Positions 1 through 64,000 of a stretch of DNA of 64,000 nt are shown here, in pieces. The translations under genes were made by a program, and so were the position numbers. Source of the DNA: Thioploca sp. Its GTDB lineage: Bacteria; Pseudomonadota; Gammaproteobacteria; Beggiatoales; Beggiatoaceae. The first letter of the stretch is position 1. Each line of letters opens with the position of its first letter. The stretch covers positions 1 to 64,000 of the forward strand of contig DAOUSL010000001.1 of the NCBI GenBank assembly GCA_030627235.1. The letters are read 5' to 3'. The notes under the pieces were generated by a model. That model did no database searches. It worked only from the letters and a program-made list of their open reading frames with translations, and was not told the DNA's origin.

Positions 1-2
1 GT

Positions 3-191
3 ATTGAACGTTTTAATTGCACCATGAGACAACGAATTAATCTCACATTCGTTCGTTACTTAGTTGCTCGTCTTGTTAGAAGCACACTTTCTTTCTCTAA
101 AAAACTTTCTAATCATATTGGAGCTATATGGATTTTCATTTTTATCCTTCACTTTGATTATAAACTTTTTTTGAGCTTCTTAATACTTTTT
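3..191 (+). pseudogene. IS1-family transposase C-terminal remnant (truncated at the window edge, frameshifted near its end)
   Basis: Frame 3 from base 3 reads IERFNCTMRQRI...ARLVRSTLSFSKKLSNHIGAIWIFI, matching the IS1 InsAB C-terminus (ERFN.T.RQR..RLVRKTLSFSKKLENHIGAIWYFI). There is an extra ~9-residue insertion, and the expected ending (HFYPSL*) is in another frame. Confidence 0.75.
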
Positions 192-734
192 ATCTATATT
201 TTTGTAATACTTTCCGTAACTTCAGTTAAACTAATATAAATTACTAGTTCGATTATTATATAACTAATATGTAACTACCTACCATAGCAAAACTAAAAGC
301 TGTAACAATTTCTTTATAATGCGGTATACTTTATCATGTTATTCTTTCTCTTTTTTCTAATTGATTACACACCCAACTTAATAGTATTGTTAATCGTCTA
401 CCAGTATACAGCAATCTATAGAACTATATGAAACAAGAAAAACCTATTCAAATATTAAATTAACATCTAATTTAACAGCAGTTCGTAAGTTGTATAAATA
501 AAACGTCATATATCATCCCCACCATAATTAATATTATTCAAACTTATAAATTAATTTTATTTGTAAATGCGTAAATCCTATATAAAATAATTTTTAAGTT
601 GTGTCGCATTATGCAAATAACTATTATCTAATTTTAATAAAATTAATAAAAAATATTATATATCATATAATTATGTAAATAGGTAAAGTTATTGCTTAAT
701 ATTTAGCATAATATATTTTGAAAGGAAAATACAA

Positions 735-1370
735 ATGTCATACATTACATTAATAAATACAATAGATAATACTAATATAACTAAACGTTTATTTGATATT
801 ATCATTTCAGCAATAATTTTAATATTATTAAGTCCTATATTTTTAATTGTAGCTTTCTTAATTAAATATGACTCAAAAGGATCAGTATTTTTTTCTCAAA
901 ATAGAGTTGGCAAAAATGAAAATGAATTTAAAATGTGGAAATTTCGTTCCATGTATATTGATGCTGAAGAACGTAAAGCTGAATTAATGAAACAAAACGA
1001 AATGAATGGTGGCGTATTATTTAAAATGAAAAATGATCCCCGTATTACTTATATAGGTCGTTTTATTCGTAAATTTTCTATTGATGAATTACCACAATTA
1101 TGGAATGTACTGATTGGTGATATGTCTTTGGTAGGCCCACGTCCTCCATTACCAAAAGAAGTTGAACAATATACTATTAAACAATTACGACGTTTAGAAG
1201 TAACTCCTGGGATTACCTGTATTTGGCAAGTATCGGGTCGGTCTGATATTCCATTTTCACAACAAGTAGAATTAGATATAAAATATATTGAAAATCAATC
1301 ATTTATTAGTGATATGATAATACTTTTTAAAACTATACCAGCAGTGTTACAAGCAAAAGGCTCATATTAA
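735..1370 (+). CDS. Sugar transferase (undecaprenyl-phosphate glycosyl-1-phosphate transferase type)
   Basis: KRLFDIIISAIILILLSPIFLIVAFLIK...WKFRSMYIDAE...KFSIDELPQLWNVLIGDMSLVGPRPPLPKEV...GITCIWQVSGRSDI are typical bacterial sugar transferase motifs. Confidence 0.9.
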   Translation: MSYITLINTIDNTNITKRLFDIIISAIILILLSPIFLIVAFLIKYDSKGSVFFSQNRVGKNENEFKMWKFRSMYIDAEERKAELMKQNEMNGGVLFKMKNDPRITYIGRFIRKFSIDELPQLWNVLIGDMSLVGPRPPLPKEVEQYTIKQLRRLEVTPGITCIWQVSGRSDIPFSQQVELDIKYIENQSFISDMIILFKTIPAVLQAKGSY

Positions 1371-1659
1371 ATATCAAAATATATTAAAAAAATTTCTAAT
1401 ACATTCTTAGTGGAAGTTAAATTTTCCAACTTATGCTAATGTTTGGATTGATTTGATTGAAAAAACTAGAATAAATCTATGTAAATTTTTATTTACCAAA
1501 AAAATAAATGGTCAATTTTATTGTAATTAATAATATTTTTTTTCACAAACACTACCAATTTTCCATTAATTAATTTAGCATATACTGTTATCCTGATTTG
1601 AATAGTATTTTAAGACATGATTAAATGTCTATTATTAACTACCTCATAAACAAGATTAG

Positions 1660-3162
1660 GTGCTAATTTTGGAAGAGCAACAACATCGTAACGCACTCCC
1701 ACACGGTTTCAAATTATTTGAATATGAAATCCAATCTGTACTAGGGAAACCAGGTGGTTTTGGTATCACATACCTAGCTATAGATACTCATTTGCGACAA
1801 TCAGTAGCTATTAAAGAATATTTACCCAGTGATTTTGCTATACGTGAAGGTAGGAGCACGGTTTATGTAAAATCATCATCTTATGATGAATCGTTCAAAT
1901 GGGGTTTAAAGTGTTTTATTGAAGAAGCCCAAGTACTTGCAAAATTTAATCATCATAATATCATAAGAGTTTCACGTTTTTTTGAATCTAATGGTACTGC
2001 CTATATGGTAATGGAGTATCAGAACGGTCAAAGTTTGACTGAGTTTTTAAAAGAACGGAGAGTTTTAACTGAAGAAGAATTAAAAAAACTAGTAATACCA
2101 TTGCTTGAAGGATTAGAAGAAATTCATCATTCTGGTGTATTACATAGAGATATAAAACCAAATAATATATATATTAGAGATGATAATACTCCTGTTTTGC
2201 TTGATTTTGGTTCGGCTAGATTTGCAATAGGCCAAAAAACTCGTAGTGTTACTAGTATAGTTACTCCTGGTTATGCTCCATTAGAGCAGTATGATAATGA
2301 GATTAAAGATCAAGGGCCTTGGACTGATATTTATGCTCTTGGTGCAGTAATGTACAATGCAATTACTGGTGAATCTCCGCCAGCTGCAACTCGTCGGGTT
2401 ATGAAAGATCCAATGATTCCAGCTGTGAAGGTTGGTGCTGGTAGATATAGCCGCAGTTTATTATTGGCAATTGATTGGGCTTTGCAACTTAGTGAAGAAG
2501 ATCGTCCACAAACAGTAGATCAATGGCGAGATAAAATGTTGGCCACGTCTGAAGATGTGCCAAAAGAAATATTTACTCCTAAACAATATTGGAATTTAAT
2601 TAATATTATTGGGCTTGGGATTATTATATTGCTTTGCGTTATCACTAGTTATTATGGTTATAAAAATTATACTTACAGTATTGAATTACAAAATATGCAA
2701 CATGTTTTAAGTCAAACTAATCTTAGAGTTTTACAAGAACAAAATTCATGTAAAGCAGAAAGAAAACATTTAAAATTAGAAAGAGCTAAACATAAAAAAT
2801 GTAAGGCTAAATATAATGAAGCTACTGGTTTATTAAAAGAGGTTGAGCGTTTTAAGATAGGAAATGAAATTTCACAGACAGGCATATTAGAGACTAAACC
2901 AACTGGTTTTAAAACTAAGCAATACTATACTGTTATTAATGTTACACCAACTGATACTCTAAATATGCGTGAATTTGCTGGTACAATAAATGGTAAAATT
3001 GGCGAAATACCATCAGTTGGAGTTTGTATTGAATATTTGGGTAATTTTAGATTTAGAAAAGGTGGATTATGGGTCAAAGTACGTTATGAAAATATAGAAG
3101 GTTGGGTACATTCTTATTTTTTGAATGCAGCTGAAAATGGTTGTGGGGAAATAAGTGAATAA
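1660..3162 (+). CDS. Serine/threonine protein kinase with TM helix, coiled coil and C-terminal SH3-like domain
   Basis: GTG start. Kinase motifs VAIKEYLP, VLHRDIKPNNIYI, LLDFGSAR and APLEQY; TM helix IIGLGIIILLCVITSYYGY; C-terminus TLNMREFAGTINGKIGEIPSVG...WVKVRYENIEGWVHSYFL resembles a bacterial SH3 domain. Confidence 0.88.
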   Translation: MLILEEQQHRNALPHGFKLFEYEIQSVLGKPGGFGITYLAIDTHLRQSVAIKEYLPSDFAIREGRSTVYVKSSSYDESFKWGLKCFIEEAQVLAKFNHHNIIRVSRFFESNGTAYMVMEYQNGQSLTEFLKERRVLTEEELKKLVIPLLEGLEEIHHSGVLHRDIKPNNIYIRDDNTPVLLDFGSARFAIGQKTRSVTSIVTPGYAPLEQYDNEIKDQGPWTDIYALGAVMYNAITGESPPAATRRVMKDPMIPAVKVGAGRYSRSLLLAIDWALQLSEEDRPQTVDQWRDKMLATSEDVPKEIFTPKQYWNLINIIGLGIIILLCVITSYYGYKNYTYSIELQNMQHVLSQTNLRVLQEQNSCKAERKHLKLERAKHKKCKAKYNEATGLLKEVERFKIGNEISQTGILETKPTGFKTKQYYTVINVTPTDTLNMREFAGTINGKIGEIPSVGVCIEYLGNFRFRKGGLWVKVRYENIEGWVHSYFLNAAENGCGEISE

Positions 3163-4087
3163 AGCTATTTTATTTTTTATAATTATAATATTACCTTTAG
3201 TAAGCAAAGCCAATTATCTGGAGAATATTTCATTTACTGATTCTACCATTACAATTCAACATAATGGTTGTTATTTGAAACAGTCAATTGAGGAACAAAA
3301 TAAGCTTATAATAGTATTAGATAATTGTAAAACTATAAAAGGAAAAATTATAGTCTCACATCCTAATGTAACTGATATCCATTGGGCTCAACATGATAAA
3401 GAAGTAGTATGGCTAGTTGTAACTTTTTTGGATAAATATAGTTTTGAAGTAAACTTATCTAAACATCAATATAAAATATGTTTATCGGATTGCGAACAAT
3501 CTGTTAATGGATTGCTCAAAATAAATGGCATTTTGCTACAAATACCAATACAGAATATGTCTATAAATGACTTTTTAGACAATTCTATTGGTTTTTTACC
3601 TAAAAATATAGTTAAGGATGGTTTGCCACATTTTGGATCTAAACGTGATGATTGGTGTAATAAAAAACGATTACATCATGGATACGATATTTATGTTAAT
3701 AACGTCAATGTAATTGCTACAGCCTATGGCAAAGTGACTAAAGTTAAACAGAGCAAACGATCAGGTCTTTATGTTAAATTACATCATGAAAATGAACTTG
3801 ATACCCTTTATATCCATTTAAGAAAATCTTTAGTAATAGAAGGTCAAATAGTTCGGGCTGGTGATATAATTGGTAAAATAGATGGCCCAGTAGGTAATGC
3901 AATCGATCCACAACTACATTTTGAAATTAAGTCCAATAATAAAAGTATTGATCCACTGCCTTTTATTGAACAGTTTTATCAATTTGATAGTAAAATTATA
4001 GCTAAAATTAACAAATATAAAAAACTGTTAATAAATAATATTATTATTCGAAATAACCAAGTTAATAAATTTTTAAATTCACGATAA
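3155..4087 (+). CDS. Secreted M23 (LytM-like) peptidase domain protein
   Basis: Signal peptide-like N-terminus; HHGYDIYVNN (HxxxD), LYIHLRKS, VRAGDIIGKIDGPVGNAIDPQLHFEI. Overlaps the upstream kinase ORF by 8 nt. Confidence 0.8.
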   Translation: MNKAILFFIIIILPLVSKANYLENISFTDSTITIQHNGCYLKQSIEEQNKLIIVLDNCKTIKGKIIVSHPNVTDIHWAQHDKEVVWLVVTFLDKYSFEVNLSKHQYKICLSDCEQSVNGLLKINGILLQIPIQNMSINDFLDNSIGFLPKNIVKDGLPHFGSKRDDWCNKKRLHHGYDIYVNNVNVIATAYGKVTKVKQSKRSGLYVKLHHENELDTLYIHLRKSLVIEGQIVRAGDIIGKIDGPVGNAIDPQLHFEIKSNNKSIDPLPFIEQFYQFDSKIIAKINKYKKLLINNIIIRNNQVNKFLNSR

Positions 4088-4089
4088 TT

Positions 4090-5247
4090 ATGTTTAAACC
4101 AAATATTCATCTTTGTTTAGTTCACAATACAGCGACTTCTAATGTAACTCCAGCATTAGATCCAGATTTTCGTCCCGATGAAGTCATTTTATTACACAGT
4201 CCTAAAGAAGATTACCATGCCAATTGTATGGAAGCAGTATTAAAACCAGTAGGAATTAAAGTATCAAGATGGAAAATCCAAGATACTAGAGATGTTGAGC
4301 ATATTTGTGAACGAGTTTTGGAATTAATGATAGAAAAAGAAAATGAGAATATTGCTCTAAATGTTAGTGGTGGTACTCGTCCTATGAGTATTGCAGCTTA
4401 TGAAGTATTTAAAGAATTTGACAAACCTATTTTTTATGTTAACCCTGAAACTGATTGTATTAGCTGGATTAATCGTAAAGATTTTGCTTCATTTAATGTT
4501 GCAGACCGAATAAAATTACCTGCATTTTTACATGCTCATGGTGCTGAGGTAAGTGATCAAGGTAAGCATTCTGGTGTCCCAAATGAATTGCGTCATTTGA
4601 CCAAACAGTTAGTCCAATATGCAGAAGTTTTGTCTAAACCATTATCTGCAATTAATTGGTTAGCTCAACAAGCTGAAAAGGATTTAAAATCTCCAACTTT
4701 ATCTATTGGTCAACAAAATTGGCATGAATTACAAGTATTAATCAATCAATTTGCTGAAATAGGTTTGTTGGAATACAAACAAGATTGTTTATACTTTAAA
4801 AATGAAGAAGCTCGATTTTTTGTTAATGGTGGTTGGTTAGAAGTTTACACTTATGGTTTATTATATGGATTGCGTAGTGATATTCCTAAAATACAAGATG
4901 TTGGACGTAGTGTAGAGCTTAATCGTGATAGTACTGGTAAGGCAGTTAAAAATGAATTAGATGTAGCTTTTTTACATAATAATCATTTGTATATTATCGA
5001 ATGTAAAACTAAACGTTTCATCAATACTAACAATGAACAAGCAGATAGTCATGCTGCCGATGCTTTGTATAAACTAGATACTCTAAAATGGTTGCTTGGG
5101 GGAATTCATACCAAAGTTATGTTGGTTAGTTATCAACCTTTATCTCCATGGGATAAACAAAGAGCTAAAGATTTGGAAATAGAAACTTGTACAGCCAATC
5201 AACTGGTAAGATTAGAAGGGGCTTTAAAACGTTGGATAAATAATTGA
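4090..5247 (+). CDS. Card1/Can2-like CARF domain nuclease (DUF1887 family)
   Basis: CARF-like N-terminus with ALNVSGGTRPMSIAAYEVFK (DUF1887 'NLTGGTK.M...A' motif); C-terminal PD-(D/E)XK-like motifs GGWLEVYTY...KNELDVAFLHNNHLYIIECKTKR. Confidence 0.82.
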   Translation: MFKPNIHLCLVHNTATSNVTPALDPDFRPDEVILLHSPKEDYHANCMEAVLKPVGIKVSRWKIQDTRDVEHICERVLELMIEKENENIALNVSGGTRPMSIAAYEVFKEFDKPIFYVNPETDCISWINRKDFASFNVADRIKLPAFLHAHGAEVSDQGKHSGVPNELRHLTKQLVQYAEVLSKPLSAINWLAQQAEKDLKSPTLSIGQQNWHELQVLINQFAEIGLLEYKQDCLYFKNEEARFFVNGGWLEVYTYGLLYGLRSDIPKIQDVGRSVELNRDSTGKAVKNELDVAFLHNNHLYIIECKTKRFINTNNEQADSHAADALYKLDTLKWLLGGIHTKVMLVSYQPLSPWDKQRAKDLEIETCTANQLVRLEGALKRWINN

Positions 5248-5328
5248 ACTAGGTGTGGCTTTTAAAAAACTGGCACTAATATTGCTGCAAATAAAAGTGC
5301 CATAATGAGGAACTACTCCTACCTAGTT
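5247..5328. other. Nested inverted repeat in a convergent intergenic region
   Basis: Outer arms AACTAGGT (5247-5254) / ACCTAGTT (5321-5328); inner arms TGGCACT (5271-5277) / AGTGCCA (5296-5302). Confidence 0.5.
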
Positions 5329-5419
5329 TTGGTTATGGTGTCTTGGGTGCTGGTCACACTCAAGTGCACCGTCATTTTGCCTATAACATCATAAACAACC
5401 TACCAAATCGGCAATAATA

Positions 5420-6433
5420 TTAATTTAAATTTTTTCTAAACCAAGGTAAAATAAATATTAGCATTAATCCAACCAATAAATAAAATCTTTCATGCCACAA
5501 TTTTTGTAAAGTTTTATCTTGAGTAGCAGCGGAAATACTATTATCAATTGCATCTAAAATGCTTTTGGTGTCTAAAGTACGATAATCAGCCTTATAATAA
5601 ACACCTTTACCAGCATCTGCTAATTGACGTAAATAATCTTCATTCAAACGTGAAATTACTACTTCACCATTTTTATCTTTTTGCCAATTGCCATCTTTAA
5701 TTGGGATCACGTCACCTTGGGTAGTTCCAACCCCTAGACTATGTAGATTAAAATCTCCTTTTTGTACCAATCGTAAACTACTTTTGAAATCTTGTTCATC
5801 AAAATCCCCATCACTTATGAGCAATAAATGTGGAACTGCATTATTCACAGCTTGTCCTTTTAACCAATTAACAGCATCTTCAATAGCTAAAGTAAGACGG
5901 CTACCTTGGATTGGTAATAAGTCAATATCAATTTCATACAATAAATGACGTAAGGTCTGATAATCATCTGTCAAAGGGGCTACTAAATGTGGAATACCAG
6001 CAAATACTAATAATCCAATATATATATTTTTATCTTGATTTAGTAATTCTTCAATATCTTGTATAGCTTGTTCTAAACGAGAATGAGGTAGGTCTGTAAC
6101 TCGCATAGATTCTGATAAATCTAATAAAATCATTAAATTGGCATTCTGTCGCCAAACTTCTTGTTTTTCATAATCCCAACGTGGTCCTGCTAATGCTAAT
6201 ACACCAAACAGCCATAATAATGCCCACCAAATATATTCTTTAGAATTTATTTTTGATGATGAATTTGAATTAACTAATAAATGTGGTAATAAATTAGGAT
6301 CAGCAAATTGCCGTACTCTTTTATGATGATTAACACGTAATTTTAATGCAAAAACTATTAAAGCCACTATTACTGGTATAATAATGGCAAAAAACCATAT
6401 TGGATTGGCAAAATTAAACTCTGAAAAGGTCAT
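5420..6433 (-). CDS. VWA domain-containing membrane protein (BatA-like)
   Basis: N-terminal TM, LMILLDLSESMRVTDLPHSRLEQA (MIDAS-like), LLISDGDFDEQDF, C-terminal TM helix. Confidence 0.85.
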   Translation of the reverse strand: MTFSEFNFANPIWFFAIIIPVIVALIVFALKLRVNHHKRVRQFADPNLLPHLLVNSNSSSKINSKEYIWWALLWLFGVLALAGPRWDYEKQEVWRQNANLMILLDLSESMRVTDLPHSRLEQAIQDIEELLNQDKNIYIGLLVFAGIPHLVAPLTDDYQTLRHLLYEIDIDLLPIQGSRLTLAIEDAVNWLKGQAVNNAVPHLLLISDGDFDEQDFKSSLRLVQKGDFNLHSLGVGTTQGDVIPIKDGNWQKDKNGEVVISRLNEDYLRQLADAGKGVYYKADYRTLDTKSILDAIDNSISAATQDKTLQKLWHERFYLLVGLMLIFILPWFRKNLN

Positions 6434-6801
6434 GTTCCTAATTTTCTATATTTAAAACATATTTTGGAAGTATAACATATAATTTTATTTCTGCACTATT
6501 TACAATTTTACTTTACATATTCATTTCAAAATTTAATAACTATTTTAATAAATTATAATTTTTTTAGAATAAATTTATTCTAGATTAAGAATTATTTTAA
6601 CAACTATTGATACAATTACCTGTATTTATCATATTTTACATACTAAACCATATCCTTCCAATCCATAAAAATCTCTAATCAATTTAATAAATAGAATATT
6701 TACTAAAAAGTAGTAGAATATATAATCCGTAATTAAGACTATTTACACAAACATACGATTTACGATTATTTAATTAAGAATTATTAACAAAGGAGCCATA
6801 A

Positions 6802-9459
6802 ATGGCAGAATATCCAGATATTGATCCGCAAGAAACCCAGGAATGGATGGATGCTTTGGAAAGCGTACTAGCCAATGATGGTGAAAAGCGAGCTCATTTT
6901 CTATTGGAAAAAATGATTGATAAAGCCCGTCGTTCTGGGACTTATATTCCCCATAGTGCTAATACTGCTTACGTCAATACAATTCCATATAATCAAGAAG
7001 AACATACTCCAGGTGATCCAGAATTAGAATGGAAAATACGTTCTTTAATTCGTTGGAATGCTATGGCAATGGTGGTACAAGCCAATCGACAAAGCTCTGA
7101 ACTAGGTGGCCATATAGCTACTTTTGCTTCTATTGCAACTTTATATGATGTTGGTTTTAATCATTTTTTTCATGCTAAATCTGCTAATCACGGTGGCGAT
7201 GTAATCTATTTTCAAGGTCATTCAGCACCAGGTATTTATGCACGAGCTTTTTTAGAAGGTCGTTTAACTGAAGAGCAAATGTTAAACTTTCGTCAAGAGG
7301 TAAATGGCAACGGATTATCTTCATATCCTCATCCTTGGTTGATGCCAGATTTTTGGCAATTTCCTACAGTGTCTATGGGTTTAGGTCCAATCATGGCGAT
7401 TTATCAAGCTCGCTTTATGAAATATCTGCATGATCGAGGCATTGCGAATACTGAAAATAGGAAAATTTGGGTATTTACTGGCGATGGAGAAATGGATGAA
7501 CCAGAAGCCTTGGGAGCTATTGCATTAGCAGCTAGAGAAAAGCTAGATAATTTAATTTTTGTAGTCAATTGCAATTTACAACGACTGGATGGCCCAGTGC
7601 GTGGTAACAGCTCTATAATCCAAGAGTTGGAAGGGGATTTTCGGGGTTCTGGTTGGAATGTTATCAAAGTAATTTGGGGATCATATTGGGATTCTTTATT
7701 AGCACGAGATAAAAAAGGGTTACTCCGCAAACGAATGGAAGAAGCGGTTGATGGTGAATATCAGAATTATAAAGCTAAAGGTGGTGCTTATACCAGAGAG
7801 CATTTCTTCGGTAAATATCCAGAACTGAAAGAAATGGTTGCTAATATGACTGATAATGATATTTGGCGACTAAATCGTGGAGGTCATGATCCTCACAAGA
7901 TTTATGCTGCCTATGCTGCGGCAGTTAAACATAAAGATCAACCTACTGTTATCATTGCTAAAACCGTGAAAGGTTATGGTATGGGAGCTTCTGGTGAAGG
8001 TCAGAATATAACTCATCAACAGAAAAAGATGGGACAGAATGATATTCGTAGTTTTCGTGATCGTTTCAATTTACCAATTTCTGATGAACAGCTTACGGAA
8101 GTACCTTTTTATAAGCCGGCTGATGATAGTCCAGAAATGAAGTATTTGCATGAGCGTCGCCAATCTTTAGGTGGTTACTTACCATCTCGTAATAAGATTG
8201 CAACTCCAATTGAAGTACCAGAATTAAATGCCTTTGATGCTATGTTAAAAGGTAGTGGTGATCGGGAAATGTCAACTACCATGGCATTTGTACGGATACT
8301 TTCAACTTTAATTCGGGATAAAAAAATGGGCAAATATATTGTGCCTATTGTTCCGGATGAAGCTCGTACTTTTGGTATGGAAGGTTTATTTCGGCAGATT
8401 GGAATCTATTCTTCACAAGGTCAGCTATACGAACCACAAGATTCTGATCAAGTTATGTATTATCGGGAAGATAAAAAAGGGCAGATTATTGAAGAAGGTA
8501 TTTGCGAAGCTGGAGCAATGTCATCTTGGATAGCTGCTGCAACAGCTTACAGTACTCACGCTGTTAATATGGTACCTTTCTATGTATTTTACTCCATGTT
8601 TGGTTTTCAACGGATTGGTGATTTAGCTTGGGCAGCTGGCGATATGCGAGCTAGAGGTTTTCTGATTGGTGGTACAGCTGGTAGAACTACTTTAGCTGGC
8701 GAAGGTCTACAACATCAGGATGGTCATAGTTTAATGACGGCTTCCACTATTCCTAATTGTGTTGCTTACGATCCAGCTTTCTCTTATGAAATGGCGGTCA
8801 TAATTCAAGATGGCTTGCGAAGGATGTATAAAGAACAAGAAAATATTTTCTATTATATCACTGCCATGAATGAAAATTACACTCATCCAGCAATGCCAGA
8901 TGGAGTTGCCGAAGGTATTATTAAGGGCATATATTTATTTAAAGAAAGAACCACTAGTGAATTGAAAGTTCAATTGTTAGGTAGTGGAGCTATTTTACGA
9001 GAAGTGATTGCAGCTAGTTCTTTGTTGGCTGAAGACTTTGGAGTGTCAGCTAATATTTGGAGTGTAACTAGTTTTAATGAATTGCATCGACAGGGTAATG
9101 ATGTAGAACGGTGGAATATGTTACATCCAGAAGCAGAACCTCGCATAACTCACATTGCTGAATGTTTGCAAGATCGTAAAGGACCAATTATTGCTGCAAC
9201 GGATTATATTCGGGCTTATCCAAATCAAATTCGGTTTGGCATTCAACATAAATATTACTACGTGTTGGGTACAGATGGTTTTGGTCGTAGTGATTCTCGA
9301 AAACAATTACGGAAATTTTTTGAGGTAGATCGTTATAATATAGCAGTTGCAGCCCTTAAAGGATTGATGGATATGGGTAAATTACCAGCCAGTAAAGTTA
9401 CGGAAGCTATCCAAAAATATGGCTTAGATACTGAAAAACCAAATCCAATTACAGTTTAA
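6802..9459 (+). CDS. aceE: Pyruvate dehydrogenase E1 component (homodimeric type)
   Basis: 885 aa; SLIRWNAMAMVVQANR, GDGEMDEPEALGAI, NLQRLDGPVRGN, GYGMGASGEGQNITHQQKKM, DEARTFGMEGLFRQIGIY. Confidence 0.97.
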   Translation: MAEYPDIDPQETQEWMDALESVLANDGEKRAHFLLEKMIDKARRSGTYIPHSANTAYVNTIPYNQEEHTPGDPELEWKIRSLIRWNAMAMVVQANRQSSELGGHIATFASIATLYDVGFNHFFHAKSANHGGDVIYFQGHSAPGIYARAFLEGRLTEEQMLNFRQEVNGNGLSSYPHPWLMPDFWQFPTVSMGLGPIMAIYQARFMKYLHDRGIANTENRKIWVFTGDGEMDEPEALGAIALAAREKLDNLIFVVNCNLQRLDGPVRGNSSIIQELEGDFRGSGWNVIKVIWGSYWDSLLARDKKGLLRKRMEEAVDGEYQNYKAKGGAYTREHFFGKYPELKEMVANMTDNDIWRLNRGGHDPHKIYAAYAAAVKHKDQPTVIIAKTVKGYGMGASGEGQNITHQQKKMGQNDIRSFRDRFNLPISDEQLTEVPFYKPADDSPEMKYLHERRQSLGGYLPSRNKIATPIEVPELNAFDAMLKGSGDREMSTTMAFVRILSTLIRDKKMGKYIVPIVPDEARTFGMEGLFRQIGIYSSQGQLYEPQDSDQVMYYREDKKGQIIEEGICEAGAMSSWIAAATAYSTHAVNMVPFYVFYSMFGFQRIGDLAWAAGDMRARGFLIGGTAGRTTLAGEGLQHQDGHSLMTASTIPNCVAYDPAFSYEMAVIIQDGLRRMYKEQENIFYYITAMNENYTHPAMPDGVAEGIIKGIYLFKERTTSELKVQLLGSGAILREVIAASSLLAEDFGVSANIWSVTSFNELHRQGNDVERWNMLHPEAEPRITHIAECLQDRKGPIIAATDYIRAYPNQIRFGIQHKYYYVLGTDGFGRSDSRKQLRKFFEVDRYNIAVAALKGLMDMGKLPASKVTEAIQKYGLDTEKPNPITV

Positions 9460-9469
9460 GGGGAAAATT

Positions 9470-10777
9470 ATGTTACAAGAAATAAAGATTCCCGATCTTG
9501 GTGATTTTAAAGATGTACCAGTATTGGAGATTTTGATTAGTGTGGGTGATGCTATTGAGATAGAGCAATCTTTGTTGATTTTAGAAAGCGATAAGGCTTC
9601 AATGGAGATTCCTACTTCTCAAGCTGGGATTGTGCAGGAAATTAAGCTTAATGTTGGTGATATAGTCAATGCAGGAGCTGTAATAGCTACTTTAAATACG
9701 ACAGAAACTACAAAAATAACGAAAAATTCTATTTCAGAAACAGTTGAAAAACCAACTCAACCAATCGTAGAATCTGTAGAAGCATCACCACTTTATGTTC
9801 CTAATCCAGTAAATTCTAGCGAAATTAGAAAACCACATAATTTACCATCTTTTCCAAATACTCCAATTAAAATTAAACCTTCAGTCCATGCTGGACCAGC
9901 AGTACGCCATTTGGCTAGAGAGCTTGGGGCTGATTTGTTTAAAGTTAAAGGTAGTGGGCGCAAGCAACGTATTTTGAAACAAGATTTACAGGATTTTGTA
10001 AAACAAGTAATGACTGAAAATACTGTGCCAGCAATGTCTTTCAGTGGTTCTGGAATTCCACAACTTCCCGAGATTGATTTTAGCCAATTTGGAGAAACTA
10101 CTACAAAAAAATTGAGTCGGATTAAGAAGATATCTGGCAATCATTTACATACTGGTTGGTTAAATATTCCGCATGTTACGCAATTTGATGAGGTTGATAT
10201 TACTGAATTGGAAGCTTTCCGCAAGGATTTAGCCAAACAACGTGATATTAAAATGACTTTATTAGCTTTTGTGCTTAAAGGTTGTGCTTCAGCATTGCAG
10301 GAATTTCCTAATTTTAATGCTTCTTTGGATAGCAGTAAGGAAAATATTATTTTGAAGCATTACTGTAATATTGGGGTAGCAGTAGAAACTCCTAATGGTT
10401 TAATGGTTCCAGTGTTAAAAGATGTGAATAAAAAGGGATTATTTGAATTGGCTGAAGACTTGAAAGATTTGAGTCAAAAAGCTAGGAAAGGGAAGTTGTC
10501 GGTAGATGAAATGAAAGGTGGTTGTTTTACTATTACTAGTTTGGGTGGCATTGGTGGAACAGCTTTTACACCAATTATCAATGCCCCTGAAGTAGCTATT
10601 TTAGGTTTGTCTCGTTCTAAAATGCAACCAATTTATACTAATGGCGAGTTTGTACCACGTTTAATGTTGCCGTTATCTTTGTCATACGATCATCGAGTTA
10701 TTGATGGAGCTGATGGAGTACGATTTACCCAGTATTTAAGTTTTATTTTATCAGATGTAAGAAGATTATTGTTGTAA
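9470..10777 (+). CDS. aceF: Dihydrolipoyllysine acetyltransferase, pyruvate dehydrogenase E2 (single lipoyl domain)
   Basis: Lipoyl motif LILESDKASMEIP, E3-binding AVRHLARELGADLFKVKGSGRKQRILKQD, catalytic LPLSLSYDHRVIDGADG. Confidence 0.95.
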   Translation: MLQEIKIPDLGDFKDVPVLEILISVGDAIEIEQSLLILESDKASMEIPTSQAGIVQEIKLNVGDIVNAGAVIATLNTTETTKITKNSISETVEKPTQPIVESVEASPLYVPNPVNSSEIRKPHNLPSFPNTPIKIKPSVHAGPAVRHLARELGADLFKVKGSGRKQRILKQDLQDFVKQVMTENTVPAMSFSGSGIPQLPEIDFSQFGETTTKKLSRIKKISGNHLHTGWLNIPHVTQFDEVDITELEAFRKDLAKQRDIKMTLLAFVLKGCASALQEFPNFNASLDSSKENIILKHYCNIGVAVETPNGLMVPVLKDVNKKGLFELAEDLKDLSQKARKGKLSVDEMKGGCFTITSLGGIGGTAFTPIINAPEVAILGLSRSKMQPIYTNGEFVPRLMLPLSLSYDHRVIDGADGVRFTQYLSFILSDVRRLLL

Positions 10778-10787
10778 ATTTAACCAG

Positions 10788-10808
10788 TGTCGAGGCTTTG
10801 CCTTGACA
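10788..10808 (+). terminator. Hairpin downstream of aceF (putative terminator)
   Basis: TGTCGAGG-CTTTG-CCTTGACA stem-loop immediately after the aceF stop; no strong T-tract follows. Confidence 0.4.
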
Positions 10809-10970
10809 TTCATCATGAATAATATTTATATAGTTTGACTTTATGTTATGACTATAATAATATTGCATATTTATGGTATAAAGTAGGAAAAAAAATAATT
10901 GCAATCTATGTCGTAATTATCCATTCAAATAAATTTATAGAAGTTACTAGCAAATTATTTAGGAATCAAT

Positions 10971-11831
10971 ATGCGAATTAAATTAACAAAAGAAGCTGTA
11001 ATAAAAGCAATTCAAGTTTTAGAGCAACAGGACATTTACCCTTCAATTGAGAGGATTCGTAAAATAACAGGTGGCTCAAGTAAACGTATTTCACAACTAA
11101 GAAAAGAACTTACAAGTACAGCAGCTACTACTACAGTTGAAAATATTAATAATTTTGAATCTAAAATCATGTCGCAAGATGCTGTTTCACGTATCGAATT
11201 ACGCATGATGCAGATGGAAATGTTATTTACTCAACGTTTTGCAGATATCGATGCTAAATTTGCTCTTAAAAATGATGTGGCTAATAAGAGTAATAAAATC
11301 ACAGAATTACAGGATGAAAATAAAAATCTAAAATCAAAAAATTCTTTACTTATTAAACAATTAAATCAAGAGTTAACTAGAGTTAAGGAATTAAGTAAGT
11401 TACTCCAACAAGCTAATAATAAAGTTACTGAGTTAGAAAAATCTAAAAATACCCAATCAAATATTAGCACTGAAGATGAAGATGAAGTTGATATAAAAAA
11501 CAAAGTTATTCAACAATTTAATATTCTTATGGAAGCTCAATGGGATGAAAAACAAAATGCAGAAATTGCCTTACAAAAAGTTGCACGACAATGGTTAATG
11601 GAAAAATGGCCAGAAGACTCACATTTATTAGATAATGCAGTGTTGGATAGTAATATTAATGAAAAACGCTATGTGATTGTTTCTATCTCAAAAGACATAA
11701 AAACAGAGCATATTTATATTGTTCATTGTCTTATTTTTCATCGTGATACGGAAGAATTAGTAAGACAACGTAAGGATTATATCAGAGCTAAATCAGCACA
11801 TGATAAAGCTCATCAATTACTTAATGGTTAG
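10971..11831 (+). CDS. KfrA-like DNA-binding/coiled-coil protein
   Basis: N-terminal IKAIQVLEQQDIYPSIERIRKITGGSSKRISQLRKEL resembles the KfrA N-terminal DNA-binding domain; followed by a long coiled coil. Confidence 0.6.
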   Translation: MRIKLTKEAVIKAIQVLEQQDIYPSIERIRKITGGSSKRISQLRKELTSTAATTTVENINNFESKIMSQDAVSRIELRMMQMEMLFTQRFADIDAKFALKNDVANKSNKITELQDENKNLKSKNSLLIKQLNQELTRVKELSKLLQQANNKVTELEKSKNTQSNISTEDEDEVDIKNKVIQQFNILMEAQWDEKQNAEIALQKVARQWLMEKWPEDSHLLDNAVLDSNINEKRYVIVSISKDIKTEHIYIVHCLIFHRDTEELVRQRKDYIRAKSAHDKAHQLLNG

Positions 11832-11855
11832 GATAGGTCTTGCTAAATTAAAAAC

Positions 11856-13202
11856 TTATATATCATCTTCACATTGCTGTTCATCCATATCTGGACAATG
11901 CAACCAATCTGGTAATGGAGTCATTTCACCATTCATATTCCAGCCTTGTTGAATGGCTAATTCATTAAGATAATCAATTCGTTCCTGATTTTTAGGATGA
12001 CTAGAAAAATATTTGGAAACTTGCGGAAATCCTTCAGCTTTAGATTTTTTAAGTTCATCAAAGAAATCGAGACTATGACCACCATGTCCATAATGATTTA
12101 CTACTCTAGCTAAACCATATTCATCTGCTTCAGTTTCTTGGTTTCTACTATAATGCAACATAGTAAATTCACCAGTCCAAGATACAACACTTGATAATCC
12201 TTCTGAAGAACTGGAAGTACCAATACCAGCAGCTGCTAAAGCAGATATAACAACCAAAGAACGACCTAAACTCTTAAGTGGGTCTTTATTTTGAAAATGG
12301 CCTAATTCATGTGCTAATACAAAAGCTAATTCATTTTCTGATTTTACTTCTCGTAACAAACCAGTATTTATTAAAACATGTCCACCAGGTATAATTGCAG
12401 CATTTACGATATCAGTATCAAGCAAGTGAATCTTAAGAGGAATACGAAGATTTTCTTCCACATTCAACATATCCTGTAATAATTCATCCAAATAGTAAAT
12501 TCGTCTATCATCAATAACTTCGGTCTCTGATATTGTATTATATAATATATTGCCAACCCTATTTTCATTATCTGGACTAATTTTGGTAGTTAACCAACTT
12601 GCAGTATAACCTAACACCATAAAAATAATACCACTTACTACTACAACAATAGTTAGTAAATAAATAAAATTTATAATTGGATGGCGGCGGCGAGTTACAA
12701 CAACATCTTTTATTGGTTTTTCTACATATTTAATACTCATTTTATCTCCTTTTATCCCCGTTCCATATGCAATTACCTCAACAGAACCTGGATCAGTTTT
12801 ACCACCAAACCGACCACCTATAGCTACTGTTTCTAAACGAACATTTAAAACTTGGCTTGCTCCCCATTCAATTGCTTCTTCTTGCATTCTCAATATTGCT
12901 TCTCGACGACTTCTATCCAATAAACTTTCATATACAATAACCCTACCTCCTACTAAATTTCTTAACATTGCAGAAATCTTTTTGAAATAATCGATTGAGA
13001 TAACTACACTACCAGTTAATAATTTAGTTTCTGTAATACCGTCTGGTAAAGCTTGCTTGCTAAAAGTTGATACTGGTAGATTTAATACCTTTTTTTCTCG
13101 TTTTTGTAAATCCCGAAAATGTCGCTTTTCCCGATAACTACCAAATAAATATCCTAAAATTAGTAAAACTAATAGAATAATAAATTGCGGTGTACTTTCC
13201 AT
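11856..13202 (-). CDS. M48-family metallopeptidase with N-terminal YbjQ-like domain
   Basis: HELGHFQNKDPL zinc motif, ETEADEYGL; N-terminal LVGGRVIVYESLLDRSRREAILRMQEEAIEWGASQVLNVRLET matches the YbjQ/UPF0145 pattern. Confidence 0.88.
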   Translation of the reverse strand: MESTPQFIILLVLLILGYLFGSYREKRHFRDLQKREKKVLNLPVSTFSKQALPDGITETKLLTGSVVISIDYFKKISAMLRNLVGGRVIVYESLLDRSRREAILRMQEEAIEWGASQVLNVRLETVAIGGRFGGKTDPGSVEVIAYGTGIKGDKMSIKYVEKPIKDVVVTRRRHPIINFIYLLTIVVVVSGIIFMVLGYTASWLTTKISPDNENRVGNILYNTISETEVIDDRRIYYLDELLQDMLNVEENLRIPLKIHLLDTDIVNAAIIPGGHVLINTGLLREVKSENELAFVLAHELGHFQNKDPLKSLGRSLVVISALAAAGIGTSSSSEGLSSVVSWTGEFTMLHYSRNQETEADEYGLARVVNHYGHGGHSLDFFDELKKSKAEGFPQVSKYFSSHPKNQERIDYLNELAIQQGWNMNGEMTPLPDWLHCPDMDEQQCEDDI

Positions 13203-13204
13203 GA

Positions 13205-13519
13205 TTATTCTACTTTCACTGCAGTCCCATAAGCAAATAGCTCGGCTGCTCCTTGGGCAATTGAAGATGTTGCAAAACGAATGTTAACTACAGCATTTGC
13301 TCCTTTTTGAGTTGCTTCTTCTTCCATACGTTTAACTGCTTCTTTACGAGATTCTTGTAATAGTTCTGTATAAGCTGTAAGCTCTCCACCCACAATATTT
13401 TTAAAAAAAGCTAAAATATCCTTACCAATATGTTTAGCACGAATAGTACTACCTTGCACAAGACCATAATGCTCTATAATATTTTTACCAGGCACTGTTT
13501 CTAAGTTTGTTAAAATCAT
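13205..13519 (-). CDS. YbjQ/UPF0145 family protein
   Basis: 104 aa; IVGGELTAYTELLQESRKEAVKRMEEEATQKGANAVVNIRFATS. Confidence 0.9.
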   Translation of the reverse strand: MILTNLETVPGKNIIEHYGLVQGSTIRAKHIGKDILAFFKNIVGGELTAYTELLQESRKEAVKRMEEEATQKGANAVVNIRFATSSIAQGAAELFAYGTAVKVE

Positions 13520-13681
13520 ATTATTATCCTAGGTTGTTATCTAAGTTTCAAAATTGAGTATAAACTGATGTTATTAAAAATACAATAATACTAGTTGCGA
13601 TTATTTATCGGAAAAATAATTATAGCAATTCTTAATTAAATTTAAAATAAATTACTTATATTTACTATATATATTTATAAG

Positions 13682-14260
13682 TTACATTATTTTAATTGCA
13701 GGTAAGGCTTTATTAATATCTTGTAATGGCCCTAATGGATTTCTTTTATCTTCAATCTTAGATACATTAGGTTCTCCACTCCATACTTTATGCACAACTA
13801 AATTTTCTTTTAATACAATTAAAGCATCAAATTTCCAACCTCTGGTAAGAGTTTTCCTTCTAAAATTAAATAAATCTAAGAATACATTACCATATCGTTT
13901 AGAACTAATAACTTTAGGATTAACTTCATAACCTTGACAAAATTCTCTAACACTTAAACATTGCTGAACTCCTAAATCAAGGTCTTTCATACGAATAGAC
14001 TGATTAGGCATAAATTTTTCTATTAATTCTAAATAGGTAATCAATTTTACATTTGGAGTTTCAAAAGGGTCAAAACCAAGTCTCTTTAAGTCTTCACTAT
14101 TAGTTTTATTTGCTTCTATTTTATCAAAGGAACGTTTTGCATCTTCAAAAGTTTTCCATGGAGATTTTGTTGTTTGCTTCATCGAAGGCAACATACCAGC
14201 ACAACCAGTAATAGCTAATATACATATAAAAACAATTATTTTATTCATAGACTCACCCAC
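13682..14260 (-). CDS. Putative lipoprotein of unknown function
   Basis: Lipobox-like MNKIIVFICILAITGCAG; no catalytic family recognised. Confidence 0.6.
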   Translation of the reverse strand: MGESMNKIIVFICILAITGCAGMLPSMKQTTKSPWKTFEDAKRSFDKIEANKTNSEDLKRLGFDPFETPNVKLITYLELIEKFMPNQSIRMKDLDLGVQQCLSVREFCQGYEVNPKVISSKRYGNVFLDLFNFRRKTLTRGWKFDALIVLKENLVVHKVWSGEPNVSKIEDKRNPLGPLQDINKALPAIKIM

Positions 14261-14266
14261 ATTAAA

Positions 14267-14300
14267 AAACCCCGTTAATTTTTACAATCTAACGAGGTTT
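14267..14300 (-). terminator. Rho-independent terminator downstream of soxZ
   Basis: Minus strand reads AAACCTCGTTAG...TTAACGGGGTTTTTTAA: near-complementary stem followed by a T-run. Confidence 0.6.
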
Positions 14301-14359
14301 ATCAAAATTTGACTAGAAAAGCTTAACCATTTTAATTCTTTATATAGAATAATTAATGA

Positions 14360-14671
14360 TTACTTAATTTTTGCTTCTTTGGAATCAGTTTCACCCTTAT
14401 TATCTTTCCAAGTAATTTTTAAAGTATCTCCTTTAGAAGCTCCTTTAATTTTAAAAGACCAATAAGGATTTTTAGAAACAGCACCGCTCCAAATTGCAGA
14501 CACTACTACTTTGTCGCCATAAGTACATTCTATTTCTTTGATAAAATGTGCTGGTACTAATGCTCCAGTCTCTAAATCTTTACGTATCCCATTTTCCATA
14601 GGATGTTTGATTAAAGCTTTAACCTCAGTAATACCATCTTTTTCTTTGGCTTTAATACGTATTGATGCCAT
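14360..14671 (-). CDS. soxZ: Thiosulfate oxidation carrier complex protein SoxZ
   Basis: MASIRIKAKEKDGITEVKALIKHPMENGIRKDLETGALVPAHFIKEI...NPYWSFKIKGASKGDTLKITWKDNKG. Confidence 0.93.
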   Translation of the reverse strand: MASIRIKAKEKDGITEVKALIKHPMENGIRKDLETGALVPAHFIKEIECTYGDKVVVSAIWSGAVSKNPYWSFKIKGASKGDTLKITWKDNKGETDSKEAKIK

Positions 14672-14687
14672 ACATTCCTCCTTTTAA

Positions 14688-15149
14688 TTAACCTGCACAA
14701 CCGCCTTTTGCAACTGTGACTGATTTACGGGTACTATATAAATTACCATCTTTAGTTTTTACTACCACTATTACATCAGATTTTTTAGCCATTTTAATCC
14801 GAGTTTTTAACCAAGCAACTGAATTTTCAGTAAAGTTAAATTGGCTTACCAATGGTACAGGATTATTTTCTACGATGATGGCAATTGACTCAACCTGTTC
14901 CAAAGAAGTTGATACTTCAACTGGAACTACAGCACCATTTTCAGCAGTTTCAGGTACGTCAAGAGTAATTTGCTTGCTATCTTGAACATCTTTTCCTGAA
15001 AATAAAGCCATTAAAGCTTCATCAGTAGTTTTAGCTTGAAATGCTACATCAGGCCAATCTGCCATTGAAGGTAGTACTGCTGTTCCAAGCACTAATGCTC
15101 CACCAGTAGCTAAAATATTTTTTAAAAAGTTCCTACGTGGGGTATTCAT
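14688..15149 (-). CDS. soxY: Thiosulfate oxidation carrier protein SoxY
   Basis: Likely start at 15149 (MNTPRRNFLKNILATGGALVLG, Tat-like, preceded by GGAGG); C-terminus VTVAKGGCAG ends with the sulfur-carrying Cys region; adjacent to soxZ. Confidence 0.92.
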   Translation of the reverse strand: MNTPRRNFLKNILATGGALVLGTAVLPSMADWPDVAFQAKTTDEALMALFSGKDVQDSKQITLDVPETAENGAVVPVEVSTSLEQVESIAIIVENNPVPLVSQFNFTENSVAWLKTRIKMAKKSDVIVVVKTKDGNLYSTRKSVTVAKGGCAG

Positions 15150-15267
15150 CCAAATTTTTCCTCCTAGATGAAAAGAAATTAACCATTGCCAATAGTAACC
15201 TATTGAATATAAATTATCAAGGCATGACTTTAAATTACAAAAAAAATCTATAACTATAACTGTTTTT

Positions 15268-16350
15268 TCAATTAGAAATAAGTTGTACTGTATCATAATT
15301 AGCCACTTTAGACATTTTAACTTCCTGATTTAAAGTGGCACGTATGGCACGTAATTCCGTGTTATACGGATGTGCTTCAATTTGGCTACAAATATTTTCT
15401 ATTGCATCATACCATATTCCAGCTTTTGCGTAAGTTTTATACCACTGTTCTTGTGGTGTTTGCTGTAAATTAGCAGTTAAACTTGCTGATGCTGGTATAT
15501 ATTGAATAGTTCCACTGCTTAATAAATCACCAGAACGTTGTTTTGGATCAGGAACAATTACTACAAACCATTCATATTCAGTATCAGGTTTAAGAGATAC
15601 ATCATAATCAGCTAAATTTAATCTATTCATACCAGCTTTATGAATTCCAACTTCAGGCAGACCAATAAATAGTTCTAAAATTGGTTCAACTGCTCCAACT
15701 TCATTCAAAGAAAATTCAATTATACCATCCCAATCATCAGACATATACCAGTAAAAATTTGGTTGGGATACGGTGGTTAAACCGGTATGTTGCGGAGCAA
15801 GTGGAGCTATCAGCTTTGGAAATGATAATGGTTGTTGGATTATTTCTTCTTTTACTACTATTTCATCCTTAAGTTCACTACCACCCCTAAGTCCACGAAC
15901 ACCCCTAAGTCCACGAACACCTCTAAGTCCACGAAGACCTCTAAGTCCACGAACACCCCTGACTCCACGAACGCCTCTGATTCCACGAACGCCTCTGACT
16001 CCACGAACGCCTCTGACTCCACGAACACCTCTGACTCCACGAACGCCTCTGACTCCACGAACGCCTCTGACTCCACGAACGCCTCTGACTCCACGAACGC
16101 CCCTGACTCCACGAACTCCTCTGACTCCACGAACGCCCCTGACTCCACGAACTCCTCTGACTCCACGAGATACGTTTCCGTTTTCTCCATTTACAAAACC
16201 TGATTCCCTTCTACGCAATGGAGCATCTGGTATAAGTTGTTTATATAACTTAGTTTCTTTATTATCAGTAGAAATATCATTAGCTATTGCTATATTACTG
16301 AAAGAAAAAACAATAATAAAACTACTCAAAAATATTCTTAACATATTCAT
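15268..16350 (-). CDS. DUF928-like secreted protein with a (Gly-Val/Leu-Arg)n tripeptide region
   Basis: Signal-like MNMLRIFLSSFIIVFSFSNIAIA; long GVR/GLR run; C-terminal LIAPLAPQHTGLTTVSQPNFYWYMSD...DTEYEWFVVIVPDPKQRSGDLLSSGTIQYI matches the DUF928 pattern. Start choice uncertain (ORF opens at 16425). Confidence 0.75.
   Translation of the reverse strand: MNMLRIFLSSFIIVFSFSNIAIANDISTDNKETKLYKQLIPDAPLRRRESGFVNGENGNVSRGVRGVRGVRGVRGVRGVRGVRGVRGVRGVRGVRGVRGVRGVRGVRGVRGVRGVRGVRGVRGIRGVRGVRGVRGLRGLRGLRGVRGLRGVRGLRGGSELKDEIVVKEEIIQQPLSFPKLIAPLAPQHTGLTTVSQPNFYWYMSDDWDGIIEFSLNEVGAVEPILELFIGLPEVGIHKAGMNRLNLADYDVSLKPDTEYEWFVVIVPDPKQRSGDLLSSGTIQYIPASASLTANLQQTPQEQWYKTYAKAGIWYDAIENICSQIEAHPYNTELRAIRATLNQEVKMSKVANYDTVQLISN
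15889..16168. repeat. 18-bp tandem repeat array (two 9-bp Gly-X-Arg half units)
   Basis: About 15 tandem copies related to CTCTGACTCCACGAACGC on the + strand; the minus strand reads GGAGTCAGAGGCGTTCGT = GVRGVR. Confidence 0.95.
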
Positions 16351-16509
16351 AATATATACTCTTAATTTTATCATACATAAGATATGATTATATTTTGGAT
16401 CAAATAAAAGCAATAAACACACCATAATGTTATCTATATGTAAATAATAGTTTATAATACTATAATTAGCAATTTAATGTAATAATTTATTCAGGATTTA
16501 GAAAAAATA

Positions 16510-17172
16510 ATGAAATCACATTGTTGGATATGGAATGTTAGTAAAATAAATAAAAAATACTTTATAGAGCAGCTTAAGACAAATCAAATGATCGGACAAG
16601 AGTGTGGTTATAATAAAAGAATAAACTTACATTATCTTAATGCTAAAAGTAAAAAAAATTTGATTAATGAAGAATGGTATATATGGGATAGTTGTAAAAT
16701 GATGTTGATTGATATTAAAAAAAATGATTTAATTATTATAAAAAACATTCCAAATTATGATCATTTTACCATAGTCAGGGTAATAGGAGAATATAGATTT
16801 AACTTTGCTCCAAAAAAAGGCAATTTAAGTCATTTTTTACCAATTGAAACCTTAGGTGAGTTTTATAAATATTCAAAAATTGTTCCTTCATCATTATTAA
16901 GGGTTTTAAATAGAGAAATACATCCAATTCATATGACTCGTAATTATCAATGTGACACTGTTAAAAATTTAGTTTTACAGGTTAATAAAAATCCTAAAAT
17001 AACTAAAAAATCAGCTAATTTCATCGTTCAACTATGGCAATGGGAAGTAGAACATTTAGGATTTATAGGAGCTATTTTCTTATTTATTATTGCTTTTTTT
17101 CAAGTTGCATCGTCTATAGAAGGTGCAGTAGTGGATTTTGATAGATTCATTAATATTATTAGATTTTGGTAA
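16510..17172 (+). CDS. Uncharacterised protein: soluble N-terminal domain plus C-terminal TM helix (paralogue of the next CDS)
   Basis: CWIWNVSKIN...GYNKRINLHYL...DLIIIKNIPNYDHFTIVRVIGEYRF...SHFLPIETLGEFYKYSKIVPSSLLR, then LGFIGAIFLFIIAFFQVASSIEGAVVDF. Confidence 0.7.
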   Translation: MKSHCWIWNVSKINKKYFIEQLKTNQMIGQECGYNKRINLHYLNAKSKKNLINEEWYIWDSCKMMLIDIKKNDLIIIKNIPNYDHFTIVRVIGEYRFNFAPKKGNLSHFLPIETLGEFYKYSKIVPSSLLRVLNREIHPIHMTRNYQCDTVKNLVLQVNKNPKITKKSANFIVQLWQWEVEHLGFIGAIFLFIIAFFQVASSIEGAVVDFDRFINIIRFW

Positions 17173-17175
17173 TAT

Positions 17176-17868
17176 ATGTTTAAAAAATCTCCCAATTGGT
17201 TTTGGAGTTATAAGCCACAGTGCTGGTTTTGGAATGTTGAAGAAGTAAATCAAGATTGTTTTATAGAACAATTAAAATATCATAATAAATTAAGCCAAGG
17301 TTGGGGATACCATAAAAAATTAAACTTAAAAATCCTTAAAGATAAAGAATATCTAAATTCAGAGGAAAAACAAGTCTGGCATTCTTGCAAGTCAATGCTC
17401 TGTGATATTAAGGAAGATGATTTAGTCGTGGTAAAAAATATTCCTGATTCTAACCATTTTACTTTAGTAAAAATTATTGGGGAATATGATTTTGATTCTG
17501 AAGATAATGATTTAGGACATTTTTTACCAATTGAAATTTTAGGGGAATTTTATAAATATTCTAGTATTGTGCCAGCATCATTACTACGTTCTATACACCA
17601 AGATCATAACCTGATTAATATAGCAAGTAACACTCAACGAAATATTATTGCTAGTTTATCTTCACAAATATTAAACGGTTATGAACCATCAAATGTTGTT
17701 ATTGAATTGTGGCAGCGAATGGAAGAATATCTTGGTAGAGTTGGAGCAGTTGTAGTATTTTTATTTACTATTATTGAAATAATATCAGCTGTTGAGGGAA
17801 CTGTGGTGGATTACTCGGAATTTAAAGAAATTTTAAAACAATGGTATTGGAGTTTAAGGCAATTATAA
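17176..17868 (+). CDS. Uncharacterised protein: soluble N-terminal domain plus C-terminal TM helix (paralogue of the previous CDS)
   Basis: CWFWNVEEVNQDCFIEQLKYHNKLSQGWGYHKKLNLKIL...DLVVVKNIPDSNHFTLVKIIGEYDF...GHFLPIEILGEFYKYSSIVPASLLR, then LGRVGAVVVFLFTIIEIISAVEGTVVDY. Confidence 0.7.
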   Translation: MFKKSPNWFWSYKPQCWFWNVEEVNQDCFIEQLKYHNKLSQGWGYHKKLNLKILKDKEYLNSEEKQVWHSCKSMLCDIKEDDLVVVKNIPDSNHFTLVKIIGEYDFDSEDNDLGHFLPIEILGEFYKYSSIVPASLLRSIHQDHNLINIASNTQRNIIASLSSQILNGYEPSNVVIELWQRMEEYLGRVGAVVVFLFTIIEIISAVEGTVVDYSEFKEILKQWYWSLRQL

Positions 17869-17874
17869 GAATAT

Positions 17875-19200
17875 TCATAATAAAAATATAGTTGCTAATC
17901 CTAATAATGTACCAAAACCAATAATATCAGTAATTGTAGTCAAGGTAACTCCTGCGGCTAAAGCTGGGTCGATAGATAACCGACGTAAAATAAATGGTAT
18001 AAATACTCCTGATAAAGCAGCTAATGATAAATTAATCAGTAAGGCACAACCAATAATTATTCCTAATTTTACATTGCTAAACCATACGATAGCAATTAGA
18101 GCCACCACAATTGCCCATATCATCCCATTTAATAATCCAACAGCTAATTCTTTCTTTAATAACCATATTATATTAGTATTACTAATCTGATTTAATGCCA
18201 TACCACGAATTACAATAGTTAAAGTTTGACTACCAGCAATTCCTCCCATACTAGCTACTACCGGCATCAATATTGCTAGTGCAACCATTTGTTCTAAAGT
18301 AGTTGAAAACAAACCAATTACATATGCAGCTAAAAATGCTGTAGCTAAATTTACTCCTAACCATAATGCTCTATCTTTCATGGTAGTTAAAATTGGAGCA
18401 AACATATCGTCATCACCATCTAATCCAGCTTGTCCCATTAAATGATGATCAGCTTCAGAACGAATTACATCCACTACATCGTCAACTGTAATACGCCCCA
18501 TTAAATAACCTTGTTCATCAACTACTGGAGCAGATAATAAGTCTCTTTGTTCAAACAGAATAGCAACGTCATGGGCAGATAAATGAGCAGAAATTGGCTC
18601 TATTTCAGAAGACATCACTTGTGAAACTGTGAATTTGGGAGTATTAGTTAATATATCTAGCAATGATAACATTCCACGATAACAATTATTACAATCGACT
18701 ACCATTAGAACATCAGTTTTTTCTGGCAATTGTTTTAACCGACGTAAATAATATGATACCATTTTTAAAGTCATTTCCATACGAACTGTCAATACATCCG
18801 TATTCATCAAACCACCAGCTGAATCTTTTGGATAAAACAGCACTTGTGTTAAACGTTGCCGATGTCTCCAGTTCATAGCTTGTAAAACTTTTTCCACTAT
18901 TTCATCTGGTAAATTTTGAAGTATATCAACAGCATCATCAATTGCCATATTTTCAGCAGCGACAGTAATGTTTGCAATCGGCATGTTGAGCATTAACTCA
19001 AGTCGTACATTTTCACTTATATGAGGTAGAATATCCCCTGGATCAATATTTTTTAGTTGCCATAATTCAAATCTTTGTTTGATCGGTAATGACTCTAAAA
19101 CATCAGCAATTTCAGATGGATGTAATTCATTAATAATATTGTTTATTTCAGCTTTAATCCCATTATTTAGGGCTTCATGCAAGCTGTCCAGAGTGGTCAT
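17875..19200 (-). CDS. mgtE: Magnesium transporter MgtE
   Basis: HPSEIADVLESLP, CBS domains, GSQTLTIVIRGMAL, TM region ending TTITDIIGFGTLLGLATIFLL. Confidence 0.95.
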   Translation of the reverse strand: MTTLDSLHEALNNGIKAEINNIINELHPSEIADVLESLPIKQRFELWQLKNIDPGDILPHISENVRLELMLNMPIANITVAAENMAIDDAVDILQNLPDEIVEKVLQAMNWRHRQRLTQVLFYPKDSAGGLMNTDVLTVRMEMTLKMVSYYLRRLKQLPEKTDVLMVVDCNNCYRGMLSLLDILTNTPKFTVSQVMSSEIEPISAHLSAHDVAILFEQRDLLSAPVVDEQGYLMGRITVDDVVDVIRSEADHHLMGQAGLDGDDDMFAPILTTMKDRALWLGVNLATAFLAAYVIGLFSTTLEQMVALAILMPVVASMGGIAGSQTLTIVIRGMALNQISNTNIIWLLKKELAVGLLNGMIWAIVVALIAIVWFSNVKLGIIIGCALLINLSLAALSGVFIPFILRRLSIDPALAAGVTLTTITDIIGFGTLLGLATIFLL

Positions 19201-19210
19201 AGGCAGGAAT

Positions 19211-20932
19211 TTAGAGATTGATATACTTCAACGATTCAGTAATTGCTGTTGGAGAATTCATTGCCATAGTTTGGCTAGTAAATTTAGTTAAATTTTTTAT
19301 ATTACTATTTTTAATAATTTGTTTAACTTCTAAAAAAGATTCTGGATTAACACTAAATGAACGTAAACCTAAGCCTAATAATAATTTTACATACTGGCTA
19401 TCACTTGCCATCTCACCACACATACTAATTGGTTTATTGGCCTTAGTAGCTGCATCAACACTCATTTTAATTAAACGTAGTATTGCCGGATGTAAAGGAT
19501 CGTATAAATAATTTACTGCCTCATCACCTCTGTCTATTGCTAAAGTATATTGGATTAAATCATTAGTACCAACTGACAAAAAATCAACTTGAGGAGCTAT
19601 TAAATCAGTACAAATAGCCATAGCTGGAACTTCTAACATAACCCCAAATGGCATTTTCGGATTAAAAGCTAAAGATTTTTCTTGTAATTCTTGTCTTATT
19701 TCTTTGATTATATTAAATACTTGAGTTAATTCTTGAAATCCAGTTATCATCGGAATCATCATCCGTACTTGGCCAAGTGCAGAAGCTCGGATAATTGCTC
19801 GTAACTGTGGTTTAAATAGCTTGGAATTATTTAGGCATAGTCTGATAGCTCGTAGGCCAAGAGCTGAATTACAGGTTGTTGCATGATTACCTAATATTTG
19901 TTTATCAGCCCCTAGATCAAGGGTACGGATTGTTATTGGGCCACCTTGCATAGCATTTATAACTTTTAGATATGCATCAAAATGTTCATCCTCTTCTGGT
20001 GGAGTATGCCGATTCATAAATAGAAACTCAGTACGATATAGACCAACTCCTTTGCCACCAACCCGTTTTACTGCATCCATATCTTCCGGAAACTCAATAT
20101 TGGCATGTAAAGTAATGGGAATTCCGTCTTGAGTAACAGTTGGAGAAGATTTTATTTTGCTTAAAACAGCTCGGAAATGTCTTTGTTCATTTTGACGAAT
20201 TTGGTAATGACGTAAACAATGTTCATCTGGTGATATAAATATTACTCCTTGTTCACCATCAATAATCAAAGTATCATCAGCTTTTATATAAGGCTGAGCT
20301 TTTCGCAAACCAACTATTGCAGGAATCCCCAAACTACGAGCCAAAATAGCCGTATGTGAAGTAGTTCCTCCAAATTCAGTAGCAAATGCTAAAATGCCTT
20401 GATGTTGCATCAATACAGTATCAGCTGGACTTAAATCATCAGCTAAAATGATAGTATTTGCTAAACAAGTTAATGTAGTTTCGAATGATATATCGGCATG
20501 ACCGTGGAGAATTCTTTGAATCCGAATAACTACTTGTTCAATATCATTTTTACGAGAACTTAGATATGGATCATCCATATTATCAAAAATCTGAATAATT
20601 TCATTACTCTGCATTTGCAAAGCCCATTCAGCGTTACAATTATGTTCGTAAATTAAGTCAATTGGAGCTTTAGCTAACAGGCTGTCCTCAAGCATTAAGA
20701 GGTGGGAATCAATAAATGAGGCTATGTCAACGGTTGAGTCTACAGGAATTTGTTCTTTTATATGTTCTAATTGTTGATGAGCTAAGTCAATAGCATTTTT
20801 AAAACGGATAACCTCTGCATCAATATCAGTCACAGATTCATGGCTGATTTCTAAAACATCACGACGGATAACGTGAACTTTACCAATAGCAATACCTTTT
20901 GATACTCCAATGCCATGTAAAGTTAAACTCAC
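19211..20932 (-). CDS. ptsI: Phosphoenolpyruvate-protein phosphotransferase (PTS enzyme I)
   Basis: GGTTSHTAILARSLGIPAIVGL (phospho-His), GGKGVGLYRTEFLFMNR, SVGTNDLIQYTLAIDRGDEAV, PISMCGEMASD. Confidence 0.95.
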   Translation of the reverse strand: MSLTLHGIGVSKGIAIGKVHVIRRDVLEISHESVTDIDAEVIRFKNAIDLAHQQLEHIKEQIPVDSTVDIASFIDSHLLMLEDSLLAKAPIDLIYEHNCNAEWALQMQSNEIIQIFDNMDDPYLSSRKNDIEQVVIRIQRILHGHADISFETTLTCLANTIILADDLSPADTVLMQHQGILAFATEFGGTTSHTAILARSLGIPAIVGLRKAQPYIKADDTLIIDGEQGVIFISPDEHCLRHYQIRQNEQRHFRAVLSKIKSSPTVTQDGIPITLHANIEFPEDMDAVKRVGGKGVGLYRTEFLFMNRHTPPEEDEHFDAYLKVINAMQGGPITIRTLDLGADKQILGNHATTCNSALGLRAIRLCLNNSKLFKPQLRAIIRASALGQVRMMIPMITGFQELTQVFNIIKEIRQELQEKSLAFNPKMPFGVMLEVPAMAICTDLIAPQVDFLSVGTNDLIQYTLAIDRGDEAVNYLYDPLHPAILRLIKMSVDAATKANKPISMCGEMASDSQYVKLLLGLGLRSFSVNPESFLEVKQIIKNSNIKNLTKFTSQTMAMNSPTAITESLKYINL

Positions 20933-21198
20933 TCTTCTTCTCCAAAACGGTCCTTAATAAGGTCGCTTATCTGTAACATAGCTGTTTTTTCATCAATTCC
21001 ATCAACTGATAATTCTATTTCACAACCTTTAGCAGCTGCTAATAACATTACTCCCATAATACTTTTGCCATTTACTTCTCGTTGTTTACGTTTTACTTGA
21101 ATTGAACTATCAAATTGTGAAGCTAATCTAACCAATTTGGTTGCTGCTCTCGCATGTAAACCTAATTTATTAACAATAGTAATGGTTTGTTTTAACAT
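20929..21198 (-). CDS. ptsH: PTS phosphocarrier protein HPr
   Basis: VNKLGLHARAATKLVRLASQF...KRKQREVNGKSIMGVMLLAAAKG. Confidence 0.95.
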   Translation of the reverse strand: MLKQTITIVNKLGLHARAATKLVRLASQFDSSIQVKRKQREVNGKSIMGVMLLAAAKGCEIELSVDGIDEKTAMLQISDLIKDRFGEEE

Positions 21199-21211
21199 GA
21201 TTACATATATT

Positions 21212-21613
21212 TTATTCTTCTATTACTGAATTAACATCTAATATCCCTTGACATCCACCAGATATGGCTATACTCACCATTGTATCTAAATCAGCTGTTG
21301 AATAGTTCATAATTCTAACTAACATAGGGAAATTTACCCCTGCTACCACTCGAACTCTACAATCAGGAATCAATTTACTAGCAATATTACAAGGTGTAGC
21401 AGCAAATAAATCGGTAAGTACTAATACCCCATGTTCTTTATTTAGAGTGTTACAGATATTTTTTGCATGATAACAAAATTCAAAAAATTCATTTTCATGA
21501 CGAACAGGCAATATCTTAACCGGCAATGGTAAAGTACCTAGCATCTTCTCTAAGCTCTCCAATAGGGCAGAGCCTATATCATCATGGGTAATTAGTAAGA
21601 TACCTACACTCAT
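21212..21613 (-). CDS. PTS EIIA component, mannose/sorbose family
   Basis: VGILLITHDDIGSALLES...GVLVLTDLFAATPCNIASKL...VVAGVNFPMLVRIMNY. Confidence 0.9.
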   Translation of the reverse strand: MSVGILLITHDDIGSALLESLEKMLGTLPLPVKILPVRHENEFFEFCYHAKNICNTLNKEHGVLVLTDLFAATPCNIASKLIPDCRVRVVAGVNFPMLVRIMNYSTADLDTMVSIAISGGCQGILDVNSVIEE

Positions 21614-21677
21614 TTTATGCTGTTGCTAGATTTATTGATACTGAGAATGTGATACACAGTGATAGCAATTAAAACTA

Positions 21678-23000
21678 TTAATATCTGTAATGTTCTGGTT
21701 TATAAGGACCTTCTACAGGTATATTTAAATAAGTGGCTTGATTTGGTGTTAATTCGGTTAAGTTAGCTCCTAAACGTTGTAAATGCATTCTTGCAACCTT
21801 TTCGTCTAAATATTTAGGTAATACATATACTTTATTTTCATAGCTTGCATGATTTTTCCATAATTCCATTTGGGCTAATACTTGATTAGCAAAAGAATTG
21901 GACATTACAAAACTAGGGTGACCGGTAGCACAACCTAAATTAACTAAACGGCCTTCTGCTAGTAAAATTAATCTTTTACCATCAGGAAATATTATATGAT
22001 CAACTTGTGGTTTAATATTTTCCCATTCATATTGACGAATTTCAGCAACTTCAATTTCTGAATCAAAATGACCAATATTACACACTATAACTTGATCTTT
22101 CATTTGTTTCATATGTTCATGAGTTACCACGCCAACATTACCTGTAGTAGTAACAAAAATATCAGCCAATGGAGCAGCTTGCTCCATAGTTACAACTCGA
22201 TAACCTTCCATAGTTGCTTGTAACGCACAAATTGGATCTATTTCTGTTACCCATACAGTTGCTCCTAAACCACGAAATGCTTGAGTACAGCCTTTACCAA
22301 CATCACCATAGCCTAAAACTACACAAACTTTACCAGCAATCATCACGTCTGTAGCACGTTTGATACCATCCATCAAAGATTCACGACAACCATATAAATT
22401 ATCAAATTTTGACTTGGTAACTGAATCATTAACATTGATAGCAGGAACTTTTAAAGAACCATCTTTCATCATTTCATACAGACGATGTACGCCAGTAGTA
22501 GTTTCTTCAGAGATACCTTTTATATCTTTAAGTAAATCAGAATATTTATCATGCATGATCTGAGTTAAATCTCCACCATCATCCAAGATCATATTAGGCC
22601 GCCAACCATCAGGACCAAAAATAGTTTGTTCTATACACCACCAAAATTCTTCTTCTGATTCTTCTTTCCAAGCAAATACTGGAATATTTTGATCAGCAAT
22701 AGCAGCAGCAGCATGATCTTGAGTAGAGAAAATATTACATGAAGACCAACGTACTTCTGCCCCTAAAACCACTAAAGTTTCAATTAAAACTGCAGTTTGG
22801 ATTGTCATGTGTAAACAACCAGCAATGCGAGTTCCTTTTAATGGTTTTTCATCTCCATATTCTTTTCGTAATTGTATTAAACCGGGCATTTCTGTTTCTG
22901 CAATCGCAATTTCTTTATGACCCCATTCGGCCAATTTCATATCAGCAACTTTATAATCTGGGGTTAAATTAACGATTGGTGGTTGTGTACTCATTTTCAC
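21678..23000 (-). CDS. ahcY: Adenosylhomocysteinase
   Basis: [50 protein letters not shown]-terminus [10 protein letters not shown]. Confidence 0.97.
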
Positions 23001-23054
23001 TCCTGTTGGATTGCTAAATTATAAATCTATACAAATTTATATAACAAGCTATGA

Positions 23055-23072
23055 TGGGGTTTAAATCCCCCA
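23055..23072. terminator. Hairpin in the metK-ahcY intergenic region
   Basis: TGGGG-TTTAAATC-CCCCA inverted repeat. Confidence 0.35.
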
Positions 23073-23148
23073 TACAATTATAAATTCATATAAATCCGGA
23101 TTTCTATTGAATTATATCAGAAATATATAATATTATACAGCATATAGT

Positions 23149-24309
23149 TTAAATACCAGCCGCTTCTTTAAGCTGAGTGGCTTTATCAGTATTTTCCCAT
23201 GTAAACTGAGTTTCTTCACGGCCAAAGTGACCATAGCTAGCAGTATCAGCATAAATTGGTCGTAATAAATCTAACATTGCCACTAAACCACGAGGACGTA
23301 AATCAAAATGTTCCCGTATTAATTGGGTTAAACGAGCTTCATCGATTTTACCAGTACCGAAAGTTTCTACTCTAATCGAAGTTGGTTCAGCCACTCCAAT
23401 TGCGTAAGATATTTGGATTTCACATCTTTCTGCCAAACCAGCAGCCACAATATTCTTAGCCACATAACGAGTTGCATAAGCAGCAGAACGATCAACCTTA
23501 GAAGGGTCTTTGCCAGAAAATGCTCCACCACCATGTCGTGCCATGCCGCCATAAGTATCTACAATTATCTTACGACCAGTTAAACCACAATCTCCTACTG
23601 GGCCACCAATTACAAACCGACCTGTTGGATTAATGTGAATTTGAGTATTGTTATCCATCCATTCCGCTGGTAAAACAGGTTTAATAATTTCTTCCATCAC
23701 AGCTTCACGAATGGTTTTATTATCAACTTCTGGATTATGTTGAGTTGACAAAACTACTGCATCAATTCCAACTGGTTTACTACCTTCATAACGAAATGTT
23801 ACCTGACTCTTAGCATCTGGCCGCAACCAAGGCAAAGTACCATTTTTACGCACTTCAGCTTGGCGTTTTACTAAACGATGCGCATAAGTTATCGGAGCTG
23901 GCATCAATACATCAGTTTCATTAGTAGCATAACCAAACATCAGACCCTGGTCTCCAGCGCCTTGTTCATGAGATTCAGTTTCATCAACACCCATGGCAAT
24001 GTCAGTTGATTGTTTTCCAAGTGCTGATAAAACTGCACATGATTCCCAATCAAATCCCATATCTGAACTGTTATAACCAATTCCTTTTATAGTTTCTCGT
24101 ACGACATGTTCTACATCAATATTGGCATTAGTAGTTATTTCACCAGCTACTATTACCATACCAGTTTTAATCATGGTCTCACAAGCAACTCGTGATTTAA
24201 TATCTTTGGTTAATAAAGCATCTAAGATAGCATCAGAAATTTGATCAGCAACTTTATCAGGATGGCCTTCAGAAACAGATTCAGAAGTAAAAAGTAACTT
24301 TTCAGACAT
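23149..24309 (-). CDS. metK: S-adenosylmethionine synthase
   Basis: [57 protein letters not shown]. Confidence 0.97.
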
Positions 24310-24635
24310 AAATATCCTCTTTTATATATATATATGTGTTTATTCAAGTAAGATTAAGTACTTAAATATAGCTAAAATTCTTGGTATTTTAAAATGACAG
24401 ACTTTGATTGATGACAAAAATTTAAATACTGGAATTGACAGTCAGCATAGTTGTGATAGTGTCATAATCATTATAATGCAATGCTAGGTGATTTGCATCT
24501 AATATTTTTTAGATGGTATTTTAAGGACAATTATTTATATACTATAATTCTGATTATTTAAAATCGAGTATTTATATAAATGGTCAGAACTATTTATTTT
24601 TAAGTGAATATCATATCTATATTTTAAATTATAGA

Positions 24636-24700
24636 TTGGGTAAAGTGATAATAAAACCTAAAGTTTGGTTTCAGTTAAAATTCTACCCAACCTACATTTA
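24636..24700. repeat. Dispersed hairpin repeat (nested stem; related to the copy at 46652-46706)
   Basis: TTGGGTA (24636-24642) / TACCCAA (24684-24690) enclosing AAACC / GGTTT; flank TACCCAACCTACATTTA is shared (16/17) with 46690-46706. Confidence 0.5.
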
Positions 24701-24748
24701 ATTACTTAAAAATTAGATTATCATCAAAATAATATTTAATATACAATT

Positions 24749-25384
24749 TTATTCTTTTTCTTCAGGTTGTTCTTCACTTACTTCATCTTCGTCAGCTGTA
24801 TCACCACGAGCTAAATGTATAGATACAACAGGCAAGTCATGCTTATCACCTTTATTAGTTACAACAGCTAATTCAACTCCTTCAGGCAATATTAAATCTG
24901 ACATATGTACAATCTGATTAAGCTCAATTTTAGCAATATCAACTTCTATAAATTCTGGTAAATCTTTAGGTAAACAACGAATATCAAGGTCAGATTTCTG
25001 ACGAGCGATAACTCCACCACCTTGTTTGACACCAAGACATTCTTCTTCATTCATAAAATGCAATGGCACTTTCATATGAATTTTTTCATTCTCGTTCACT
25101 CTTTGTAAGTCCATATGTAAAATAACTGACTTATAAGGATGACGCTGTAAGTCTTTTAGTACTACTTTTTCTGGCTGATTATCTATATTAACAGTTAGAA
25201 TATGTGAATAAAAAGCTTCATTTTCTAAATGTTTTAACAATTCATTATGAGATACTGTTAAAGGTATTGGTTTTTTGCCTCCACCATAAATAATTGCTGT
25301 AGTATTACCGGTACGACGTAGGCGGCGGCTCGCACCTTTACCCATATCAGTACGCGTTTGTGCATTAATTTCAAAATTTTCCAT
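24749..25384 (-). CDS. rplY: 50S ribosomal protein L25/general stress protein Ctc
   Basis: GKGASRRLRRTGNTTAIIYGG, VVLKDLQRHPYKSVILHMDLQRV. Confidence 0.93.
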   Translation of the reverse strand: MENFEINAQTRTDMGKGASRRLRRTGNTTAIIYGGGKKPIPLTVSHNELLKHLENEAFYSHILTVNIDNQPEKVVLKDLQRHPYKSVILHMDLQRVNENEKIHMKVPLHFMNEEECLGVKQGGGVIARQKSDLDIRCLPKDLPEFIEVDIAKIELNQIVHMSDLILPEGVELAVVTNKGDKHDLPVVSIHLARGDTADEDEVSEEQPEEKE

Positions 25385-25436
25385 TTTTTATAATCTTATA
25401 TTTTAAGTTTAAAATATTAACTTCCGCGACCAGAAG

Positions 25437-26390
25437 CTAATCCATAAATAAAGAACTGACTGATTCTTCTTCACTGATACGGCGCATAATTTCAGCTAGC
25501 ATTGCTGCAATACTTAGTTGACGAATATTATGACATTCTGCGGCATTTGTTGCAAGTGGGATAGTGTTTGTAACAATTAATTCATCTAATAGTGAATTTT
25601 CAATATTGGTCACTGCCTTACCAGATAATACTGGATGAGTGCAATAAGCTACTACCTTAGAAGCTCCGTGTTTTTTTAATGCTCCAGCGGCTTCACATAA
25701 AGTTCCAGCTGTATCAACCATATCATCAATAATTACACAAGTACGATTTTCCACTTTACCAATGATATTCATTACTATAGATTCATTTGGACGTGGTCGA
25801 CGTTTATCAATAATAGCTAGGTCAGCATCGTCTAATTGTTTGGCTAAAGCTCTAGCTCGAACTACTCCTCCAACATCTGGTGATACTACCATTAAGTTAG
25901 GATATTCAAGTCGCCAAATATCACTGACTAGAATTGGTGAAGCATAAACATTATCAACTGGAAAATCGAAAAAACCTTGAATTTGTTCGGCATGTAAATC
26001 GACGGTTAATACTCGATCAGTACCAACGCTAGCAAGCATATTAGCGACTACCTTAGCACTAATAGGAACTCTAGCAGAACGGGTGCGACGATCTTGACGC
26101 GAATAACCAAAATAGGGAATTACGGTTGTGACTCTACTAGCTGAAGCACGTCGAACTGCATCAACAAAAACCAATAATTCCATCAAATTATCATTGGTAG
26201 GAGCACAAGTTGGTTGGATAATAAAAACATCTTTGCCACGAACATTTTCGTGCAGTTCTACCATAGTTTCACCATCGCTAAAACGGTTAACTACAGCTTT
26301 TCCCAAAGGTAAATTCAGATGTTTAGCTACTGAGTTGGCTAAAGTAGGATTGGCATTGCCAGTAAAGACCATCATGCGGTTAGCAGACAC
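25437..26390 (-). CDS. prs: Ribose-phosphate pyrophosphokinase
   Basis: [83 protein letters not shown]. Confidence 0.97.
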
Positions 26391-26430
26391 AGCAAGGACT
26401 CCCGCGAGTTTAAGTTGATGAATTTAGAAT

Positions 26431-26504
26431 TGGCTGGGGTACCAGGATTCGAACCTGGGATCATGGGATCAAAACCCAGTGCCTTACCGCTTGGCTATAC
26501 CCCA
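26431..26504 (-). tRNA. tRNA-Gln (anticodon UUG)
   Basis: Minus strand TGGGGTATAGCCAAGCGGTAAGGCACTGGGTTTTGATCCCATGATCCCAGGTTCGAATCCTGGTACCCCAGCCA; cloverleaf arms, GGTTCGAATCC T-arm, encoded CCA. Confidence 0.95.
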
Positions 26505-26524
26505 ATTATAGAGAAGATTGGAAA

Positions 26525-27379
26525 TTATAAGGTTGTTTTCATATTTTTAAAATGAGCCGGAGAAATATTTTTTCCTTGAGTAACAAAACCCCGCCACCTT
26601 TTTGGTAATTGTTTAAATACTACATTAGCTTTAGTATAATCATCAAACTTAGCAAACAAACAAGCTCCAGTTCCAGTTAACTTAGCAGAACTATATTGAT
26701 TCAACCATTTAATAGCTTGATTCACTTGTGGATAATTCTCACATACTATTGCTTCAAATGTATTAACACTTTTACCTACTACGAAATCCCGCATTATAAT
26801 AGGAAAAGAATCTCTTGTCAAGTCTTTAGCATTAAAAACTTCGGCTGTTGATATATTACAACCTGGATGGATTACTAAATACCAAGGTTCATCTAAATCT
26901 ACTGGGGTTAAAATTTCACCTATTCCTTCAGCCCATGCAGCATGACCATATATAAAAACTGGTATATCTGCTCCTAATTCTAATCCTAATTTAGCTAAAA
27001 TATCAAGTGATAAATTTAGTTTCCATAGCTGATTTAAGGCTAATAAGGCAGTTGCGGCATCAGAGCTACCCCCTCCTAATCCACCACCCACTGGAATTTT
27101 TTTTTCTACCTTTATATCTACACCTTGTTTTGTATTACTGTATTGTTTAAGTAAACGAGCTGCTTTTAGGGTCAAATCTTGTTCTGGATTTAAATCTGTT
27201 AATGTAGATACGCAAAATAACTGACCGTCTTGTCTAAGTTTAAAATTTAAAATATCACTATAATCAAGAAATTGAAAAATGGTTTGTAAATTATGATAAC
27301 CATCTTTTCTACGAGATGTAATATGTAAAAATAAATTTAATTTAGCTGGAGCTGGCCAACTTGTAACAGTTATAGTCAT
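26525..27379 (-). CDS. ispE: 4-diphosphocytidyl-2-C-methyl-D-erythritol kinase
   Basis: PAPAKLNLFLHITSRRKDGYHNLQTIFQFLDY, KKIPVGGGLGGGSSDAATALLALN, KLTGTGACLFAKF. Confidence 0.96.
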   Translation of the reverse strand: MTITVTSWPAPAKLNLFLHITSRRKDGYHNLQTIFQFLDYSDILNFKLRQDGQLFCVSTLTDLNPEQDLTLKAARLLKQYSNTKQGVDIKVEKKIPVGGGLGGGSSDAATALLALNQLWKLNLSLDILAKLGLELGADIPVFIYGHAAWAEGIGEILTPVDLDEPWYLVIHPGCNISTAEVFNAKDLTRDSFPIIMRDFVVGKSVNTFEAIVCENYPQVNQAIKWLNQYSSAKLTGTGACLFAKFDDYTKANVVFKQLPKRWRGFVTQGKNISPAHFKNMKTTL

Positions 27380-27403
27380 TTCAATAATATGAAAAATAAG
27401 TTT

Positions 27404-28069
27404 TTATCTATTCATTCCACGTAAATATACTGGACTAATATTTTCAGCAGAAACTACTTGGCCTTGTTTAAATAAGTTTAATGCCAATGGAATCATTGCA
27501 CTAGCTTGGGTATATTTATCTATTTGATAATTTTGTAATAACGTTTTTAGTTTGTTTTGTAATATTTCGGCATAAATCCAGCCACTACCAGTTCCATACC
27601 ATTTTTCAGTTATAGGTAAATCAATAGAATTTGGTTTGGCTACTTTATCTACAGTCTGACACTGCATAATTTCTTGTGAATTTAAGATATAATATCCATA
27701 ATAAATTTCTTCCATTCTAGCGTCAATTACAGATAAAATTTGTTTTTCCCCAGTTTCAATATAAGCAGCTTGAGCTAAAGTTGCTAAAGAAGATATTGGA
27801 GCTATTGGTATGTCAACAGCAAATGCTATGCCTTGTGCTACTCCACAAGCAATCCGTAGTCCAGTAAAACTACCAGGCCCTTTTCCAACAGCTACACCGT
27901 CCAGTTGATTGGGGTTTATACCAGCTTCGGCAAGTAATTCATCTGCCATTGGTAGGATTAGTTTAGTATGTTGTCTTGGGGTAAGTTGGCTACGAAATTG
28001 GGTTTCGCCATCTATATATAAAGCACAGGAACAGGCTTCAGTGGAAGTATCAATTGCTAGTAATTTCAT
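27404..28069 (-). CDS. tsaB: tRNA threonylcarbamoyladenosine biosynthesis protein TsaB
   Basis: MKLLAIDTSTEACSCAL, GVAVGKGPGSFTGLRIACGVAQGIAF. Confidence 0.94.
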   Translation of the reverse strand: MKLLAIDTSTEACSCALYIDGETQFRSQLTPRQHTKLILPMADELLAEAGINPNQLDGVAVGKGPGSFTGLRIACGVAQGIAFAVDIPIAPISSLATLAQAAYIETGEKQILSVIDARMEEIYYGYYILNSQEIMQCQTVDKVAKPNSIDLPITEKWYGTGSGWIYAEILQNKLKTLLQNYQIDKYTQASAMIPLALNLFKQGQVVSAENISPVYLRGMNR

Positions 28070-28085
28070 TTATTAAGAAATCTAT

Positions 28086-28697
28086 TTAAGTATTTTCAGA
28101 CAGGTATTTATCAATATTAACTTTCAATTGTTCGATTGCTGAGGTTTCCAAAATAAATACTACATAACCATCTATATATTCATGCTGTAAACTGAATTTA
28201 ACTTGTATAAATAATATTATATTATTATCAAATCCATTATTAAATATTTCTTCAGCTGTACCTTTTATAAAGACTGGTATCTCAGTAATTAAATCCTTGG
28301 ATAATAAATTGCTACAAGTTGCAAGACAAGTATTTAGTACAATATTCCCAATTTCTTTTATAGCATCTGCTTCTAACTCTAATAATTCTGTAGCAGATAC
28401 TTGGTTTTTCATCAAAATATTAATCAATCTCATCCCTTTATTTTGAGCAAATATTAGCAAAGCATCGCCATAAAAAGCTCCTTGAAAAGATTGTTTGATT
28501 ACAACTATATTTTTGGATAAAGTATCGAAATATTCAACCATTTGTTGTTTATATAAAAATTCAAGACTAGGAACTGATAATTTAATTTCTTCATTAACTA
28601 TTTCGCTTAAAGCTTTAGCAGAATATCCCATTCCAATGTTTAATAATTCAACAATTGCATCGTACTGTAATTCGGACAATTGAATGTTATCATCCAT
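28086..28697 (-). CDS. CheC/CheX-like chemotaxis phosphatase family protein
   Basis: LSELQYDAIVELLNIGMGYSAKALSEIVNEEIKLSVPSLEF...ADAIKEIGNIVLNTCLATCSNLL (E..GNI..N repeats of the CheC family). Confidence 0.8.
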   Translation of the reverse strand: MDDNIQLSELQYDAIVELLNIGMGYSAKALSEIVNEEIKLSVPSLEFLYKQQMVEYFDTLSKNIVVIKQSFQGAFYGDALLIFAQNKGMRLINILMKNQVSATELLELEADAIKEIGNIVLNTCLATCSNLLSKDLITEIPVFIKGTAEEIFNNGFDNNIILFIQVKFSLQHEYIDGYVVFILETSAIEQLKVNIDKYLSENT

Positions 28698-29058
28698 AAA
28701 TGAAACTCAAGATTTTTTCTTCAGTAATTGGTTTTGGGATAAAACTTATTCCTAAATCTTTAGCTTTCTGTCGGATCATATCCTGAATATTAGCAGTCAG
28801 TAAACCTATCTTAATATCAGGAAAATGCTGTAATAACTCTTTCGCTAACATTAACCCATCCATACCGGGCATATTCAGATCCAAAATTGCAGTATTTACA
28901 ACAATATCCTTAATTTTTGTTAAGGCTTCTTCTCCAGTATTAGCTTCTACAATTTGCAATTTTTTATCGGCATGATCAATAATAGCCCGTACTAGCATCC
29001 TAGAAACTCGGCTATCATCAACAACTAATATAGTTTGGGATGTCATATTTGCTTCCAA
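28690..29058 (-). CDS. Single-domain response regulator (CheY-like)
   Basis: ILVVDDSRVSRMLVRAII...AILDLNMPGMDGLMLAKEL...FIPKPI; overlaps the CheC-like ORF by 8 nt. Confidence 0.9.
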   Translation of the reverse strand: MEANMTSQTILVVDDSRVSRMLVRAIIDHADKKLQIVEANTGEEALTKIKDIVVNTAILDLNMPGMDGLMLAKELLQHFPDIKIGLLTANIQDMIRQKAKDLGISFIPKPITEEKILSFIYG

Positions 29059-29114
29059 GCAGTTAATATAATATATTGTAACATTAAATCTAATTATTTG
29101 CTACACTATCAACG

Positions 29115-29834
29115 ATGACTACTTTAGTTTTAGAATTGAAAAATATATTAAAACACCGTGAACAAGGTGGGGCAACTTTTGAACTTTATATTGAACAATT
29201 ACAATTATATAAAGGCCAATTTGTCGCTGTTGTCGGTGAAAGTGGTTGTGGTAAAAGTACCTTATTGGATATACTAGCTTTAGTTTCTAAACCTAATTCT
29301 TGTGAACAATTTACTTATTATGATTCAAAAACAATTGATATTAAACAATTATGGGAACAACAACAAGAAGAAACTTTAGCAATGCTACGTCGATTGCATT
29401 TTGGTTATGTATTACAAACTGGTGGTTTATTGCCATTTTTAACTGTATTGCAAAATTTGCGATTGGTATCAGAAATTAATGGATTTCATGATTCTAAAAT
29501 TAAAGAATTAGCCGAACGACTTGATATAAGTGGAATACTGAATAAAAAACCACAATATTTATCTGGTGGTCAACGTCAACGAGTAGCTATTTTACGAGCT
29601 ATAAGTCATCACCCACAAATTATACTTGCTGATGAGCCTACAGCTGCAGTTGATGAAAGGAGAGCATTAAATATTATTCAAGAGTTTCATAATATAGCTA
29701 AAGAAAATGGCACGATTATTGTGATGGTTACTCATAATCATAATTTAGTTGCTCCTTTTGCAGATGTAACTTATAGTTTTGATGTTTCTGATGTATCTGA
29801 TACCTTAACTCAATCATACTTGTTAAAACAGTGA
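29115..29834 (+). CDS. ABC transporter ATP-binding protein (LolD/MacB-like)
   Basis: Walker A GESGCGKST, signature YLSGGQRQRVAILRA, Walker B IILADEPTAAVD. Confidence 0.93.
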   Translation: MTTLVLELKNILKHREQGGATFELYIEQLQLYKGQFVAVVGESGCGKSTLLDILALVSKPNSCEQFTYYDSKTIDIKQLWEQQQEETLAMLRRLHFGYVLQTGGLLPFLTVLQNLRLVSEINGFHDSKIKELAERLDISGILNKKPQYLSGGQRQRVAILRAISHHPQIILADEPTAAVDERRALNIIQEFHNIAKENGTIIVMVTHNHNLVAPFADVTYSFDVSDVSDTLTQSYLLKQ

Positions 29835-31630
29835 AATTACCTATAATAACTCGGCTCGCTATCTTAGATTTATGGCATGAATGGATTTTAACTTTGTGCA
29901 TGGTGTTAGCAATAGCATCTATATTGACTCCATTATTAGTTCTATTAGGATTGAAATATGGCACAATTCAAACTATGCATGAACGTTTAATGGAAGACCC
30001 AGTTAATAGAGAAATCCGTCCAGCTAGAACCTTACGGCTTAGTTCACAATGGTTTACACAGTTTAAACAACGGGATGATATTGAGTTTGTAATCCCAACT
30101 ATTTTACGTGGTTCTTCAGTTATCAGAGTGACAACTAATAAGAAACGTTTGTTAATTGATTTAGTGCCTACAGATTACAACGATCCATTAATTTTAACCA
30201 ATAATGGTGTTATCCCCCAGCAAGATGAGTGTGTATTGAGCTATACTGCTGCTAAAGATTTAGGAGTAAAAAAAGGTGACATACTTAATGCTGAAATTAC
30301 TCGTACTAGAGATAAAAATAAAGAATCAGTACAAGTAAAATTACGGGTAGTGGCAATATTAAATCCTAGAGCAGATTCTCTGACACGAATTTATGCTCCA
30401 TTTGAGTTTGTCAATGATGTTGAGACCTATAAAGAAGGTCGAGCTGTTTATAATCGTAATTGGCCTGGTGGCATAGTATTACCACCTTTAAATTATGATG
30501 GATTATGGCTTTTATTACCTCAAAATTTGACCTCAATAGATGAAATCAATTTAACCGTTAGCACCGGACTTACCGAAATTATTAAAGTTCAAGCAAATGA
30601 ATTTGAACAGGAATTAAACTTTTACCCTCCTAATAATTATGCTATTTATAAAATATCAGCTAAGAATAATCCAATTACAACAAATAGTTTAAATATTGTC
30701 AAAAATAAGCTTCGTGGTAAATCAGCTATCATTTTACCATTTGTAAACAATGTTATGATTACAGATAAAAATAATACTAAAATTATTGGCTTATCTTTAT
30801 CTAAATTACAAACTGATATTTTAGGATTGCCAGAATTACCCTGGGGTAAATTTGATATTAATACCAATTTCGCTCGTCAAGGGCAAGCTTTATTGCCTAA
30901 TAATGATAAATCTCCAGTAATTTCATTAACTAGTAAAGTCATTGGAGGAGAAGTGGTATTTCCAGTTAATAATCAAGGTGCTAGTTTCAATAAGAATATA
31001 ATAGTACCAATTGAATTGATTGGTATTTTGCGTACTGGACAAATCAATCAAATTATTTTTGATCAGAGACAGAAAACGTTCTTATCAGCTAAAACTAATT
31101 ATCATGGTTTTCGTTTATATGCTAAAAGTATTGATGATATTCCAGAATTATATAGCTATTTTATTTCTCAAGACATTGATATTATAGCTCAAATTCAAGA
31201 AATAGAAAAACTTAAGATATTAGATAAAGGATTAACTAGGATATTTTGGCTTATTGCAATTGTTGGCATCGCTGGCGGTATGGCTGCTTTAATTGCTAGT
31301 TTATATGCTTCAGTGGAAAGAAAAAAACGTGATATTGGAGTACTTAGATTAATGGGATTATCTTGCTTGCAGGTCTTTAGGTTTCCTGTTTATCAGGCAA
31401 TTATTATTGTTATCCTAAGTAATATAGTTGCGGGTAGTGGTTATATCGCAATTTCTTATACTATTAATTTAATGTTTATTAATGAGATAGGAAGTAAAAT
31501 TTGTACCTTACCATCCACTTATTTTGGATTAATTTTTATAATCACAATAGTTATCGCTACACTTAGTTCTTTATTAGCCGCTTGGAAGACTACAGCCATT
31601 GAACCAGCAGAAGCAATTAGAGAAGAATAA
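29831..31630 (+). CDS. FtsX-like ABC transporter permease
   Basis: N-terminal TM, large extracytoplasmic region, C-terminal IAIVGIAGGMAALIASLYASVERKKRDIGVLRLMGLS...LAAWKTTAIEPAEAIREE. Confidence 0.9.
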   Translation: MKLPIITRLAILDLWHEWILTLCMVLAIASILTPLLVLLGLKYGTIQTMHERLMEDPVNREIRPARTLRLSSQWFTQFKQRDDIEFVIPTILRGSSVIRVTTNKKRLLIDLVPTDYNDPLILTNNGVIPQQDECVLSYTAAKDLGVKKGDILNAEITRTRDKNKESVQVKLRVVAILNPRADSLTRIYAPFEFVNDVETYKEGRAVYNRNWPGGIVLPPLNYDGLWLLLPQNLTSIDEINLTVSTGLTEIIKVQANEFEQELNFYPPNNYAIYKISAKNNPITTNSLNIVKNKLRGKSAIILPFVNNVMITDKNNTKIIGLSLSKLQTDILGLPELPWGKFDINTNFARQGQALLPNNDKSPVISLTSKVIGGEVVFPVNNQGASFNKNIIVPIELIGILRTGQINQIIFDQRQKTFLSAKTNYHGFRLYAKSIDDIPELYSYFISQDIDIIAQIQEIEKLKILDKGLTRIFWLIAIVGIAGGMAALIASLYASVERKKRDIGVLRLMGLSCLQVFRFPVYQAIIIVILSNIVAGSGYIAISYTINLMFINEIGSKICTLPSTYFGLIFIITIVIATLSSLLAAWKTTAIEPAEAIREE

Positions 31631-31704
31631 TTCTTAATTAAATTCAAACTAAACTACTTATATTACTATAGTTTATCTAATTGGGAAATGCTATGTCTGA
31701 TATT

Positions 31705-31865
31705 AGAAATCGTTTCCTAAATACCGAAAATAGCTAAGTATGTATTAACGACGTGAAATTGACCAAAGCTAGTAGGATGTAATGAGTTTACGAATTACAT
31801 CTTGATGCAATTCCCTTCGTTCATTGCATCCTACATTTATTTAACCTTATTTAGGAATGATGTCT
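31705..31865. mobile_element. MITE-like element copy 1
   Basis: TIRs AGAAATCGTTTCCTAAAT (31705-31722) and ATTTAGGAATGATGTCT (ends 31865); core GTAGGATG...CATCCTAC (31772-31834) with two internal hairpins. Confidence 0.7.
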
Positions 31866-31897
31866 AATTAAAATTAATATTGCGTCACTTATTAAAT

Positions 31898-34800
31898 TTA
31901 TGAACATTGCATAACTGCCCAACGTTTAAGGTAAGATTTTGCAACTGTATCCAGTGGATTTTGGATTAAACATTCATCAAATAATTTTTTTGCTTGAGTA
32001 TATTCGTTCTGTTCATATAAAAATACAGCATTTGTAAATATATCCTTAGTTACTAATTTACCTTGTTTATTTTCTGGTTCATCAGCATCGAATATCTCAT
32101 AAATACTGACTGGCTTACTGTTTTCTTGAAGAGAAATTCCATCTATCATCCGTAAAGAATATTTGTTTGGGTCTTTTAATTTAGCATAAGTATTTTGAGT
32201 AATTAATAATGATACTTCATAATTATCAGTTAAATCAATTATTTGAGAGGTGAGGTTAACCACTTCACTAACTAGAGTTAAATCCATTTGTTGCTGTTTT
32301 CCAACCACTCCCAATGTAAAGTCACCAGTATCAATGGCAATGCTAATTTGGATAGGAACATAACCGACTCTTATTCTATGTTGATTATATTGCTTTAATT
32401 CATCTAGCATATTTAACCCAGCTTGGATCGCTATATCAACATCATCATTAAACAAAGTTACCAACATATTGCCAATATATTTATTTAAAAATCCTCCATG
32501 TTTACTTATGATAGGATTCATGCGTTTAAGATAAGAATTAACAAATTTCAAATTATTTTGAGCTGTCATATCTTTTGATAAATTATTAAAATCTCTGATT
32601 CTACTACTTAAAATAGACATTTCTGTACAAATTTGATCACCTAAATACACTTCACTAAAATCTTTTTTGTTGAGCAAAGATAAAATTTGTGGAGATACAA
32701 ATCTATTTAATGATCTGAATTGTTTAGATAAACTTAATTGAACTCCAATTCTTGCAACTAATTCATATTTAGAAATCGGTTTTACTAAATAATCATTAGC
32801 TCCAGCATCAAAAACTTGGTTTAAGGTAGTAATTTCATTTTCAGTAGTTAAAGTTATGATTGGTAATTCATTAGCTGTAAAATGCTGTCTTATTTTATGA
32901 CAATTTTCAATTAATCCGGTTTCCAACATATCCAGTAAAACCAAATCTGGTTGATAACCATCAGTTTTTAAAAATTTAGCATCATTTATTGCAATATCAG
33001 TTAGATAATTTTTTTCTAAATAGCTTACTAAAATTTGTATGCTTGCCAATTCATCGCCAATTATAAAAATCTTACAGTTTTTACATGAATATTTTGAAAC
33101 TGAATGTATATAATTAGTTTTTTTATTAAGAATTGGAATTGATACAAATGGCAATTTATTTTTAGGAATATTGATCGGTAAAGTAAACACAAATCTAGAA
33201 CCTATGCCAAGTTCAGAAGAAACTGAAATTTTACCACTGTGTAATTCTACTAGTTGTTTAGTGATAGTTAAACCTAAACCAGTTCCTCCGTAAACTCGTG
33301 CAGTAGTACCATCGGCTTGTTCAAACGATTTAAAAATACTATCTAGCTTATTAGACGGAATTCCGATCCCAGTGTCAGAAATACTAACTTTAATAAAACC
33401 TTTTTTAATCTTCGCAAGAATTTCTACATGACCACTATCAGTAAATTTAACCGCATTACTAATTAAATTGTGTAAAATTTGTTGCAATCTATTTTCATCA
33501 GCTGCTGCTTGAGGTAAATTTTCTGAAACTAAATTAATTAATTTTAATTTTTTCTTACCTATAAGTGGTTTGCTTAAGGTAAAAACTACATCAACACATT
33601 TGTGTAAATCTATTGATTGTACTTCTAATTCTATATTTTTGTGTCTTAGCTTAGAAAAATCGAGAATATTATTGACTAAATTAGCTAAACGTCTGCCACT
33701 AAGAACAATCATATTTAAATTATCACAAGTAGCTTGTGGCAATTCACCAGTAGAACCGTCGTTTAAAGAATCTGCAATCCCAATAATACCATTTAATGGA
33801 GTACGTAATTCATGAGAAGTATTAGCCAAAAATTCATTTTTTAATCTGTCCAAACGTTGCAACTCAGAATTTTGTTCTTCAAGAGTATTAAAAGAGGTTT
33901 TTAGTTGTTTAGCCATGCTATTAAATGAATTAGCAAGAGCCCCTAACTCATCAGCTCGATCAACTGGTAAGGTCTGTTCCCAATCACCGGCAGCCAATTT
34001 TTTAGCAGCTTGATTAAGGCGTAAGATAGGTTGTACTATAAATTTAGAAGTAAAAATCCCAATTAAAGTTGCAATAATTAAAGCTATTAAAGTTAACCAT
34101 AATGTATTGTAAGTGTTAGCATTAATCCGTTCCATAAAATCTGCTTCTGGAACTACCACTATAATTAACCAATCTAAATCAAACTTATTATGAAAAGGTG
34201 ACACATGCACTAATTGTTTTTCATTCTGATAAGAAAAATTGATCTTTTTACTATTATTAATTTGGCTAAAATCACCATAATGACTGACTAAATATTTAGC
34301 TGTAGCTTGAATCAATGGGTCTTTAACATCCCTAGCTTTAAGACGCTGTTTTTTCTCATCAAAAGAAGCATATGAAAATGAACCACCAACTAATAATCCA
34401 GACCGTTCAACGATAAATGTTTTGCCAGTCTTACCAATTTTCATACTACGTAAAAAGTCACTAATTCTATTTAAAGTAAAATCTGAACCTAATACTCCTA
34501 ATAAAGTTCCATCTTTATCATAGTAAGGATATACAAAACTCATTCCTGGTTGATTAGTGCCTTTAGAACCGATAAATGGATAAATATTAGTCCATCTAGC
34601 TTTAGCAGCTTTTACTGCAAGTTGATACCAAGGACGTAAACGTGGATCGTAAGTTGTATTATCAATATTAACCGCATTACCTGTTTCATCAAATCTATAA
34701 TCTGCCATTAAGCCATTAGTTTTATTATCTTTTATATTGTAAGCTAATTTGCCATTATTTAATCTTTGGAAAGCAATGTAATCACCTTTGTAATTACCGC

Positions 34801-35155
34801 AATAGATATAACTTAATTCTTTAAATATATGACTTTGTTTTAATAAATATGGTAACCAACTGCGTAACTCGTGTATATCAAGTAGTTCATTAGCTACAGA
34901 ATTAGCATTCATATTGACTACTAATGATGGAAAATTTAGATAAGTATTAATATATTGTTCAATTCTGGCGGTAATTTCACTATGTAATTGAGTAGCTAAA
35001 TCATTAATAGTTTCTTGGCCATTACGGAAAGAAAAATAACCGGTTAGGCTCACTGCTAAAATAATCTGTATCATAAATGGTACGATTAATACTGCCCGAA
35101 TATGAACTTTTTCAGATAGTTTGCTGATTAAATGATTAAGGAAGAAATTTTTCAC
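31898..35155 (-). CDS. Hybrid sensor histidine kinase: Cache sensor, HAMP, HisKA/HATPase, REC and C-terminal class III cyclase-like domain
   Basis: DPRLRPWYQLA (Cache), [55 protein letters not shown]...YLVKPI, then FVSPQILSLL...MSILSSRIRDFNNLSK...GFLNKYIGNMLVTLF. Confidence 0.9.
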   Translation of the reverse strand: MKNFFLNHLISKLSEKVHIRAVLIVPFMIQIILAVSLTGYFSFRNGQETINDLATQLHSEITARIEQYINTYLNFPSLVVNMNANSVANELLDIHELRSWLPYLLKQSHIFKELSYIYCGNYKGDYIAFQRLNNGKLAYNIKDNKTNGLMADYRFDETGNAVNIDNTTYDPRLRPWYQLAVKAAKARWTNIYPFIGSKGTNQPGMSFVYPYYDKDGTLLGVLGSDFTLNRISDFLRSMKIGKTGKTFIVERSGLLVGGSFSYASFDEKKQRLKARDVKDPLIQATAKYLVSHYGDFSQINNSKKINFSYQNEKQLVHVSPFHNKFDLDWLIIVVVPEADFMERINANTYNTLWLTLIALIIATLIGIFTSKFIVQPILRLNQAAKKLAAGDWEQTLPVDRADELGALANSFNSMAKQLKTSFNTLEEQNSELQRLDRLKNEFLANTSHELRTPLNGIIGIADSLNDGSTGELPQATCDNLNMIVLSGRRLANLVNNILDFSKLRHKNIELEVQSIDLHKCVDVVFTLSKPLIGKKKLKLINLVSENLPQAAADENRLQQILHNLISNAVKFTDSGHVEILAKIKKGFIKVSISDTGIGIPSNKLDSIFKSFEQADGTTARVYGGTGLGLTITKQLVELHSGKISVSSELGIGSRFVFTLPINIPKNKLPFVSIPILNKKTNYIHSVSKYSCKNCKIFIIGDELASIQILVSYLEKNYLTDIAINDAKFLKTDGYQPDLVLLDMLETGLIENCHKIRQHFTANELPIITLTTENEITTLNQVFDAGANDYLVKPISKYELVARIGVQLSLSKQFRSLNRFVSPQILSLLNKKDFSEVYLGDQICTEMSILSSRIRDFNNLSKDMTAQNNLKFVNSYLKRMNPIISKHGGFLNKYIGNMLVTLFNDDVDIAIQAGLNMLDELKQYNQHRIRVGYVPIQISIAIDTGDFTLGVVGKQQQMDLTLVSEVVNLTSQIIDLTDNYEVSLLITQNTYAKLKDPNKYSLRMIDGISLQENSKPVSIYEIFDADEPENKQGKLVTKDIFTNAVFLYEQNEYTQAKKLFDECLIQNPLDTVAKSYLKRWAVMQCS

Positions 35156-35295
35156 TGTGACTGATTTATGTTTTTAGTAAGTTATGTGGGTTCAGATTTG
35201 TTTAAATTATCGCACTTAAGTTAGTATTCAGCAAGAACATTTACTGATAATCCTAAATAAACTAGTGATAGTTATAAAAACCCTGTCAGAAATAC

Positions 35296-35315
35296 ATATT
35301 GTAGAGCTACAATAT
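35296..35315. repeat. Near-perfect palindrome in the region upstream of the SIR2-TPR gene
   Basis: ATATTGTAG-AG-CTACAATAT (9-bp arms, 2-nt spacer). Confidence 0.6.
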
Positions 35316-35538
35316 ATTCCAAATTAAGAATTGCTATAATTAACTATTTTAATGATATTTAGCCTTAATCTTGTTTATCTTTATAATCCGTGTAATCATG
35401 TTCAAAAACTTCAAAGGAATAAAAAATGAAATATCTACTAATAATACCATTATTAATCATCACTATATCTACACAGTCTGCTATTTACATGGCAAGATTA
35501 GCTAAAATATAATTTTCGTCCTATGTAACTTACAAAAC

Positions 35539-37290
35539 ATGAAAACCGCAACTATAAAATACTTAGCTCATGCTATAAAAGAGGGGAAATCCAAGCCAAT
35601 TTTCTTTTTGGGAGCTGGAGCTTCAAAGACTGGCCAAATTCCATTGGCAAATGAGATCGTTAAAGATATATTGACTAAATATCCAGATCATCCACTTAAA
35701 GATTCTGATGAAACTATTAAAGATTTGAAGGATAAAACTTATACCAATTTGATGGATTGTTTAAGTCCAGAAACTCGTAATAAATTGCTTAAAGGTTATA
35801 TTGATAAGGCAAAAATTAATGTAACCCATATTTATCTAGCTCAGTTGATGGTTAATAATTATGTTGATTATGTATTAACGGTCAATTTCGATAATTTAAT
35901 GTTGCGAGCTTTGGCATTGTATAATGAGTTTCCACCTATTTATGATATGGCGATTTTGAAAGATTTAACTACCACTGCTCCGCCATTAAAATCTGTGATT
36001 TATTTGCATGGTCAACATCATGGGGAATGGCTGTTAAATACTAAAGAGGAAATGGCTAAGGTGAAAGATACTATTTCGTCGATGTTGAATAGTATAAAGG
36101 ATCGTAGTTGGGTATTTATTGGTTATAGTGGTGAAGACCCTATTCTTGAGCATATTAAAAAAATGGGTAGATTTAATAAACAATTGTATTGGGTGGCTTA
36201 TAAAGATGAAGAACCTTCTGCTAAGGTGTGTGATGCTTTGTTTAATAAGAGTAATACCGAAGCTTATCTGATTAAGGGTGACGATGCAGATTCGTTTATG
36301 CTGAGGTTAAATTCAGAGTTGAATTTGCCGCAACCGCAAATACTGGAAAATCCTTTTTATGCTTTAGGTAAAGAGTTGGATAGTATAGTTGATATTGAAG
36401 ATAAAGAGCCGTATAAGGGAGTAAAGCAACGGTTAGATAATGCAAAGGCTAAAGTTAAAGAAGCAGTTCAGCAATTTGAAAAAACCGAAGTGGAGATAGA
36501 GAAGAAAAAGATTATTGATTTTATAATAGCAAAGAATTATCAAGCAGATGAAATCAGCGAAATAGCAGCTAAAGTAAAGTCATTAAATAATCCTGAACTT
36601 GATGATTCATTAGCTAATTTATATTTTAATTGGGGAATTTACTTAGGAAATTTAGCAACTAATGAAGCCGAATCTTTATATAAGCAAGCCATTGAAAAAT
36701 TCCAATGGGCTATTGCTATTAAACCAGATTTACACGAAGCCTTTTACAACTGTGGAATTGCTTTAGAAAAATTAGCAGCGACCAAATCCGGAGCTGAACC
36801 TTTATATAAGCAAGCATTTGAAAAATACCAACAGGCTATTGATATTAAACCAGATAAACACGAAGCCTTTTACAACTGGGGAACTTGTTTAGGAAAATTA
36901 GCAGATAGCAAATCTGGAACTGAGGCTGAATCTTTATATAATCAAGCGTTTGAAAAATACCAACAGGCGATTACTATTAAACCAGATGACCATAAAGTCT
37001 TTAACAACTGGGGAACTTATTTAGGAAAATTAGCAGATAGCAAATCTGGAAGTGAGGCTAAATCACTATATAACCAAGCTTTAGAGAAAACTAAAAAGGC
37101 AGTTGAATTAGGTGGAAGTTGTTATAATCTTGCGTGTTCTTATGTTTTAACCTCGGACAAGGAAAACGCCCTATTTTACCTAAAACAAAGCCTAGAAAAT
37201 GGAGACTATGAAGCAGAATTCGTCCAAAAAGATGAAGACTGGAAAAATTACTTAGAAGATGAAGATTTTAAAAGAATTATAAACAACTAA
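35539..37290 (+). CDS. SIR2-like domain plus TPR repeat protein
   Basis: N-terminal PIFFLGAGASKTGQIPLANEIVKDIL, YVDYVLTVNFDNLMLRAL, SVIYLHGQHHG, SWVFIGYSGEDPILEHI (SIR2-family motifs); C-terminal tandem TPRs (LYKQAFEKYQQAIDIKPDKHEAFYNWGTCLGKLADSKSG). Confidence 0.85.
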   Translation: MKTATIKYLAHAIKEGKSKPIFFLGAGASKTGQIPLANEIVKDILTKYPDHPLKDSDETIKDLKDKTYTNLMDCLSPETRNKLLKGYIDKAKINVTHIYLAQLMVNNYVDYVLTVNFDNLMLRALALYNEFPPIYDMAILKDLTTTAPPLKSVIYLHGQHHGEWLLNTKEEMAKVKDTISSMLNSIKDRSWVFIGYSGEDPILEHIKKMGRFNKQLYWVAYKDEEPSAKVCDALFNKSNTEAYLIKGDDADSFMLRLNSELNLPQPQILENPFYALGKELDSIVDIEDKEPYKGVKQRLDNAKAKVKEAVQQFEKTEVEIEKKKIIDFIIAKNYQADEISEIAAKVKSLNNPELDDSLANLYFNWGIYLGNLATNEAESLYKQAIEKFQWAIAIKPDLHEAFYNCGIALEKLAATKSGAEPLYKQAFEKYQQAIDIKPDKHEAFYNWGTCLGKLADSKSGTEAESLYNQAFEKYQQAITIKPDDHKVFNNWGTYLGKLADSKSGSEAKSLYNQALEKTKKAVELGGSCYNLACSYVLTSDKENALFYLKQSLENGDYEAEFVQKDEDWKNYLEDEDFKRIINN

Positions 37291-37350
37291 TCGATTAGAT
37301 TCATTTTTTTATCAAAACTATATTATAATCCTATATTTATGAAAATAATT

Positions 37351-37375
37351 GTAGGGTGGATAATATCCACCTTAC
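37351..37375. terminator. Hairpin between convergent genes (putative bidirectional terminator)
   Basis: GTAGGGTGGATAATATCCACCTTAC, nearly perfect inverted repeat. Confidence 0.5.
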
Positions 37376-37387
37376 TATCACTAGGAA

Positions 37388-37819
37388 TTAATATTCTTCT
37401 GCATCAAAAATATCGGTAATTGGTAAACGTATATTCATCTGTTCATCAATAACATCTCCAGTATTAAATAAACGGGCACTTTCCGGAGAAGTATATACAA
37501 CTACTGAACCTCCAATTGGGACTACCAACCAACAAGATTTTACCACTGCTCCAAAATAAACACTAAATTGGTCTAATATTTCTTCTAAAGTTTGAGTATG
37601 AGATAGAACTTCTATAGCTATCGCAGGCATTTCAATCATTTCCATTGGCTCTGGTAATGATAAATTAACATCCCGTTTTGGGTAAAGACTTATATCTGGA
37701 GCGTAATTTTTATTATCTAAATTTAGAGTTAAGTCAGTGAAAACTGAGAATTTTTCTAGCTTTAATAATGCTCCAATTAGTTTGGCTTTAGCATAGGCAT
37801 TATTATAATAAGGTAACAT
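37388..37819 (-). CDS. Uma2 (DUF820)-family putative endonuclease fold protein
   Basis: YAPDISLYPKRDVNLS...EMPAIAIEVLSHTQTLEEILDQFSVYFGAVVKSCWLVVP is typical of the DUF820/Uma2 core. Confidence 0.8.
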   Translation of the reverse strand: MLPYYNNAYAKAKLIGALLKLEKFSVFTDLTLNLDNKNYAPDISLYPKRDVNLSLPEPMEMIEMPAIAIEVLSHTQTLEEILDQFSVYFGAVVKSCWLVVPIGGSVVVYTSPESARLFNTGDVIDEQMNIRLPITDIFDAEEY

Positions 37820-38847
37820 TAAACATCTCCATAATTTTTGGCGTTTATAAACATAGCATCACCATAACTGAAAAAACGATATTGTTGTTCCACAGCATGT
37901 TGATAAGCATCTAAAGTTGTTGTATGACTGGCAAAAGCACATACTAACATTAACAAAGTGGATTCTGGTAAATGAAAATTGGTTAATAAAGCATCAACAC
38001 TAATAAATTTGTAACCAGGAGTAATAAATATACAAGTTTCACCAGTATACGGTTTGATAATTCCTGAAGTTGAAGCAGCTTCTAATGCTCGTACACTAGT
38101 AGTCCCCACCGCAATAACTCGACCACCATTAGCACGAGTTTGTTTAACTAAATCACAGACATGAGAAGAAACTTCCAAATATTCAGAGTGCATATTATGC
38201 TGGCTAATATCATCAACTCGCATTGGTGAAAATGTTCCAGCTCCAACATGTAAAGTTATAAAAGCTGTTTGCACTCCCATCGACTTGATATCGTCTAACA
38301 TACCCGTATCAAAATGTAAACCAGCAGTTGGTGCAGCCACAGCTCCAGGTTGTTGAGCGTATACAGTTTGATAACGTTCATTATCAGATTTAGTATCAGT
38401 GCGTTTAATATATGGTGGCAAAGGAATATGCCCAATTTCTTCTAAAATATCATATATTGACTTAGAATTATTAAACTGTAATTCAAAAAAAAATTTTACT
38501 CGTTTTAAAACTATTACTTCAATATTGTCATCTAAATATAGCTTAGTATTCGGTTTAGGAGCTTTACTAGCTTTGATTTGAACTATGGCCTTTGTCTCAG
38601 ACAATATTCGTTCAATCAAAATTTCAACTTTACCACCAGACTCTTTATGGCCAAATAAACGAGCTGGAATAACTCGAGTATTATTAAATATCAAGAGATC
38701 TTTAGGGGATAATAAACTGGGAAAATCTGTAAATTGTAAATCTTGTAGTTGGTTTACATATAATAACCGACTAGCAGTACGAGATTCAGTAGGATGTTGG
38801 GCAATTAAATTTTCGGGTAAATAAAAAGAAAAATCAGTACGTTGCAT
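37819..38847 (-). CDS. queA: S-adenosylmethionine:tRNA ribosyltransferase-isomerase
   Basis: DFSFYLPENLIAQHPTESRTASRLL, NTRVIPARLFGHKESGGKVEILIER, GAVAAPTAGLHFD, LLTNFHLPESTLLMLVCAFA. Confidence 0.96.
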   Translation of the reverse strand: MQRTDFSFYLPENLIAQHPTESRTASRLLYVNQLQDLQFTDFPSLLSPKDLLIFNNTRVIPARLFGHKESGGKVEILIERILSETKAIVQIKASKAPKPNTKLYLDDNIEVIVLKRVKFFFELQFNNSKSIYDILEEIGHIPLPPYIKRTDTKSDNERYQTVYAQQPGAVAAPTAGLHFDTGMLDDIKSMGVQTAFITLHVGAGTFSPMRVDDISQHNMHSEYLEVSSHVCDLVKQTRANGGRVIAVGTTSVRALEAASTSGIIKPYTGETCIFITPGYKFISVDALLTNFHLPESTLLMLVCAFASHTTTLDAYQHAVEQQYRFFSYGDAMFINAKNYGDV

Positions 38848-39022
38848 TGTTTATTAAAATAATAAATTATTAGATAGAAAAAAAATATAACGAAATCCCT
38901 TTACAAATATCATATAAATTCATTATAATGGCTAGGATTTATAGATTTAAAAGCTGTGTAATTCAATCTAATAAGATTATTACTAGATAATGACCTCAAA
39001 CACAGTTTCAACTCTTCAAATT

Positions 39023-39109
39023 GCCGAGGTGGCGAAATTGGTAGACGCGCTAGACTCAAAATCTAGTGGTGGTAACATCGTGTCGGTTCGAGTCCGACTC
39101 TCGGTACCA
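39023..39109 (+). tRNA. tRNA-Leu (anticodon CAA)
   Basis: GCCGAGGTGGCGAAATTGGTAGACGCGCTAGACTCAAAATCTAG...GTTCGAGTCCGACTCTCGGTACCA; anticodon loop CTCAAAA, long variable arm, encoded CCA. Confidence 0.95.
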
Positions 39110-39147
39110 ATTGTTATAATCATTCCCATTATAACGGATTTCTCATT

Positions 39148-39816
39148 ATGTTTATAGAATATACCTTTACCATGGATGATGGCAAGGGTTTAAATTATAG
39201 AATAGAATTTGAGAGATCACGAGAACATATTTTAGAACAATCCTCCTACCCAAAATGGACTAAACTAGATTTTCATCAATGTCCTAATTGCCCTTTAAAT
39301 ATTGATAAATATTCCCATTGTCCTATAGCTATTGATGCCCATGAAATTGTAATGGGATTTACCGAAATTTTATCTTGTAAGGAAGCTGATATTCGAGTTT
39401 TGACTCCAGAAAGAGAATATTTTAAGCATACTGATACTCAAACCGGTTTACGAGCTTTAATAGGCTTTGTAATGGCTACTAGCACTTGTCCTATCATGTT
39501 TCCATTCCGAGGCATGGCATATTATCATTTACCATTTGCTTCACTTGATGAAACCGTATTTCGGGTAACATCTTCCTATTTATTACGTCAATATTATATT
39601 CATAAAAAAACTGGAGAATTTGATATAAAATTTGCCGGCTTAAAAGATCATTTTAAAGAAATGCAAACTTTAAATCGCCATTTTTTAGAAAGAATTCGAG
39701 CAGCATGTGAAGCAGATTCTAACTTAAATGTGTTAGCCACTTTATTTACAATTTCCTCAATGTTATCACTTTCACTAGAAAGACATTTAGGAGAAATTGA
39801 ACATTTGTTCATCTAG
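39148..39816 (+). CDS. Conserved hypothetical protein with N-terminal Cys cluster
   Basis: 222 aa intact ORF with LDFHQCPNCPLNIDKYSHCPIAIDAHEIV; no family named with confidence. Confidence 0.6.
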   Translation: MFIEYTFTMDDGKGLNYRIEFERSREHILEQSSYPKWTKLDFHQCPNCPLNIDKYSHCPIAIDAHEIVMGFTEILSCKEADIRVLTPEREYFKHTDTQTGLRALIGFVMATSTCPIMFPFRGMAYYHLPFASLDETVFRVTSSYLLRQYYIHKKTGEFDIKFAGLKDHFKEMQTLNRHFLERIRAACEADSNLNVLATLFTISSMLSLSLERHLGEIEHLFI

Positions 39817-39958
39817 TATTTTATAACATATCCTATCTATAATTCCAATTATTCTAGCATAATAATCAAATAAAACTCTCTACTAAAATTTATTGCAATA
39901 TCTCATTGAATTAATTAAAAATAAATTTATTATTAACATAATAAGTCAAATATAGTTT

Positions 39959-40011
39959 TTCCATATTTTGGAAAATTTTTCCATATTTTGGAATTTTTCC
40001 ATATTTTGGAA
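39959..40011. repeat. Three spaced copies of TTCCATATTTTGGAA
   Basis: Identical 15-mers at 39959-39973, 39979-39993 and 39997-40011; each has TTCCA/TGGAA dyad arms. Confidence 0.9.
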
Positions 40012-40551
40012 TATATTTTAAACCCCATTAATTACGAAATAACATATTAAATACAATTAGTTAAGCCATAAAGTATGAGTTGGTACGCCTATTGCGTTAT
40101 ATAATAGCAAAACTAAAAATAAATTAGTATATATACAGAAAGCAAGGCAATAGTTTCTGGTGAATTTATTTACAATACTACTAGAAAATAAATAATATTA
40201 AGTAGTAGTTTAACTCATAGAATTGTATTAGTTTCATAATAACTTAATTATGACAATACAAGGGGATATCTTACAGTTAAACAGTTATATTAAATTTATA
40301 TAATTTTGTATTCTAAATACTTTTGCAAAAAATTGTAGTAACCGATTTAAAATAAGTGACTGATATGATACAAGGAGAATATTATATCTGATATTATTAA
40401 ATACAATACTTTGAGAATATTTTTTTCTAATCCTGAATATTTGTGATTGAACAATTATTCAGGTTTTTTTTTGCATATTGATAAGCAGTCGAAAATTAGA
40501 TATATTATAAATTTTGACCTCAATATCCTACTAGCTTTAATCATGCTCAAT

Positions 40552-42678
40552 TCAAACATTAACTTCTTCAAGCATTTCAATCACAAATCGTCTGTAACTA
40601 CTATTTGGAACTTCTGTAAGTCTTTGTAATAACTTAGTGGTACTCTGTGCAACATTCAAAGAACGTAAACTTTTTCCTATATCACGAGCAATAGCTCCAT
40701 CAGTAGTAAATGCAGAATCAATCATTGCATCCAAAGCACCTAAATATTCTAATTTTGCAAATACTACGGCAATATTTTTACGCACATTTATATCAGTATC
40801 TTGTAATAATTTAATAAATTTAGGAATATTTTCTTTAGCAATATTTGTAATTTTTAATGATTGAATAGTTTGAGTTCTAACTTCAGCTGATTTATCTTGT
40901 AAATAGTTAAATAAAATTTCATTTTGATTGCCTAAATAACCTAAAGTTCTTACACAAGCTAAACGAATATTACTATCTTCAATAGTTAAATTTGCTCTCA
41001 AATCTACAATAGCATTAGCCAATTCTTTAATTTTTGGAGAACGTTTAGCAATATGCCCCAAAGCAGTAATGGCAATCAGTCGTAATTTTAAATCAGTATC
41101 ATTTAGAACTGTAATTAATGCTGTAATCGCTTCTGGTTTATCACTATTTCCCAAAATATTAGCACTCAAATAACGTATATCAGTTATAACATTAGATTGT
41201 TTTTCAACAAATAATTTCTCTCCTAGATGGATATTTTTTTGAGCAATAGTCATATATTCTTGAACATCTTCTAACTCAGAATTTTGGAGTAATGTCGTAC
41301 TATCTTCATCTACCACAACTTTTTCATTATTTTTAATGATAGCTTCTAAAGTAGATTGTGGCGGATGATCTTCTGATAAATCTTCAGTATTTGATGGTTT
41401 TTTATGAGCTGGGATAGATTCAGAATGGTTTTCTATTGGAACAATTTTATTAATTAGATTATTAATTACTGCTTCTAATGGGTCTGCCATTTTAGTTGGA
41501 TTTTCTAAATCAGCCAATTGCATTAAAGAATTCAAAGCTGCCATTCTAACTATTTGTTCTTTATCCTCAATTGCCCAAGTTAGAATACTGACAGCTTCTA
41601 AATTACCAAGTATTCCAAGAGCAGTTGCTACTTTACTACGCAATGTTACATCACGTCCAACATCAGATAATATTTGTAATAATGTAATTAAGATACTTTG
41701 TTCCTTTGAACGAGCCAGCAATAAAGCCGCAGATGCAACTATATTGTTATTTTGTTCATTAAGGCAAGGTTTTATTTGGGTTAAAATTTCTTTAGGAATT
41801 ATATCAATGTCATATAAAGAGTTTAATACTACAAGCCTTACTCTAGGACTAGGATCAAAAAGTAAATTAGCAAGTTGTTCTGGGGTTGCAATCGAGGTTA
41901 AAACTTCAATAACTATCTGCCGCATTTCTGGTTCTGGGTCTTGTAAAAAACGCAATATAATATCAAAGTACATTGTTGCACCTTGTTTGCCAAGCGATTT
42001 AATAGCAGCTATTCTAACCTCAACATTTTTATCTGCTAATGCTAAAGCAAGAGCTTTTCGAGCAGATTTAGAATCTGATAAACCTAAAGCTATCGCAGCT
42101 CTACGTCGTTCTTTAACAATTCCTGTAGTTAGTCGTTTAATTAAAAATTCTTCTCCAGTACCACCTATTTGAGCCAGTGAAGTAAGTATTTCACTTTCAA
42201 TATCTTGAGCTTCTTCATCAGCTAAAATATTTACTAATATTGGTACTGCTTCTACAATTTTTCTAGTCCCTAATGTTTTTACTGCTATAAGCTGCATATC
42301 CCACCAAGTATTCCACTCATTAGTTTCATCCCAAATTATATTTTCTGGATTAGTTTGAGCAATTTCAAGCAAAGGTGCAATTGTTTCTAGACTATTAATA
42401 TTAGCTAATGCCTCAACTACAGCAGTTTTAACTTCACCATCTGGATCGTTATTCAATGATTCTAATAAAGCTGGAATAACTGTTGAATCTCCAATATTCC
42501 CCAAAGCTGTTATAGAATCTATCACAACATCTACATCTTCATCACGTAGACATTTAATAAGAATTGGTATAGCTTGTTTATCTTTTAGTTTGCCTAAAGT
42601 TTGAGCTGAATAACATCGATCTACTTCATCACCAGTATTTATTAAATTGCATAATGCTTCTATTACTTGTTTGCTCAT
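40552..42678 (-). CDS. HEAT-repeat domain protein
   Basis: Many ~31-aa HEAT units, e.g. DKQAIPILIKCLRDEDVDVVIDSITALGNIGDSTVIPALLESLNNDPDGEVKTAVVEALANI. Confidence 0.88.
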   Translation of the reverse strand: MSKQVIEALCNLINTGDEVDRCYSAQTLGKLKDKQAIPILIKCLRDEDVDVVIDSITALGNIGDSTVIPALLESLNNDPDGEVKTAVVEALANINSLETIAPLLEIAQTNPENIIWDETNEWNTWWDMQLIAVKTLGTRKIVEAVPILVNILADEEAQDIESEILTSLAQIGGTGEEFLIKRLTTGIVKERRRAAIALGLSDSKSARKALALALADKNVEVRIAAIKSLGKQGATMYFDIILRFLQDPEPEMRQIVIEVLTSIATPEQLANLLFDPSPRVRLVVLNSLYDIDIIPKEILTQIKPCLNEQNNNIVASAALLLARSKEQSILITLLQILSDVGRDVTLRSKVATALGILGNLEAVSILTWAIEDKEQIVRMAALNSLMQLADLENPTKMADPLEAVINNLINKIVPIENHSESIPAHKKPSNTEDLSEDHPPQSTLEAIIKNNEKVVVDEDSTTLLQNSELEDVQEYMTIAQKNIHLGEKLFVEKQSNVITDIRYLSANILGNSDKPEAITALITVLNDTDLKLRLIAITALGHIAKRSPKIKELANAIVDLRANLTIEDSNIRLACVRTLGYLGNQNEILFNYLQDKSAEVRTQTIQSLKITNIAKENIPKFIKLLQDTDINVRKNIAVVFAKLEYLGALDAMIDSAFTTDGAIARDIGKSLRSLNVAQSTTKLLQRLTEVPNSSYRRFVIEMLEEVNV

Positions 42679-42777
42679 ATTTAACTTATAGTTTTGGTTA
42701 GAAATTAATTGGGAGGGGATATGTGAGTTCCTAAAAGCAGGACATTACTAAAGGAATTTTCAATACCATTATAGATC

Positions 42778-42801
42778 AGGGCAACCGTAAAGGATTGCCC
42801 T
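42778..42801 (-). terminator. Hairpin downstream of typA
   Basis: AGGGCAA...TTGCCCT inverted repeat between typA and the HEAT gene. Confidence 0.4.
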
Positions 42802-42822
42802 CAATAGCTCAATTGCTATATA

Positions 42823-44637
42823 TTATTCACCACGAGCAGACCGTTTTCGTTCAAATTCTTTTAAAAATCTTTTTCTGATTCTGATAGATTTAGGAGTTAT
42901 TTCTACTAATTCATCATCATCAATAAATTCAATGGCTTGTTCTAATGAAAATTTAATTGGTGGAACAAGTAGAATATTCTCGTCAGTACCAGCAGCTCGA
43001 ATATTGGTTAACTGTTTAGCTTTTAGAGGATTAACCACTAAATCATTACCACGGGCATGAATTCCAATAACCATACCTTCATAAACTTCAGTACCATGTC
43101 CTAAAAATAAACGTCCTCTTTCTTGCAAATTGAATAAAGAATAACCCAAACACTTTCCTTCTCCATTAGAAATCAACACTCCATTAACTCGTTGCCCAAT
43201 ATTACCAGATTTAACAGGAGCATAATGATCAAAAACGTGATATATCAGTCCAGTACCTGAGGTAGAAGTCATGAATTCAGTACGAAAACCAATTAAGCCA
43301 CGAGCTGGAACGATGAAATCTAATCGAACTCGACCTTTTTCATCTGGTAACATATTGGTTAATTCTGCTTTTCTTTCTCCCAATAATTCCATTATCGTAC
43401 CTTGATGTTCTTGTTCGACATCTATCGTCAAACTTTCATAAGGTTCGCATAGTTCGCCTTCAATTTCTTTAGTAATTACTTTAGGTCGTGAGACTGCAAG
43501 TTCATAACCTTCACGTCGCATATTTTCGATCAGAATTCCTAAATGCAATTCTCCACGTCCAGAGACCAAAAATTTATCTGGATCATCAGTAGCAACAACT
43601 CTTAATGCTACATTATGTAATAATTCCCGATTTAGACGTTCCATAATTTGGCGAGAAGTAACATATTTACCATCTTTACCAGAAAATGGAGAGGTATTTA
43701 CCTGAAAAGTCATGCTGACAGTAGGTTCATCAACGGTAAGAGCTGGTAGCGGGATTACATGTTCTGGATCGCAGACGGTATCAGAAATATTGAGTTTATC
43801 TATTCCAGTAAAACAAATAATATCACCAGCAGTGGCTTCTGGCATTTCAATTCTTTCTAAACCATGAAAACCCAATACTTGTAAAATACGTCCTTGTCGT
43901 CTGTTATTTTCTGCATCAACTATTGTAACAGGAGTATTAGTTTTGATACGACCGCTATTGATTCTTCCAATACCAATCACTCCAACATAACTAGAATAAT
44001 CTAACGCACTAACTTGTAGTTGAAATGGCTCTTCTGGATCAACATCTGGAATTGGTACATACTTAACAATGGACTCAAATAATGTTTCCATATCTCCAGA
44101 ACGTACATTGCTATCAAGACTTGCATAGCCATTAAGTGCAGAAGCATAGATAACTGGAAAATCTAATTGAGCATCGTCAGCTCCTAAACGATCAAATAAT
44201 TCAAAAGTTTGGTCTAAAACCCAATCAGGACGAGCTCCATCTCGGTCAACTTTATTGATTACCACGATAGGACACAAACCACGTTCTAAGGCTTTCTGAG
44301 TTACGAATCTAGTTTGTGGCATTGGTCCTTCCACTGCATCAACTAATAGTAACACTGAATCAACCATCGATAAGACTCGTTCAACTTCACCACCAAAGTC
44401 AGCATGGCCAGGAGTGTCAACTATATTTATTCGATAGTCCTGCCAAGTGAGTGAAGTATTTTTAGATAAAATAGTAATTCCACGTTCTTTTTCTAGTTCG
44501 TTAGAATCCATAACTCGTTCCACTTCAATGTTTCGAGTTCCTAAGATACCTGATTGTTGTAAAAGTTTATCAACCAGGGTAGTTTTACCATGATCAACAT
44601 GGGCAATAATAGCAATGTTACGCAGTTTGGTAATCAC
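42823..44637 (-). CDS. typA: Translational GTPase TypA/BipA
   Basis: [71 protein letters not shown]. Confidence 0.97.
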
Positions 44638-44892
44638 AAATAATTCCGAGATGTGTTTAAAGGAAGGTATAATTCAATGGAAGTAAAAATTTCCATTCAT
44701 ACTGATAGATGGGGATGATTTTTTATGAATAAACTTTTTAATATTTATATATTAAACATATTTTTTAAATATTTTTTTACTTTTTATATCAATACTTTAT
44801 TTATAACATATTGATATAATAGGTTTTTAATAAAAGATTAGATTAATCTGAATTCAATGTAAAATTTTACATTATTGTATTGAATATTAAAT

Positions 44893-45045
44893 AGACATAT
44901 TTCTTAAATAAGTGTATATAAATGTAGAATGCAATGAACGAAGTGAATTGCATCAATCATCTTAATGCAACTCGAAAGATGTAATTCATAAACTCATTAC
45001 ATCCTACATAAAGTCCGTAATTAACTTATATTCTCTAGTTTAGAA
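44893..45045. mobile_element. MITE-like element copy 2 (right end eroded, overlaps the murJ 3' end)
   Basis: Left TIR AGACATATTTCTTAAATA (44893-44910); core GTAGAATGCAATGAACGAAGTGAATTGCATC...GATGTAATTC...CATTACATCCTAC (44924-45007) followed by AAGTCCGTAATTAACT. Confidence 0.65.
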
Positions 45046-46586
45046 TCATTAGTATTCAAACTAATATGCCGAATTCGTAAACCAAATATAAATAAACATC
45101 CTACATAAGTTAGCATACCAATTATTATCAAACCAAACAAGTTATATACTCTATCTAATACGCTCATAGTAAACCAAACGGATAAATAATCACTGCCCCA
45201 CCATAACAAAACAGCCATACAGATATTAGCTAAAAAAATCCGTAATAATAATAACTTCCATCCAGTTTGCGGTTGAAATAATTTTTGCTTGCGTAAACCT
45301 AAATATAATAATGACGCATTCAATAATGCTGCTGCTGAAGTTGCTAAGGCTAAACCTATATGAGCTAAGTGCCAAATTAAAGTTAAGTTTAGTACAATAT
45401 TGGTAACCATCGAAATAACTGCAATTTTAACTGGGGTACGAGTATCCTGTCGGGAATAAAAACCAGAAGCTAATACTTTAACCAATATAAAACCTAATAA
45501 TCCAATAGCATAAGCCATTAAACTGTAGTTAGTTTTGATTATATCGCTGTCAGTGAATTCTCCACCATAAAATAAAGTGGTTAAAATTGGCCCTGATAAA
45601 ATCATTAAACCAAACATAGCTGGAGTAGCAATCAAGAATACCCAACGTAATGCCCAGTCTAACGTATTGTTATAACTACTGATATCATTACGAGATATAG
45701 CTCTGGATAAATTAGGTAACATTACAGTTGCTAAGGCTAAACCAAACACTCCTACTGGAAATTCCATCAAACGGTCTGCATAATATAGCCATGAAACGCT
45801 ACCAGTAACTAAAAAAGAGGCCATCAGAGTATCCATGAGTAAATTTATTTGAGATACTGATACACCAAATAATGCTGGAATCATCAAATGGTGAATCTGT
45901 TTAACTCCTTTATCATGACGGTTAAAACGTGGTTTGGGTAATAATTTTAGTCGATATAAAAATGGCAATTGAAAAGTCAGTTGAACTATACCAGCAATTA
46001 GTACTCCATAAGCTAATGCTATAATTGGTTTATCAAAGTAGGAAGTGAACCATAAAGCCGATGAAATTAAACATAAATTTAGAAATACTGGGGTTAAAGC
46101 TGGAATAGCAAATTGACCATAAGTATTTAATATTGCCCCAGCAAATGCGGTTAAAGCTATAAATAATAGATATGGAAAAGTAATGCGTAACATTTCCACT
46201 GCTAAATCAAATTTTTCGGGATGTTGGATAAAACCTGGAGCAAATATCATTACTAATATGGGGGCAATTACAACTCCAATTACTGTAATCCAGAATAAAA
46301 TTCCACCTAAATTTCCGGCTACATGATCTACTAAATGTTTAACTTCAGTTTTTCCATGTTTCGTTTGATATTCACTTAATACTGGGGTAAATGCTTGTGA
46401 AAAAGCACCTTCAGCGAATAATCGGCGCATGAAATTGGGAATTTTAAATGCCACCAAAAAAGCATCAGTACTAACACTTGCTCCAAATATATGGGCAATC
46501 ACAACATCTCTAATAAAACCTAAGATACGGGAAATCAACGTCAATCCACCCACCATTGCGGTAGATTTAAGTAATTTTTTACTCAT
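45021..46586 (-). CDS. murJ: Lipid II flippase MurJ (MviN)
   Basis: LLKSTAMVGGLTLISRILGFIRDVVIAHIFGAS..TDAFLVAFKIPNFMRRLFAEGAFSQAFTPVLSEY. Confidence 0.96.
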   Translation of the reverse strand: MSKKLLKSTAMVGGLTLISRILGFIRDVVIAHIFGASVSTDAFLVAFKIPNFMRRLFAEGAFSQAFTPVLSEYQTKHGKTEVKHLVDHVAGNLGGILFWITVIGVVIAPILVMIFAPGFIQHPEKFDLAVEMLRITFPYLLFIALTAFAGAILNTYGQFAIPALTPVFLNLCLISSALWFTSYFDKPIIALAYGVLIAGIVQLTFQLPFLYRLKLLPKPRFNRHDKGVKQIHHLMIPALFGVSVSQINLLMDTLMASFLVTGSVSWLYYADRLMEFPVGVFGLALATVMLPNLSRAISRNDISSYNNTLDWALRWVFLIATPAMFGLMILSGPILTTLFYGGEFTDSDIIKTNYSLMAYAIGLLGFILVKVLASGFYSRQDTRTPVKIAVISMVTNIVLNLTLIWHLAHIGLALATSAAALLNASLLYLGLRKQKLFQPQTGWKLLLLRIFLANICMAVLLWWGSDYLSVWFTMSVLDRVYNLFGLIIIGMLTYVGCLFIFGLRIRHISLNTNDSKLENIS

Positions 46587-46651
46587 TTTTGCTAATTTTC
46601 CATTATTTATGATAGATTTTTATATTACTGATTTATTTTTCAATAGTTAAA

Positions 46652-46706
46652 TTTAAGTTGGATATAATTCTTAATAATATTTACAAAAATACCCAACTTA
46701 CATTTA
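46652..46706. repeat. Dispersed hairpin repeat (related to 24636-24700)
   Basis: AAGTTGG (46655-46661) / CCAACTT (46693-46699); flank TACCCAACTTACATTTA. Confidence 0.45.
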
Positions 46707-46723
46707 CAATCTCAAATTATAAA

Positions 46724-49700
46724 TTACTGCTTAATATTGTCTCGCTTACAATTTACATAAGCTAATTTTTCTGGTGGATTTTTAATAGTTGCAGTCTCAT
46801 TCTTATTTTCAGATAAATAATGTGCAACTCTATAATCATAAGGAGTTTGAGAACTACCAATTAATTTTTTTACAACAAAACTACTACCTCTCATACTACA
46901 AGGTTTTTTCATTAAATTACTAGCTTCTACAATTCCACCAGGTAATATTACTAGAAAACCTTCCATATCCATATCTGGAGAATCAATTTTAATTTCACCA
47001 TCAATTCCTAATTTGGAAGAAGCACTAATCATACTGCCAGGAGAATCTATAATTCTTTCAGAAGCAAGATTAATATTACCACCATTACCTTTATTAGCTT
47101 GGGCAACAATTTTACCTTGATTTAGCACAATAAACTTAGGATTTTCAATGCTTAAACTACCACCATTACCAGAACCTTCTTTAACACTAGTAGTAATTTT
47201 ACTATTTGCAACTTGAGCTAAATTACCAACTTTAATGTTAATTCCGCCACCACCAGCACTAATTGACTCAGTGGTAATCGAACTATTATTGGTTAAATTA
47301 ATTCCATCAGTTACAGTGATATTAATTCTGCCAGCATCGCCACCTTTAATCTGTTGTAGCCATTGGCCATCAACATAAAAAAATGAATCACCGCCTATAT
47401 TTACTAAATCACCATTATTGGCTGTTTGTAATTCTTCTAAACTATTTACTGTTTGATTAGTATTATTTAAAGTAATCCAATCGTTACCAGTATAAATCAT
47501 ACCTTGTTTTACATGACCAACTTGAGCTTTAACTAACTTATTCATTGCGCCTATATCAGCAACTACATGGGTATTATTAAATTTAATCCATTCTTGATTA
47601 TAATAAACAAACTTATGTTCACTTGAATTCAAACTTGCTAAACTACCATTTTGTAAACTATTGTGTTCTAATTCTGTCAAGTTAGGAACAGTAAATGAAC
47701 TAATTTGTATTGGAGCACCAAAAACATAACCAGGTGTAAATGGGTCTGTTGTAACAGCATAAACAAATGTTGCTTCATTCCCTAAATGAATGACCTGACC
47801 ATTAGTATAAGGAGGAGGAGTTTCTGGTGGATACCAGCCATCAGTGTTATATATTTCTTCTTTACTATTAAAAGTTATTACATTAGTAGAATTCGTATCA
47901 AATTTTATCCAATTTTCTATAAATCCATACGTTGTCTTATATATATAACGTCCAGATTTATTATTATCAATATCAGCTACTTCAACTATATCGCCAGTTG
48001 TTAATACATATTTTTTACTCAATTGATTCAATTCTTCCAGATTGTCAACTTTATAAATAGGATTAAAACGGGTTAGACCCAGACCAACATTAATATAATA
48101 GCTTTTTCTACCATCAATATCCTCAACCACTATAACATCGCCTTTACTTAACATATCAGCAGAACTAACATTATTAAACAAGCTTTCCGAAGACACAGAA
48201 CCTTTGGCTAATTGTAATTGTTTTGCCGAAATTATTATATTGCCAGCTAGTCCATTACCATTACTTGAAGTGGAAATTATTCCATTATTATTAACAGTTA
48301 AACTTTTTGCAGTAATATTTATTGAGCCGCTATTGCCACTATTACTAGTAGCTCCATTAGAACGAGCATAGATACCACTGTTAGATTTATTATATTCTTC
48401 GGGAACACCCCTAGATAAATATCGTATTTGACGTGAACCAAGTTCCTTTAGAACTGCATTATTAGCATCCCCAGTTATTAAAATATTATCCTGAACCACA
48501 ATATTAATATCACCACCTTTGGTAGAACTGTTGGTATCACTTTTAATAACCGCACCTTGTTCAATTACTAAACTACCAGTTTGTAAATTAATTTGTCCAC
48601 TTTTACCATTAGTATCACCTATACCTGTAGTTGTTGCATAAATACCCGAACCAAATCCATCATTATTTTCACCATAAAGATTAACTCCAGATAGCTTAGT
48701 TTCCTCATTTACTCGAATGATAATTTTCCCAGCATCACCACTGTGATTATTATAAAAAGAACTAGAATTACTATTAATTATACCACCGTCTTTAAGTGAC
48801 AAATTATTAGCTTTTATAGTAATAGTTCCTCCATTGCCACCCTGTGTATTAGCTACAAATGGTAAAGAACCAGACGTAATACCACTAGCTCTTCCTTTGC
48901 CTTCTTGACTAGCTCCAGAAATAGTAAGAGTGCCACTAGCATTAATGTTTATATCACCAGAATTACCAGAAATATTTTTAGTTTCACCATTAATAAATGC
49001 TCCATCTAACAATACAATATCTTTACTAGTAAAATTGACTTCGCCACCATTGCCAGAACCTAAATAAGCATCGACATAAATATGAACATTATCAATTAGA
49101 TTAATGGAATTTTCAGCAATAAGAGTCATATTACCACCATCTCCCTTACCAAGAACTCCTAAATTAATAGCATTACCAGAAATAGTAATGTCTTTAGCAG
49201 TAATAGTAAGATTACCACCTTTGCCAGCATCAATTTGTTGGCCTTCACTATTCACTAATATTGTTGTATCTGTTAAATTAACTGCCTGATTAGCGGTAAA
49301 AGTTACATCACCACCGTTACCAGAGCCATAATTCTTAGATTTAATCTCACTATCTGTTATATTAATTGATTCAGTAACTTGAATTTTAATATCACTACCT
49401 TTAGCAGGAATATTTGTAGTAGAAGTCAGATTGGCATTGTTTAATTGCACATTTTCAGCTTGAATATCAGTTGTTCCAATTGAATTATCCAGGTTAATAC
49501 TACTGTTATCTAATAAGAACCTATCACCACGAATAGTTACATTACCTTGTAATAACGAGTTTTCTTGAATAGATATATTTGCTAATTTGCTGAATGAACT
49601 AGTATCAAAATTACTTACTTCACCACCACTAGCAACACCAATTAGATTAATATTTGGAGCTGAAATTAATGGTAAACTATTAGCTGATTCTCTGCCTCTT

Positions 49701-50323
49701 TTATCAACTGTTGTAGTAAATGTACCATTTTTAATCGTAATTTCACCACCAATAAAAGATAAGTCATAATCGCTAGATAAATTTGTAACTTCAGTATTAA
49801 CTTTTCCATAACCGGAGATAGAAATTGGAGCTGGAGAATTAAGAAAACCGAACGCTTCCACTGGGGAAACGGTTAATAAACTATTATTAATATTTCTGGC
49901 ATCAAAGCGTCCTGCATTCCCTAATTTTAAATAATCTGCAGTACTAGAATGAAAACTTCCTTGTATATCTAATCTAGCATTAGGCCCAAACATAATTCCA
50001 TATGGATTGAGAAAATAGAAATTAGCATTAGGAATTGTCGAACGAATTAAGCCATCAATGTTAGACGGATTTCCACCAGTTACTCGACTGAGAATATTTT
50101 GGACATTATTTGCTCCAGAAAAAGTAGCACTTTCTAAACTATTCAAATTAAAATTTTCAAAGCTATGGAACAGATTTTCACCATGCTGCTGACCTAAATC
50201 AGAAGTGATTTGAAAATTAGGACCAGATAGATTGATTTGCTGGCCTAGACTACCATCAGTAATAATCTCAGCTGTTACTGACAACGATAAAATTAATGCT
50301 AAAAATAAGATTTGTAGTTTCAT
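46724..50323 (-). CDS. Filamentous haemagglutinin N-terminal (TpsA-like) beta-helix secreted protein
   Basis: Signal peptide; GQQINLSGPNFQITSDLGQQHGENLFHSFENFNLNSLESATFSG...NILSRVTGGNPSNIDGLIRSTIPNANFYFLNPYGIMFGPNARLDIQGSFH (TPS domain); many GNGG repeats. Confidence 0.92.
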   Translation of the reverse strand: MKLQILFLALILSLSVTAEIITDGSLGQQINLSGPNFQITSDLGQQHGENLFHSFENFNLNSLESATFSGANNVQNILSRVTGGNPSNIDGLIRSTIPNANFYFLNPYGIMFGPNARLDIQGSFHSSTADYLKLGNAGRFDARNINNSLLTVSPVEAFGFLNSPAPISISGYGKVNTEVTNLSSDYDLSFIGGEITIKNGTFTTTVDKRGRESANSLPLISAPNINLIGVASGGEVSNFDTSSFSKLANISIQENSLLQGNVTIRGDRFLLDNSSINLDNSIGTTDIQAENVQLNNANLTSTTNIPAKGSDIKIQVTESINITDSEIKSKNYGSGNGGDVTFTANQAVNLTDTTILVNSEGQQIDAGKGGNLTITAKDITISGNAINLGVLGKGDGGNMTLIAENSINLIDNVHIYVDAYLGSGNGGEVNFTSKDIVLLDGAFINGETKNISGNSGDININASGTLTISGASQEGKGRASGITSGSLPFVANTQGGNGGTITIKANNLSLKDGGIINSNSSSFYNNHSGDAGKIIIRVNEETKLSGVNLYGENNDGFGSGIYATTTGIGDTNGKSGQINLQTGSLVIEQGAVIKSDTNSSTKGGDINIVVQDNILITGDANNAVLKELGSRQIRYLSRGVPEEYNKSNSGIYARSNGATSNSGNSGSINITAKSLTVNNNGIISTSSNGNGLAGNIIISAKQLQLAKGSVSSESLFNNVSSADMLSKGDVIVVEDIDGRKSYYINVGLGLTRFNPIYKVDNLEELNQLSKKYVLTTGDIVEVADIDNNKSGRYIYKTTYGFIENWIKFDTNSTNVITFNSKEEIYNTDGWYPPETPPPYTNGQVIHLGNEATFVYAVTTDPFTPGYVFGAPIQISSFTVPNLTELEHNSLQNGSLASLNSSEHKFVYYNQEWIKFNNTHVVADIGAMNKLVKAQVGHVKQGMIYTGNDWITLNNTNQTVNSLEELQTANNGDLVNIGGDSFFYVDGQWLQQIKGGDAGRINITVTDGINLTNNSSITTESISAGGGGINIKVGNLAQVANSKITTSVKEGSGNGGSLSIENPKFIVLNQGKIVAQANKGNGGNINLASERIIDSPGSMISASSKLGIDGEIKIDSPDMDMEGFLVILPGGIVEASNLMKKPCSMRGSSFVVKKLIGSSQTPYDYRVAHYLSENKNETATIKNPPEKLAYVNCKRDNIKQ

Positions 50324-50451
50324 TTTATTATAAAATAATTGAGAATTAATATCTTATACCTAATTAGATATATTTATTGAAAGATAGAAACTTATTAAAA
50401 AAGTGAACATAAATAATTTTATACTATAATCATACTTTGGTACAGAACATT

Positions 50452-50576
50452 AGACATCATTCCTAAACAAGGTTAAATGTAGGATGCAATGAACGAAGTG
50501 AATTGCATCAATAATGCGACTCGAAAGATGTAATTCGTAAACTCATTACATCCTACAGTCCGTAATTAACTGTAAA
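50452..50576. mobile_element. MITE-like element copy 3 (right TIR missing or eroded)
   Basis: Left TIR AGACATCATTCCTAAA (50452-50467); core GTAGGATGCAATGAACGAAGTGAATTGCATC...CATTACATCCTAC (50479-50556) then AGTCCGTAATTAACTG. Confidence 0.7.
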
Positions 50577-50848
50577 AATATCTTATAATATTGAATCATC
50601 TCGATGTGATTATTAAACTAATTATATCTTACTTAAAATTTATTTTATATATATTACGTAATATTGGCTTATAATAATTTTTTAAATCATAGTATTATTA
50701 GCTTTTTATCTAAAATTATAATTATATTAATCACGTATTTCCTCAGAAATTAAAACTGATTAAGTTATATATCATAAACTTTAAATACAATTGAAAAACT
50801 GATATTTAGCTCAATTTTATAAATAAGTTCTAATATTGAGGAAAAAAT

Positions 50849-52720
50849 ATGGGAAATCCAATTCCTAGAAAACAAATTAATGAACATATTGTAGAAATCG
50901 TCAGTGATTCTGGAGAAGGAGCTCAAAAAGCTGGTCAAACTTTTGGTAATATTAGTGCTAAAATGGGGAATGGAGTTTGGACTGTTGAAATTATTCCAGC
51001 TGAAATTAAACCACCAGCACGTTCCCCAGCCGGAGCTAGTGGGATTAGGATTCGGGTTGGCTCCCAATATATGACCAATATGGGTGATGCTGCTGATATT
51101 GTAGTAGCACTAAATGAACAAGTATTATATTCCCGTATTGCAGCTCATGCCTATAAAAAAGGTACAGTTATTTTACTAGAAGGCAAATGGCTTACCGATC
51201 AAAATCCTAAAATAGTTGAGCAATATAAAACAGCGTTACAAGAATTCCGTGACAACGGTCTGATCGTACATGAAATCCAAATGGAAGAAGAGTGTTTAAA
51301 ATATACTCCAAAACCACGTTTGGGTAAAAACATGTTTGTATTGGGTATGATATGTAATATCTATGATCGTGATGTCAAAAAAGCTTATAATGAAATTGAA
51401 AACACCTTTACTCATAAAGGTATAAAAGTAATTGAATTAAATCAACAATTATTTCAAGCTGGCTATGATTTTGCCGAAAATAATTTAGAATTTCATTATA
51501 ATATCCCACCATGGCAAACAGAAGATTCTAAAGAAAAACTAATCGTTACCAGTGGTAATCAAGCATTGGGTTTAGGAATTATGGCTTCAGGCATGGATAT
51601 GGTAGCTATGTATCCAATTACTCCTGCAACTTCTGCTTCTCATTATTTAGCTGATGTTTATCATACAGTTGGTGGTTTTGTCCATCAAGCCGAAGATGAG
51701 ATTGCTGCAGCTGGGTTTGCTATTGGCTCATCATTTGCCGGCAAGACAGCTTGCACTATAACATCTGGCCCTGGTTTAGCTTTAAAAACTGAACTACTAG
51801 CTTTAGCAGTGATGGCCGAAATTCCATTAGTAGTCTGTTTAGTACAACGTGGTGGCCCTTCTACTGGTTTACCGACCAAAGTTGAACAAGGTGATTTGTT
51901 AGCAGCATTATATGGAGAACCTGGCGATGCTCCAAAAATTGTAATTGCGGCTGCAACTATTGAAGAATGCTTACATTTTGTAATAATGGCTCGTAAATTA
52001 GCAGAAGCTTTCCGTGGCCCTGTTATTTTATTGACCGATGCCAACTTAGCCACTGGAGTACAACCATATCCTCGTCCTGAATCTAAAGCTGAATGGTTAG
52101 CTTCTCCAATTGATCAATCCGAATGGACTAAAGGAATGCCAGCTTATAACTGGGATGAAAAAACTGGATTATCAACTCGTCCTATTGTTGGACAAGTTGA
52201 TGGGCAATATGTACTTACCGGATTAGCTCATACCAATAAAAGTAAGGTCGCTTATGATCGTGAGTCTAATCAACGTGGCTGTGAGATGCGAAGTCGTAAA
52301 TTAGCTACTCTTTGCAGTACTTTAAAACCACCTAAAATAAATGGTGAAGCAGAAGGTGATTTATTAGTAGTTGGCTGGGGTTCTACTTTAGGAGCAATTG
52401 AAGAAGCAATAAGTAAATTACAAGCCGAAGGTCATAAAGTATCATCCATTCACTTACGCTTTTTATCACCATTAGAACCAGGTTTAAAAGCTATATTTGC
52501 TAAATTTACCAATGTATTAACAATAGAAATAAATTATAGTGATAAAGCTGATGCCCCTTTCATCACACCAGATAATCGACGTTATAGTCAATTGGCAACT
52601 ATACTAAGATCGCAGACTTTAGTGGACATTGATTGTTGGTCAAATGTGCATGGACAACCAATGCAACCCGGTTTAATTTATGAAGAATTACTCAGTCGCA
52701 TCAACCAAGGAGCAGCATAA
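50849..52720 (+). CDS. korA: 2-oxoacid:acceptor (ferredoxin) oxidoreductase, fused gamma-alpha subunit
   Basis: Gamma-like N-terminus (SDSGEGAQKAGQTFGNISAK...MGDAADIVVAL) and alpha domain (SGNQALGLGIMASGMDMVAMYPITPATSASHYLAD, GPGLALKTELL). Confidence 0.9.
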   Translation: MGNPIPRKQINEHIVEIVSDSGEGAQKAGQTFGNISAKMGNGVWTVEIIPAEIKPPARSPAGASGIRIRVGSQYMTNMGDAADIVVALNEQVLYSRIAAHAYKKGTVILLEGKWLTDQNPKIVEQYKTALQEFRDNGLIVHEIQMEEECLKYTPKPRLGKNMFVLGMICNIYDRDVKKAYNEIENTFTHKGIKVIELNQQLFQAGYDFAENNLEFHYNIPPWQTEDSKEKLIVTSGNQALGLGIMASGMDMVAMYPITPATSASHYLADVYHTVGGFVHQAEDEIAAAGFAIGSSFAGKTACTITSGPGLALKTELLALAVMAEIPLVVCLVQRGGPSTGLPTKVEQGDLLAALYGEPGDAPKIVIAAATIEECLHFVIMARKLAEAFRGPVILLTDANLATGVQPYPRPESKAEWLASPIDQSEWTKGMPAYNWDEKTGLSTRPIVGQVDGQYVLTGLAHTNKSKVAYDRESNQRGCEMRSRKLATLCSTLKPPKINGEAEGDLLVVGWGSTLGAIEEAISKLQAEGHKVSSIHLRFLSPLEPGLKAIFAKFTNVLTIEINYSDKADAPFITPDNRRYSQLATILRSQTLVDIDCWSNVHGQPMQPGLIYEELLSRINQGAA

Positions 52721-53674
52721 ATGTTTGGTTTAAAATCAGATTGGTCACTTGACATTAAAACTCGTTATTTTGCTTTGGGCGATTATGCTGGCGGTGAAGC
52801 TCGTTGGTGTCCTGGTTGTGGAGATCATGGTGTCCTTACTGTAGTCCAAAGAATTTGTCGAGATAAACAGATTCCTCCAGAAAAAACTGTGGCTGTATCT
52901 GGAATTGGATGTTCTAGCCGTTTACCACATTATATGGGAACTTATGGTTTTCATGGTCTGCATGGTAGGGCATTACCGTTGGCCTGCGGAATTAAATCTA
53001 GACGACCTGAATTGGATATTTGGGTAGCCACTGGCGATGGAGATTGTTATTCTATTGGAGCTGGGCATTGGATTCATGCAGTGCGTTACAATATGAATAT
53101 GACCGTATTAGTATTTGATAATAGTGTGTATGGTTTAACTAAAAAACAAACTTCTCCAACTACACCAATAGGTTATAAAACTAATACTCATCCAGAAGGA
53201 GCTGTATTAGAAGCCCATAATCCTTTGACCACAACTTTGGGGATTGCTAATGTTTCCTTTTTGGCTCAAACAGTTGACTGGAATCCAAATCATCTCTATG
53301 CAACTATTAAAGCAGCTCATGATCATAAGGGTTTCAGTCTAGTAAATATCATTCAACGCTGTCCAGTTTTTCTGCCAAATTTCTTTCAGGGTTATCAAGA
53401 TGATCCAAGCAGAGTGTTATTATTGACTCATGAAAATGGAATTCCAATGGAAGATAAGTTTGCTCGGTTATTTCCTACTCAAAAGGAACATGATCCAGCT
53501 AATATGGTAGATGCTTATGCCATTGCTTCAAAAAGAAATCCATTGCCAATTGGTCTGTTATATCATAATCCTGCTGTTCCTTGTTATGAAGATATTTCTA
53601 GTGTAGGTAAAGATATGGGTATGGAAGAAAAATTAGCTGGGATTGAAAAAGCTTTCGATCAGTTTGCAATTTGA
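52721..53674 (+). CDS. korB: 2-oxoacid:acceptor (ferredoxin) oxidoreductase, beta subunit
   Basis: RWCPGCGDHGVLTVVQ, SGIGCSSRLPHYMGTYGFHGLHGRALPLACGIK, GDGDCYSIGAGHWIHAVRYNMNMTVLVFDNSVYGLTKKQTSPTTP. Confidence 0.93.
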   Translation: MFGLKSDWSLDIKTRYFALGDYAGGEARWCPGCGDHGVLTVVQRICRDKQIPPEKTVAVSGIGCSSRLPHYMGTYGFHGLHGRALPLACGIKSRRPELDIWVATGDGDCYSIGAGHWIHAVRYNMNMTVLVFDNSVYGLTKKQTSPTTPIGYKTNTHPEGAVLEAHNPLTTTLGIANVSFLAQTVDWNPNHLYATIKAAHDHKGFSLVNIIQRCPVFLPNFFQGYQDDPSRVLLLTHENGIPMEDKFARLFPTQKEHDPANMVDAYAIASKRNPLPIGLLYHNPAVPCYEDISSVGKDMGMEEKLAGIEKAFDQFAI

Positions 53675-53702
53675 TCTAGAATTAAGATAATTAAGAATAA
53701 CC

Positions 53703-53742
53703 GGATTACCCCTACATAATATCATTATAAGTAGGGATAATC
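53703..53742 (+). terminator. Strong stem-loop downstream of korB (putative terminator)
   Basis: GGATTACCCCTAC / GTAGGGATAATCC inverted repeat shortly after the korB stop. Confidence 0.55.
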
Positions 53743-53813
53743 CCTTGTGGTTATCTTTATCTATTTAGGATAGGAATCTAATTTTTTAGACTTTTCTTAT
53801 CATAGAATTCAGA

Positions 53814-54353
53814 TTATTTAAAAATAGCTGAATCAATATCATTTTCAGAAATATCAGTTATATTACGAAAATCAATTACTGTTTTTAATAAGGCAACATC
53901 AAAAATTGGTTGGATAGATTCTTCTACATAAAACGCTGGTAAAATATGATATTGCTTAAACTTTGCGAAAGAAGACTTAAAATCAGCTAATCCGGTAGAA
54001 TTTTCTGAAGCAACTAATCTTTGATGCTTATTTATGATATCTATCTGTATTTCACTATCAGCCTGTTTTAAAAATTCATCTAAGTTAGGAGTAATATGGA
54101 TAGTATATCCGTCTTCTTGTTCCGGTTGGTCTGGAAGTTCACCTTCAATTATAGAGACACGTAATTTCTCATCCACATCAATTTTGCCAAAATCAGCTTG
54201 CCATTGTTGAAAAATTTCTATTGCTGGGGTTTCTGTTTCAAATACCAACGCAATAGCAGGTATTTCATCATCAGAAGAAGCAAAAGCAGTTCCAATCCAA
54301 TTAGCTTTTTCCCAAAGTTCTTCATTGATTATTATGGATGATTCATGGAGCAT
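53814..54353 (-). CDS. Hypothetical protein
   Basis: 179 aa intact acidic ORF; no family recognised. Confidence 0.5.
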   Translation of the reverse strand: MLHESSIIINEELWEKANWIGTAFASSDDEIPAIALVFETETPAIEIFQQWQADFGKIDVDEKLRVSIIEGELPDQPEQEDGYTIHITPNLDEFLKQADSEIQIDIINKHQRLVASENSTGLADFKSSFAKFKQYHILPAFYVEESIQPIFDVALLKTVIDFRNITDISENDIDSAIFK

Positions 54354-54405
54354 AGTTTTTCCGTAAGTTACTATTTAAGTTAAATATTTCAAAGATTGAT
54401 GAAAG

Positions 54406-55887
54406 TTATTTGATTTTTGTATCAAATATGCCAAGTTCATCCCAAATATCATCAATTTTATTTTTTACTGTTTTATTCATACTAACCGGTTTACCCCATT
54501 CACGTTGGGTTTCACCTTGCCATTTATTAGTAGCATCAAAACCTATTTTACCACCTAATCCAGATACTGGTGAAGCAAAATCTAAATAATCAATTGGAGT
54601 ATTTTCAATAATAGTAGTATCACGAACTGGATCCATACGAGTTGTCACAGCCCAAATAACATCTTGCCAATCTCGCACGTTAATATCAGCATCAGTGATG
54701 ATTACAAATTTAGTATACATAAACTGGCGTAAAAATGACCAAATACCAAACATTATTCGTTTTGCATGACCAGGATATTGTTTATTAATACTAACTATGG
54801 CCATTCGATAAGAACAACCTTCTGGTGGCAAATAAAAATCAATAATTTCAGGGAATTGTTTTTGTAAAATTGGAATAAATACTTCGTTTAACGCCACTCC
54901 TAATACCGCTGGTTCATCAGGAGGACGGCCAGTATAAGTGCTGTGATAAATTGGGTCAGAACGATGAGTAATACGTTCAACTGTAAAAACTGGAAAGCTT
55001 TCTACTTCATTATAATAGCCAGTATGATCACCAAAAGGCCCTTCAGCAGCAACTTCATCTGGATAAATAAAGCCTTCTAAAACAATTTCGGTAAAAGCTG
55101 GTACTTGTAAATCATGAGTTACACAAGTTACAACTTTAGTACGATTACCACGTAATAAACCAGCAAAAGCATATTCTGATAAAGAATCGGGAACTGGAGT
55201 TACAGCTCCTAAAATTGTAGCTGGATCACATCCTATAGCCACTGCAATAGGAAAAGGTTTACCCGGATGAGCTTGTTGCCATTCTTGATAGTCTAATGCT
55301 CCACCACGATGTGATAACCAACGCATTATAACTTTATTTTTACCAATAACTTGTTGCCGATAAATTCCTAAATTTTGCCGTTTTTTAAAAGGGCCTTTAG
55401 TAATAACCAAACCCCAAGTAATCAAAGCTCCGACATCTTCTGGCCAACAGGTTTGAATAGGTAAGGTAGACAAATCAACTTCTGCACCAGTTAATATATT
55501 TTCTTGACAAGCCGCATTTTTTATTATTTTAGCTGGCATATTCATAACTTGCTTGAACATTGGTAATTTATTAAATATATCTTTAACCCCTTTAGGAGGT
55601 TCTGGTTCTTTTAGAAAAGCTAATAAAGTTCCAACATCACGCAATGCTGTCACTGATTCCTGTCCCATTCCTAAGGCAACTCGTTTGGTTGTGCCAAATA
55701 GATTAGTTAAAACTGGAATATTATAATTTTTAGGTTTAGTAAATAATAAAGCTGGCCCTTCACTTTTTAAGGTGCGGTCACTAATTTCAGTCATTTCTAA
55801 ATAAGGATCGATAGTTAGCTTAATTCGCTTTAACTCTCCAAATTCTTCTAGTTTAGTTATAAAATCTCGTAAATCTTGGTATTGCAT
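54406..55887 (-). CDS. ubiD: 4-hydroxy-3-polyprenylbenzoate decarboxylase
   Basis: [81 protein letters not shown]. Confidence 0.95.
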
Positions 55888-56192
55888 AAATTTTTATTAA
55901 GGCAGAATATTTTCTGATTAATTATGTACAGAACAATTTTTAATTGAATAAAATGATGTAAAACTAAGTATTGATAATATCTGTAAAAATTCCTATAATT
56001 AAAGATTATCTTGTATAAAATAAATATAATCAAATTTTCAGGAACAATATTTGATTATATTCCTAATCAATAAATCAATCAAGATGTGGAATAAAAATCA
56101 TTTTTATGTTTTAATTATAATATTGTGATAAATTATGTATCATAATGATTATTAACTAATCTAAGTTATATGTAAAAAATATATTAAATAAT

Positions 56193-58766
56193 ATGTCAGA
56201 TAAAGAACCATTAAATATTTTAATTGTCGATGATAATAAAAATAACCTATTTACCTTGCACACCCTAATCAAGGAACATATTGAAGCGGAAATATTTGAA
56301 GCTGATTCAGGGATTGATGCTTTACAAATAATTTTACAAGAGCAAATAGATTTAATTATCCTTGATGTGCAGATGCCAGAAATGGATGGTTTTGAGACTG
56401 CTAAACTAATCCGGTCGAGAAAAAGAAATCGTCATATTCCAATTGTATTTTTGACAGCTGCATATAAATCTGAAGACTTTAAACAAAAAGGTTTTGCAGT
56501 GGGTGCTGCTGATTACTTAACAAAACCAATAGATACCGCACAATTAATCACCAGAATTAAATCATATATACGTTTTATTGAGCAAGAACGACAACATAAC
56601 AAAGAATTAGGCCAAAAAGTCAAAGAACGTACTGCTGAATTTTTTGAAGCAAATGAAAAACTTAAACAAGAAATTACTGAACGTAAACAGATAGAACAAG
56701 AATTACAACAAGCTCATGATGAATTAGAACAACGAGTACAAGAACGTACCGCCGAATTATCCATAATTAATCAACAGTTAACCTTGGAAATTAATGAGCG
56801 TAAACAAGTAGAAAAAGCTTTAGAACATCTTAGCCATCAGACTAAACAAATTTTAGAAAGTGCTGGAGAAGGTATTTTTGGGCTTAATTTAGATGAGGAA
56901 ACTATTCTGGTTAACCCAGCAGCTGCAAAAATGTTAGGATTTGGAGTTGAAGAATTAATTGGCCGCAAACAGCATGAAATTATCCATCATTCTCAAAAAA
57001 ATAATATCCCTTATCCAACTGAAGATTGTCCAATTATAAAAGCCTTAACCAATGGTAATAGCTATCACCGAGATGATGAAGTTTTTTGGCGTAAAGACGG
57101 AACTTATTTTGCCGTAGAATATATGACTACTCCAATTATAGAAAATGACATAATAACGGGGGCAGTTGTAACATTTAGGGATATTACTGAGAGAAAACAG
57201 TATGAAGCAGTATTACAGGATGCAAAAAATACTGCTGAAAATGCTAGAGCTGTTGCAGAAGCAGCTAATCTTTCAAAAAGTCAATTTTTAGCAAATATGA
57301 GTCATGAATTACGTACTCCATTAAATGCTATTATTGGTTATAGTGAAATGTTAAAAGAAGAGGCAGAAGATATTGGACAAGATGATTTTATTCCTGATTT
57401 ACAAAGAGTTCATTCGGCTGGTAAGCATTTATTAGGATTGATTAATGATGTATTAGATTTATCTAAAATCGAAGCTGGTAAAATGGATTTGCATTTGGAA
57501 ACTTTTGATTTAACTACAGTTTTATCTGAAATACAAAGCACTATTCAACCATTAGTAGAAAAACGAGGCAATACTTTAACAGTAAAATGTGAAAGTAATA
57601 TTGATCAGATTCATGCTGATATAACCAAATTCAGGCAAATTATCTTAAACTTACTCAGTAATGCTACTAAATTTACTGAACAAGGTCTTATAACTGTAGA
57701 CGTTTCTTATCAAACTGATACCGATGATTTGGTGCGTATTTGTGTTACTGATGATGGAATAGGCATGACTCCAGAACAACAAAATAAATTATTTCAACCA
57801 TTTACTCAAGCTGATTCTTCTACCACCCGTAAATATGGAGGCACTGGATTAGGATTGACTATTACCAAAAAATTTGTTGAACTAATGGGTGGCAATATCA
57901 GTTTAGTTAGCGAATTTGGACATGGTAGTATGTTTATAATTACTTTACCAATTGTTGTTAATGAACTAGTAATTAAAACTGAAGAATTATTGCAAAAAGA
58001 AGATGGTATAGTTTTAGTGATTGATGATGATAGTGTGGTACGTGGATTATTAAAAACTTATTTAACTCAATTAGGTTATTCTGTTGCAGCGGCAGCAGAT
58101 GGCAAAGAAGGCTTAAGATTAGCAAAAAAATTAAGACCTGATGCTATTTTATTAGATATTAAAATGCCAGGTATTGATGGTTGGAATGTATTATCAACTC
58201 TAAGAAGTAATCCTTTATTAACTGATATTCCGGTTATAATGACCTCGGTAGAAAATAATCATGGTTCAGCTCATGAAGCAACTGATTATTTAGTAAAACC
58301 AGTTGGTTATGATCAATTAACTGGAGTATTTAAAAAATATAATATTGGTGATAACTCTCAAAATTTAATCATGGTAATTGAGGATGATTTAGTAATTGGA
58401 GAAGTAATATCCAGTATGATTAAAACTGCTGGTTGGCGAGTTTTTAGAGCTGAAAATGGTGAAGTTGCTTTAGAACATCTTGATAATAAAAAACCAGTGT
58501 TAATTTTATTAGATTTAATCATGCCAGTTATGAATGGATTTGATTTCCTAACCAATTTACGCAAGAAAGAAAAATGGAGTTCAATTCCGGTAGTAATATT
58601 AACCTCGACTCATCTTTCTCCAGAAGAACAAGCTAAACTACAAAATAATAATGTAGAAACTATCTTACAAAAAGAGACTTATAACCATAATGATTTATTA
58701 GAACATATTCATAAATTGATTACGGATTTTAAACCAAATTCAGAAATTAATTATCAACTTATATAA
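56193..58766 (+). CDS. Hybrid histidine kinase: REC-coiled coil-PAS-HisKA-HATPase-REC-REC
   Basis: [14 protein letters not shown]...[95 protein letters not shown]. Confidence 0.93.
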
Positions 58767-58771
58767 GTAAT

Positions 58772-59191
58772 TTAGTTTGCATCTACCCATCTTACTTCAT
58801 TATTTACTAGAGTTTCTCGTTTCCAAAACGGGGCTTTAGCTTTCAATTCTTCCATCAAAAAACGGCAAGCTTCAAAAGCTGGAGCTCGATGTCCAGCCCA
58901 AGCTGCTACTAATACAATGTTATCTCCTGGTAATATTTCTCCAACTCTATGAATAATTAGAGTATCTAAAATATCCCAGCGTTGTAAAGCAATATTACTA
59001 ATTTTTTGTAAATGTTTTTCAGTCATATTTGGATAATGTTCTAAAAACATAGATTTTACTGTATCACCAACATTATAATCTCGCATTGTACCTATAAAGG
59101 TAGCTGTAGCTCCAAATTTACCAGCTTGCAGTTCATGTTCTTGCAAATATTTCCAAGGATTAAACTCATTTGGAATTATTTTAACTAACAT
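58772..59191 (-). CDS. moaE: Molybdopterin synthase catalytic subunit
   Basis: GATATFIGTMRDYNVGDTVKSMFLEHYPNMTEKHL, IIHRVGEILPGDNIVLVAAWAGHRAPAFEACRFLMEELKAKAPFWKRE. Confidence 0.95.
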   Translation of the reverse strand: MLVKIIPNEFNPWKYLQEHELQAGKFGATATFIGTMRDYNVGDTVKSMFLEHYPNMTEKHLQKISNIALQRWDILDTLIIHRVGEILPGDNIVLVAAWAGHRAPAFEACRFLMEELKAKAPFWKRETLVNNEVRWVDAN

Positions 59192-59192
59192 A

Positions 59193-59423
59193 TTAACCTC
59201 CGGTTACTGGTGGAAAAAATGCTACTTCATCACCATCTTTGACCAAAGAATTTAAATCAGTATATTCCATATTTATTGCCATAAGAACATGATTTGGTAA
59301 TGGAATACCATCACAAACCTGATTCCATATTTTAGCAATAGTTAATTGTTCACCAGCTTCAATTTGAACTTCATTTTTACCAACTTCTTCTCGTAAACTC
59401 GCAAAAAATTTAATTGTTACCAT
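59193..59423 (-). CDS. moaD: Molybdopterin synthase sulfur carrier subunit
   Basis: MVTIKFFASLREEVG...LVKDGDEVAFFPPVTGG (C-terminal GG). Confidence 0.94.
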   Translation of the reverse strand: MVTIKFFASLREEVGKNEVQIEAGEQLTIAKIWNQVCDGIPLPNHVLMAINMEYTDLNSLVKDGDEVAFFPPVTGG

Positions 59424-59513
59424 ATTTTAAATTTCCATTATTTTATATATTATTCAATTAAAAAATACTATATCTATAACTTTTCATAGAATTAACAGTT
59501 AGTTATAATTATA

Positions 59514-59657
59514 AGACATCTTTCCTAAATAATTATATATAAATGTAGGATGCAATGAACGAAGGGAATTGCATCAAGATGCAATTCGTAAACTCATTAC
59601 ATCCTACATAAAGTCCATAATTAACTGTATTACTTTCGTTATTTAGGAAAGATGTCT
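59514..59657. mobile_element. MITE-like element copy 4 (best-preserved TIRs)
   Basis: AGACATCTTTCCTAAATAA at the left end and TTATTTAGGAAAGATGTCT at the right end are inverted repeats; core GTAGGATGCAATGAACGAAGGGAATTGCATCAAGATGCAATTCGTAAACTCATTACATCCTAC. Confidence 0.85.
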
Positions 59658-59663
59658 ATAGTT

Positions 59664-60926
59664 TTAATCTATGATTAATTTTACTGCTGTTGTTAAATCG
59701 GGAACTATATGCCAGCTTACTGGTAACGAAGTTTTATCTTCCAAATCTTTATCAGTTTCTATAAGAATTAAGCCTTTACACTTAGCATGATATCCAGCTA
59801 AAATATCACTGATCATATCACCAATTAACCATGAATTAGTTAAATCAATTTGCATTTCTTGGGCAGCTTTAAATAACATTCCTGGGCCAGGTTTACGATC
59901 ATAGCTATCAACTACTGTTCTATCTTTAACCTGTGGCACAGCTGGACAATGATAAAAACCATCCAATTGGGTTCCATGTTCTGCTAATTGTGCAGATAAA
60001 GCCTTATGAATTTCTGTCAAATCAGCTTCTGTAATAATGCCTTGTCCTATTGGTGATTGATTAGTTACTAATATGCAAGCAAATCCTGCTTTTCGTAACT
60101 GTTTAATAGCTTCACCACCACCAGCAACTAATTCCACTTGTTCAGGATCAGATAAATAATGTACTGATTTTATTAAAGTTCCATCACGATCTAAAAATAT
60201 TGCTGGTCGACCTCGATTAAATTTATCAATTGTAAGTTCAACCGCATCACGCTGAGATTGTAGATAAGTTTTATAAGTTCCAACATCAGTATGATAACCA
60301 TCCCAGACCCAACCTCGCATTTTACCAACAAATTTAGGCAATACATCAAATCCTAAGTCAAAAACTTGCATTGCTGCAATTTCTTTGTAAGTATTGGAAT
60401 CAATAACATATATGCCAGCATTAGCAAAATCAGTTTTCGGTTGCTTAGGTTTTTCTACAAAACTGGTAATTATATTTTGTGCATCTAATTCCGCAATACC
60501 GCAAGCTTTAGGATTTGGAGCATGGAATAATAACATGGTGATTGGATCAGGATGCTGACGATGAAAATTAAGCAATTCAGCTAGATTTACATCACTAAAA
60601 TTATCAGCATAAATAATAATTATTTCATCTGCATCATCAGCAAAATTTGGATTAGCCGCAATAGTTCCAGCTGAACCTAGTAATTTTGGTTCATAGAACT
60701 CAATTAATTGTAACTCACCATCTAATTGTTCAATATAGTCTCGTACTTGTCCAGCTAAGTGATGAGTATTTAATAGAGCTTCTGTTATTCCAACTTCAAT
60801 TATTTTTTCAATCCAATAATCCAGTAATGGTCGTCCAGCGATTGGAACTAAACATTTCGTCACTTGATTAGTAAGTGGACGTAATCTAGTCCCAAGGCCA
60901 GCAGCTAATAATATTACTTTAGTCAT
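59664..60926 (-). CDS. Bifunctional sugar nucleotidyltransferase / HAD heptose-bisphosphate phosphatase fusion (HddC-GmhB-like)
   Basis: N-terminal MTKVILLAAGLGTRLRPLTNQVTKCLVPIAGRPLLDYWIEK; C-terminal RPAIFLDRDGTLIKSVHYLSDPEQVELVAGGGEAIKQLR...NQSPIGQGIIT...RKPGPGMLFKAAQEM...WLIGDMISDILAG. Confidence 0.88.
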   Translation of the reverse strand: MTKVILLAAGLGTRLRPLTNQVTKCLVPIAGRPLLDYWIEKIIEVGITEALLNTHHLAGQVRDYIEQLDGELQLIEFYEPKLLGSAGTIAANPNFADDADEIIIIYADNFSDVNLAELLNFHRQHPDPITMLLFHAPNPKACGIAELDAQNIITSFVEKPKQPKTDFANAGIYVIDSNTYKEIAAMQVFDLGFDVLPKFVGKMRGWVWDGYHTDVGTYKTYLQSQRDAVELTIDKFNRGRPAIFLDRDGTLIKSVHYLSDPEQVELVAGGGEAIKQLRKAGFACILVTNQSPIGQGIITEADLTEIHKALSAQLAEHGTQLDGFYHCPAVPQVKDRTVVDSYDRKPGPGMLFKAAQEMQIDLTNSWLIGDMISDILAGYHAKCKGLILIETDKDLEDKTSLPVSWHIVPDLTTAVKLIID

Positions 60927-61495
60927 GGTAAAATTTGATGTAAACGTTGACCGATAATATGACCGATAGACATATGTAAATCCTCGATAATTCCATAATT
61001 ATTACTTGGAACATGGATTTGAATATCTGCCAGTTCCTGAACTTTACCACCATCAAAACCGGTTAGTGCAACTACTGTAACTCCATTTTCTTTCGCCCAC
61101 TGACAAGCATTTACAATATTAGGTGAATTTCCAGAACCGGTAATTGCTATAGCTATATCGCCAGCAGTGGCAAAAGCATTTAATTGATAACGAAAAATTT
61201 CAGCATAAGAAGTATCGTTAGCTAGTGCTGTCAATAGTCCAACATTATCACTAAGGCTGTGAACTTGTAAAGCTTTTGGTCCTCCAGGAGCTCCTGTCAT
61301 AACAAATTCTAAACCAAAATGACCTGAAGTACTGGCACTACCACCATTACCAAATACAAAAACTTTACGATTATCTTGTTGAGCTTGTACAAGTTTGTCA
61401 ACTAATTCATCAATTATTTTATAGTCAATAGCACTAATCACCTCATTCATAGTAGTGAAATAGTCTTGTGCCGATTGACACATACTTCTATTCAT
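60923..61495 (-). CDS. gmhA: Sedoheptulose-7-phosphate isomerase-like SIS protein
   Basis: KVFVFGNGGSASTSGHFGLEFV, GDIAIAITGSGNSPNIVNACQWAKENGVTVVALTGFDGGKV. Confidence 0.85.
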   Translation of the reverse strand: MNRSMCQSAQDYFTTMNEVISAIDYKIIDELVDKLVQAQQDNRKVFVFGNGGSASTSGHFGLEFVMTGAPGGPKALQVHSLSDNVGLLTALANDTSYAEIFRYQLNAFATAGDIAIAITGSGNSPNIVNACQWAKENGVTVVALTGFDGGKVQELADIQIHVPSNNYGIIEDLHMSIGHIIGQRLHQILP

Positions 61496-61533
61496 AATTC
61501 TCTCCTTTTATCTAAGAATAATTAAATTCATCG

Positions 61534-63240
61534 TTATTCTGAACATGATAATCCTTGTATGCTTTCCGAATATAATAAATCATTTTTGGGATTAACGCTT
61601 TCTGTATAAATAAACATATCAATACTATCTGCATTATAGATTATGCTACCATCTTGCAATCGATAGCCAAATAAAACTTGCACAAAACCAGATAATGGTA
61701 TCTTTCCCTGATAAATAAAGAAATCATGTTCTGGTTGTAATGTAATATTTTGTTGGAAAACCTGTAAATTTTCTAAATCACCATCCCATTCTGCAACTGC
61801 TTTACCTTCATTAACTATTGTGTAGAATTTTTCTACTTTAGATTCTGGATATGGTTTGTGAATAGCAATTGCTAAAATATCTGCTTGTTTACCAATATCA
61901 TAGTTATCAACAGTAATTTTACCTTTAATTTTAACATTATCAGGTGTACATTGGGTAGTAATGCGTTCATATGGACCACAATTTACTGAGACACTACCGG
62001 TAATTTCAGTAGCAGTATTCATTTGATTGAAATTTATAGCTTTACCTTCTGGTACTTCTCCAACTGCCCAAGCTTGAAAGTTATCAAATACTAGAAGAGT
62101 AGATTCATGAAGAAAAGTATATGTAGCAAAATAAACACCAACTGCTTGTACATCTTGAAATTTATGTTCAATAAAAGTAGTATTTTGCGGTTCAAATTGC
62201 ATTTTATTCACTTCTGTTAACAGTTCATCACTTGTAGTTTGATATAATTGTTTTTCTGCATCAGTAGCTTGTTTAGGTTTATATTTTATATCCTCAAGAG
62301 TTGTTACAAGATTATCAACTTTTATAGTATCTTGATGTGGATTATATTTGGCCCAACGTGAATTTAAAGGATTTAATTGGACAACAGCTCCTCGTTTTAA
62401 AGCTTCAACTGACATACCATCTACACCAGTAGAAAATTTGTCAGTTTTTTCATTATTTATAATTTTAGCTTCACTAATCCAAAATTGTTCACCATCTTGG
62501 ACAATAAATCTACCTTCTTCAATATTATCACGTCGACGAGTCAAATTAACCGAAAGCTTACTAGTTGCATCAAAAGTAATCTGTTTAGCATCATTTCCAC
62601 CATTAATAAAACCTTTCTTCTTCCATAAGTAAAAAGCCGAAAAATTAACCTTGGCATCTTTGGTACTATAAAAAGCTTTAGATAATGGTTGTTTCCACTT
62701 TTCTGGTTCTACAAAAAAAAGAGTCATATCAGACCGTTGTTTTTTATCTGCCCTGCTATGAAGTGAATTATTAGGATAATCAATAGCATAAGAGCATGGT
62801 CTGCTACCTTCTGAAGGCTGTACTGTAGCTTGGGGTATTTTATTGAATAGATTGTATTTATTACCTTTTTTATCTTCTATGGTAACGTCTGAAACATTAG
62901 TGAAACGAGCAATCATGCCACCATAAAATATTGCACTTGGAAAATCAGTTCGATATCTATGTTGTTCTTTACCAGTTTCATTATATGAGGCTGGACTAAA
63001 TGGTTTATTCAAATCAAATTCATACCAAATTAGTGCATCATTATATATACCATCTTTATCTAAATCTTGATATTGCATTGAGTTTTTATTCCGGTAACCA
63101 CCAGGATAGATTTTATCATGTTTTGGTAGATACTCTCCCCACCATTGAACAAATTTAGCAGATTCAGCATAAGCAGGTGAAATAAAAGATATTGCTATAA
63201 TAATTAAATTAATAATTAAATTTTTCATAGTATTTTCCAC
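61534..63240 (-). CDS. Large secreted protein of unknown function
   Basis: Signal peptide MKNLIINLIIIAISFISPAYAE; 568 aa intact ORF; no recognised domain. Confidence 0.6.
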   Translation of the reverse strand: MENTMKNLIINLIIIAISFISPAYAESAKFVQWWGEYLPKHDKIYPGGYRNKNSMQYQDLDKDGIYNDALIWYEFDLNKPFSPASYNETGKEQHRYRTDFPSAIFYGGMIARFTNVSDVTIEDKKGNKYNLFNKIPQATVQPSEGSRPCSYAIDYPNNSLHSRADKKQRSDMTLFFVEPEKWKQPLSKAFYSTKDAKVNFSAFYLWKKKGFINGGNDAKQITFDATSKLSVNLTRRRDNIEEGRFIVQDGEQFWISEAKIINNEKTDKFSTGVDGMSVEALKRGAVVQLNPLNSRWAKYNPHQDTIKVDNLVTTLEDIKYKPKQATDAEKQLYQTTSDELLTEVNKMQFEPQNTTFIEHKFQDVQAVGVYFATYTFLHESTLLVFDNFQAWAVGEVPEGKAINFNQMNTATEITGSVSVNCGPYERITTQCTPDNVKIKGKITVDNYDIGKQADILAIAIHKPYPESKVEKFYTIVNEGKAVAEWDGDLENLQVFQQNITLQPEHDFFIYQGKIPLSGFVQVLFGYRLQDGSIIYNADSIDMFIYTESVNPKNDLLYSESIQGLSCSE

Positions 63241-63323
63241 ATGTTAAAATTATTTTAATAGATTAAGGGTAATTTATTTAGCTTTGATTACGTCATTTTG
63301 CAGTTTTTAACAACTAGAATACT

Positions 63324-64000
63324 CTACATATTTAAACGTTTTTTAAAAATATTAGCCAATCTTTTAGTATTTTGTTGTAATTCATAATCTTTTTTAACTT
63401 TTTGTCCAGCTGCAATGCTAAGTTGTTGCCGAAAATCAGGTTTATCCATTAATTCAGCTATTGCAACGGCTAAACCATCTATATCTGAAGGAGCAACTAA
63501 TAAACCATTAACTCTATGTTCGATTAATTCTGGAATTCCAGTAATATTAGTAGTTACGCAAGGAATTTCCATTGCCATGGCTTCCATTAATACAACTGGT
63601 AAACCTTCAGCAAAACTAGCTAACACAAAGATGTCAGTATTAGCATAAAATTGGATGATCTGATCTTGATTAACTGCTCCAGCAAACACAATTTGCTTAG
63701 TTAATCCTCTTTGTTTTACTTCAGTTTCTAGAGTTGATCTATCTGGACCATTTCCTACTAGACATAAGCGTAATTTATAACCTTTAGCAACTAAATGAGT
63801 TATTGCTTCAATTAGAATAAATTGGCCTTTATCTGGCACTAATCTACCTACACAAAGTATTTCAAATGGTTCTGGATATTGACGAAATTGATTAGGAGTA
63901 AATATATTAGGATTGACTCCTAGTGGACTTACTTCTAATTTATCCCAACAAGTTGGTGGTGATAACATCATCAATTGACTATTTGCAAAATTGGTAATAC
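63324..64000 (-). CDS. Glycosyltransferase family 4-like protein (5' end beyond the window)
   Basis: EILCVGRLVPDKGQFILIEAITHLVAKGYKLRLCLVGNGPDRSTLE...DIFVLASFAEGLPVVLMEAMAMEIPCVTTNITGIPELIEHRVNGLLV; frame stays open to the window end (ITNFANSQL...). Confidence 0.9.
   Translation of the reverse strand, partial: ITNFANSQLMMLSPPTCWDKLEVSPLGVNPNIFTPNQFRQYPEPFEILCVGRLVPDKGQFILIEAITHLVAKGYKLRLCLVGNGPDRSTLETEVKQRGLTKQIVFAGAVNQDQIIQFYANTDIFVLASFAEGLPVVLMEAMAMEIPCVTTNITGIPELIEHRVNGLLVAPSDIDGLAVAIAELMDKPDFRQQLSIAAGQKVKKDYELQQNTKRLANIFKKRLNM

Follow-up and report, generated by a model that had tools for sequence, protein, structure and literature searches.

A conserved orphan CARF nuclease with an altered ligand pocket in Beggiatoaceae, lying next to a kinase and LytM-fold pair in Thioploca

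A 64,000-nucleotide stretch of a Thioploca sp. genome (the window, contig 33 of its assembly) contains three closely packed genes, here called K, P and C, the last of which resembles nucleases known from type III CRISPR systems. The original prediction, made from the letters alone, described three same-strand reading frames, the first two overlapping by 8 nt and the third following after a gap of 2 nt, and our coordinates confirm this arrangement (K 1660-3162, P 3155-4087 and C 4090-5247, all on the + strand). Two explanations were offered at that time: that kinase, peptidase and CARF effector are coupled as one module, or that C works together with a remote type III locus. We ask here whether either holds, and what C is likely to be if it does not. 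The features considered are as follows.

1660-3162, + strand: K, Ser/Thr kinase that carries a single membrane segment and an SH3_3 domain; member of a separate K-P pair
3155-4087, + strand: P, secreted LytM/M23-fold protein with an apparent signal peptide
4090-5247, + strand: C, 385 aa, predicted orphan CARF-PD-(D/E)XK nuclease of the Card1/Can2/VC1899 type; starts 2 nt downstream of the P stop codon
4117..4164, + strand: CARF strand-1 loop of C, residues 10-25 (LVHNTATSNVTPALDP); His12 at the SthCan2 Ser19 position by alignment
4351..4386, + strand: CARF strand-4 loop of C, residues 88-99 (IALNVSGGTRPM); Arg97 at the SthCan2 Lys99 position by alignments
4801..5013, + strand: PD-(D/E)XK core of C, residues 238-308; E289, D291, E304 and K306 intact

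Judged by its sequence, C is a full-length CARF nuclease of the DUF1887, or Card1-Can2-VC1899, type. Pfam reports Card1_endonuc (E 7e-30, 103.8 bits, cut-off 26.4) and CARF_Card1 (E 5e-10, 40.1 bits, cut-off 24.6), the latter marking an N-terminal CARF domain, and the PADLOC class of the protein is CARF4--CARF_PDDEXK (E 1e-121). Among solved structures, VC1899 (1xmx, E 1e-49) and Can2 (7bdv, E 4e-39) are its best relatives, and both match it from end to end. The same two are the best PDB fold matches of an AlphaFold model built from 12 orthologues (mean pLDDT 87; TM 0.81 to 1xmx). Residues E289, D291, E304 and K306 are invariant in the alignment of these 12 orthologues, at identities down to 42%, with E289/D291 aligning with Can2 E276/D278, and the motifs GGTR, GGWLE, NELDVAF and ECKTK consist of residues conserved in the alignments. 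The CARF motif and nuclease residues first noticed in the sequence are thus confirmed by Pfam, by the 1xmx/7bdv matches and by conservation, and the proposed comparison of 4090-5247 with Card1 and VC1899 gave agreement in both sequence and predicted structure. Among named relatives, Candidatus Halobeggiatoa sp. HSG11 and a Thioploca MAG are the closest that carry the gene; a scan of the genome-contig collection found three relatives only.

The upstream genes fared differently from one another. K is a Ser/Thr kinase as first proposed, with Pkinase (E 7e-40) and C-terminal SH3_3 (4.5e-6) matches in Pfam, intact VAIK, HRD and DFG motifs, and a membrane helix near residue 320 predicted from sequence. 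Its match to the NCBIfam model antiphage_MADS6 (120.8 bits) falls below the cut-off of 460, and we rejected K as a MADS MAD6 kinase, the score reflecting generic kinase similarity. For P, the M23 fold stands (Peptidase_M23, E 2.7e-20; model fold matches to ShyA, EnvC, DipM and LytM), but the label of peptidase is not established. P retains H174, D178, H221 and H255 but lacks the full catalytic M23 residue set (HxxxD, H, HxH), as its HxH motif reads Q253-L-H255, a pattern found in 21/21 orthologues. Q253 occupies the site of the first His of HxH in catalytic M23 enzymes such as LytM, and peptidase activity of P is doubtful on this evidence.

K has relatives throughout the family. Orthologues of P were found in 23 family genomes, and in 21 of these K is its neighbour. 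These 21 mapped loci, with variable surroundings, define a conserved family pair (window 1660-4087 and 20 orthologous loci, L016, L018, L019, L040 and L100-L115), in which HxH is invariantly QxH. In one of them, the K gene of G022 (L018:5956-7360) appears split over two frames, by a frameshift or an assembly error. Our preferred reading of K-P is an envelope pair particular to the family, made up of a kinase whose SH3 domain is probably periplasmic and probably senses peptidoglycan, and of a LytM-fold partner; as an envelope-signalling pair it is apparently undescribed.

C follows K-P in only four genomes, the host (G000), G002, G022 and G042, with P-C gaps of 2 nt, 2 nt, about 410 nt and about 90 nt, respectively; the other 17 of the 21 K-P loci are without C. 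The congener G004, whose C is 83% identical, has its K-P pair and its C on contigs 285 and 266, respectively. K-P and C are also found on different contigs in G012, G019 and G025, and K, P and C are all apart from one another in G009. Genes next to lone copies of C encode LptF, EF-G, a cytochrome, a GAF/PAS histidine kinase, an ABC transporter, a class I (E/Q) tRNA synthetase, QueF, a sulfate permease and GTP cyclohydrolase, with no conserved partner among the neighbourhoods compared. Promoter and terminator scans of the locus gave results equal to shuffles. The identities of K, P and C between genomes co-vary (Spearman 0.8, 28 pairs), as expected if each gene is mainly inherited vertically. 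The tight adjacency in two congeners makes co-transcription plausible there, but this adjacency is lineage-specific.

Gene-neighbourhood conservation had been named beforehand as a test that could refute a coupled module, and the trio is not co-conserved: it is adjacent in four genomes only, K-P mostly occurs without C, and C occurs without K-P. Comparative synteny therefore led us to reject K-P-C as a conserved module, and K and P look like neighbours of C rather than parts of one machine. The locus is a reminder that genes in one genome can be spaced like an operon by accident. A second, unrelated tight spacing of a C homologue and a peptidoglycan-enzyme-like gene occurs in G043, where a CHAP-domain amidase-like gene begins 3 nt downstream of the homologue (L026:8342-10024); this may be coincidence.

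To determine whether a type III system is present, we searched the host genome (4.58-Mb assembly, 98.9% complete) with protein models and found no Cas10 palm, Cas1 or RAMP match, nor a match to SMODS cyclase (CD-NTase), looked for as an alternative cyclase, with the qualification that the models might miss an unusual Cas10 or cyclase and that the assembly may lack about 1% of the genome. Over the window, Rfam identified only two tRNAs, and positions 1-12000 contain no regularly spaced repeat array, the repeat families there looking like chance matches. The idea of a hidden type III locus in the host genome was rejected, as the Cas10 palm, Cas1 and RAMP models revealed none. The original prediction had reported no CRISPR locus in 64 kb and had proposed a genome-wide search for cas10 and cyclic nucleotide synthases; that search extends the absence to the whole assembly, with neither Cas10 nor SMODS found.

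Across the 43 family genomes, strong Cas10 palm matches (E below 1e-20; weaker matches include GGDEF-like proteins) are present in 4/11 carriers of a C orthologue and 13/32 non-carriers (Fisher p = 1). Type III genes occur elsewhere in the genome in seven of the 11 carriers, as strong Cas10 in G002, G004, G013 and G022 and as RAMPs without strong Cas10 in G012, G019 and G042. Neither is found in G000, G009, G018 and G025, three of which are at least 98.9% complete, and G043, from another family, likewise carries a C homologue without strong Cas10 or any RAMP. None of the family orthologues (0/11) shares a contig with a Cas10 or RAMP match, whereas outside the family 10/16 examined homologues have RAMP genes on their own contig no more than about 6 kb away (Fisher p = 0.001, ignoring relatedness), and the homologue of G191 adjoins Cas6. 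The type III locus of G289 (L151:4739-9764) encodes three consecutive effectors of the CARF type, namely Csm6, a CARF-adenosine deaminase and a Can2-like nuclease. The proposal of a distant type III partner for C thus finds no support in the host genome and no Cas10 association across the family; action in trans is possible in the seven carriers with type III genes elsewhere.

The cA4-site residues of Can2 that are common to Can1 are Ser19, Thr42, Lys99 and Tyr118 (PMC7969007). We find the corresponding S-(S/T)-K-Y pocket in 13/13 CRISPR-linked homologues with a readable N-terminus, SthCan2 counted. The pocket of C in the window, as inferred by alignment with Can2 and not from a complex, is His12-Ser37-Arg97-Tyr116; relative to Can2, one position is unchanged and two of the substitutions are conservative, and the Ser/Thr/Lys/Tyr set that binds cA4 in Can2 is not matched in the alignment. 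Throughout the Beggiatoaceae clade the four pocket positions are occupied, in order, by H/Y, S/G/A/N, R and Y (F in a single case). No part of the CARF domain is more conserved in this clade than the pocket loops: mean identity to the majority residue is 92% for the strand-1 loop and 98% for the strand-4 loop, compared to 72% for the rest of the domain.

Other homologues unlinked to CRISPR have different pockets (Vibrio-type, D-D/V-R-V; G708, G-E-R-I; G629, G-A-R-V). VC1899 itself has Asp, Asp, Arg and Val at the Can2 cA4-site positions and is reported to have very little activity and no regulation by cA4 (PMC7969007). There are exceptions: G043, G310 and G576 are unlinked to CRISPR yet keep the pocket Lys and Tyr, and G043/G310, also without RAMPs, retain Ser and Lys, so that CRISPR loss is not always accompanied by pocket change. 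VC1899-type orphan CARF nucleases with the D-D/V-R-V pocket recur in the genus g297, presumably Vibrio (L135-L142, L145), where they are conserved rather than decaying; the one neighbourhood read adjoins a chemotaxis receptor and an MFS transporter. The G708 homologue (L148:7249-9985) immediately follows a TraG/TraD-like conjugation gene, a hint that another orphan lineage may have a role in mobile elements.

C is present in 14/96 related genomes, 12 of which carry close, near-full-length orthologues (11 in the family, and G043), and a profile search of 369 genomes of the class identified homologues in 18. In a maximum-likelihood tree the 11 Beggiatoaceae orthologues form one clade (support 100/99), with G043/G310 (another family, no RAMPs) as its sister and the type III-linked G289 as the next branch. 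The simplest history would be descent from a type III effector, because the clade and G043/G310 are nested beside G289; the tree is rooted by midpoint, and the direction of descent is one we infer. Between congeners, dN/dS of C is about 0.07-0.10 (dN 0.07-0.10 versus dS 0.8-1.3, the latter near saturation). Together with the conservation of the pocket loops, this low ratio indicates that the sequences of C in Beggiatoaceae are under constraint, not in decay.

The best reading of these sequence comparisons is that C is a CRISPR-decoupled CARF nuclease under selection. More specifically, C would be a ligand-activated DNA/RNA nuclease derived from type III Can2 effectors and now an independent chromosomal gene in Beggiatoaceae, to which we assign a probability of about 0.62. 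A putative C dimer would bind a small nucleotide-type ligand across the paired CARF pockets, the domains would close on binding, and the PD-(D/E)XK halves would nick or degrade nucleic acid, a predicted nuclease activity whose physiological role may be arrest of the cell or of an invader. K and P would be a separate envelope pair, upstream of C by chance. The ligand is probably other than Cas10-made cA4, because Cas10 is absent and the pocket is changed (Ser to His/Tyr, Lys to Arg). More tentatively, the Beggiatoaceae proteins might be receptors of a CRISPR-independent nucleotide signal, re-tuned to a messenger from a non-Cas10 enzyme, and one of several separate escapes of this protein family from type III CRISPR, the others being the Vibrio VC1899-like, G629 and G708 lineages, each with its own conserved pocket.

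We consider it unlikely that C is an ordinary type III effector working in trans with a Cas10 complex that was recently lost or missed here. The superfamily is largely type III-associated, seven of the 11 carriers have strong Cas10 (four) or RAMP genes (three more), and Arg could replace Lys in phosphate binding, but the four family carriers without either include three nearly complete genomes, carriage of C shows no association with Cas10, C is never on one contig with type III genes, and the Beggiatoaceae pocket differs from those of all CRISPR-linked homologues. A dedicated signalling or defence module, with the kinase as sensor of envelope stress, P working on the wall and C serving as toxic effector, is improbable and already contradicted as an obligate arrangement: against the overlapping or 2-nt-spaced genes on one strand, and the gene order shared by G002, G022 and G042 (the last two with longer P-C gaps), stand the separate contigs of C and K-P in G004, G012, G019 and G025, the dispersal of K and P themselves in G009, and the 17/21 K-P loci without C. 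In addition, a signal peptide is probable for P but absent from C, so that nothing points to direct contact between the two.

Also very improbable is the reading of C as a degenerate relic that was "cast adrift" from CRISPR, the fate proposed for VC1899 (PMC7969007). C shares its orphan status and altered pocket with VC1899, an enzyme that in vitro showed little activity and did not respond to cA4, but a relic would decay, and C shows dN/dS of about 0.07-0.10 in congeners, catalytic residues that are invariant down to 42% identity and pocket loops that are 92-98% conserved. Compared with these alternatives, we favour the CRISPR-decoupled nuclease.

Orphan relatives such as VC1899 are already known; what is new here is a conserved orphan clade in Beggiatoaceae with an altered pocket. 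The VC1899 structure has been in the PDB since 2004. VC1899-family CARF genes outside CRISPR were noted in 2014, for example in a Delftia predicted DNA-transfer/Ter cluster (Makarova 2014, PMC4012209), and an orphan gene of the family was noted again in 2021, when VC1899 was tested with cA4 and described as a possible degenerate enzyme (PMC7969007). In the C clade, an entire group has an intact enzyme and a conserved but different pocket, in genomes not shown to be able to make cyclic oligoadenylates. This argues for a real second life of orphan CARF nucleases and offers concrete proteins and residues for a ligand search.

VC1899 of Vibrio cholerae (1xmx) is the best sequence and fold match to C, and both are orphans with an intact nuclease site and a pocket Lys replaced by Arg. 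VC1899 differs in its acidic pocket (Asp-Asp-Arg-Val) and separate tree branch, and the enzyme is reported to be nearly inactive and not cA4-regulated (PMC7969007). The Delftia-type genes are embedded in another cluster, whereas C belongs to a clade of its own and mostly stands by itself among housekeeping genes. Card1 of Treponema succinifaciens (6wxw, 6xl1) shares the Pfam nuclease domain and fold of C, but is only 18-19% identical by fold alignment and is a type III effector activated by cA4. Can2 of Sulfobacillus thermosulfidooxidans (SthCan2, 7bdv) is like C in its CARF and PD-(D/E)XK architecture, active-site E/D and fold; it is type III-associated with the pocket Ser19-Thr42-Lys99-Tyr118, whereas C has His12-Ser37-Arg97-Tyr116 in a genome with no detectable type III genes.
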